Positions 1 through 37,914 of a DNA stretch of 37,914 bases are shown here, in pieces (the first letter of the stretch is position 1; each line of letters opens with the position of its first letter). The notes beneath the pieces are model-generated. The model was not told the origin of the DNA. It saw only the letters and a program-made list of their open reading frames with translations, and made no database searches. The translations under genes were made by a program, and so were the position numbers. The stretch comes from Terriglobia bacterium (lineage in GTDB: Bacteria; Acidobacteriota; Terriglobia; Bryobacterales; Bryobacteraceae), in NCBI GenBank assembly GCA_025358575.1, contig JANYJA010000062.1, positions 1 through 37,914 on the forward strand. The letters are read 5' to 3'.

Positions 1-129
1 CGGAGTATCCGCTAAACTATTAACTTCGAAACAAGTGTTACCTCGGCGCTCGATCTGCACTGTATGAAACGGTAGGCAGGCAGCCTACGTCAACTTATGG
101 GCGCAGAATGGAAAGGAAATCCAGTTTTC

Positions 130-3114
130 ATGAAAGTTTTCAGGCCTGAGAGCCTGACCCGCGTCCTCGTCTGTCTGCTGAGCGTCACCGCTTTCATTCC
201 TGCGTGGTCCCAGACTCCGACTCCACCGTCAGCGCCAGCGGCAAATCCACAGTCGCAGACGCCCGCGCCACCACCTAAGAAAGCGAATCCTTTCGAAACT
301 GTTCCGCAGGCTGCCGAACCTCCTAAGGAGGCTCCGGGCGCCCCGCCGAATCAGACGCCCCGCCCCACGATCGTACCCGAGACTCCAAAGGCTGTCGAAG
401 AAGCCAAGCCTGTTTCAGGCGAAAATCTCATCGATGCGATAGAGTTTCGCGGCTCGCGACGCGTTCCTCAGGATACATTGCGCGCGCTGATTTACACCAA
501 GAGAGGCGATCCTTACAACGAAGAGACGCTCAGGCGCGATTTTATAGCGCTTTGGAACACGAACCGGTTCGACGATATCCGAATGGAAGGGGAGCCCGGC
601 CCCACGGGTACCATCATTCGCTTCGTGCTCACGGAGCGTCCGGTAGTGCGTACCATCAAGTATGAAAATGCGAAATCCGTCACCACGTCCGAGATTCTAG
701 ACCGCTTCAAGGAAAAGAAGGTGGGTTTGTCGGTGGAGTCCCAGTACGATCCCGCCAAAGTGCAACGCGCCGCCGTCGTTTTGAGAGAATTGCTAGGTGA
801 ACGCGGTCGTCAGTTCGCAACGGTTACACCGGAAATTCGTCGAATTCCCCCGAGCTCCCTGGAAGTGATTTTCCAAGTCAACGAAGGGCCTAAAGTGAAG
901 GTCGGAAATATCAATGTGGTCGGGAATCAGGTATTTAGCCAGCGTGAAGTAATCCGCGCGATGAAAAATCTGAAGCCCATCGGCATTCCTCAGTCGATTC
1001 TGCTTGAGAATATCTTCTCGCGCACCTACGATGCCAGCAAACTGGAAGAGGATAAAGAGCGCGTGCGCGACGCTTACCAGCAGAAAGGCTACTTTACCGC
1101 GAAGGTCCTCGACAGCCCGGTAAAATTGAGAGACGTCGGCGGCGAAGGTCGCCACATTCCGCTGTTCTATCCGAACAAACCCGGCAAGCGCGCCGACATT
1201 ACCATTCCCGTAGAAGAAGGCAAGCAGTACCACCTGCACAAAATCACGTATGTAGGGGTGAAACTTTTTCGCACTCCGGAAGTGCTGTCGAAACAGCTTT
1301 TCGGAATGGGCGAGGGTGATATTTTTTCCACCACCAAGCTTCGCAAGGGGATGGATAATCTGCGGAAACTTTATGGCGAGTTTGGCTACATCGATTTTGT
1401 GCCCGAACCCGCTATTGACGTGGTTCCCAATTCCGATCAGATCGATCTGACGCTCACCGCCGACGAGGGCAAGCAGTTCTTCGTCCGCCGCATCGATTTC
1501 GTGGGCAACACCACCACGCGCGACAAAGTGATTCGCCGCGAAATTTTGCTCGATGAAGGCGATATCTATAGTTCGCGTCTTTGGGACGCCAGCATCTTGC
1601 GGTTGAATCAACTCGGCTATTTCGAGGTTCTGAAAGAGAACGAATCCTACGAATTGAAGCGCAACCCGCAGAGCAACACGATTGACATTGCGTTAAAGGT
1701 TAAAGAGCGGGGGAAGAACACCGTGGGACTGAATGGCGGCCTGTCGGGCATCGCCGGAAGTTTCGTTGGGTTCAACTATTCCACCAACAATTTTCTGGGA
1801 TTGGGCGAGACGCTTTCACTAGAAGCGCAGCTTGGCACGCGCATGCGTGACATTAGCCTGGGCTTCACGGAACCCTACTTCCTGGACAAAGCGGTGCAGC
1901 TTGGCTTCGTGGTTTACCAGCGCCGTTACAACTACGATCAGGGCCGCGAATACTCAATTCTTTCCGGTCGCGATTTGAGAGGGTTCTATAACTCCATCGG
2001 GAGCTCGAATCTTTTGAATTACGTGCAGAATTCCCTTGGTGCGTCGATCAGCGCCAGCTACGTGCTTAGGCGCAGCTTTGCCCGTATCGGCATCACGTAC
2101 GGGTACGATAAATCCGACATCAAAACCAAAAGCGATGGCGCGCTCAACTACTTCACGTACATAAACTTCCAAGGTGTCACGGGACCGAACTCGCTCAACG
2201 GGATTAAAACCAGCCGTATTGTTCCCTCTTATACGTACAACTCCAAGAACCACCCCATCAGCCCGACGCAAGGCAAGAGCATTTACCTTTCGGCTGAGTT
2301 CGCCGGCAGCTTTCTCGGTGGCAATGTCAACACGATCCGCCCGTCGCTCGATTTCCAGTACTTTCATACTTCGCCGCACTATCGCAGGAACGTGATTGCC
2401 TTTCACATCCTTACTTCGCTGCTCACCGGGTATAACGGCAAGGTCGCGCCGCCGTTCTCACGCACGTACATTGGGGGCGAACAGGATGTGCGCGGATTCG
2501 ATTTTTACGGCATCACACCCATCGCATTCGTAGCTAGCACCGCGAGTATCAACGTGTTGAATAACGACGGCTCGGCGCGGCTGCAGAAGACAATTCAGAA
2601 CGGCGTGCAGACATTGGTGCCCGTCACGCAACAGGTTCCGATCTACCAACTCATCACTCCCGGCGGCGATACCCAGGTTGTCACCAACCTCGAATACCGT
2701 ATCCCGATTCTTGGGCCTGTCACGCTTGCCCCGTTTTTCGATATGGGTTTAAACAAGATTGTATTCACCAATCAACTCAAGATGAATCCAGGCCGCGTGA
2801 GCGATTTGAATGCTCTGTTTCCTCAAGCCGGGTTCGATGGCAATGTCAAGATCGCGCCGGGAACCCAGAAGATCCGCATGTCAACGGGCTTGGAACTTCA
2901 GGTGATGCTGCCGGTGGTCAATGCCCCCTTTCGCATCTACTACGCTTACAACCCCTCCATCGTGCGCCAATTTTTGCAGCCGCCCATCGTGGCGGACCGC
3001 TCTCTTTTCCCGAATAACGCTACGTTCCTGAATTCGGTGGCTTCATTCGGACGGGCTTACCCATTCTTCGAGAAGCACGGCACTTTTCGCTTCACCATCG
3101 GACGAACCTTTTAG
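130..3114 (+). CDS. bamA: Outer membrane protein assembly factor BamA
   Basis: This is the Omp85-family core of the BAM complex, which folds beta-barrel proteins into the outer membrane. The 994-residue protein starts with a signal peptide (about residues 1-27, ending AWS-Q). A proline-rich stretch to about residue 95 follows, then five POTRA domains (about 97-535) and a C-terminal 16-strand barrel. The barrel has the loop-6 VRGF motif (in GGEQDVRGFDF) and ends in Phe (FTIGRTF), the usual outer-membrane beta-signal. I chose ATG 130 over the upstream in-frame ATG 97 because it starts directly at a typical signal peptide and GAAAGGA lies at 111-117. The protein is longer than E. coli BamA (about 810 aa) because of the Pro-rich linker and an insertion after VRGF. 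The skp/ompH gene follows 51 nt later, a common pairing. lpxD and fabZ, frequent neighbours in Proteobacteria, are absent. Confidence 0.95.
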   Translation: MKVFRPESLTRVLVCLLSVTAFIPAWSQTPTPPSAPAANPQSQTPAPPPKKANPFETVPQAAEPPKEAPGAPPNQTPRPTIVPETPKAVEEAKPVSGENLIDAIEFRGSRRVPQDTLRALIYTKRGDPYNEETLRRDFIALWNTNRFDDIRMEGEPGPTGTIIRFVLTERPVVRTIKYENAKSVTTSEILDRFKEKKVGLSVESQYDPAKVQRAAVVLRELLGERGRQFATVTPEIRRIPPSSLEVIFQVNEGPKVKVGNINVVGNQVFSQREVIRAMKNLKPIGIPQSILLENIFSRTYDASKLEEDKERVRDAYQQKGYFTAKVLDSPVKLRDVGGEGRHIPLFYPNKPGKRADITIPVEEGKQYHLHKITYVGVKLFRTPEVLSKQLFGMGEGDIFSTTKLRKGMDNLRKLYGEFGYIDFVPEPAIDVVPNSDQIDLTLTADEGKQFFVRRIDFVGNTTTRDKVIRREILLDEGDIYSSRLWDASILRLNQLGYFEVLKENESYELKRNPQSNTIDIALKVKERGKNTVGLNGGLSGIAGSFVGFNYSTNNFLGLGETLSLEAQLGTRMRDISLGFTEPYFLDKAVQLGFVVYQRRYNYDQGREYSILSGRDLRGFYNSIGSSNLLNYVQNSLGASISASYVLRRSFARIGITYGYDKSDIKTKSDGALNYFTYINFQGVTGPNSLNGIKTSRIVPSYTYNSKNHPISPTQGKSIYLSAEFAGSFLGGNVNTIRPSLDFQYFHTSPHYRRNVIAFHILTSLLTGYNGKVAPPFSRTYIGGEQDVRGFDFYGITPIAFVASTASINVLNNDGSARLQKTIQNGVQTLVPVTQQVPIYQLITPGGDTQVVTNLEYRIPILGPVTLAPFFDMGLNKIVFTNQLKMNPGRVSDLNALFPQAGFDGNVKIAPGTQKIRMSTGLELQVMLPVVNAPFRIYYAYNPSIVRQFLQPPIVADRSLFPNNATFLNSVASFGRAYPFFEKHGTFRFTIGRTF

Positions 3115-3165
3115 GCGATTGTTCGTCATGTTAGTATCGAAACAAATCCAAGGAGTCAAACTTTC

Positions 3166-3807
3166 GTGAAAAGCATTTTCAGGATCTATTCCATTCTGGG
3201 CGCAACTCTGCTCGGAGCGGCCTCGTTTGCGTCTGCCCAGGCACCGACCGCGGGCGCTCCCGTGCCTACTAAAGTGGGGGTGATTGACGTTCAGAGCGCC
3301 ATTGTGGCGACTAGCGATGGGAAGAAGGCCGCCGCGGATTTGCAGGCCAAGTTCGTACCCAAAAAGAACGAACTCGACAAAAAGCAGAGCGACATCGCCG
3401 CGCTCCAGGCGTCATTGGCCAAGGCCAATGTAATGAGCGATGAAGCCAAGCAGAAAGTCATGCGGGACATCGACAAAAAGACTACCGATCTGAAGAGGGA
3501 TACGGAAGATGCCAACGCGGAACTGGAGCAGGAGCAGGGCCGGATTATGAACGATCTGGGCGGCAAGCTAATGTCGGTGCTGAACAAGTATGCGAGCGAC
3601 AACGGATTCGCGCTGGTGCTCGATATCAGCAACCAGCAGTCGGGGGTGCTATTCGCTTCGAACACGATCGATGTCACGCGTGAGATCATCGCGCTTTACG
3701 ATAAGTCCGCTCCAATGACCCCGGCGTTGGCGAAACCGGCGATCGGGACGGGCATGCCCACAAATCGTCCCGCGGCTCCCGTGCGGCGTCCGGTCACTCC
3801 CAAATAG
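3166..3807 (+). CDS. Skp/OmpH-family periplasmic chaperone
   Basis: This is a 213-residue exported protein of the OmpH/Skp family, which holds unfolded outer-membrane proteins on their way to BamA. It has a signal peptide ending about ASAQA (residue 25), then the family start KVGVIDVQSAI. A long charged alpha-helical coiled-coil arm (about 60-130, rich in K, D, E and Q) follows, then the closing beta segment (NGFALVLDIS). A proline/arginine-rich tail of about 25 residues extends beyond the usual Skp length (about 160 aa). The start is GTG 3166, placed 10 nt after AAGGAG at 3150-3155. Its position directly after bamA supports the assignment and suggests co-transcription. Confidence 0.88.
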   Translation: MKSIFRIYSILGATLLGAASFASAQAPTAGAPVPTKVGVIDVQSAIVATSDGKKAAADLQAKFVPKKNELDKKQSDIAALQASLAKANVMSDEAKQKVMRDIDKKTTDLKRDTEDANAELEQEQGRIMNDLGGKLMSVLNKYASDNGFALVLDISNQQSGVLFASNTIDVTREIIALYDKSAPMTPALAKPAIGTGMPTNRPAAPVRRPVTPK

Positions 3808-3868
3808 CAAATAGAGAGGGTGCACGGTTGTGTGCCAGTGGTAGTCTATAGGTGTTGAGGGCGATTCC

Positions 3869-4531
3869 GTGAAGACTTCAGCGTTGATCTGTATTTCAGT
3901 TCTAGTTGCATCATCCGCATTCGGTCAGTATCGAGGCGGAAACACATACGGCTCTTTTAGCGGTTTTGGCAGCGTGGCCTTCCCTGGCACGGGCCATCCA
4001 CCAGCGCCCGGCAATTTCTCCATTACAGATACGGGATTTGCCAGATCGTTGGGATCCGTCGTCGGCGGCGTTCAGCCGTACCGCTACAACCGGCGATCCA
4101 TTGGCTCTTATCCCTACGCCTATCCTGTTTATGTTGGCGGCTATTCGGGTTACGGTTATGATGCCGGGTTGGTTCAGCCTCAAAATCAGCCAAATATTAC
4201 GATAGTGAACCAGCCTTCGCTCGCGGCACCGGCTCCCCAAGTGGTGATTAACCAAAACTTCGGTGCCTCCGCGTCCGATAGCGTGATGGCTGAGCCAGCG
4301 CGCGACACCGTGCATGTTTTCGATTCGCCATCCCGCGTTTCGATTGACTCCTCTTCGAATCTGCAGGGCAAGACGTACCTTATTCCTTACAAGGACCATT
4401 CGGTTTATTCGGCTCTGGCTTATTGGGTAGATAATAGTACGCTTCATTATGTGACGGCGCAGAACGTGCACAATCAAGCGTCGCTCGATCTGATTGATGT
4501 CGCGTACATGACGCAACTCAATAAGAAGTAA
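3869..4531 (+). CDS. Secreted protein with Gly/Tyr-rich N-terminal half and conserved-looking C-terminal module
   Basis: This 220-residue protein of unknown function starts at GTG 3869, nine nt after a weak GAGG. It has a clear signal peptide (ICISVLVASSAFGQ) and then about 80 residues of low-complexity Gly/Tyr/Ser/Pro sequence with YGY-type repeats. A Pro/Val/Asn-rich middle follows. The ordered C-terminal module, about 60 residues, begins near GKTYLIPYKDHSVYSA and includes YWVDNSTLHYVT. I recall similar C-terminal modules in other acidobacterial exported proteins, but assign no function. The 3' end overlaps the convergent Nudix gene by 14 nt. It may belong to the bamA-skp transcript, since the gap is only 61 nt and I see no terminator there. 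Confidence 0.75.
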   Translation: MKTSALICISVLVASSAFGQYRGGNTYGSFSGFGSVAFPGTGHPPAPGNFSITDTGFARSLGSVVGGVQPYRYNRRSIGSYPYAYPVYVGGYSGYGYDAGLVQPQNQPNITIVNQPSLAAPAPQVVINQNFGASASDSVMAEPARDTVHVFDSPSRVSIDSSSNLQGKTYLIPYKDHSVYSALAYWVDNSTLHYVTAQNVHNQASLDLIDVAYMTQLNKK

Positions 4532-4892
4532 GAAAGTCGCGATCGCCTTCGAGAAAGTCGTAGTCTCGCAGTGTTCGGCGCGGACACCAGATCATCTGTT
4601 CGAACTCGCGATTTTCCGGGTCTCCGGAAAACCGCCGCACGCGGAAAAAGATCAGCAGAATCTGCTCGCGCTCCGCATAACCGAAGGGGTAGCGCATCAA
4701 CTCGGCGTCGACCGTAGCCCGGATGCCAAGTTCCTCATCCAACTCTCGGACTATCGCGTCCTCAGGGCGTTCACCAGACTCGACCTTGCCTCCCGGAAAT
4801 TCCCATTTATAAGCGTGAGCCTGCCCAGGGCGGCGCTGGCAGATCAATACTTCGTCACCTCGTTCAATCACGCCCGCCACCACCATCTGCAC
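4518..4892 (-). CDS. MutT-type Nudix hydrolase (8-oxo-dGTP / CTP pyrophosphohydrolase-like)
   Basis: This small Nudix enzyme probably cleaves oxidised or non-canonical nucleoside triphosphates to monophosphate and pyrophosphate in the cytosol. The full Nudix box GX5EX7REUXEEXGU is intact, beginning at GKVESGE and ending RELDEELGI, about residues 35-57. It is preceded by the MutT-like WEFPGG. About 124 aa is normal for MutT. I place the start at GTG 4892 because GAGGAGG (complement of 4900-4906) is then 7 nt upstream; GTG 4898 would be only 1 nt away. ATG 4886 is also possible. The gene is divergent from the SBBP gene and convergent with the secreted protein upstream. Substrate cannot be decided from sequence. 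Confidence 0.9.
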   Translation of the reverse strand: MQMVVAGVIERGDEVLICQRRPGQAHAYKWEFPGGKVESGERPEDAIVRELDEELGIRATVDAELMRYPFGYAEREQILLIFFRVRRFSGDPENREFEQMIWCPRRTLRDYDFLEGDRDFLTSY

Positions 4893-5006
4893 CGGCACCC
4901 CTCCTCATCAGCAGATACTACCCGCCCGCCCGAACTAAGTACTAGATATCATGATAGAAGAGAGGGCGCTGGCTCCTGCTTCTAAGCCGCGCTTAAGTGT
5001 GCCTCC

Positions 5007-8000
5007 ATGTGTCAGCCGAGGGCTGTAAGTTTTTCCGGGATCAAGATTGTTTTTATTGTGGCGGCCGTGGCCGCTGTTGGCCGCACCGAAACTTTTGATT
5101 CTTCCCGCCAAGCCGTGCCGTCAATAGATTCCGTGAAATTACCCATCGCGTTTGAACCCAATACGGGACGCGAAAGTGGATCGGTGGCGTTTAAGGTTCG
5201 CACGCGCGCCTACACCGGGCTTCTTACCCGTTCTGGGAGTTTGCAGCTGGCTGTCTCGTCAACTCGAGACGGTGCCGCTCGCATGGGCCCGTTCGCGATG
5301 GATCTGCAGAATTCAAACAGAAATCCCCAGATCGGCACGGAAGCGCCTTTAGCCACCAGGATTAATTACTTCATCGGGAAAGATTCGGGCGGGTGGAAAC
5401 GCGATATACCCACCTATGAATCGGTTCTATTTCGTGGCGTATATCCGGGCGTCAACCTGCGTTATTACGGAAGCAGCCATCAAGTGGAATACGATTTCCA
5501 ACTGCAGCCCGGAGTCGATCCCCAGCAGATCACTATACGATTCCGGGGTGCTAGCCGGGTTTTTGTGGACGCCCAAGAACGTCTGCATGTGCTCTTCGGC
5601 GACCGCACTATATTGCAGGAGCGGCCAATCGCTTACCAGACGACCCGCCAGGGCGTTCAAGAGGAAATAGCTTGCCGATTCGTGAGGAAGAGCTTTCGGG
5701 GCGTCGGCTTTGAGCTCGGTGAATTCGACCACAGTCTGCCACTGACCATCGATCCCACCATCGTTTATTCATCGTTCGTGGATGGCAATCTGGGGGACGA
5801 CATATACAAGATCGCCCTTGATGGTCAAGGCAACCTTTGCTTTGTGGGCCGAACCCGATCTACGAATTTAGGCACTGTCAATGCGCTGCAGACGCTGCCG
5901 CGCGAAATGTTCGTGGGAAAACTCAATGCGGCAGGCACCGCCTTTTTATATCTGACCTATCTCGGCACCGGCGCACAGGACCAGCCTTATGGGATAGCGG
6001 CCGATGCAAACGGGAGCTGTTACTTGCTCGGAGCAACCGCAACACCAAATTTCCCGACCACCACAGGCTCATTCCAATCCACATTCCAGGGGGGAGCGGA
6101 TTATTTTGTCGCGAAACTCAGTCCCTCGGGCAACGCGCTCGTCTATGCGACCTACCTGGGCGGATCCGACTTCGAGGCTCAGACCGAAGTTTTATCAGGA
6201 GGCATTGCGGTAGACGCAGCGGGAAATGCCTATGTCTCCGGGTCCACGCCGTCGACCGATTTTCCGGTCACGGCCGGCGCTTTTCAAACCGCCGCGAAAG
6301 GGTTCGATGCCTTCGTCACCAAAATAAACGCTACCGGAACGGCTTTAATCTATTCCACGCGGCTGGGTGGAAGCGGTGACGATTTTGCAACCGCCATCGC
6401 GATCGATTCAACGGGCAACGCTTTTGTCACCGGCTATACCGGGTCGCACGACTTTCCCGTGAGCGTCGGCGCGCTTCAGATCGAAGGGAAACAGCATCCC
6501 ACGCAGATCGGTTGGGTGGACGCCTTTGTCGCGAAAGTGAATGCTTCAGGATCTGCCCTTCTTTATGCGACTTTCCTGGGCGGATCGAACAACGACGCTG
6601 GTTGGAGCATCCAGACCGATACCCGCGGCAACGCCTACGTCGGCGGTACTACCTCGTCGCAGGATTTTCCGGTCACGCCGGGCGCCTATAAAACGTCACT
6701 GGCCGGCACAGGCTCGAACTGCACATATTTTGGCGACGTGCCATGCACGGACTTCTTCGTCTCCAAAATCAACAGCACCGGAACGGCTCTGGCGTACTCA
6801 ACGCTGCTTGGCGGGAGCGCCGATGAGGGCGGCGGGTTGCCATGGGGAAGTAATGATGGCGCAATCGCCGTGGACGTCAAGGGTGCGGTGTATGTGGTCA
6901 GCTCGACGAAATCTCGGGACTTGCCAACCTCTTCGGCAATACAATCCGGCCCGCAAGAAGGTTCCGACGCTTTCGTATGCAAATTGGCGCCGACGGGCGC
7001 TACCGTGGAATACTGCACCTACCTTGGCGGGACGGGTGAAGATTTTGCGAACGGAGCGGCCACCGACTCCTCTGGCAACCTCTTCATCTCGGGTTCGACT
7101 TCGTCGGCGAAGTTCCCTAATGCGTCCGGCTTGGCGCTCAATTCATTGGGGTCGTCAGCCGGCTTTATTCTGAAAATCTCGGACTTGGTTATTCCGTTAG
7201 AGATTAGTTCGTCGAATATCCTTCCGGATGCTACCCTCGGGCGCCCTTACTCGCAGGCCTTGGTGCCAGTAGGCGGCACGCCGCCTTATAGCGGCTGGGC
7301 AAAAATCTACGGCGCACCACCTGCCGGCCTGTCCTTGGACGCGTCCGGAGTCTTAAGCGGTACGCCGACTTCGATTGGAATTTCGATCTTTACAATCGAG
7401 GTTCATGACACTCGCGGCGCCGCCAGCGAAAAGGCTTTCACTCTGACCGTCGCTGGCGCGCCTTCGACTGCCCCATTTGCCACAGTGAATGCCGCCAGTT
7501 ACGGAGGTGGGACAGTGGCTCCCGGCGAAATCGTGACCGTCTTCGGTGCGGGTTTCGGGCCCGCGGAGCTCACGAAGCTAAAATTCGATTTTCCAGGTCA
7601 TGTATCCACTCTCTTAGCCGGCACGCAGGTAATGTTCGATGGGGTTGCCGCCTCCGTAATTTATGCCGAGGCTGGGCAGGCGAGCGTCGTGGTCCCTTAC
7701 GAAGTTGCCGGGAAGGCTGCGACCAATGTTCAGATTGTGTTTCAAGGAGTCAAATCCGCTACCCTTCGAATTCCGGTGGCGGCGGCACTTCCCGGGATAT
7801 TTACCATTGATGCCTCGGGGCAGGGACAATCCGCCGCCGTAAATCAGGACGGCACGATAAACTCCCTGGATAATCCGGTTTCGATCGGCTCTATTGTCTC
7901 CCTCTACCTCACTGGGGAAGGGCAAACCACCCCTGAAGGCGAAGACGGAAAGTTGGCCACGGTGCGCGCGCCCTTTCCGACGCTTCCGGTAGTGGTAATG

Positions 8001-8183
8001 ATCGGGGGTGTGCCTGCGCAAGTCCAGTACGCCGGCGGGGCTCCTGGAGAAGTGGCAGGAGTGCTGCAAGTAAACGCGATTGTCCCTGCGGGAGTGTTAC
8101 CAGGCGGAGGGGTCCCTGTCGCGGTGAAGATTGGCGACGCGAGCACCCAATCTGGAGTGACAATCGCGGTTAAGGCACAATAA
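5007..8183 (+). CDS. Secreted SBBP beta-propeller-repeat protein with Ig-like and TIGR03437 C-terminal domains
   Basis: This is a 1058-residue exported protein of unknown function, of a type amplified in Solibacter-like Acidobacteria. Domains in order: a signal peptide/hydrophobic stretch (about 14-24); an N-terminal beta domain (about 45-245) of the kind that precedes SBBP repeats; about seven SBBP repeats (about 250-720), each with a core like GTALIYSTRLGG then a D-x-x-GNAYV-x-G strand; a putative Ig (He_PIG-type) domain (about 730-820, with PPAGLSLDASGVLSGTP); and a TIGR03437-type C-terminal domain (about 825-1055, starting VNAASYGGG). The repeats imply a propeller, and the protein is probably surface-attached or secreted. 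ATG 5007 is the first possible start after an in-frame stop at 4983; no good Shine-Dalgarno is visible. It is flanked by unrelated genes on the other strand, so it is probably monocistronic. Confidence 0.85.
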   Translation: MCQPRAVSFSGIKIVFIVAAVAAVGRTETFDSSRQAVPSIDSVKLPIAFEPNTGRESGSVAFKVRTRAYTGLLTRSGSLQLAVSSTRDGAARMGPFAMDLQNSNRNPQIGTEAPLATRINYFIGKDSGGWKRDIPTYESVLFRGVYPGVNLRYYGSSHQVEYDFQLQPGVDPQQITIRFRGASRVFVDAQERLHVLFGDRTILQERPIAYQTTRQGVQEEIACRFVRKSFRGVGFELGEFDHSLPLTIDPTIVYSSFVDGNLGDDIYKIALDGQGNLCFVGRTRSTNLGTVNALQTLPREMFVGKLNAAGTAFLYLTYLGTGAQDQPYGIAADANGSCYLLGATATPNFPTTTGSFQSTFQGGADYFVAKLSPSGNALVYATYLGGSDFEAQTEVLSGGIAVDAAGNAYVSGSTPSTDFPVTAGAFQTAAKGFDAFVTKINATGTALIYSTRLGGSGDDFATAIAIDSTGNAFVTGYTGSHDFPVSVGALQIEGKQHPTQIGWVDAFVAKVNASGSALLYATFLGGSNNDAGWSIQTDTRGNAYVGGTTSSQDFPVTPGAYKTSLAGTGSNCTYFGDVPCTDFFVSKINSTGTALAYSTLLGGSADEGGGLPWGSNDGAIAVDVKGAVYVVSSTKSRDLPTSSAIQSGPQEGSDAFVCKLAPTGATVEYCTYLGGTGEDFANGAATDSSGNLFISGSTSSAKFPNASGLALNSLGSSAGFILKISDLVIPLEISSSNILPDATLGRPYSQALVPVGGTPPYSGWAKIYGAPPAGLSLDASGVLSGTPTSIGISIFTIEVHDTRGAASEKAFTLTVAGAPSTAPFATVNAASYGGGTVAPGEIVTVFGAGFGPAELTKLKFDFPGHVSTLLAGTQVMFDGVAASVIYAEAGQASVVVPYEVAGKAATNVQIVFQGVKSATLRIPVAAALPGIFTIDASGQGQSAAVNQDGTINSLDNPVSIGSIVSLYLTGEGQTTPEGEDGKLATVRAPFPTLPVVVMIGGVPAQVQYAGGAPGEVAGVLQVNAIVPAGVLPGGGVPVAVKIGDASTQSGVTIAVKAQ

Positions 8184-8188
8184 TTAAG

Positions 8189-8857
8189 TTAGGACGCCAG
8201 CGCCGGGAGGCGGAGGATCTTCTTCTGATAGGCATACGTTACCAATTGTGCCTTGTTGTGAATGTTCAGCTTCCGCATCAGATTGAACTTGTGAGCTTCC
8301 ACCGTCTTCGTGCTGAGGTGCAACAGCCACGCTACCTCCTTGACGGAGCGACCCTCCGCTACCATTTTCAAGATTTCTTTCTCGCGGTGGGTCAGAATGG
8401 CGGAGCGGCCTCGGATACCGCCCGGTGTGGCACGCGCCCGCAGGTCCGCCACAAGCAGCGTCAACATGCTGGGACTTAGATACTTGCCGCCTTGGGCAAT
8501 GTCCCGTAAAGCCTCAAAAAGTTCGCGGATATCGATCGTCTTCAAAATATAGCCGGCTACCCCCGTCTTCATGCATTCCTGCAATGTGTCCTCGTCATTT
8601 TGCGTTGTGAGGAAGGCAATCTTCGTTTGGGGATAATCGTGGTGGATTTGCCGCGCGACTTCAACGCTCCCTATGCCATCGAGTTCGCAATCCATGAGAA
8701 CTAAATCCGGCTGCAGTTGGGCGACTTTTTGGAGAGCATCGATGGCATCGCACGCTTCTCCGACAACTTCCATTCCCGCTTCATCCTGAAGCAGCGCTCG
8801 AACTCCCTGTCGAAATAGTGTGAGGGAATCGATTAGTAAGATCCGTATATTTGGCAT
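8189..8857 (-). CDS. NarL/FixJ-type response regulator with altered acidic pocket
   Basis: This is a 222-residue two-component regulator: an N-terminal receiver (about 1-120) and a C-terminal LuxR/NarL helix-turn-helix (about 150-215, with LTHREKEILKMVAEGRS and the recognition helix STKTVEAHKFNLMRKL). The phospho-acceptor Asp56 (VLMDCEL), switch Thr84 and Lys106 are present. The usual Asp-Asp pair that binds Mg2+ is Asp10-Ser11 (LLIDSLTLF), so one acidic residue is replaced. The first residues end cleanly 46 nt after the ankyrin gene on the same strand, so it may be the last gene of a murB-ankyrin-regulator transcript. No sensor kinase lies in the window. Its target genes are unknown. Confidence 0.9.
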   Translation of the reverse strand: MPNIRILLIDSLTLFRQGVRALLQDEAGMEVVGEACDAIDALQKVAQLQPDLVLMDCELDGIGSVEVARQIHHDYPQTKIAFLTTQNDEDTLQECMKTGVAGYILKTIDIRELFEALRDIAQGGKYLSPSMLTLLVADLRARATPGGIRGRSAILTHREKEILKMVAEGRSVKEVAWLLHLSTKTVEAHKFNLMRKLNIHNKAQLVTYAYQKKILRLPALAS

Positions 8858-8903
8858 GGCACAAGACTCGCTTGCCTTTGATCGGAGGAAGCACGTAGAA
8901 ACT

Positions 8904-10106
8904 TTAGCGTGCCGAACGTAGAACTGCTGCGGTTTCCTCGTAGCCGTTGCTAAGCGCGGCCTGCAGCGGCGTCACGCCAGACCGGTTGGGAATCGCCCGA
9001 TCAGCACCCATTTTGAGCAGAAGTTTGACCACGGATGTCCGCCCCAACGAAGCTGCGGTGTAAAGGGGCGTCGCACCGGAATCCTTTTCGCGAGCGTTGA
9101 TCGGCGCGCCGCTGGCCAACAAAAGCGCCGCAATGTCGCGATATCCGCTCAGCGCCGCATCGTGCAACGGCGTCGCGCCATAGCTGTTGAGCGCGTCGAC
9201 GCGAGCGCCACTCTTGAGCAGAAGCCGAACCATCTCTTCATGCCCCTTCAGTGCGGCGTTGTGCAGCGGTGTTGAGCCGGGCGTCGATCCAGACGTGGCA
9301 GCCGCGTTCACATCCGCGCCGTTGTGGATCAGCATCGCAACCATATCCATCTGGTCTTTGAGAATTGCCTCTTCCAGCAGGGCGGGGTTCGCGCCCCCCT
9401 TGGCTAGCAGGAGCTTCGCAATTTCGGCGTGTCCGGAGCGCGCGGCGTTCTCGAGAGGCGTCGCACCGTTCTTATCCGTAAGCGCGGGGTCGGCGCCTTT
9501 TGACAGGAGCAATTCAACGACGTCCCGGCTCCCGTTAGCGGCGGCGGCGTTAAGCGGCGTAACTCGCGAATCGGCCGACACCGCGTTCACCGCCGCCCCG
9601 TGTTCCAGAAGGAGCGCGCAGGTGCCGCGAAATCCTTTGGCCGCGGCTTCAAACAAGGGTGTCGCCCCCGAGCTATCCCTCGACTGCACGTCGGCTCCGC
9701 TGAAAAGGAGTAGGCCAACTAGCTCTGTGTAGCCCCGCGAGGCAGCCAAATGCAGCGCCGTCACACCGTTCTTATAGGTGGCCCGGAGGTCCGCGCCATG
9801 ATCGAGAAGCATTTTCGCGATTACGCGATTGTCCTTGATGACGGCATAGTGCAGCGGCGTGGAGCCAGCTTCCAAATGCCGTCCGTTGACGTCGGCGTGA
9901 TAGGCGAGGAGAAGCGTCACCAGGTCGGGTCGATTGCTCCACACGGCATCGTGAAGCGCCGTTGCACCGAGCGAATCGCGCTGGTTGGGATTCTCGCCGG
10001 CATCGAGCAGCGCTTGCACTTGGGCGGCGTCTCCCGCCTGAACGGCCGTGTGCAAATCTGCCGCGAACGCCGGAAAGGCCATTAGAACTAACACCGCCCA
10101 CCACAT
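8904..10106 (-). CDS. Secreted ankyrin-repeat protein (12 repeats)
   Basis: This 400-residue protein is built almost entirely from ankyrin repeats behind a signal peptide (WWAVLVLMAFPAFAADL), so it probably acts in the periplasm or outside the cell. I count 12 repeats of about 33 residues from residue 17 to the end. Most have the G-x-TPLH-x-AA core and the LLL-x-x-GAD turn; repeat 8 is degenerate (AILKDQMDMVAMLI). Ankyrin stacks bind proteins; no catalytic motif is visible. The frame is open to 10178, but I start at ATG 10106: it begins the signal peptide, has AGAGGA 6-7 nt upstream and lies 10 nt after the murB stop. A longer form would run into murB. The partner is unknown. Confidence 0.88.
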   Translation of the reverse strand: MWWAVLVLMAFPAFAADLHTAVQAGDAAQVQALLDAGENPNQRDSLGATALHDAVWSNRPDLVTLLLAYHADVNGRHLEAGSTPLHYAVIKDNRVIAKMLLDHGADLRATYKNGVTALHLAASRGYTELVGLLLFSGADVQSRDSSGATPLFEAAAKGFRGTCALLLEHGAAVNAVSADSRVTPLNAAAANGSRDVVELLLSKGADPALTDKNGATPLENAARSGHAEIAKLLLAKGGANPALLEEAILKDQMDMVAMLIHNGADVNAAATSGSTPGSTPLHNAALKGHEEMVRLLLKSGARVDALNSYGATPLHDAALSGYRDIAALLLASGAPINAREKDSGATPLYTAASLGRTSVVKLLLKMGADRAIPNRSGVTPLQAALSNGYEETAAVLRSAR

Positions 10107-10116
10107 TCGGTTTCCT

Positions 10117-11091
10117 CTACGCCAGCTCGAATCCCACGTATTGAACTTCTTCTTCAAGGGGCATTCCGAAGCGATCAAGCACTCGCCGCTTACATTCGTC
10201 GATTACAGCGCGGAGATCGCGCGCGGTTCCTTGTCCTGCGTTGTATATGAGATTGGCGTGATAGGTTGCAATGTGGATGTCGCCTACCCGCATGCCTTTC
10301 ACATCGACCTGTTCGAGGAAATATGCCGACGCCACTTTGCCTTCGCGAATCACCTTTACGGGAACGGTCTCGGCTACCTTAGGCGGCAGTTCAGCGAGCA
10401 GGTAATTTTTGAAGATGCTTCCGGCGCACTTCATCGTCGGCGGATATTTTTCATTCCGAATCGTGAGAATATCTACGGCCGTCTTTCGCAGTACCTCCCG
10501 TTCTCCCGATTCCAGGTGAAGATCCACCGAGAAGATAATCCAGTCTTTGCGCTTCTTGAAAATGCTCTCGCGGTAGTGAAACTGGCACTCGGTATTGCCG
10601 AAAACTCGGATCTCTCCGCCATCGAAAAAGCGCACCGCGTGGGCCCACTCGTGGATCGAATGCCCGTAAGCTCCCGCATTGCCGTACACCGCCGCACCGA
10701 CAAAACCGGGGATTCCGGTCATGGTTTCCATGCCGTGCATTCCATGTTCGATAGTGAAATCCACCAAGTCTTGCAGCATCGCGCCCGCTTCAGCCATCAC
10801 GCAGTTTCCAGTTGCGCGAATGCCTCGATTCACTAGTTTCAGGACGACGCCACGAAACCCATCGTCGGCGACGATTAAGTTAGTCCCGGCACCTATCACC
10901 ACGTGCCGAACCCCTACGGCGCGCACCAGTTTGAATGCGGCCATGAATGACTCTTCACTCGCAGTTTCCACGAAAACGTCCGCGGGGCCGCCAATCCCAA
11001 ACCGCGTATGCCGCGAGAGTGGCGCGTGCGTCGATACTTGAAGGTGGGGAATCTCGGTGAGACGGCTGAGCGTCTCTTCCGCGGTGGGCAT
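10117..11091 (-). CDS. murB: UDP-N-acetylenolpyruvoylglucosamine reductase MurB
   Basis: MurB is the FAD- and NADPH-dependent cytosolic enzyme that reduces UDP-GlcNAc-enolpyruvate to UDP-MurNAc in peptidoglycan synthesis. The 324 residues show the FAD-binding N-terminal region (THTRFGIGGPAD-like start, then VIGAGTNLIVADDGFRGVV), the central GIPGFVGAAVYGNAGAYG and the YRES segment carrying the conserved Arg. The catalytic Ser lies in CAGSIFKNY and a conserved Glu near the end in EEEVQYVGFEL. ATG 11091 gives the normal family length. A TATAAT on the same strand (complement of 11100-11105) ends 8 nt before the start codon, which would give an almost leaderless mRNA. Downstream come the ankyrin and response regulator genes. 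Other mur genes are not in the window. Confidence 0.95.
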   Translation of the reverse strand: MPTAEETLSRLTEIPHLQVSTHAPLSRHTRFGIGGPADVFVETASEESFMAAFKLVRAVGVRHVVIGAGTNLIVADDGFRGVVLKLVNRGIRATGNCVMAEAGAMLQDLVDFTIEHGMHGMETMTGIPGFVGAAVYGNAGAYGHSIHEWAHAVRFFDGGEIRVFGNTECQFHYRESIFKKRKDWIIFSVDLHLESGEREVLRKTAVDILTIRNEKYPPTMKCAGSIFKNYLLAELPPKVAETVPVKVIREGKVASAYFLEQVDVKGMRVGDIHIATYHANLIYNAGQGTARDLRAVIDECKRRVLDRFGMPLEEEVQYVGFELA

Positions 11092-11099
11092 TATTTCCG

Positions 11100-11105
11100 A
11101 TTATA
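11100..11105 (-). promoter_or_regulatory. -10 TATAAT of murB, leaderless geometry
   Basis: The complement of 11100-11105 reads TATAAT and ends 8 nt before the murB ATG at 11091. No convincing -35 is present at 16-18 nt. The hexamer lies in the 29-nt gap shared with the divergent DUF2461 gene and partly covers that gene's purine-rich leader. Confidence 0.45.
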
Positions 11106-11120
11106 AAGGAGGGCTTTTTC

Positions 11121-11834
11121 GTGAACGCATTTGCCGGGTTTCCACCCGAGGGGCTGAAGTTTCTGCGCGAACTCAAGAGGCACAACGATCGCGAGTGGTT
11201 TCAGGGCCGTAAGCAGGTTTACGAAGAGCACGTCAAACAGCCGATGATCGCGCTGGCGGCCGCGCTCAACTGGGACCTCGCAAAATTCGCGCCAGAATAC
11301 GTCACCGATCCAGCCAAAGCTGTGTTTCGCATCTATCGTGACACCCGCTTCAGCAAGGACAAGACGCCGTACAAGACGCACATTGCAGCGCAGTTCGGGC
11401 GGCGCGATTTGGCGAAGATGGGCGGCGCGGGGTTCTATTTCAGTATTGCTCCTGAAAACGTTGAGGCCGGGGGAGGCGCTTACATGCCTTCGGCTGAAAC
11501 TCTGCGTGCCCTGCGCGCTCGCATTGCAGAAAAACATGAACGATTCCAGGCATTGGTCGACGCGAAACGGTTGCGGCTTTTACTGGGCGATCTCAAAGGG
11601 GATCGATTGACGCGTGTTCCCAAGGGTTATCTGCCAGATCACCCGGCGGCGGATCTAGTGCGATATAAGTCTCTGTATTTTTTCATCGAATTACCTGGCG
11701 AGCTTGCGTTGAAGCCGGAACTGCAGCCAGAGCTCGCGAAGCGCTTCAAGGCACTCACGCCGTTCCTCGAATTCCTGAATGAGCCGCTTGCTAAACTGGT
11801 GGCTACACCGTCAGAACATCAATGGAGCAAGTGA
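11121..11834 (+). CDS. DUF2461 / TIGR02453 family protein
   Basis: This 237-residue cytosolic protein belongs to DUF2461 (TIGR02453), a widespread family without an established function. Diagnostic pieces are FPPEGLKFLRELKRHNDREW near the start, the signature FRIYRDTRFSKDKTPYKTH (about residues 72-91), GAGFYFSIAPENVEAGGG, and RVPKGYLPDHPAADLVRYKS. The start is GTG 11121, with a strong AAAGGAGG at 11106-11113. Only 29 nt separate it from divergent murB. It is the first of six genes on this strand with overlapping ends, so co-transcription through 17111 is likely. The stop overlaps the next gene by 13 nt. Confidence 0.88.
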   Translation: MNAFAGFPPEGLKFLRELKRHNDREWFQGRKQVYEEHVKQPMIALAAALNWDLAKFAPEYVTDPAKAVFRIYRDTRFSKDKTPYKTHIAAQFGRRDLAKMGGAGFYFSIAPENVEAGGGAYMPSAETLRALRARIAEKHERFQALVDAKRLRLLLGDLKGDRLTRVPKGYLPDHPAADLVRYKSLYFFIELPGELALKPELQPELAKRFKALTPFLEFLNEPLAKLVATPSEHQWSK

Positions 11835-12862
11835 AACAGTGGTACGGGCGCAAGATGTATGCCTGGGAAAACAAGCTTGCGTTCAAGTCCACGAACCGCG
11901 TGGTGCGGCCTTTTGATTGGGGTATGGAGTGGACGCGGCGCTGGCCGGTGATCCCCGCGGCCCTGATGGATGACGATCCCGAAGCCCAGCTCCGTCTGCT
12001 CAACGACGCCGCAATTGCCGACAGCGCCGAATTCTACGGCTATGAGCGGCCCACCGATTTCCGTGTCGAGGGCGACATGCTGCGGTTTACGTCACCTGTA
12101 AACACTCCTTTCGACGAGAACAACACCGTCCACGCGCGAGTATTTCCCGCCAAGAACAGCAAGAAGGCAGTCGTCGTTCTGCCGCACTGGAACGCCAGCA
12201 TCGGCCAGCACGCGGCCCTTTGCGCCGGCATCGCCAAGCTCGGCATCACCGCGCTGCGCATCAGTCTTCCCTATCACGATCACCGCATGCCGGCGGAGCT
12301 GGAACGCGCGGATTACGCCGTCTCCGCGAACGTCGCTCGGACAATCGATGCCACACGGCAAGCCGTGATCGATGTGCGCTGCTGCTTCGATTGGCTGGAA
12401 GAGCAGGGGTACGAGAGTTTCGGAATTGTGGGCACCAGCTTGGGCTCGTGTTACGCCTTCCTCGCTAGCGCGCATGACCCGCGGATTCGGGTGAACGTGT
12501 TCAACCACTGTTCCACTTTTGTTGCGGACGTGGTGTGGAAGGGTCTTTCAACGCAGCACATTCGCAGCGGCATAGAGGACCAGATCAGTCTGGACCGGCT
12601 GCGTGATGCATGGCGCGCAATCAGCCCGGTCTATTACATGGATAAGTTCGCGGGCGCTCCTAAGAAGTCGCTTTTTATCTACGCCACTTACGACACCACA
12701 TTCCCGGTGGATCTATCGAAGAGCGCGGTGGCGCACGTCCAGCAGCGTAAACTCGATTGCAAGGTGGTGGTGCTGCCCTGCGGTCACTACACGCTTGGCG
12801 AGGCGCCATTCAAGTTCTTGGACGGCTGGCATATTTGTTCGTTCTTGAAGCGCAACTTGTGA
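11822..12862 (+). CDS. Alpha/beta hydrolase (ABHD18-like)
   Basis: This 346-residue alpha/beta-hydrolase-fold protein has no signal peptide. The nucleophile elbow GTSLGS gives the catalytic Ser; a likely acid Asp is in YATYDTTFP and the His is in PCGHYTLGE, so the triad looks complete. The N-terminal part (WENKLAFKSTNRVVRPFDWG) resembles the ABHD18 (DUF2048) group more than classical esterases; this is recognition by eye, moderately sure. The substrate is unknown. The gene overlaps DUF2461 by 13 nt and is coupled to the next gene by a 4-nt GTGA overlap, indicating translational coupling. Because a kynureninase-like gene is downstream, an amide or ester hydrolase step in the same pathway is possible but unproven. 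Confidence 0.82.
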   Translation: MEQVKQWYGRKMYAWENKLAFKSTNRVVRPFDWGMEWTRRWPVIPAALMDDDPEAQLRLLNDAAIADSAEFYGYERPTDFRVEGDMLRFTSPVNTPFDENNTVHARVFPAKNSKKAVVVLPHWNASIGQHAALCAGIAKLGITALRISLPYHDHRMPAELERADYAVSANVARTIDATRQAVIDVRCCFDWLEEQGYESFGIVGTSLGSCYAFLASAHDPRIRVNVFNHCSTFVADVVWKGLSTQHIRSGIEDQISLDRLRDAWRAISPVYYMDKFAGAPKKSLFIYATYDTTFPVDLSKSAVAHVQQRKLDCKVVVLPCGHYTLGEAPFKFLDGWHICSFLKRNL

Positions 12863-13284
12863 AGCCCTCGTCGCTCATCCGACGGTTATTGCCATACACA
12901 ACCGTCGCAACCGTGCTCGCTGGGCTTTATGTGGGCTACGTTTTCTACGCGCGTTCGCATAAGAACCGTGAATTAGAGCAGGCCGCCGAAGATCGGAAGA
13001 TTGATAACACCAAAAAGGTGATCGATCTGGCGGGCGGCGAGACTCTCAAGGTTCTAAATTTTTATCCCGATCCCAAAATCCTGCAGCGCGGCGGCAAAGG
13101 GCGGCTCTGTTATGGAGTCGCGAACGCTCGAGCCGTGAAGCTGGATCCAACGGTAGAGGCGATCTGGCCGTCTCTGGGACGGTGTATCGATATTAGCCCG
13201 ACGGCCGAGACCACGTACACATTGACCGCGACGGACGCGCAGGGTCGGACTGCCACTGAATCCGTCGTGGTGCGAGTGCGGTAG
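12859..13284 (+). CDS. Membrane-anchored Ig-like domain protein
   Basis: This 141-residue protein of unknown function has one N-terminal transmembrane helix (about 11-30, TTVATVLAGLYVGYVFY) and a short charged linker (31-55). The single extracytoplasmic beta domain (about 60-140) has the look of an Ig-like fold: VLNFYPDPKIL, a CYG strand, VEAIWPSLGRC, and ending TYTLTATD...SVVVRV. Cys84 and Cys109 could form a disulfide. I start at GTG 12859, whose GTGA overlaps the stop of the hydrolase gene; the frame is open further upstream, but that would lie inside the hydrolase coding region. The last base of its stop is the first base of the permease start. Confidence 0.78.
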   Translation: MKPSSLIRRLLPYTTVATVLAGLYVGYVFYARSHKNRELEQAAEDRKIDNTKKVIDLAGGETLKVLNFYPDPKILQRGGKGRLCYGVANARAVKLDPTVEAIWPSLGRCIDISPTAETTYTLTATDAQGRTATESVVVRVR

Positions 13285-14579
13285 TGGCTGAGTTAGCGCG
13301 CAAGCTCTCGTTGTTTGACGCGGTTTCGATTGTTGTTGGAATTGTCATTGGAGGGGGAATTTTCCTCGTGCCGAGCGTCATCGCGCGTAATCTTCCAACA
13401 GCAGGCTCCATTCTGTTGGTCTGGCTGGCCGCCGCTATTTTATCCTTCTTCGGCGCGCTGGCCTTTGCGGAACTCGGAGCCATGATTCCGGCGACTGGGG
13501 GCCAATATGTTTTTTTGCGCGAAGCGTACGGTCCGCTGATCGCATTCTTGTGCGCCTGGACGCTATTTCTGATTATCATGTTCGCGCAGATTTCTTCTCT
13601 GGCGATCGGGTTCGCTATTTACTTGTCGCAATTTGTTTCGCTCGCGCCTTGGGCTTCGAAGGCGGTAGCTCTTGGGTTGATTGCCGTTATCAGCCTGGTG
13701 AACTACCGGGGCACAAAGGCGGGCGCCTTTGTGCAGAAGACATTTCTCGTCTTGAAAGTAGCCGGCATACTTATTCTGATTGGCAGCGCCTTCTTCACCC
13801 ACGCGCCTTCGAGGCTCGATTTCAGTTCGCTCGGTCCCGTGCATTCCGCGCAGCTTGGCTTCGCGATGGTGGCCTGTTTGCTGGCGTATGACGGCTGGAA
13901 CATCGTCAGTTTTATCTCCGGGGAAATAAATCGTCCGGAAAGAAATATTCCTCTGGCCTTAGGATTTGGCGTGGCTACCGTTGCAGTGCTCTATCTGCTG
14001 CTCAATTTTGCTTTCCTGAAGGTGCTCACGGTGCCGGAAATCGCAGCGGCCGACAAGGTCGGGGCGGTGGTGGCTGGGCGCACGCTCGGGCCGATTGGCG
14101 CATCGGTAGTGGCTATCGTGATTCTTATCTCGATTGTGGGCTCACTCAATGGGGGCGTGATGGCGCCGCCGCGCATCTACTTCGCGCAGGCTCGCGACGG
14201 CCTGTTCTTCCGGTCGTTCGGAGTGGTGCATCCGCGATTTCTGACGCCGGGGCTCTCCATTATCGCGCAGGGCGTCTGGGCGTCTATGTTGGCGGTAACC
14301 GGCAACTATGAACGTCTCATCTCTTTTGCAATTCTCGCTTCGTGGATCTTCTACGCACTCACCGTTGTCGGCTTGATCGTGTTGCGGCGCAAACGGCCAG
14401 ACTTGGCGCGGCCCTACCGAATGTGGGGCTACCCTTTCACGGCGGTCGCTTTCGTTGCGATCTCGGTGTGGTTCGTGATCACCACCATGATGCACTCACC
14501 CGGCTCGTCGGCGATCGCACTGCTGCTCATTGGGTCGGGAGTTCCGGTTTATTGGATCTGGAGGAAACGCAATGCCTGA
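13284..14579 (+). CDS. APC-superfamily amino acid permease
   Basis: This 431-residue integral inner-membrane protein of the amino acid-polyamine-organocation superfamily probably takes up or exchanges an amino acid. It has about 12 hydrophobic segments. The unwound-helix-1 substrate motif is at VVGIVIGGGIFLVPS (residues 17-31), and the helix-2 region has AFAELGAMIPATGG, typical of the family. GTG 13284 shares one base with the preceding stop, so translation is probably coupled. The 3' end overlaps the kynureninase-like gene by 8 nt. Substrate cannot be read from sequence; linkage to a kynureninase-like enzyme makes an aromatic or related amino acid a reasonable guess only. Confidence 0.9.
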   Translation: MAELARKLSLFDAVSIVVGIVIGGGIFLVPSVIARNLPTAGSILLVWLAAAILSFFGALAFAELGAMIPATGGQYVFLREAYGPLIAFLCAWTLFLIIMFAQISSLAIGFAIYLSQFVSLAPWASKAVALGLIAVISLVNYRGTKAGAFVQKTFLVLKVAGILILIGSAFFTHAPSRLDFSSLGPVHSAQLGFAMVACLLAYDGWNIVSFISGEINRPERNIPLALGFGVATVAVLYLLLNFAFLKVLTVPEIAAADKVGAVVAGRTLGPIGASVVAIVILISIVGSLNGGVMAPPRIYFAQARDGLFFRSFGVVHPRFLTPGLSIIAQGVWASMLAVTGNYERLISFAILASWIFYALTVVGLIVLRRKRPDLARPYRMWGYPFTAVAFVAISVWFVITTMMHSPGSSAIALLLIGSGVPVYWIWRKRNA

Positions 14580-15735
14580 CCAGCTTTTGGCATGGCGACC
14601 GGAATTTCCCATTCTGGCGAATACGGTTTATCTGATCAGCCACTCTCTGGGTGCCATGCCGCGGCGCACGCGCGATCGCCTGAACGAGTTCGCCGACACT
14701 TGGGCCACGCGCGGCATTCGCGCCTGGGAGGAAGGTTGGTGGGAGATGCCGGTCACGGTAGGGAACCTCATTGGGAAGATCATCGGGGCCGGCGAAGGCG
14801 AAGTCGTGATGCACCAAAACGTCTCCATCTGCCAGACCATTGTTCATTCCTGCTTTGACTGGAATCCACGCGGGCCGCGTCCGCGGAACAAGCTCGTCAC
14901 GGACAGCCTGAACTTCCCTTCGAACTTTTATCTTTTTCATGGGCTGGAGCGGCAAGGAGCACGGCTGGTCAATATTGAGTCGCCGGATGGCCTGACGGTG
15001 CCGCTTGAGAAGTTGCTGGCGGCGATTGACGAAGAGACGCAACTGGTTTCGGTGTCGCATGTTCTGTTCCGCAGCGCTTTCGTGCAGGACCTTGCGGCGA
15101 TCGCGAAGCGCGCGCACGAAGTTGGCGCTTTGGTGATGGCGGACCTGTATCAATCCACCGGAACGGTGCCCCTGGACGTTCGCGCGCTGGATGTCGATTT
15201 CGCTACCGGCGGCTCGGTCAAGTGGCTTTGCGGGGGGCCGGGCGCAGGCTATCTGTATGTGCGGCGAGATCTCTGGCCCACACTGGAACCCGCGGCCACC
15301 GGATGGCAGGCGCACAAGACTCCGTTTGCTTTCGAGGCGGGCCAAATGGAATATGCCGATGATGCGTTCCGCTTTCTGAACGGCACGCCCAACGTGCCCG
15401 CGATGTATTCCGCGCGCTCCGGTTATGAGATTGTCAATGAGATTGGCGTCGAGCGCATTCGTGAAAAATCCATAAGGCAGACGGAACGGCTGATCGCTCT
15501 TGCCGATGAAGCGGGGCTTAAGCTGAAGTGTCCGCGCGACGCCGCTGATCGCGGAGGCACAGTGATTCTGGAGGTGCCTCAGGGCGCCGAGGTGGTGAAG
15601 AGGTTAGCCGAGCGCGACATCCTGGTGGATCATCGCCCGGGTGCCGGGATCCGCATCGCCCCGCATTTTTATACGACGGATGAGGAACTGGATATCGTGA
15701 TGCGGGAGATTCGGGCTTGCGGCGAATTCTCATAG
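14572..15735 (+). CDS. Kynureninase-like PLP-dependent enzyme (aminotransferase class V fold)
   Basis: This 387-residue cytosolic fold-type-I PLP enzyme is nearest, by eye, to kynureninase. The PLP lysine is probably Lys217 in GGSVKWLCGGPG, which matches the kynureninase K-x-L-x-GGPG context. Asp191 in VMADLYQSTG would bind the PLP ring nitrogen. NFPSNFYLFHGL (114-125) resembles the kynureninase NFPTDLY segment, and VDHRPGAGIRIAPHFYTT is a typical C-terminal stretch. ATG 14572 follows GGAGGAAA (14560-14567) at ideal spacing. The frame continues to 14530, inside the permease gene, so that extension is rejected. Other class V reactions (desulfurase or epimerase type) are possible. No other tryptophan-degradation gene is recognisable nearby. 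Confidence 0.85.
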   Translation: MPDQLLAWRPEFPILANTVYLISHSLGAMPRRTRDRLNEFADTWATRGIRAWEEGWWEMPVTVGNLIGKIIGAGEGEVVMHQNVSICQTIVHSCFDWNPRGPRPRNKLVTDSLNFPSNFYLFHGLERQGARLVNIESPDGLTVPLEKLLAAIDEETQLVSVSHVLFRSAFVQDLAAIAKRAHEVGALVMADLYQSTGTVPLDVRALDVDFATGGSVKWLCGGPGAGYLYVRRDLWPTLEPAATGWQAHKTPFAFEAGQMEYADDAFRFLNGTPNVPAMYSARSGYEIVNEIGVERIREKSIRQTERLIALADEAGLKLKCPRDAADRGGTVILEVPQGAEVVKRLAERDILVDHRPGAGIRIAPHFYTTDEELDIVMREIRACGEFS

Positions 15736-17111
15736 GCGTAGTCGTTGCGTGGTGCGCCGTCGCACAGGAAACGGGACACGTTGGCGAACACGCCCGCGCC
15801 GCACTGGCTGCGGGGAAGAGCGAAGAGGCGCTCGCTTTGTATCGAGAAGCAGTTCGGGCGGCGCCGGGCGACTCGCGCACGCTTCTGGGTCTCTCGATAG
15901 CCGAGTACCAGACCAAACGCTTTGCCGATTCCATTCAACACGCCACAGCCGCGCTCCGCGCCAACCCGAACCTTCAGGCGGCGAATGTGTTTATCGGCGG
16001 TAGCTATTTGGAATTGGGGGAAGCCGGGAAGTCCGTCGCACCTCTGAGAAGCGCCCTGGTATCAATGCCAGCGGATAGCAACGCGATAACGCTCTTGGCA
16101 CGAGCGCTATTCTCACTCACCCGGTACGAAGAAGCGCAGACATACTTTGAGCGGTCTGTAAAGTTGCAGCCGACCGATCCTCGCGGTTGGTTCGGGCTCG
16201 GGCAAGTTCATGAAGCTCTGGCGCGCCAGATCGCGGATGAGATCCGCGCTGCAAAATCGGAATCCGCCGAGGCATATGCCGTCATGGGTTACGAAGATTT
16301 GGGCTACGGGCATTTCGCGCAGGCGTTCGCCGCTTTTCGTCGCGCTCTTGAAATCGACCCGAAACTGCCCGGTGTCCACACCGGGCTCGCCGACGTGTAC
16401 CGCAACACCGGACATCTGGAGTGGGCGCACTACGAGCGGCAATTCGAAACCGGCGGAAATCGAGACGATAGCTACGGACGTTATCTCGCTCACCGCCATG
16501 GCCAAAGCGACGCCTATGAGCGGCTCGCACAGTTGCCGCCTTCTCTGGAATGGCATCTGCATCAAGCGCAATCACTCGAGTCCTCCGCCAGCCATGCTGA
16601 AGCCGCGAGGGAATGGCGTGAGGCTTTGAAACTGGCCCCTGGCAATCTGCAAGCTGAGCTAGGGCTTGCGTGGTCGCTTTTTCGGCGGCGCGACTATGAG
16701 CCGGTGATCCAGCTTGCGGATGCCATGCTGAGGCGGAATCCCTCTTCGGTGGACTCGAATTTCCTTTACGGCGCCGCGTTAATGAACTTGGAAAATCCCG
16801 ATGCGGCGTTTCCATTCTTACGCCGTGCGGTCGCCACCGACGATCGCTTCTTACCCGCGCAGGCCGCGCTCGGGCAAGCATTGTTGCAGACCGGTAAAGC
16901 GTCCGAAGCGATTCCACACCTGTCTGCCGCCCTCTCTTCCGATCAAGATGGATCACTGCACTTTCAATTGGCTCGCGCCTACCGGCTTTCCGGCCATACG
17001 AATCTTGCTGAAACGGCGCTCCTTGACTTCCAAAAACTCCGGGCCGATCGCGACCAGGCACTGGCGAACGAGGAGCGAATTGCGATCACCGCTCCGGTTC
17101 GCGAACCATGA
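15717..17111 (+). CDS. Secreted TPR-repeat protein
   Basis: This 464-residue protein has a short signal peptide (ILIGVVVAWCAVAQE) and then about ten tetratricopeptide repeats spread over the whole length, for example GKSEEALALYREAVRAAPGD and YEEAQTYFERSVKLQPTDP. The repeats imply a protein-binding scaffold outside the cytoplasm; no enzyme motif is seen. The start is TTG 15717, with GGGAG at 15704-15708 eight nt before it. It overlaps the kynureninase-like gene by 19 nt and ends the overlapping operon. Its 3' end overlaps the convergent UnbV gene by 26 nt. TPR proteins next to UnbV proteins and TonB receptors recur in Acidobacteria, as far as I recall, so it may work with those genes rather than with the operon it ends. 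Confidence 0.87.
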   Translation: MRRILIGVVVAWCAVAQETGHVGEHARAALAAGKSEEALALYREAVRAAPGDSRTLLGLSIAEYQTKRFADSIQHATAALRANPNLQAANVFIGGSYLELGEAGKSVAPLRSALVSMPADSNAITLLARALFSLTRYEEAQTYFERSVKLQPTDPRGWFGLGQVHEALARQIADEIRAAKSESAEAYAVMGYEDLGYGHFAQAFAAFRRALEIDPKLPGVHTGLADVYRNTGHLEWAHYERQFETGGNRDDSYGRYLAHRHGQSDAYERLAQLPPSLEWHLHQAQSLESSASHAEAAREWREALKLAPGNLQAELGLAWSLFRRRDYEPVIQLADAMLRRNPSSVDSNFLYGAALMNLENPDAAFPFLRRAVATDDRFLPAQAALGQALLQTGKASEAIPHLSAALSSDQDGSLHFQLARAYRLSGHTNLAETALLDFQKLRADRDQALANEERIAITAPVREP

Positions 17112-18747
17112 GAACCTGATTTGTCCGAACGTTCGCGAGCACCTGCTTTGTGCCGCTCGGCCAGCGAATTTCGACCTTTTCCACCACACTTCGTTTGCCT
17201 GTTCCGAAATGCACGCCGTCGTGGCTGGACGATGCATAGCCCACAGCGGAGGTCATCGTGTTCGTTTGATCGCCAACGACGATGGCGGAGCCGATGCCGT
17301 CGCGATTGCTGCGCGTGCCGATCAATCGAAGGGTGAGATAAGAATTCGTCGACGGGCTGACGTTCTCCCACAGTTCCGGTTTTTCTCCGAGCGCGGAGAC
17401 CACCACGTCGATCTTTCCATCCCGGTTGAAATCGGCGAAGGCGCAACCACGGTGGGCGCGGGGGGGTTGAAATTCCATCCCCGCACCCCCTGAAACATCT
17501 TCGAAACTGCGGCCCATCACATTGCGAAAAACCGCGTTGTGCTGTTTGTAAGGCGTTGCCTCAAAGGTTTCTACGCGATCGTTCACATGCCCGTTAGCCG
17601 CGAATATATCTTTCCAACCATCGTTATCCAAGTCCACGATGCCGACTCCCCAACCCGCGTAATTGCGGCTGAGGGGACTCATGCGGGTGCCGTAACCGCT
17701 GTCGGCAAAAATGCCGCGGCCCAGATTGCGGAACAGTGGAAACGTCTCGCCGGATAGAGCTGTCTCGACGATGTCAGGCAACCCGTCGTTGTCGTAATCG
17801 CGGAAGTCCACGCCCATGCTGGAGATGTCGTTGCCGTTATCCGGAAGCGCGACCCCGGCCGTCAGTGCGACTTCTTCGAATTTGCCGTTGCGAAGATTAT
17901 GAAAAAGAAAGTTCGGCATCTTGTCGTTTGTGACAAAGATATCCGGGAAGCCGTCGCCATCGTAATCTGCAATTGCAGCCGCCATGCCTTTGCCGATATG
18001 GTTCGCAATCCCGGATTCCGCCGACACATCGCGAAAACGTCCGTTGCCTTCGTTGTGATAAAGCCGGTTGGGCAGACCGTCGAAGAAACGGGGATGGCAG
18101 TAAACACGGATCCGCCCGCGCGCATCGCCGCAAAAGCGGTCGAAATCTGGAGACCACTTCAGGTAATTCACCACGAACAGGTCCAGCTTGCCGTCGTTGT
18201 CGTAATCAAGCCACGCGGCCCCAACCGACCAGAGATCTTGGGAGATTCCGGATCTTGCGGTGACATCTTCGAAAGTTCCATCGCCGCGATTGCGATACAG
18301 GGTGTTGTTGCCAATTCCGGCGACGAATAGATCCACGTGACCGTCGTTGTCGTAATCGGCTGCCGATGCCCCGATGGCAAATCCTTTCCCGTTTAATCCC
18401 GCGCTGGCGGTCACGTCCCTGAAATGCATCCCGCCGAGATTGCGATAGAGTCCATTCGAAAAACGCGGCAGCTCTTTTCGAAGAGACGGAAGCGCGGCTC
18501 CGTTGGTGAAGAATATGTCAGTGAGGCCGTCACCGTCGAAATCGAAGGCCGCAACTCCTCCGGCCATGGTTTCAGGCAAATGCTTGTGAGCCGTGGGAGA
18601 ATTTTCAAGAACGAAGTCGATGCCCGATTGCGCCGCAACCTTGCGAAATCGCATCGGACCCCCTCCCGATTCAGTTCCCGAGCCGAGCGCGAAATACACG
18701 CTCAGAAAACAAGTGATCACGGCGAATTGAATCCTTATTCGTGGCAC
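17086..18747 (-). CDS. CRTAC1-type FG-GAP/VCBS and ASPIC/UnbV protein
   Basis: This 553-residue exported protein carries repeated FG-GAP/VCBS calcium-loop motifs, including DFDGDGLTDIFFTN, DYDNDGHVDLFVAG, DYDNDGKLDLFVVN, DYDGDGFPDIFVTN, DYDNDGLPDIVET, DLDNDGWKDIFAANG and DFNRDGKIDVVVS. Seven such loops suggest a seven-bladed propeller. The C-terminal ASPIC/UnbV domain (about 480-548) has the signatures HDGVHFGTG and VEIRWPSG. An N-terminal hydrophobic stretch (IQFAVITCFLSVYFALGSG) acts as signal or anchor. The start is GTG 18747; the Shine-Dalgarno is weak, so it is uncertain. It is divergent from the TonB receptor gene across a 100-nt promoter region. Function is unknown; family members are found beside TPR proteins. 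Confidence 0.92.
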   Translation of the reverse strand: MPRIRIQFAVITCFLSVYFALGSGTESGGGPMRFRKVAAQSGIDFVLENSPTAHKHLPETMAGGVAAFDFDGDGLTDIFFTNGAALPSLRKELPRFSNGLYRNLGGMHFRDVTASAGLNGKGFAIGASAADYDNDGHVDLFVAGIGNNTLYRNRGDGTFEDVTARSGISQDLWSVGAAWLDYDNDGKLDLFVVNYLKWSPDFDRFCGDARGRIRVYCHPRFFDGLPNRLYHNEGNGRFRDVSAESGIANHIGKGMAAAIADYDGDGFPDIFVTNDKMPNFLFHNLRNGKFEEVALTAGVALPDNGNDISSMGVDFRDYDNDGLPDIVETALSGETFPLFRNLGRGIFADSGYGTRMSPLSRNYAGWGVGIVDLDNDGWKDIFAANGHVNDRVETFEATPYKQHNAVFRNVMGRSFEDVSGGAGMEFQPPRAHRGCAFADFNRDGKIDVVVSALGEKPELWENVSPSTNSYLTLRLIGTRSNRDGIGSAIVVGDQTNTMTSAVGYASSSHDGVHFGTGKRSVVEKVEIRWPSGTKQVLANVRTNQVLMVREPER

Positions 18748-18772
18748 CTTTCAAATCACGAAGCCGATGCGC

Positions 18773-18801
18773 TTGACATTGGGGGCGTATTAACAAATAA
18801 T
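18773..18801 (+). promoter_or_regulatory. Sigma70-type promoter of the TonB-receptor operon
   Basis: A perfect -35 TTGACA (18773-18778) and a -10 AATAAT (18796-18801, one mismatch from TATAAT) are separated by exactly 17 nt. They lie 47 nt before the receptor ATG in the gap between divergent genes. This is among the strongest consensus promoters in the window. Experimental start-site data are lacking. Confidence 0.75.
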
Positions 18802-18847
18802 ACCTTTCCAACGAAGATATTTTACGTTCTTCGCTTTGGAGGCGGCC

Positions 18848-21800
18848 ATGCTACATTCTCGTTCGGTTGTTCGTCAGCTTCTCCTTCTTCTCTCCCTGAG
18901 TGCCTTTTCTTACGCTCAAGGCCCCGTGGGCACCCTGAACGGAACCGTTACAGATCCTGCAGGCGGGGTGGTCCCTGGCGCAGCCGTTGTGGCCACCAAT
19001 TCGGCCACCCAGGTGGAATACACCGCAACTTCCACGTCCACCGGAACCTACACCATCCCGTACGTTCCAGCGGGGACGTACACCGTTCGAACGTCAGCTC
19101 CTGGATTTCGTAAAGCCTCCGCGGAGAACGTAATCCTTCGCGTGGCACAGACGATGACGGTGGACGTGAAGCTCGATATGGGATCGGTAAACGACCAGGT
19201 GGTCGTGAGCGACCGGCCGGAGTTGCTCGAAGCGGATTCGGGCGAGATCGGGCGCTACATCACCAACGAGGAGTACAAGAGCTGGCCCATCTTCGTGAGC
19301 GACGGGCAGCGCCAGATCCAACAGTTCATCTTCGACAGCCTGCCTGGCACAACGGGCGATACGTTCCAAGGTTCCATCAATGGCGGCCAGCAGTATTCGC
19401 ACGAAATTCTGATTGAAGGCATGCCGGTAGGGCGTTCCGACTTATCCGGCGGGAACAACAACGAGATGAGCCCTTCAGCCGAGGCCATTGGCGAATTTAA
19501 ACTACAAACCGGCTCTGTCGGAGCGGCTTACGACGGCGGCCAGACCGCGGTGGCGAATTACACCATTAAATCGGGATCGAACGATCCGCACGGCTCGCTC
19601 TTCTACTACGTGCAAAACGAAGCGTTCAACGCGCAGGACATACAGAGCAAAACGTCTGGAGCGAAATCGCCGCGCAACCGGTTGAACAACTACGGCTTTT
19701 CATTTGGCGGACCCGTTTACATCCCAAAGATTTACCACGGCAGAAACAAGACTTTCTTCTTCACCAACTATGAAAATACGAAGAACGATAATTTCCTTTT
19801 CAGCGGCTTCGCGACCCTGCCCACCACGGGCTTTAAGAGCGGCGACTTCTCCAGCCTCTTCGATCCGGCCTTTACGGGCAATCCGTTATCCGGAACTCAG
19901 ATCGGCACCGACGGGCTGGGCCGCCCCATCCGTTATGGACAGATTTACGATCCGCGATCAGCCCGCTCGCTCCCTAATGGTGGAACCATTCGCGATCCTT
20001 TCCCGAATAACGTGATTCCCCAAACGGCGTGGGATCCGGTGGCTAAGAATATTCTGAGTCAGTACGGGTATCCCAATCCCACTCTGGGCTCGATGGTGCG
20101 CAACATTCCCGCCATCGGCACGTGCTGCCCGTTCTTCCACGAGAAGATCTTCGGCGTCAAGGTGGATCACCAGGTAACCGACAAGAATCACCTCTCGGCT
20201 TACTACAACGGCGGGTGGCGCGTGCGCAACAATAACGGCGGACAGCGATATCTGCCGGTGGCTACTTCGCCCTCGAACACCTGGACCGAGCAGAACACCC
20301 CCTCTATCATGGGACGCCTCTCGCTGGTTACCACCGTATCGCCGTCGATTGTCAACCGCCTAGCCGGGGGCTACAACAGCTTCGTGAACCGGAACGGCAC
20401 TCCCGCCGCGTTCCTGGATCAAGGATATGCCACGAAGCTTGGGTTGAAAAATCTGCCGGGCACCATCTTCCCCTCGTTTGCCTTTCAGGGCGCGGAATGG
20501 CAGGGAGGCTCCATCGCCCCGATGGGCGCGGGATATGCCGACCGGAGCGTAAACGGCAGCTACATTTATCAGGACGACGTTACGTGGATTCATGGAGCAC
20601 ACAGCGTCAAGATAGGATACGAATACAAGCGGTATTTCTTCAACGATCGTTCCGCTTCGGACGCCGGCTCGTTCACTTTCAATCCGCTCCAGACCGGTCT
20701 GCCCGCTTCCGCCATTTCAGGCAACGTGAACGTGAATGAGGGAACCGGCAACGCGTTCGCAAGCTTTTTATTGGGTGCGGCGCGCAATGCCAGTCACGGA
20801 GTCGTTGGTCTCAGCAATGGCTTCCGCCAGCCGCAGCACAGCATGTACATAAGCGACGATTGGAAGCTGACGCCCAAGCTGGCGCTCAACCTCGGGTTCA
20901 GGTGGGAGGTCATCCCGCCCTTCTACGAAGTCACTGGACGCATGTCCGAGGTCGACTTAAACAAGCTAAATCCGGCCGCTGGCAATCGCAAAGGTGCTTT
21001 GAATTTTACCAAGCAGGTGAATGACACCTATTGGAAAGTGCTGTCCCCGCGCTTGGGACTGGCCTATCGCGTGAACGACAAAATGGTGGTTCGCGGTGGG
21101 TACGCCATCATGAATACGCCTCCCATCGCCAACGGCTGGGGTTACGGCGGATTTCTGTATGGCTACAACGCTACCGTGAATGTGCCCGCCGTGGGGTCGA
21201 TCAATGACCCGGCGCTGTACTTGCAGGATCCGTTCCCCACTTTGAAAGCCCCGTTGCCGAACACCGATCCTACCTCGGCCAACTTCACCGACGTGACCAC
21301 CACCGCGCGCGATGCCAACCGCCCCGGCTATACCCAGAACTACAACATCACTATCCAATATCAGTTACCGGCTGAGACGGTAGTCGAAGCGGCCTACATC
21401 GGTAATAAAGGCACCCGGATGTGGGGCGGCTCCGCCTTCGCCGAAATGAACGCCTTACCCGCAAAGTTGCTTTCGCTCGGCGATGTTCTGAACGACCCGG
21501 TTAGCCAACATCCCGAATATATTCCTTATGCCGGATTCCCGACTTCGAACAGCGTGGCCCAAGCCCTGCGGCCTTACCCCCAGTATTACGGTGTTCAGGA
21601 GCGGTTCCCTTACAACACGAACAGTAACTACAACTCGCTCCAGATTACGGTGACCCGGCACGCGACCAAAAATCTTGGATTCCTCGCGGCTTACACCTGG
21701 TCGAAGACGCTCAACTACGTAGATTCGCTCGGGCCCGCCGCATGGGGCACCAACCCGCAAGACTTCTTCAACCGCGGTCTTGACCGGTCGGTTGCGGGTT

Positions 21801-22384
21801 TCAATCAGCCGCATAACTTCAAGCTGACCTGGGTCTATGAGACCCCGTTCGGAAAGGGAAGGCGCTACGACCTGCACTGGGCCAACGCCATTCTTGGCGG
21901 ATGGCAGGTGTCGGCAATTCACAACTACGCCACCGGATTCCCGATCGGCGTGGGCGAGTCGGGAGTGAACGTGCCAGCCGGATTCTCCGGAGGCATTCGG
22001 CCCGACGTAACTGGGCAGAGCTCGGCTATCTCCAGCATTCCGTCGCATGTTGATACGCAGGTTGGTTCGCCGTATCTGAATCCCGCCGCGTTCGTCCACA
22101 GCCCAGTGACATCGAGTGGCACGCCGCTTAGGGTAGGCACCGCGCCTCGTTTCCTTCCGGACGTGCGCGGCCCGGCGGTTCACAACGAAACTATACGAGC
22201 CAGCAAGCGATTTTATATGTGGTCCGAGAAGAGTTTCTTCCAGGTAGGAGCGACTCTATCCAACCCACTGAAGCGCCTCACCCCGTATCTGGTTGACACC
22301 ACCATAGGCGATTCCGCCTTTGGAAAAGTGCAGCAAGGCGGCGGGGGCCGCACGATGCAACTTGAGGGTCGGTTCGAGTTTTAG
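18848..22384 (+). CDS. Oar-like TonB-dependent receptor with N-terminal carboxypeptidase-regulatory-like domain
   Basis: This is a 1178-residue outer-membrane receptor of the large acidobacterial/Oar-like type. A signal peptide (LLLLLSLSAFSYAQG) is followed by a carboxypeptidase-regulatory-like (CnaB-type) domain at about 25-105 (LNGTVTDPAGGVVPGA through VPAGTYTVRTSAPGF). A plug domain comes next (about 110-260), then a long barrel ending in Phe (LEGRFEF). I see no clear TonB box. The substrate is unknown; relatives are associated with large or complex ligands. ATG 18848 has GGAGG at 18838-18842, 5 nt upstream; TTG 18836 is a possible but weaker start. Two TPR-protein genes follow directly, suggesting one operon. 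Confidence 0.93.
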   Translation: MLHSRSVVRQLLLLLSLSAFSYAQGPVGTLNGTVTDPAGGVVPGAAVVATNSATQVEYTATSTSTGTYTIPYVPAGTYTVRTSAPGFRKASAENVILRVAQTMTVDVKLDMGSVNDQVVVSDRPELLEADSGEIGRYITNEEYKSWPIFVSDGQRQIQQFIFDSLPGTTGDTFQGSINGGQQYSHEILIEGMPVGRSDLSGGNNNEMSPSAEAIGEFKLQTGSVGAAYDGGQTAVANYTIKSGSNDPHGSLFYYVQNEAFNAQDIQSKTSGAKSPRNRLNNYGFSFGGPVYIPKIYHGRNKTFFFTNYENTKNDNFLFSGFATLPTTGFKSGDFSSLFDPAFTGNPLSGTQIGTDGLGRPIRYGQIYDPRSARSLPNGGTIRDPFPNNVIPQTAWDPVAKNILSQYGYPNPTLGSMVRNIPAIGTCCPFFHEKIFGVKVDHQVTDKNHLSAYYNGGWRVRNNNGGQRYLPVATSPSNTWTEQNTPSIMGRLSLVTTVSPSIVNRLAGGYNSFVNRNGTPAAFLDQGYATKLGLKNLPGTIFPSFAFQGAEWQGGSIAPMGAGYADRSVNGSYIYQDDVTWIHGAHSVKIGYEYKRYFFNDRSASDAGSFTFNPLQTGLPASAISGNVNVNEGTGNAFASFLLGAARNASHGVVGLSNGFRQPQHSMYISDDWKLTPKLALNLGFRWEVIPPFYEVTGRMSEVDLNKLNPAAGNRKGALNFTKQVNDTYWKVLSPRLGLAYRVNDKMVVRGGYAIMNTPPIANGWGYGGFLYGYNATVNVPAVGSINDPALYLQDPFPTLKAPLPNTDPTSANFTDVTTTARDANRPGYTQNYNITIQYQLPAETVVEAAYIGNKGTRMWGGSAFAEMNALPAKLLSLGDVLNDPVSQHPEYIPYAGFPTSNSVAQALRPYPQYYGVQERFPYNTNSNYNSLQITVTRHATKNLGFLAAYTWSKTLNYVDSLGPAAWGTNPQDFFNRGLDRSVAGFNQPHNFKLTWVYETPFGKGRRYDLHWANAILGGWQVSAIHNYATGFPIGVGESGVNVPAGFSGGIRPDVTGQSSAISSIPSHVDTQVGSPYLNPAAFVHSPVTSSGTPLRVGTAPRFLPDVRGPAVHNETIRASKRFYMWSEKSFFQVGATLSNPLKRLTPYLVDTTIGDSAFGKVQQGGGGRTMQLEGRFEF

Positions 22385-22389
22385 GATTC

Positions 22390-22395
22390 TATAAT
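22390..22395 (+). promoter_or_regulatory. -10-like TATAAT placed for a leaderless transcript
   Basis: A perfect TATAAT ends 7 nt before ATG 22403. Transcription from it would begin at or next to the start codon. There is no matching -35 at 16-18 nt and no Shine-Dalgarno for the gene. It may be an internal promoter of the receptor operon, or chance. Confidence 0.4.
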
Positions 22396-22402
22396 AGTTG
22401 TG

Positions 22403-23209
22403 ATGTTCCGGTTTGTTGCGCTTATCTTCCCCGTGATCCTAAGCGCGCAGACCGGAACGGTTGCAATAGACGCCCGCCTGGAGCGGGCCAAGGCCTTGTT
22501 CCAGGAAGGCAAGTTGATCGATGCTTCCGCCGAGGTGGACCGTATCCTAAGTGCCGAGCCCGCCAACAGACGCGCGCTTGAATTGAAGGCAAACTGCGCA
22601 TATCTTAGCGGAAACTTCAGCGAGGCGAGGACCACGCTTATTGGTGTGCTCGATTCCCATCCGAACGACGAAGATGCAGCTTATATGCTTGCGCGCATGT
22701 ATTATCAAGAGGGTTATATCGACCAGTCAATCGGGCTCTTTCAGCGCGTGTTGAAGTCGAACCCAAAGTCGTTCAAGGCGTGGGACAACCTGGGGCTGTG
22801 TTATCAAGCTCTGGGCTCCTATGAGGAGGCGACGCGGCATTTTCTGACCGCAATCAAATTGGTGGAAACCGACTTTCCGAAGTACGACTGGCCTTACGCG
22901 AATCTGGCCGACTTGCTGTTGAAGACAGGCAAGCCGCAAATGGCCTATAACGCGGCGGCGAAGGCGGCCGAGCGGAACCCGCTCTCCGCGCGCGATTTCT
23001 ATCTGGGCGGCAAGGCGCTTGAAGAGCTGGGGCGGTCGGAGCTTGCCCTGAGCTGGTTGCAGCGCTCGGCGTCGCTCGATCCTGGGTATCCGGAGCCTTG
23101 GTATGCGCTGGCGCGGATGTATCAGAAATCGGGCGATACTGGAAAGGCCGATGAATCGCGTAGAAAGTTTTCCGAGTTAAGCGCGAAGGCTCCAGCGAAA
23201 AGGCGGTAA
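22403..23209 (+). CDS. Secreted TPR-repeat protein
   Basis: This protein of about 268 residues has a short signal peptide (FVALIFPVILSAQTG) and about six TPR units, such as NFSEARTTLIGVLDSHPND, YIDQSIGLFQRVLKSNPKS and SYEEATRHFLTAIKLVE. It should be a periplasmic or surface scaffold. I use ATG 22403; GTG 22400 is one codon earlier and equally possible. No Shine-Dalgarno is visible, whereas TATAAT lies just upstream. It sits 18 nt after the receptor gene and 3 nt before a second TPR gene, so the three probably act together. No enzyme motif is present. Confidence 0.87.
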   Translation: MFRFVALIFPVILSAQTGTVAIDARLERAKALFQEGKLIDASAEVDRILSAEPANRRALELKANCAYLSGNFSEARTTLIGVLDSHPNDEDAAYMLARMYYQEGYIDQSIGLFQRVLKSNPKSFKAWDNLGLCYQALGSYEEATRHFLTAIKLVETDFPKYDWPYANLADLLLKTGKPQMAYNAAAKAAERNPLSARDFYLGGKALEELGRSELALSWLQRSASLDPGYPEPWYALARMYQKSGDTGKADESRRKFSELSAKAPAKRR

Positions 23210-23212
23210 GCC

Positions 23213-24484
23213 ATGAGCGTTCGAAATCTCGCCCTGGTTGTGATTTTTGCCGCCTCGATGGTGGGCCAAACACCCTCCTGGCAGGCTCGCGAGGCGCTAG
23301 CTAAGGGTGACTATAAACGCGCCGCGGAGTTTTACTCAGCGCTTCTGCGGGACTCGCCATCATCCCCGGAACTGCTCAGTAATTTGGGCATGGCGCTGCA
23401 CCTGCAAGGCAAGTCGTCCGAAGCGGTTCGGGTTCTTGAGCGCTCCGTTTCCGTCCGCGAGTTGCCACCCGCGCTGGCGATGCTCGGAGTGGACTACTGC
23501 AAGTTGCGGCAGTTCGACCGTGCGGCGGCCGTGCTGCGGCGTGCCAGAAGGTATGCGTCTGACATGGACGTGATGAGCGCTCTGGCGCCTTGCTATTTGG
23601 AAGCGGGCGATCCGATGGATGCCGTGCTGGTTTATCAGGACTTAGCGGACCACGCTTTGCCTCCAGAGGATGAAAACGAGGCCGGTCTGGCGAAGGCTTA
23701 CTTCCGAGTTTCCAAGCACTATCTGGCTCAGTTAGAGAAAGCTCCCCGGAATGACGCGTACTTGGAGGCGGTCGAGCAGGCGCGCAACAACTCGTCCCCG
23801 AACGCGCGCGGGGCTTTTGCAGCGGCATTTCTAGGGGCTCCGTATGTTCATGTGGACACGTCGTTCGCAAATTTCGAAACCCTGCTGCAGCAGCATCCGA
23901 ACGACGCACCGTTACTGTATTTTGTTGGAGTGCTCGCGGGTGAACGCGCGATGGAAGCCTATCAAGATTGCGAGAAGCGCTTTCCCAACTCAAGCGCATT
24001 GCGACGACTGCATGCCGACATCCTGCATTCGGAGGGGCACGTCGAAGAAGCGGCGGCGGAGTACCTGGCAATTCGCGACTTCGCCAACCTCGGCAACTTG
24101 TATCGTGAAAATGCCGAGTGGGACAAGGCACTTGAGAGTTTCCGCTCGCTCTTGGCCGAGAATCCAGAAGACGAGCGCGCTGTCGCGGGAATGAGCGAGG
24201 CGCTTGTGCGGCTGAACCGTTTTTCTGAGGTAAAGCGTGAGTTAGAACTTATCGTGAACCGGCCGCATCCGCCCGTATGGGCGCTCCTGGACGGATCAAA
24301 GGCGGAGCAAGAATTAGGGGATGTGAAGGACGCGATTCGCCACTTGGAAATTGCCACGAAAGAATATCCGTCGAATGAGGTTGCCCATTACCGCCTCATA
24401 AAGTTATATAAAGCGGCAGACCGGCCCGAGCTCGCGGCGCGCGAAGTGCGCTTGGTAGGTCAGCTCAAACGGAAAGAGAAATAA
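23213..24484 (+). CDS. Secreted TPR-repeat protein
   Basis: This 423-residue protein starts at ATG 23213, three nt after the preceding TPR gene, and has a signal peptide (LALVVIFAASMVGQTPS). TPR units run from about residue 25 to the end: GDYKRAAEFYSALLRDSPSS, SSEAVRVLERSVSVRELPP, EWDKALESFRSLLAENPED, DVKDAIRHLEIATKEYPSN. The middle (about 150-250) is more divergent. It is a likely exported scaffold partner of the upstream TonB receptor; that role is inferred from position only. The next gene, for a histidine-rich small protein, follows after 26 nt. Confidence 0.86.
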   Translation: MSVRNLALVVIFAASMVGQTPSWQAREALAKGDYKRAAEFYSALLRDSPSSPELLSNLGMALHLQGKSSEAVRVLERSVSVRELPPALAMLGVDYCKLRQFDRAAAVLRRARRYASDMDVMSALAPCYLEAGDPMDAVLVYQDLADHALPPEDENEAGLAKAYFRVSKHYLAQLEKAPRNDAYLEAVEQARNNSSPNARGAFAAAFLGAPYVHVDTSFANFETLLQQHPNDAPLLYFVGVLAGERAMEAYQDCEKRFPNSSALRRLHADILHSEGHVEEAAAEYLAIRDFANLGNLYRENAEWDKALESFRSLLAENPEDERAVAGMSEALVRLNRFSEVKRELELIVNRPHPPVWALLDGSKAEQELGDVKDAIRHLEIATKEYPSNEVAHYRLIKLYKAADRPELAAREVRLVGQLKRKEK

Positions 24485-24510
24485 CGAAGTCGGTTAAGCT
24501 AAAGAAAGTT

Positions 24511-24723
24511 ATGAACGACTCACATACCAAAGCCGCTGAAATGCACGAACTCGCTGCACACGCTCACCGCGCCGCCGCCGAGCATCACGATAAGCAAGAT
24601 CACCTGACGGGGCACGAGCTATCACGGAAAGCTTTGGAGCACTCCAAATTGGCGTATGAACACGCCCAGGACGCTCACCAGCAGATCAACACCATTAAGC
24701 CCGTCCCGCCGGCCGGAAAGTAG
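24511..24723 (+). CDS. Small histidine-rich helical protein
   Basis: This 70-residue protein has 11 histidines and many Ala, Glu and Lys residues, predicted as one or two amphipathic helices (AAHAHRAAAEHHDKQDH...ALEHSKLAYEHAQDAHQ). There is no signal peptide or membrane segment. Similar small His/Ala-rich proteins occur in many soil bacteria without a known role; metal binding is plausible from composition only. A purine-rich AAAGAAAG precedes ATG 24511. A strong terminator-like hairpin follows 3 nt after the stop, so this is the last gene of the receptor transcript or a short separate unit. Confidence 0.75.
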   Translation: MNDSHTKAAEMHELAAHAHRAAAEHHDKQDHLTGHELSRKALEHSKLAYEHAQDAHQQINTIKPVPPAGK

Positions 24724-24726
24724 CAA

Positions 24727-24756
24727 GGGGCAGGCTTCACGGCCTGCCCCCTCTTT
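24727..24756 (+). terminator. Rho-independent terminator after the TonB-receptor operon
   Basis: A perfect 9-bp GC-rich stem (GGGGCAGGC at 24727-24735 with GCCTGCCCC at 24742-24750) has a 6-nt loop (TTCACG) and is followed by CTCTTT. The T-tract is short and interrupted, but position directly after the last + strand gene fits a terminator. Confidence 0.75.
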
Positions 24757-24784
24757 AAAATCGCAGTTCGCGCACCTGAATAGC

Positions 24785-25021
24785 TCAGGAGACGTGCTGA
24801 GTCTTATAGCGGCTCACAATCTCTTCCATTTGATCTTTCAAATGGAGTTTCAGCTTTTTCAGACGATGCTCTTCCACCTCATCCTGCTGGGTCACATGAG
24901 GCTTGGTCTCCATCTGGTCGATCAACCGGTCATATTCTTGGTGCCGATCTGCCAGAAGGCGGTATTCTTCGCTCGTCTGCATCAGGTGCGCTTTGATTTC
25001 TTCTTGTGCGTTCCGTTCCAT
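24785..25021 (-). CDS. DUF465 (YdcH-like) small coiled-coil protein
   Basis: This 78-residue cytosolic protein has the DUF465 pattern known from E. coli YdcH: YRLLADRHQEYDRLIDQ followed by EEHRLKKLKLHLKDQMEEI. It should form a helical hairpin. The biochemical role of the family is not established. I use ATG 25021, preceded by AAGGAGG 11 nt upstream. The frame stays open to 25114, but the extra residues are not like the family. It lies 99 nt downstream of the rimI-like gene on the same strand. Confidence 0.82.
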   Translation of the reverse strand: MERNAQEEIKAHLMQTSEEYRLLADRHQEYDRLIDQMETKPHVTQQDEVEEHRLKKLKLHLKDQMEEIVSRYKTQHVS

Positions 25022-25120
25022 TATTGGGCATTCCTCCTTGAGTGGAGTTGCCGCGCCGAGTCGGGTGATCCGGAATAGAAGGCTCGGTGGGTCTTCACCT
25101 CTATTGTCATCCAAAATTTA

Positions 25121-25519
25121 TCATGAATGAAATTTCATCACAATAGCATTCTCGGGAGGATCGTTGTAGTACTTTTGCCGAATTCCTATTTCTTCGAAAC
25201 CGGCGGAGCGATACATGGCGCGAGCACCTTGATTGGACTCGCGCACCTCCAGGAACACAATTCCAGGGCAGCGGCGCAGCAACTCGCGGAGCAACGCGGT
25301 CGCGATTCCGCGCCGCCTGTGATTCGGCTTCGTCCCGATAAAAAGCACCTCGGCTTCGTCCCCGCCGAGTTTGCGGAACCCAACAACCCCGATTACCTCC
25401 GCGCCTTGCAGCGCGATTAGAAGGAGGTTGCCTGCAAAATACGCCGCTCCAGGGAAAAGCGCCGAGGCTTCGTCTTCCAGAACCGAAGCGGAGGTGATCG
25501 TGTACACTGCGGGAATCAA
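25121..25519 (-). CDS. GNAT acetyltransferase, RimI-type (ribosomal protein S18 alanine N-acetyltransferase-like)
   Basis: This 132-residue GNAT-fold enzyme uses acetyl-CoA to acetylate an N-terminal amine. The acetyl-CoA loop is at RRRGIATALL, and the C-terminal half EVRESNQGARAMYRSAGFEE then RQKYYNDPPENAIVM is characteristic of RimI. The N-terminus is shorter than in E. coli RimI (148 aa). TTG 25519 is chosen because AAGGAG (complement of 25530-25535) is 10 nt upstream; GTG 25507 is an alternative. With TTG 25519, the start codon shares a base with the start of the divergent M14-like gene. tsaB or tsaD, often adjacent to rimI, are not seen. Confidence 0.85.
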   Translation of the reverse strand: MIPAVYTITSASVLEDEASALFPGAAYFAGNLLLIALQGAEVIGVVGFRKLGGDEAEVLFIGTKPNHRRRGIATALLRELLRRCPGIVFLEVRESNQGARAMYRSAGFEEIGIRQKYYNDPPENAIVMKFHS

Positions 25520-26220
25520 TGCGTCGGCGCTCCTTCCTTTTTCTGCCGTTCTTCCATCACCACTATGTTACCTGGGCCGGAATCCGCTTCCGGGTGCGCC
25601 GTTACGGCCATGGGCCGCGACGGTACCTCTTCATTCATGGAAACGAAGCCACTGCCCGCCAGGTGCTCGAAATCCACATGGAAACGCACGCTGGAATCGC
25701 GTACCTGGTTACCAATTCAGACCGCAATGTGGCGGTAGGCGGTGGGCAGTTCGATCCGAATCGCATCTTCTCGCGCGAAGGCGCGTCGGCCAGTCTGCGC
25801 AAATTTAATCCCGATTGGACGCCCGAGCGCGTCTCGGCAGCCGCGGATTTTTTGGACCGCGGAGCGCAACAACTGGTCAAGCACGTCACTCCGCCCCGCG
25901 GCGGTCTGCTGGTGGCGTTGCATAATAATTCGGAAACCTACTCGGTGCTTGACGAGCGGGCCGATAGCGATCAAGTCTCCATCCGGCAGCCGGAGCGTCC
26001 CCATGAATTCTTTTTGGCCACCGATCCGAGCGATTTTGCAAAGTTAGCGCAATCGCCGTACAACGTGGTGTTGCAGACTGGAAAACTCGGCACGGAGGAT
26101 GGATCCCTATCGCGGCTGTCGGCTAGAAAGGGTTTTCGTTACGTCAATCTGGAATGCCGAGCGGGCCAGTTCGAGGCGCAGATGGAACGCCTCGGGTGGC
26201 TCGAACAGCACCTTACATGA
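25519..26220 (+). CDS. M14-like zinc carboxypeptidase / succinylglutamate-desuccinylase-type protein
   Basis: This is a compact 233-residue protein with the marks of the M14 fold: HGNE (His40, Glu43) as the first two zinc ligands, DPNRIF (Asn81-Arg82) in the place of the substrate-binding Asn-Arg, His135 in VALHNNSE as third ligand, and Glu212 as possible catalytic base. There is no signal peptide, so it is probably cytosolic. It is shorter than ordinary M14 carboxypeptidases (about 300 aa). The substrate is unknown: a peptide, a muropeptide or an N-acyl amino acid. ATG 25519 is the first start after an in-frame stop at 25495; its Shine-Dalgarno is poor. The 3' end overlaps dnaJ by 8 nt on the other strand. 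Confidence 0.7.
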
Positions 26221-27331
26221 AATAGTCTTTCACCTTCTCGAACAAGCCTTTTTCTTTGGGCTCATTATTGACTGGCAGCGTTTCCTGCAATTGCTCAAAC
26301 AGGCGGCGCTGGTCGCGCGTAAGCTTAGTGGGCACTTTAACTTCAATGTGAACGACGATGTCGCCCCGGCCATGCCCGTTCACTACGGCGATGCCTTGAT
26401 TCCGCAATCGGAATGTCGCGCCACTCTGCGCGCCCTCGGGAATGCGCAAAGTGTGGCTGGCTTCAAGAGTTGGGACAGAAATCTCAGCCCCCAGCGCCGC
26501 TTGCGTGATAGTAATGGGAATGGCGCAATGCAGGTCATTCTCGTGACGCTCGAAGAACGCATGTTCCAGCACCTTCAAAAACACGTAAAGATCGCCGTTG
26601 GGACCGCCGTTCGCGCCGGGTTGGCCCTCCTGCGAGAGTCTCAGGCGATTGCCATCGGCCACGCCAGCCGGAATGTTCACCTTTAGCTTGCGGTTTACTC
26701 GCTTGGAACCTTCGCCCCGGCAATCGCGGCAAGGATTCCGAATGATTTTGCCGCCCCCTCCGCACTGGTTGCAGGTGCGCCGCACGGAAAGGAAACCCTG
26801 CTGATAAAGCGTTTCGCCCCGGCCTTTGCACGCGGGACAAGTCACCGGTGCGCTCCCCGGTTCCGATCCTTTACCCTCACAATGGGCGCAAGTCTCTAGC
26901 CGAGGCACCTGAATTTCCGCGCTCATCCCAAAGGCTGCATCTTCGAAACTGATTTCCAGATCGTAGCGAACGTCTTCGCCGCGCTGAGCACGGCTTCGCC
27001 CGCGCCCGCCACCAGTGCCGAATATGTCCCCAAAGCCAAACTGGCTGAGGATGTCGCCAAGATCGAAATCCTGGCTGAATCCCTGACTGCCGCCCGCTCC
27101 CTGCACGCCTTGATGACCGAAACGATCGTAGGCCGCGCGCTTCTGGCCGTCGGTCAGAACCGAGTAGGCTTCCGCCGCTTCCTTGAAACGCTCTTCGGCT
27201 TCATGATTGTCGGGATTGCGATCGGGATGATGCTGCAACGCCAGCTTGCGATAAGCCGCCTTGAGCTGCGACTCGTCGGCATCGCGAGTCACTCCCAAAA
27301 TCTCGTAATAATCTCGTTTGGTCACAGGCAT
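26213..27331 (-). CDS. dnaJ: Chaperone protein DnaJ
   Basis: This 372-residue type I Hsp40 stimulates DnaK ATPase and delivers unfolded proteins. The J domain (1-70) has the essential HPD at His35-Asp37 (LQHHPDRNP). A Gly/Phe linker runs to about 125 ([11 protein letters not shown]). Four zinc-finger motifs follow: [24 protein letters not shown] and CRDCRGEG, all cysteines present. The C-terminal substrate domains complete the family length. It starts 12 nt after grpE on the same strand, in the hrcA-grpE-dnaJ order, and should be heat-inducible through the upstream CIRCE-like operator. dnaK is not adjacent. Confidence 0.97.
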
Positions 27332-27343
27332 GTTTGGATGCGC

Positions 27344-27904
27344 TTATGGACGTACCGCAACCTTCACCATCGAAGGCCGCAGCAGTTTCCCCTTGAAATG
27401 ATAGCCCTTTTGATATTCCCCGAGAACCGCATGATCTTCAGCGTCTTCACTCTGCACTTTTTCGACTGCCTGATGCAGATGAGGATCAAAGGTCTTGCCT
27501 TCCGTCTCAATGGGTTCCAAGCCCATCTTCTTCAATACATCCACCATGCGCTGATAAATTAGTGCAATGCCCTTGGAATAATCGTTGCTTATTTTGTTTG
27601 CGCCCATGGCCCGCTCGAAATCGTCCAAAATGGGCAAAACTTCACGCACGAATTCCATCCCGGCATATTGCACAAATTCGGACCTGTCGCGTTCACTGCG
27701 CCGACGGAAATTGTCAAAATCAGCCTGCCGCCTGAGGAGCAAATCCTGCAGCTCCGCCTTCTCCAGAGCCAATTGATCTCTTTCGGCACTCAGGGAGCTT
27801 AGTTGCGCCGCCAGATCCGACCCGCTCATGTTCTCTCCGAGCGGATTGCTATTCTCTTCTGCTGAAACACCAGGGATATTCGGATTCGACATATTCGCGC
27901 TCAC
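27344..27904 (-). CDS. grpE: Nucleotide exchange factor GrpE
   Basis: This 186-residue GrpE releases ADP from DnaK. It has a Ser/Asn/Glu-rich disordered N-terminus (1-35) and a long dimerisation helix (about 35-85, with LRRQADFDNFRRRSERDR). The conserved LPILDDFERAM and the C-terminal beta domain with FDPHLHQAV, GYHFKGKLLRPSMVKV follow. The start is GTG 27904; ATG 27892 is a close alternative, and neither has a strong Shine-Dalgarno. It lies between hrcA (38 nt upstream) and dnaJ (12 nt downstream). Confidence 0.95.
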   Translation of the reverse strand: MSANMSNPNIPGVSAEENSNPLGENMSGSDLAAQLSSLSAERDQLALEKAELQDLLLRRQADFDNFRRRSERDRSEFVQYAGMEFVREVLPILDDFERAMGANKISNDYSKGIALIYQRMVDVLKKMGLEPIETEGKTFDPHLHQAVEKVQSEDAEDHAVLGEYQKGYHFKGKLLRPSMVKVAVRP

Positions 27905-27942
27905 AACAAAACAAGATTAACAGAAGACTTCAGCGTACCCGT

Positions 27943-28980
27943 TCAGGGCCGCGGACCGGCCAATTCCCGGCCAATTTGCATCACCGAGGACATAACCCGC
28001 TCATAGTTCATCCGAATCGGACCCAACACCGCAATACGGGCGATAAGCCCCCCCGGCAGATTAACCGATAAGCCAATCAGCGAAAGCTCCTTCATGGCCG
28101 GATGTGCATCGGCGAGCCCCACTTGAATCCCCAATTCCCCGCTAGATTGTTCCAGAAAACGATCCAAAAGCTCGACGACGCGTTTCTTCTCTTCCAGCGC
28201 GCGGAACAGGTCTCGCATTCTTTCTCTAGTGAGATGAAGATCTAGGCCCACCAGATTCGACGCGCCTTCCATGTGAATACGCGGATTGCCATCTAGTTCC
28301 AGAAGGCCCTTGTCGTAAAGGATGGTGAGCCGCTGCAGCACGGCATCGTACGCCGCGCGCTCTTCCTCAATTCGACGCAAAAGTTCCCTCCGCGCATCCC
28401 CCAGTTTCCAACCCGCGAAGTTGTGGTTAACGTAGTTGCGCAAATGGTTCAAATCGTCCTGCGAGATCGCTTCGTCGAGCGCGACGACGCGATTCCGAAC
28501 CATGCGGTCCCGAGTGACCAGGATCATCAGCACCCGCTTTTCGCTGAGAGTGAGGAGTTCAATCTGCTCAAGCTCCTGTGATGTTGCCGGCATGGCCGCC
28601 GCGATACCCACGTTGCGGGTCAAGTCGGTCAGAATTCGGGAAGAACACTCGATTCGCGCTTCCACCGTATCTTCCTGATTCATTTGGGCACTCACCCGCT
28701 CGCGATCCGCTGCGGGCATGGGCTTGGCCGTAAGGCTCCTGACGTAGAAGCGAAATGCTTTCTCCGTCGGAACACGCCCGGCCGAAGTATGAGGCTGCGC
28801 CAAATAGCCCTCATCGGCAAGATCCGCCATGACGTTCCGGATGGAGGCTGGGCTTAGGGCGCTGTTTCGCAGTTTCGAGAGAGTTCGCGAACCTAGCGGC
28901 TCCCCCGTCTCGATATAAGCGCGCACAATCGATCGCAGAATGTCTTCCGCTCTCCCGCTTAAACCTTCCTCAAATGTCAT
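27943..28980 (-). CDS. hrcA: Heat-inducible transcription repressor HrcA
   Basis: HrcA (345 residues) represses chaperone operons by binding CIRCE and is released when GroEL is occupied. The N-terminal winged helix is clear: EDILRSIVRAYIETGEPLGS, then SPASIRNVMADLADEGYLAQ and PHTSAGRVPTEKAFRFYV. The GAF-like core and C-terminal part (GGLIARIAVLGPIRMNYERV) are typical. ATG 28980 gives the family length. It heads the hrcA-grpE-dnaJ operon. A near-consensus promoter and a degenerate CIRCE lie 31-75 nt upstream, so autoregulation is likely. Confidence 0.96.
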   Translation of the reverse strand: MTFEEGLSGRAEDILRSIVRAYIETGEPLGSRTLSKLRNSALSPASIRNVMADLADEGYLAQPHTSAGRVPTEKAFRFYVRSLTAKPMPAADRERVSAQMNQEDTVEARIECSSRILTDLTRNVGIAAAMPATSQELEQIELLTLSEKRVLMILVTRDRMVRNRVVALDEAISQDDLNHLRNYVNHNFAGWKLGDARRELLRRIEEERAAYDAVLQRLTILYDKGLLELDGNPRIHMEGASNLVGLDLHLTRERMRDLFRALEEKKRVVELLDRFLEQSSGELGIQVGLADAHPAMKELSLIGLSVNLPGGLIARIAVLGPIRMNYERVMSSVMQIGRELAGPRP

Positions 28981-29010
28981 GGTTGTAGTAAATATTGCCG
29001 AACAACCCTT

Positions 29011-29039
29011 ATTCTATCCGTACAGATGTTGGCAGTCAA
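29011..29039 (-). promoter_or_regulatory. Sigma70-type promoter of hrcA-grpE-dnaJ
   Basis: On the minus strand TTGACT (complement of 29034-29039) and TAGAAT (complement of 29011-29016) are separated by exactly 17 nt. The -10 ends 30 nt before the hrcA ATG. The -35 lies inside the CIRCE-like inverted repeat. Confidence 0.75.
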
Positions 29040-29055
29040 GCCAGCCGGGTGCTAA
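29029..29055 (-). promoter_or_regulatory. Degenerate CIRCE operator (HrcA binding site)
   Basis: On the minus strand the site reads TTAGCACCC, nine spacer bases, GACTGCCAA. The CIRCE consensus is TTAGCACTC-N9-GAGTGCTAA: the first arm matches 8 of 9 bases, the second 7 of 9, and the spacer length is exact. It overlaps the -35 of the hrcA promoter, where a bound repressor would block RNA polymerase. Confidence 0.72.
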
Positions 29056-29179
29056 TCAGGAGCAGTAGGTACTTAGTGCTCAACGCTTTACGTATCACCG
29101 AATTGTTGCTCGAAGGCGTGACCCGGTATTGCGCCCTCTGATAGACTGAGTGTTTTCGTTTTTCGGGAGGAGCGAGACA

Positions 29180-29575
29180 TTGGGAATATTTCGAAATATA
29201 CTCCGCGGTTATGGTTGGATCTTCGAAGGAATACTTAGTGTGCTGGCTATCGGCGTGGCCGTTCTGGCCTCGATGAGCCGCAGGGCGGAACTCAGAATTG
29301 CATGGCTCCCCTGGACAGGACCGCAACTCACAACGTGGCTTGCGGCACTCGGCGGGTTGGGCCTGCTCTGCGTGGTTCTAGCCACTTTCGGCAAACTCCG
29401 CATCCCCCTATTCCTATTTAGCTTCGCGGCGGCATTTCTGCTGGCCCGGGGTTTGTTTTTCACTTCCAACACATTCGCTGACCCCGGCGAGGCCAAGAGG
29501 GCGATCGAACTGGTAGCGGCCGCTCTCATCGCGACGATCGGTTCCTGGCCATTGGCGACTCGCTCAAGGCGTTAG
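29180..29575 (+). CDS. Small multi-pass membrane protein, unknown function
   Basis: This 131-residue protein is mostly hydrophobic, with about four membrane segments: WIFEGILSVLAIGVAVLA, LTTWLAALGGLGLLCVVLA, IPLFLFSFAAAFLLARGLFF and ELVAAALIATIGSWPLA. I recognise no family. I start at TTG 29180 because GGGAGG (29165-29170) lies 9 nt upstream; the frame is open to GTG 29150. It is divergent from hrcA and convergent with the FecR-like gene. Probably real, judging from the Shine-Dalgarno and the regular membrane topology. Confidence 0.6.
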   Translation: MGIFRNILRGYGWIFEGILSVLAIGVAVLASMSRRAELRIAWLPWTGPQLTTWLAALGGLGLLCVVLATFGKLRIPLFLFSFAAAFLLARGLFFTSNTFADPGEAKRAIELVAAALIATIGSWPLATRSRR

Positions 29576-29598
29576 GGAAAAACTAGACGCCACTACGC

Positions 29599-29632
29599 AA
29601 AAAAGGCCTCAACCCTTGTGGGTTGAGGCCTT
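29599..29632 (-). terminator. Rho-independent terminator of the FecR-like gene
   Basis: A perfect 12-bp stem (29603-29614 with 29621-29632; arm AAGGCCTCAACC) has a 6-nt loop. On the minus strand the stem runs directly into six T residues. It lies 23 nt after the stop of the FecR-like gene. On the plus strand there is no T-tract, so it mainly serves the minus strand. Confidence 0.88.
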
Positions 29633-29654
29633 GGAAACAACAATCGCCTGCCGA

Positions 29655-30332
29655 TTACGGACGGCCCGGGCTGATCGCTTGCGAGGGAACGCTTTCGCCT
29701 TGAGTGGCGAGAACGCCTATGGTTGTACCGACAGCAGCCACAATTACGATTCCCGCGACTATCACGGCACCAGAAGCGGCACCCGCGCCCATCTTACGAC
29801 GTGGATGATCTTTGTCAGCCGGGGGCGGCGCGGCGCCAGCATCCTGCGGCGTGAAGTTAAAAGCTAAACCAGGTCCAATGTTGGCAAGTAGAACGCCCGC
29901 GGCATTGGTAACCCGCAAGGTACCGCTAAGCGAAGATACCTGCACGGTCGGTCCGCTCAAAGCGACGCGCGCCGAAGCGTTGGTTTCAGTCCCGGCCACG
30001 CGAATTTGCTGGGCTTCCACTTGGTAGTGGTTGGGCGACGAAAACTGCGTAGATCCCTTTTCCAGAACCAAACGGTCGCTGTAAATCTTTCCCCGCGAGT
30101 CCGAAGCCATTAGCACGCTCGAACCATCCTTGTATTGCAAGCGCGAAGAGGCCTTCCCGGTTTCGATGGTATTGCCTTCAAAAATCGTTGCATTTCCCGC
30201 CGTGCGCGCGTTGTCGATCATTATGCTGCCGTTCGACTGTGCAACACCAATAACCGGCGTCGCGGCTGGCAAAATAGCCACATTCGCCGAAAGTAAGGCG
30301 GCGACCAGCGTCTGTACCGTAACTTTATTCAT
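29655..30332 (-). CDS. FecR-like exported protein with C-terminal membrane segment
   Basis: This 225-residue protein has a signal peptide (VAALLSANVAILPAATP). A FecR-type beta domain follows (about 30-165; GNTIETGKASSRLQYKDGSS, RLVLEKGSTQF, SGTLRVTNAAGVLLANIGPG), then a Pro/Lys/Arg-rich linker (about 165-182). The hydrophobic helix AASGAVIVAGIVIVAAVGTTIGVLA (186-210) gives it a possible anchor at the far end, unlike classical FecR, which has its anchor before the FecR domain. No ECF sigma factor is adjacent. ATG 30332 has GGAGGA 6-7 nt upstream. A strong promoter and terminator frame it as a single-gene unit that is probably well expressed. Confidence 0.75.
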   Translation of the reverse strand: MNKVTVQTLVAALLSANVAILPAATPVIGVAQSNGSIMIDNARTAGNATIFEGNTIETGKASSRLQYKDGSSVLMASDSRGKIYSDRLVLEKGSTQFSSPNHYQVEAQQIRVAGTETNASARVALSGPTVQVSSLSGTLRVTNAAGVLLANIGPGLAFNFTPQDAGAAPPPADKDHPRRKMGAGAASGAVIVAGIVIVAAVGTTIGVLATQGESVPSQAISPGRP

Positions 30333-30372
30333 TTAAATCCTCCGAGAGTGTAAATCCCCTTCGTACTAGCCA

Positions 30373-30401
30373 ATTATCTGGATTTCCTTGGATCAAGTCA
30401 A
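30373..30401 (-). promoter_or_regulatory. Sigma70-type promoter of the FecR-like gene
   Basis: On the minus strand TTGACT (complement of 30396-30401) and GATAAT (complement of 30373-30378) are 17 nt apart, each one mismatch from consensus. The -10 ends about 40 nt before the ATG, leaving a leader that includes a good Shine-Dalgarno. Confidence 0.75.
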
Positions 30402-30549
30402 GAAAGTTTTGATTAAACTGAACCGGCGAAACTTTAAACGCTCACCCACTAAGTACGATTCCAACCATAAAGATAGCGAGGCTCCGCCAAGGTCCGGTGC
30501 GATATCATGCCAGTTTGCCGCAGTGGTGCCATACCCGCTAGGACTACCA

Positions 30550-31977
30550 GTGGATCCTAGATCTTCCCAAACCCAATCCGCCCCACATAAGTTGCTCTCC
30601 TGGGCATTTTTGCCGTTGATTTATGGAATTATCGTTTTTCTCGTCCCGCGGCCGCCCTCAGTGAACCCCGCCGGTTGGCGATTATTGGGAATTTTTGTGG
30701 CTACGATCGCGGGATTGATTCTGCAGCCCATCCCTGGGGGCGCTCTCGTTCTGATCGCGGTAATCCTGGCAGCCCTCTGCGGGGGTTTGAGCATCGCCCA
30801 CGCCCTCGGGGGATTCAGCGACTCGGTTGTCTGGCTTGTGATGGCCGCATTCTTCATCTCGAATGCACTCATCAAAACGGGATTGGCCCGACGCATCGCG
30901 CTACTTTTCGTCCGCACCATCGGTCAGAGTTCGCTTGGAGTGTGTTATGCCCTCGCCCTAACCGACTTAGTGTTGGCGAGCATCATTCCCTCGAATGCCG
31001 CTCGTTCTGGCGGCGTGGTCTTACCTATCGTCCGTTCGATTGCCGAACTTTATGATTCCCGCCCTGGTGAAACCGCCGCGCGCATCGGTGGATTTCTAAT
31101 GACTGGCGTGTATCAAAGCATCTGTGTCACGGCGGCCATGTTCCTGACGGGGCAGGCTAGCAATCCGCTGGCGGCGCAAATCGCGGCGACCACCTTCCAC
31201 TTCCCCGTGACCTGGGCAAGCTGGTTTGTGGCTGGGTTGGTTCCGGGGATGGTATCTCTCGCCATCATTCCGTGGCTGGTGTCATATTTGAATCCGCCAG
31301 CGATCCGGAACACTCCCGAAGCCGCCGCCTTCGCCGGCGACGAACTGCGGCGCATGGGTCCGATGGACCGAAATCAGTACATCGTGCTCGCGATCTTCGT
31401 TTCGGTTTGCGGTCTCTGGATTTTTTCGCCTCTTGATATTGCTCTCAGCGCCCTGCTCGGTGCCGGCGCGTTGTTGCTGGCACGCGTGTTGTCTTGGAGC
31501 GACGTGACCAGGGACCACACCGCCTGGGACATCTTCGTGTGGTACGGCGGCCTGCTGCAGCTGGGCAAGTCGCTCAACGAAGCCGGCATTACACAGGCTT
31601 TCGCCGGAGCCGTTGGGAGTGCGTTCCCCGCAGCCGGGTGGCTGACGCTGTTCGTGGCTGCCATTCTGCTAAATTTTTACGCCCACTATGGTTTTGCCAG
31701 TATCACGGCGCACATCCTGGCCATGTTTCCGGCGTTTGGCGCCGTGCTCGTCGCTAAAGGCGCTCCGGTTGGATTAGTCGTGTTCGGGCTCGCATGCTTC
31801 ACCAATTTATCGGCCGGCCTGACCAATTACGGCACTACGCCCTCGCCCATGTTCTATTCTCAGGGCTACGTTACCTTTGAAAAGTGGTGGAAAATCGGAT
31901 TTCTGATATCTCTGGTGAACATCGCAATCTGGGGCACCATCGGCTTCGCATGGTGGAAGCTTCTCAAAATCTGGTAG
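30550..31977 (+). CDS. DASS/SLC13-family dicarboxylate/anion transporter
   Basis: This inner-membrane transporter of the divalent anion:sodium symporter family takes up or exchanges dicarboxylates, tricarboxylates or other anions. It has about 12-14 hydrophobic segments. The substrate-binding region is ASIIPSNAARSGGVVLPI, close to the family SNT-type hairpin, and the second hairpin region is FTNLSAGLTNYGTTPSPMFY. These most resemble the 2-oxoglutarate/malate (SoDiT/CitT) branch. The frame is open from TTG 30388, but the first 54 residues are hydrophilic and would overlap the promoter of the divergent gene. GTG 30550, with AGGA 6 nt upstream, gives 475 aa, the usual length. The true start is uncertain. 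A HAD gene follows 12 nt later. Confidence 0.87.
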   Translation: MDPRSSQTQSAPHKLLSWAFLPLIYGIIVFLVPRPPSVNPAGWRLLGIFVATIAGLILQPIPGGALVLIAVILAALCGGLSIAHALGGFSDSVVWLVMAAFFISNALIKTGLARRIALLFVRTIGQSSLGVCYALALTDLVLASIIPSNAARSGGVVLPIVRSIAELYDSRPGETAARIGGFLMTGVYQSICVTAAMFLTGQASNPLAAQIAATTFHFPVTWASWFVAGLVPGMVSLAIIPWLVSYLNPPAIRNTPEAAAFAGDELRRMGPMDRNQYIVLAIFVSVCGLWIFSPLDIALSALLGAGALLLARVLSWSDVTRDHTAWDIFVWYGGLLQLGKSLNEAGITQAFAGAVGSAFPAAGWLTLFVAAILLNFYAHYGFASITAHILAMFPAFGAVLVAKGAPVGLVVFGLACFTNLSAGLTNYGTTPSPMFYSQGYVTFEKWWKIGFLISLVNIAIWGTIGFAWWKLLKIW

Positions 31978-31989
31978 CCATTTCGACGC

Positions 31990-32598
31990 ATGCTTAAGAC
32001 CATCATTTTCGATCTCGGACGGGTTATTGTGCCGTTCGATTTCCACCGGGGTTACCGGGCGATGGAGCCGTTGTGCGCCTATCCGGCCGCCGACATCCCG
32101 GCGCGCCTCGCCACGACGGATCTGGTGCAGCGGTTCGAGACCGGGCTGATTGAGCCGCGGCCTTTTGTCGCGCAATTAGCCTCCTTGCTCGAACTGCGCG
32201 TGGATTACCCCGAATTTTGCGAAATGTGGAGTTCCATCTTCCTGCCGGAAACCTTAATTCCGGACAGCCTTGTAACCGGCCTGAAGAAACGTTATCGCCT
32301 TCTACTCCTCTCGAATACCAACGCGATTCATTTTGAGATGATTCGCGAACGCTACCCAATACTTCGACACTTTGACGATTTCGTGCTGTCTTATCGGGTG
32401 GGCGCCATGAAGCCATCTCCCGTGATTTACCAGCGCGCCATTGATCTCTCTGGGTGCAAACCCGCAGAATGCTTTTTTACCGATGACATTGAATCCTACG
32501 TGGAGGCGGCCCGCGGCCAGGGAATGGATGCGGTTCAGTTCGTCAACTGTGGGCAACTGGAAGTCGAGTTAGCTGGACGCGGCGTTCGTTGGGACTAA
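31990..32598 (+). CDS. HAD-superfamily phosphatase (YihX-like)
   Basis: This 202-residue cytosolic HAD hydrolase of the IA subfamily resembles E. coli YihX, an alpha-glucose-1-phosphate phosphatase. Motif I is FDLGRVIVPFD, with Asp8 as nucleophile; the Gly at +2 is normal in this subgroup. Motif II is LLLSNTNA, motif III Lys is in GAMKPSPVIY, and motif IV is FFTDDIESYVEAA. The cap is a small helical insertion. The substrate cannot be decided. The start at ATG 31990 lacks a strong Shine-Dalgarno but gives the expected N-terminus (LKTIIFDLG). It probably shares a transcript with the transporter 12 nt upstream. Confidence 0.88.
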   Translation: MLKTIIFDLGRVIVPFDFHRGYRAMEPLCAYPAADIPARLATTDLVQRFETGLIEPRPFVAQLASLLELRVDYPEFCEMWSSIFLPETLIPDSLVTGLKKRYRLLLLSNTNAIHFEMIRERYPILRHFDDFVLSYRVGAMKPSPVIYQRAIDLSGCKPAECFFTDDIESYVEAARGQGMDAVQFVNCGQLEVELAGRGVRWD

Positions 32599-32732
32599 AC
32601 GGGCATCGTCACTGCACCTTACATACTCACCTGACACTACGGCGCGATGAGCCCCACTGGATTCATGCATACCAACTATCATTACTACTTTAAGGGCGGA
32701 TCTATTTTTGCAAGGAAGCTTTGCAAGGGCGC

Positions 32733-33662
32733 TCACCGGTCTCGAATCTGGCACGCCGTCACCAGCGCCATGTGGTACACGTCTTCCGTCGAGCAGCCCC
32801 GCGAGAGGTCGTTCATCGGCTTCGCTAGGCCCTGAAGAATGGGGCCGATCGCCGTCGCGCCCGCCAGCCGCTCGACTAGTTTGTAGGCAATGTTCCCCGA
32901 TGCAAGATTCGGAAAGATCAGCGTATTGGCTCGCCCGGCTACGCTCGACCCCGGTGCCTTAGTCGCGCCGACGGACGGAACCAGAGCGGCATCGGCTTGC
33001 ATCTCCCCATCGACGTTCAATTCCGGCGCGCGTTCGCGAAGGATGCGCAGGGCTTCGGTTATCTTGTCCACTTGGGCGTGCGCCGCGCTTCCCTTTGTCG
33101 AGAAAGACAGCAGCGCGACCGCCGGTTCAATCCCCAGAAACTGCTTCGCCGTGCGCGCGCTGGCGATCGCAATGTCGGCCAGATCTTCCGGGCCCGGCTC
33201 CGCTATCACCGCGCAATCCGCGAACACTAACATCCCTTGATGTCCGAAATCGCGGTTCGGCATTGCCATAAGAAAGGCGCTCGATACTAAACGGATGCCG
33301 GGGGCGCTTCCGATGCAGTGCAGGGCGGCACGCACGGTATCGGCCGTGGTGTTCGCCGCACCCCCCACGCACCCCTCGGCATCTCCCGCCGCCACCATCA
33401 GCGCCGCCCGATAAAGCGGTTTTTGCGCGATTTCCGCTGCCTCCGCGACTGTAATCCCCTTGGTTCGCCTGCGCTCGCAATAGATACCGGCATATCGTTG
33501 GTTGGGAGTGACGGCTGGCCCGCACAGCAAAATCGGCTCCGCCAGCTTCTCCTTCCGCAAACGATATGCTGCTTCGATTACGCGGGGGTCGTCGCCTTCG
33601 GGGAAAACGATTCGGGGTGCCGGACGGGTCGCCCACCGTTTAAGAGATTCAAAGAAATCCAT
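32733..33662 (-). CDS. Phosphate acetyl/butyryltransferase family protein (Pta-like)
   Basis: This 309-residue enzyme of the PTA/PTB family interconverts acetyl-CoA and acetyl phosphate in the cytosol. The start [17 protein letters not shown] is diagnostic. [46 protein letters not shown] and the C-terminal [20 protein letters not shown] plus [20 protein letters not shown] all fit Pta. The length matches the short, single-domain bacterial Pta. I use ATG 33662; TTG 33665 is directly before it. No acetate kinase gene is adjacent. Phosphate butyryltransferase activity cannot be excluded, though the FPEGDD start and PMNDLSRG end favour Pta. Confidence 0.9.
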
Positions 33663-33709
33663 CAATCGCTTTGTTTACCCGAATTTACCACGCGGCTGAA
33701 CTGGAAAAT

Positions 33710-33727
33710 GCCGCTCAAATTAGCGGC
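33710..33727. repeat. Inverted repeat between pta-like and M15 genes
   Basis: GCCGCT and AGCGGC form a perfect 6-bp stem around CAAATT in the 131-nt gap between these divergent genes. It is followed by TTAAATTTTG on the plus strand and ATTTTCC on the minus strand. As no gene ends here, an operator is more likely than a terminator. GTTTACC (33673-33679) and GGTAAAC (33747-33753) form a second, wider inverted pair in the same gap. Confidence 0.4.
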
Positions 33728-33793
33728 TTAAATTTTGTATTTCGAGGTAAACTAACGTGAATATCCGCCAGAAACGCAAATAGGAGATCTGAA

Positions 33794-34303
33794 ATGGACT
33801 CGATATCGGAAAGTCGGTTGTCGCAAGTGCATGTGTTGCTTGCCTCTAAAATTCGTACTGTGGCGACGGCGATGTCGGCGGCGGGGGTCGAATGCCGGGT
33901 AGTGCAAGCGTTGCGGACCAAGGCGGAGCAAGACGCGCTCTACGCGCAAGGCCGCACCACGCCTGGCAAAATCGTCACCAAAGCTCAAGGTGGCCATTCC
34001 ATGCACAATTACGGACTGGCCGTGGATATGGTGCCGGGCTTGAGGGGAGTCACGCCATGGGAACCAAATTGGGATGAGAACGATCCCGACTTTGCCATGA
34101 TGATCGACCTTTGCGAGAAGCAGAATTTGATTGCAGGAGCTCGATGGGTCCACATGCCCGACGCGGACCACTTCCAGCTCTCAGGCATCCCGGTCAGTCC
34201 AACCCAGGATATGCTGGCGTGTCTTCTGGCCGGTGGATGTGAAGCGGTGTGGACGAGGTTTGTGCCGACTGCTCCCGCGGTTGCTGAAGGTCTAAATGCG
34301 TAA
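33794..34303 (+). CDS. M15-family peptidase, phage-endolysin-like (L-Ala-D-Glu or D-Ala-D-Ala peptidase)
   Basis: This 169-residue protein has the M15 zinc site: His71 and Asp78 in GGHSMHNYGLAVDMVPG and His126 with catalytic Asp123 in PDADHFQL. These motifs resemble T5-type L-alanoyl-D-glutamate endolysins (M15C) more than VanX/VanY. No signal peptide or lipobox is present, so export would need lysis or another route. A C-terminal stretch of about 35 residues (TQDMLACLLAGGCEAVW...) extends beyond the catalytic core. ATG 33794 has AGGAG at 33782-33786, 7 nt upstream. No phage genes flank it. It could be a domesticated lysin or a cytosolic peptide-recycling enzyme. Confidence 0.85.
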   Translation: MDSISESRLSQVHVLLASKIRTVATAMSAAGVECRVVQALRTKAEQDALYAQGRTTPGKIVTKAQGGHSMHNYGLAVDMVPGLRGVTPWEPNWDENDPDFAMMIDLCEKQNLIAGARWVHMPDADHFQLSGIPVSPTQDMLACLLAGGCEAVWTRFVPTAPAVAEGLNA

Positions 34304-34386
34304 GTCCGTGGCTGCTGGCCTGAGTTCGATAAACCCACCCGCGAACGCGGCTCTCTAATCCCAACAGCTCGTTTTTTCAGTTAACG

Positions 34387-34415
34387 TTTACTCCCCAATC
34401 GCGGTGCGGTAAACT
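34387..34415 (+). promoter_or_regulatory. Candidate promoter for the DUF1549/DUF1553 gene (leaderless geometry)
   Basis: TTTACT (34387-34392) and TAAACT (34410-34415) are 17 nt apart, each matching 4 of 6 consensus bases. The -10 ends 7 nt before ATG 34423, and no Shine-Dalgarno is visible, so the mRNA may start at the ATG. Confidence 0.45.
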
Positions 34416-34422
34416 CAAGTTT

Positions 34423-37314
34423 ATGTCCCACCGCCAGGTGTGCATTATCTTTGCGGCCGGTATATACTCCGCGATCCCTCTGTCCGCCCAATCTCCTGAA
34501 CAAGTTGAGTTCTTCGAAGGCAAGATTCGGCCCATATTCGTAGAAAAATGCGCTGGCTGCCACAACGCCAAGATGAAGACCGCGGGACTCGATCTCTCGA
34601 CGCCCGCTGGCTTCGCCCGAGGCGGGAGCGGCGGACCGATCTTCGTCAAATCCGACCCCGAACACAGCCGACTCCTCGAAGCCGTCAATTACCAGTCCGA
34701 CACCAAAATGCCGCCCACCGGCAAATTGAAGGATGAGCAAATCGCGGATCTTACCGCCTGGGTGAAAATGGGCGCGCCGTGGCAGGACGCCAGCGGCCCC
34801 GCTGTCCTGGCCCCGCAAGCCCCCGGCAAGTACGTCTTTTCTCCGGAACAGAAAGCCTTCTGGGCGTTTCAACCGGTCAAGAATTATCCGGTTCCCACGG
34901 TTCATAACAAAAGCTGGGTCAAGAACCCCATCGATGCGTTCATTCTTGCCCGTCTCGAAGCGAAGGGCCTCAAACCTTCCCGGCCCGCTGACAAACTCGC
35001 CCTACTGCGGCGCGCCACATTCGACCTGATCGGGCTTTCGCCCACTCCCGAAGAGATGGACGCTTTTCTTAACGACACCTCGCCAAGCGCCTTCGCCAAA
35101 GTGGTCGATCGTCTGCTTGCATCCCCGCGCTACGGCGAAAGATGGGGCCGTCACTGGCTGGATGTCGCTCGCTATGCGGATTCGACCGGCGCCGATGAAG
35201 ATATCCGTTATCCTTACGCCTGGCGCTATCGCGACTACGTCATCGATGCGTTCAACAACGATCTGCCCTACAACCAATTCGTGACCGAGCAACTGGCCGG
35301 TGATCTGCTTCCGGCCGACAAGCCGGGCGAAGTCAACCGCCGCGGGATCATCGCAACCAGCTTTCTGGGCATCGGCCTCAAGCTTCTCGCCGAACAAGAC
35401 AAGCCGAAGATGGTTTACGACATGGTCGATGAGCAGGTGGATACCACCACGCGCGCGTTCATGGGCATGACGGTGGCCTGCGCCCGCTGCCACGATCATA
35501 AGTTCGATCCGATACCTACCAAGGATTACTATTCGATGGTGTCCATCTTCGCGAGCACTAAGTCACTCGCGAAAGTTGAAGGCACCGTGTCGCAAATCTA
35601 CTTTGCGCCGCTTGTCCCGGCTGACATATACAAGCAGTACACCGATCACCAGACGCTGATCGGAGGGAAGTCCAAAGAGATCCAGCGTGTTATTTCGGAA
35701 GAGGCCGAGTTGCACGCGGCCCCGCTGCTTCACCAGGTTTCGGAGTACATGTTGGCAGCATGGAGTTACGACCACCGGCCCGCCTCTCAGGAGCGTCTCT
35801 GCTTCGAAGATTTCGCGAAACTACAGAACCTGAAGCCCGACTTACTGCAAGCGTGGAATGAATTTCTGACGCCTACTGACGACTTTCGTCCGTACTTGGA
35901 GCGTTGGATCGCCGCCAGCGCGAAGGGCGAAGGCGCCGTTCGCGAAGCCGCCGCCCAATATCAAAAAGACTTTGATGCCAGCACCGAAGAATGGCAAAAG
36001 AACATCAAGCCTTGGTGGGCCAAGGTGGATGAGGCGGCTGCGGCGCATCGTGAACCGCCCGATCGTCCCCGGTTTGAAGCCGGTCATAACCGCTTCTTCG
36101 CCGCTGTCCTATTCCAGAAGACCGGCCCGTTCGCGTTCGTGCCGGATGACGAAGATACGCCGGAAACGGTTACCGCGCAGGCGGCATTGGGCGACGAAAC
36201 AGTAGCGCTGTCCACAGCCGCAAGGTCCAAGCTCAGAGTGCTTCTCGGTGAACTTGCGGAACTCAAGAAATCGGGCCCGCCCGAGCCCGATATGGCCTGC
36301 GGCGTCACCGAGGGCACCCCGGTCCAGCAGCACGTGCTGATTCGCGGCAACCCCGCGGCGAATGGCGATGAAGTGCCGAAGCAGTTTCTGCAGATTATCG
36401 CGGGGGAGCACCAGACACCCATTGCGCAGGGCAGCGGCCGCCTTGAGCTTGCGAAATGGCTGACCGATCCAAAACATCCCCTGACCAGCCGCGTCATGGT
36501 GAACCGCATTTGGGAGTATCACTTTGGCGAAGGCCTGGTGCGCACCCCGACCAATTTCGGCCGTCTCGGCGAGACGCCGTCCCACCCAGAGCTGTTGGAC
36601 TATCTCGCGTCTCAGTTCATCAACGGCGGCTGGTCCGTGAAAAAGCTGCACCGCCAAATCATGCTGTCGAGCGTTTATCAAATGAGTGCCGATATCGGCA
36701 AAGAACAGGCCGATGCCGACCCCTCGAACAAGCTGCTCTCACACTTTGGACGCCGCCGTCTCGATGTTGAAGAGATTCGCGATGGCCTGCTGGCGCTAAA
36801 CGGCAAGCTCGATCTGACAATGTACGGCACGCTGCAATCGGGCTTCGGGACCGATGGCGAGAATGGCGAAGCCCGCAAGAGCATTGACCCAAACACCAGC
36901 AAGCGCCGCACCGTGTACCTCCCGATTCGGCGCTCGAACCTTTCGGGCCTCTTCAATTTATTCGATTTTGGCGACGCCACCACGCCCAGCGAAGGGCGTT
37001 CGCGCACCAACGTGGCCCCGCAGGCGCTGTTCATGATGAACAGCAAATTCATCGCGGAGCGGTCGAGTGAAATGGCGCGTCATCTTCTCGATGCCAAAGA
37101 TCTCGACGACGCCGCGCGCGTGCGGACGGCCATTTACGATACGCTGGGCCGCAAGCCGGATTCCGATGAGACCCATGACCTTCTTCGTTACATCGATAGC
37201 TTTCAAAAGAAGGCGGCCGACTCACAACAGAAATTGGACGACCCGAAGTTCCGCGCCTGGGAAAGTTTCTGTCGCGTGCTCATCGCCTCCAATGGATTTA
37301 TCTACGTAGACTGA
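34423..37314 (+). CDS. Planctomycete-type cytochrome-like protein with PSCyt1, DUF1549 and DUF1553 domains
   Basis: This 963-residue exported protein begins with a signal peptide (VCIIFAAGIYSAIPLSAQS). A PSCyt1 heme domain follows (about 25-120), with Cys43-x-x-Cys46-His47 and likely axial Met96 (TKMPP). DUF1549 is at about 165-370 (NPIDAFILARLEAKGL, ASPRYGERWGRHWLDVARYADS), with a second CxxCH at 353-357 (CARCHDHKFDP). DUF1553 is at about 670-930 (LAKWLTDPKHPLTSRVMVNR, PSHPELLDYLA, RRTVYLPIRRSN). These proteins are frequent in Planctomycetes, Verrucomicrobia and Acidobacteria, usually next to a DUF1501 gene as here (12 nt gap). The role is unproven; an exported oxidative or polymer-degrading function has been suggested for such pairs. 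Confidence 0.93.
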   Translation: MSHRQVCIIFAAGIYSAIPLSAQSPEQVEFFEGKIRPIFVEKCAGCHNAKMKTAGLDLSTPAGFARGGSGGPIFVKSDPEHSRLLEAVNYQSDTKMPPTGKLKDEQIADLTAWVKMGAPWQDASGPAVLAPQAPGKYVFSPEQKAFWAFQPVKNYPVPTVHNKSWVKNPIDAFILARLEAKGLKPSRPADKLALLRRATFDLIGLSPTPEEMDAFLNDTSPSAFAKVVDRLLASPRYGERWGRHWLDVARYADSTGADEDIRYPYAWRYRDYVIDAFNNDLPYNQFVTEQLAGDLLPADKPGEVNRRGIIATSFLGIGLKLLAEQDKPKMVYDMVDEQVDTTTRAFMGMTVACARCHDHKFDPIPTKDYYSMVSIFASTKSLAKVEGTVSQIYFAPLVPADIYKQYTDHQTLIGGKSKEIQRVISEEAELHAAPLLHQVSEYMLAAWSYDHRPASQERLCFEDFAKLQNLKPDLLQAWNEFLTPTDDFRPYLERWIAASAKGEGAVREAAAQYQKDFDASTEEWQKNIKPWWAKVDEAAAAHREPPDRPRFEAGHNRFFAAVLFQKTGPFAFVPDDEDTPETVTAQAALGDETVALSTAARSKLRVLLGELAELKKSGPPEPDMACGVTEGTPVQQHVLIRGNPAANGDEVPKQFLQIIAGEHQTPIAQGSGRLELAKWLTDPKHPLTSRVMVNRIWEYHFGEGLVRTPTNFGRLGETPSHPELLDYLASQFINGGWSVKKLHRQIMLSSVYQMSADIGKEQADADPSNKLLSHFGRRRLDVEEIRDGLLALNGKLDLTMYGTLQSGFGTDGENGEARKSIDPNTSKRRTVYLPIRRSNLSGLFNLFDFGDATTPSEGRSRTNVAPQALFMMNSKFIAERSSEMARHLLDAKDLDDAARVRTAIYDTLGRKPDSDETHDLLRYIDSFQKKAADSQQKLDDPKFRAWESFCRVLIASNGFIYVD

Positions 37315-37326
37315 CAGAGAAATTTT

Positions 37327-37914
37327 ATGGAACATCTTCTTCCGCGTCGTGCGCTTCTTCGTCAAGCCTGTTGCGGGTTCGGCACTCTCGGCTTGACCAG
37401 TTTGGTTTCGAAACTCAGCGCGGCTGAGCCCTCCAATCCGCTGTCCCCGAAGCAGCCCCATTTCCCCGCTACCGCGAAGCGCGTGATTTTTTTGTTTATG
37501 CACGGCGGCCCTTCGAGTATCGACACTTTCGATCCCAAGCCGCGCCTGATCGTGGATGATGGCAAACCTTTGCCGTTCAAGCGCCCGCTCACTTTCGCCG
37601 AAGGACAAGTTGGCGGATTGATGAAGTCGCCTTGGGCATTCAAGAAATACGGACAGAGCGGTCTTGAGGTAAGCGATCTCTTCCCGCATGTCGGTTCTTG
37701 CGCCGACGATTTGTGCGTGGTGCGGTCGGTGGTGGGCGATAGTGTGGCGCATGGCGGCGCATCTCTTCAACTTCATACCGGGTCGAATACGTTTACTCGT
37801 CCGGCGATGGGTTCGTGGATGCTCTATGGCCTGGGCAGTGAAAACCAAAATCTGCCGGGGTTCATCACCATCAAACCGACGCTGGCGCACGGCGGCGCCA
37901 AAAATTGGAGTTCG
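37327..37914 (+). CDS. DUF1501 family protein (partial, 3' end outside window)
   Basis: The first 196 codons of a DUF1501 gene run open to the last base of the window. The N-terminus has a twin-arginine-like signal (LPRRALLRQACCGFGTLGLTSLV), usual for the family. The sequence then has the sulfatase-fold-like start RVIFLFMHGGPSSIDTFDPK. The following text (FPHVGSCADDLCVVRSVVGD, HTGSNTFTRPAMGSWMLYGLG, LPGFITI) matches DUF1501 order. Full family members are about 430-480 aa, so over half is missing. ATG 37327 lies 12 nt after the DUF1549/1553 gene; no strong Shine-Dalgarno is seen. Co-transcription and joint function with that gene are expected. Confidence 0.9.
   Translation, partial: MEHLLPRRALLRQACCGFGTLGLTSLVSKLSAAEPSNPLSPKQPHFPATAKRVIFLFMHGGPSSIDTFDPKPRLIVDDGKPLPFKRPLTFAEGQVGGLMKSPWAFKKYGQSGLEVSDLFPHVGSCADDLCVVRSVVGDSVAHGGASLQLHTGSNTFTRPAMGSWMLYGLGSENQNLPGFITIKPTLAHGGAKNWSS

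Follow-up and report, generated by a model that had tools for sequence, protein, structure and literature searches.

The genes hrcA, grpE and dnaJ are located head to tail, with small gaps, on the minus strand of the window (the whole stretch of DNA that was analysed, one contig of 37,914 nucleotides from a member of the Bryobacteraceae), and a CIRCE-like element lies on the -35 hexamer of a promoter-like sequence before hrcA. The features are the following.

26213..27331 (-): dnaJ (TIGR02349 and PRK10767, both above cut-offs)
27344..27904 (-): grpE (PF01025, 1.1e-43)
27943..28980 (-): hrcA, heat-inducible transcription repressor, 345 aa (TIGR00331, 252.7 bits for a cut-off of 197.2; PF01628)
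29011..29016 (-): -10 hexamer TAGAAT, after a 17-nt spacer (promoter scan)
29034..29039 (-): -35 hexamer TTGACT (promoter scan)
29029..29055 (-): degenerate CIRCE, TTAGCACCC-N9-GACTGCCAA, with 3/18 mismatches to CIRCE (pattern scan)
29047..29055 (-): first CIRCE arm, TTAGCACCC, 8/9 match
29029..29037 (-): second CIRCE arm, GACTGCCAA, 7/9 match, its first four bases being the end of the -35

The domain-family matches supported the gene identities given in the first-pass annotation, and HrcA residues 7-184 aligned to the structure 1stz, which we take to be a Thermotoga-type HrcA. The hrcA intergenic region, of 169 bp, is shared with a divergent ORF at 29150-29575. At 29603-29632 (-) a GC-rich stem of 13 pairs with a T-rich tail resembles a terminator; it comes after the ORF 30332..29655 (-) and would insulate this ORF from the hrcA region.

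The promoter scan gave TTGACT-N17-TAGAAT (29039..29011), matching at 10/12 positions, as the sole minus-strand promoter-like match in 28900-29250; this is the 17-nt-spaced sigma70-type promoter that had been noticed under the element. Shuffles of this 351-bp region contained 0.5 promoter-like matches, so that the match by itself is weak, but the promoter is common in the family: a promoter of at least 9/12 was found in 89 of 159 family hrcA upstream regions, compared to 4/159 shuffled ones. Among these 89 promoters the -35 was TTGACC in 53, and the commonest -10 hexamers were TACAAT (27) and TAGAAT (24).

Sequence of the CIRCE-like element

Read toward hrcA, the arms TTAGCACCC (29055..29047) and GACTGCCAA (29037..29029) are separated by 9 nt, and the coordinates, arm matches and exact spacer given by the first-pass annotation were correct. 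The CIRCE/HrcA operator consensus, as it appears in excerpts of PMC545781 and PMC7464140, is TTAGCACTC-N9-GAGTGCTAA. Both 9-nt arms are thus present in degenerate form, together with the 9-nt spacer, the position in a chaperone-operon promoter region and an HrcA encoded in the genome. Conservation at orthologous promoters, a supporting but not a defining property, was absent, the only one of the 159 family regions with the element being that of the source genome itself.

Two details of the original description had to be corrected. The second arm, said to hold the whole TTGACT hexamer, takes in only GACT, the TT being spacer bases. The two arms are mutually complementary at just 6/9 positions, so that the element, first presented as an inverted repeat, is better described as a match to CIRCE than as a good repeat.

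It had also been proposed that the -35 explains the deviation of the second arm from the consensus. Only one of the three deviations, the G to C change at position 3 of the second arm, lies inside the hexamer, so that the proposal holds in part at most. Four genomes of genus g53 (L309-L312) have the same GAG-to-GAC change in their groESL CIRCEs, as does L111 in its hrcA CIRCE, and in none of these genes does the altered base fall in a TTGAC box; CIRCEs therefore vary at that base anyway, and the -35 as sole cause of the degenerate arm was ruled out. The family's usual -35, TTGACC, reads TTGACT in the source genome, and that T is a CIRCE base, which may hint, from one genome, at an influence in the opposite direction, of the CIRCE on the -35.

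Distribution of the element and the question of chance

The family sample consisted of 159 hrcA upstream regions from 158 genomes, one of which contributed two; 224 of the 237 genomes searched had an hrcA match. The regions were 400 bp long except for seven shorter ones (134-302 bp), and 155 of them passed an orientation check, the remaining four being accepted by eye from the translation. Conservation upstream of hrcA in relatives had been set beforehand as the refuting test, and it failed: none of the 158 other regions carried a CIRCE before hrcA, so that a CIRCE at hrcA inherited throughout the family is not supported by the regions read, and the reading moves from inherited control to a lineage-specific gain. 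The best CIRCE match of the source genome had 3 mismatches; one other region reached 5, at a place 209 bp before its hrcA match, and all remaining regions had 6 to 9. Thirty-two Bryobacterales hrcA loci (L079-L108, L152, L156) also gave 6 to 9 mismatches; they were kept out of the count, many being genomes already in the sample. In the nearest relative (L161/L079), whose HrcA is 77% identical over 338 residues (the L161 HrcA score equals that of L079), hrcA of L161 is preceded by TTGAAC-N17-TACAAT without CIRCE arms.

The absence in relatives was not taken as refuting the site, because the site is far outside the family background. When the family promoters were compared in the same register to the -35, the first arm matched at 8/9 positions in the source genome and at 0-5/9 in the 87 others, and the second arm at 7/9 compared to 1-5/9. 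Each arm is separately an outlier among these 88 promoters, and both are therefore peculiar to the source genome. The 237 family genomes were also scanned with a composite pattern of CIRCE and TTGACT box in the register of the hrcA site (at most 3 mismatches), which gave 23 places in 20 genomes. The stretches around these places, 20 loci, were compared with hrcA, grpE, dnaJ, groES, groEL and dnaK: nine lay by groES/groEL and eleven by none of the six genes, two of the eleven near a contig end, so that a second hrcA case was not seen.

We considered whether an operator-less family promoter had drifted by chance to a three-mismatch match, HrcA not controlling its own operon, as is probably the case elsewhere in the family. 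Dinucleotide shuffles of the window contained on average 0.02 sites at no more than 3 mismatches (two of 100 shuffles had one). In the 4.77-Mb genome the hrcA site alone reaches this threshold, and a reversed control pattern likewise gave a single place; the genome-wide count alone is therefore unremarkable and agrees with chance, the placement before hrcA being what is remarkable. In Markov simulations, which used three compositions and are rough estimates as each gave 2 to 9 simulated hits, the 169-bp intergenic region was expected to contain 1.4e-5 to 6.5e-5 sites at this threshold, and the pooled 159 family regions 0.006 to 0.027. For sites with up to 5 mismatches, 1.2 to 2.0 were expected in the 159 regions and two were observed (the hrcA site and the one at 5), showing that the background behaves as modelled. 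The missing conservation in the 158 other regions speaks for chance, as does the description of groESL, in PMC545781, as the one HrcA target that is constant in delta-proteobacteria. The small expectation for the intergenic region, the distance of all other family regions (at least 5 mismatches) and the two outlying arms speak against it, and we regard chance as unlikely, though it is the strongest of the alternatives.

The shared intergenic region suggests that the element could be used by another regulator, or belong to the divergent ORF 29150-29575, and not to hrcA. The match is specific to CIRCE, and the sole plus-strand promoter-like match (29174-29202) is more than 100 bp away, inside the ORF as listed; such a role appears very improbable.

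Comparison with conserved CIRCEs and the pairing of groESL CIRCE with hrcA

The 159 family hrcA regions were scored on both strands with two profiles, the true sites in these comparisons being supported by conservation, not by binding. With a profile from 24 family groESL CIRCEs, which is asymmetric and hence strand-dependent, the hrcA site scored 20.2 on the strand opposite hrcA and 9.9 on the other; left-out true sites had a lowest score of 22.8 and a median of 33.6, and the next best family hrcA region reached 4.2. With a symmetric profile from 18 Terriglobales-type hrcA CIRCEs the site scored 20.4, compared to a lowest of 21.8 and a median of 29.1 for left-out true sites and 8.0 for the next best family region. 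In both profiles the site thus scores slightly lower than any true site, a point in favour of chance, and far above the family background. Among the CIRCEs compared it is the weakest, with 4 fewer matches than expected, as counted by eye on one consensus.

The presence of a CIRCE before groESL in the same genome had been proposed as a check, and one was found, differing from the family form at 1 position and from the classical form at 4. The family groESL CIRCE is TTGTCACTC-N9-GTGTGCTAATAATA, and the promoter reads TTGTCACTC-N9-GTGTGCTAA, then TAATA. In our reading, the left arm contains a -35-like TTGTCA or TTGACA and a -10-like TAATAA stands at the right arm, so this CIRCE seems to cover the region from -35 to -10. 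A partly conserved block, approximately TTTTCA-N5-TTACA in the consensus of 24 promoters, was observed about 10-25 bp upstream of the groESL CIRCE (for example in L058, upstream of groES) and is possibly a second control element or an UP-like region.

A groEL CIRCE (at most 4 mismatches) was present at 24 of the 27 first-listed family groEL loci, and the remaining three genomes (G005, G008, G020) had one at another groEL copy; with G009 included, hrcA and a groESL CIRCE occurred together in all 28 family genomes examined, out of 37 searched. Class relatives with hrcA exhibited the CIRCE at all three groEL regions read in G058 and G059 and at one of two in G060. By contrast with these hrcA-bearing genomes, 11 genomes of the order or class that had no hrcA match gave no CIRCE at up to 4 mismatches in any of 14 groEL regions (best 5 to 9). 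In another family of the same order (f3), all 18 genomes were without an hrcA match and 13 groEL regions from 10 of them were without a CIRCE; repressor and operator are jointly absent there. The pairing is imperfect, since the 98%-complete genome G104 (L309) had a groESL CIRCE with 2 mismatches and no TIGR00331 match: its hrcA may be lacking in the assembly, may have diverged, or may have been lost while the operator stayed.

At dnaK no CIRCE was found in the source genome, the best match having 7 mismatches at the two strongest HSP70 loci (L074, L075). Two CIRCEs were observed at other places. One, with 1 mismatch, lies at 1544-1570 of L313 (G114), just before an ORF that resembles a Gfo/Idh-type oxidoreductase as judged from its sequence; the 3.1 kb around it had neither a groESL nor an hrcA match. 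The other, with 2 mismatches, lies at 123-149 of L316 (G143), close to a contig end, with no hrcA, grpE, dnaJ, groES, groEL or dnaK match in the surrounding 1.8 kb.

Origin and proposed function of the hrcA site, and known systems

Forty-six Terriglobales-type hrcA loci were compared (L109-L158 minus L152, L153, L156 and L158, namely two Bryobacterales, one locus cut at its 5' end and one Sneathiella). A CIRCE with at most 3 mismatches was found in 18, and the other 28 had none within 500 bp of hrcA (221 bp in one), so that the CIRCE at hrcA is variable there also. In 16 of the 18 sites the CIRCE starts 28-31 nt before the -35, compared to 16 nt in the source genome. The class relative L002 has a CIRCE before hrcA with 4 mismatches.

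These sites could indicate that an ancestor had an hrcA CIRCE, which the source lineage kept in a decayed and shifted form and the rest of the family lost. The HrcA tree (64 rows, four rows with a stop sign in the aligned stretch being left out) placed the source HrcA beside L161 with a support of 99/75, nested within the family, in a group of eight rows (98/88), the seven others being without a CIRCE at hrcA. Retention would thus need many separate losses as well as a shift of register to the -35, a separate gain being the shortest account, and we find retention quite improbable. Parsimony on this tree points to a site gained, not retained, in the source lineage.

The stretches S-P-A-S-I-R-N and Q-P-H-T-S-A-G-R of the HrcA core wHTH agree with Terriglobales-type HrcAs that have an hrcA CIRCE. 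Between 26 family and 18 Terriglobales-type HrcAs the commonest residue differs at many positions, and the helix-turn-helix core and QPHTSAGR agree; position 30 is G in the source genome, the Terriglobales residue, and A in 18 of the 26 family sequences. An altered HrcA reading head behind the loss at hrcA was rejected, as the helix-turn-helix core and QPHTSAGR agree between the two sets.

We consider it likely that the element is a degenerate, functional HrcA operator, gained in the source lineage on the existing sigma70-type -35 of hrcA-grpE-dnaJ. GroEL keeps HrcA active, and its titration on heat shock relieves repression, a model that reportedly goes back to Mogk in 1997. At normal temperature GroEL would keep HrcA active, and an HrcA dimer on both arms would cover the -35 and exclude RNA polymerase; on heat shock, GroEL would be titrated, HrcA would become inactive and the operon would be derepressed. 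The outcome would be negative autoregulation of the hrcA operon. HrcA binding and the steric block are what we infer for this site, and the GroEL-HrcA cycle is taken over from general knowledge of the HrcA family. The occurrence in one genome only, the register to the -35, different from that of Terriglobales-type sites, and the weakest score count against a functional operator. With somewhat less confidence, we favour a history in which the family otherwise has a plain TTGACC-type hrcA promoter and a groESL CIRCE, and one lineage built a CIRCE round the -35 and regained autoregulation in a new register.

A search of a collection of papers for CIRCE and HrcA in Acidobacteria gave nothing on the topic, and the present analysis describes the HrcA operators of this acidobacterial family. 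The switch is of a known kind and knowledge of the mechanism is unchanged. The hrcA site shares with the CIRCE/HrcA operator the arms, the 9-nt spacer, the place before hrcA-grpE-dnaJ and the presence of hrcA, and differs by its 3/18 arm deviations, its lack of conservation at family hrcA genes and its position on the -35. The family groESL CIRCE, from the same family and genome, likewise has an arm that in our reading may act as a -35 (TTGTCA), but all 28 family genomes examined have it, and the hrcA site occurs in only one. Terriglobales-type hrcA CIRCEs also lie before hrcA at a TTGACA - TAGAAT-like promoter with a 17- or 18-nt spacer; theirs is just upstream of, and beside, the -35, whereas that of the source genome is on it. 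The groEL2 promoter of Myxococcus xanthus, also a chaperone promoter, has a CIRCE that overlaps its -35 (PMC9040617); the gene is another one there, its promoter is described as a sigma32 target, and HrcA binding is reported. In Campylobacter, according to excerpts of PMC7464140, HrcA covers the core promoter and start site, and steric hindrance of the polymerase is the authors' likely model. In the delta-proteobacteria, according to PMC545781, HrcA control is constant at groESL alone and varies at the hrcA operon. The source family has this pattern as well and offers a case, mapped onto a tree, in which autoregulation of the heat-shock repressor can come and go with the groESL target fixed.
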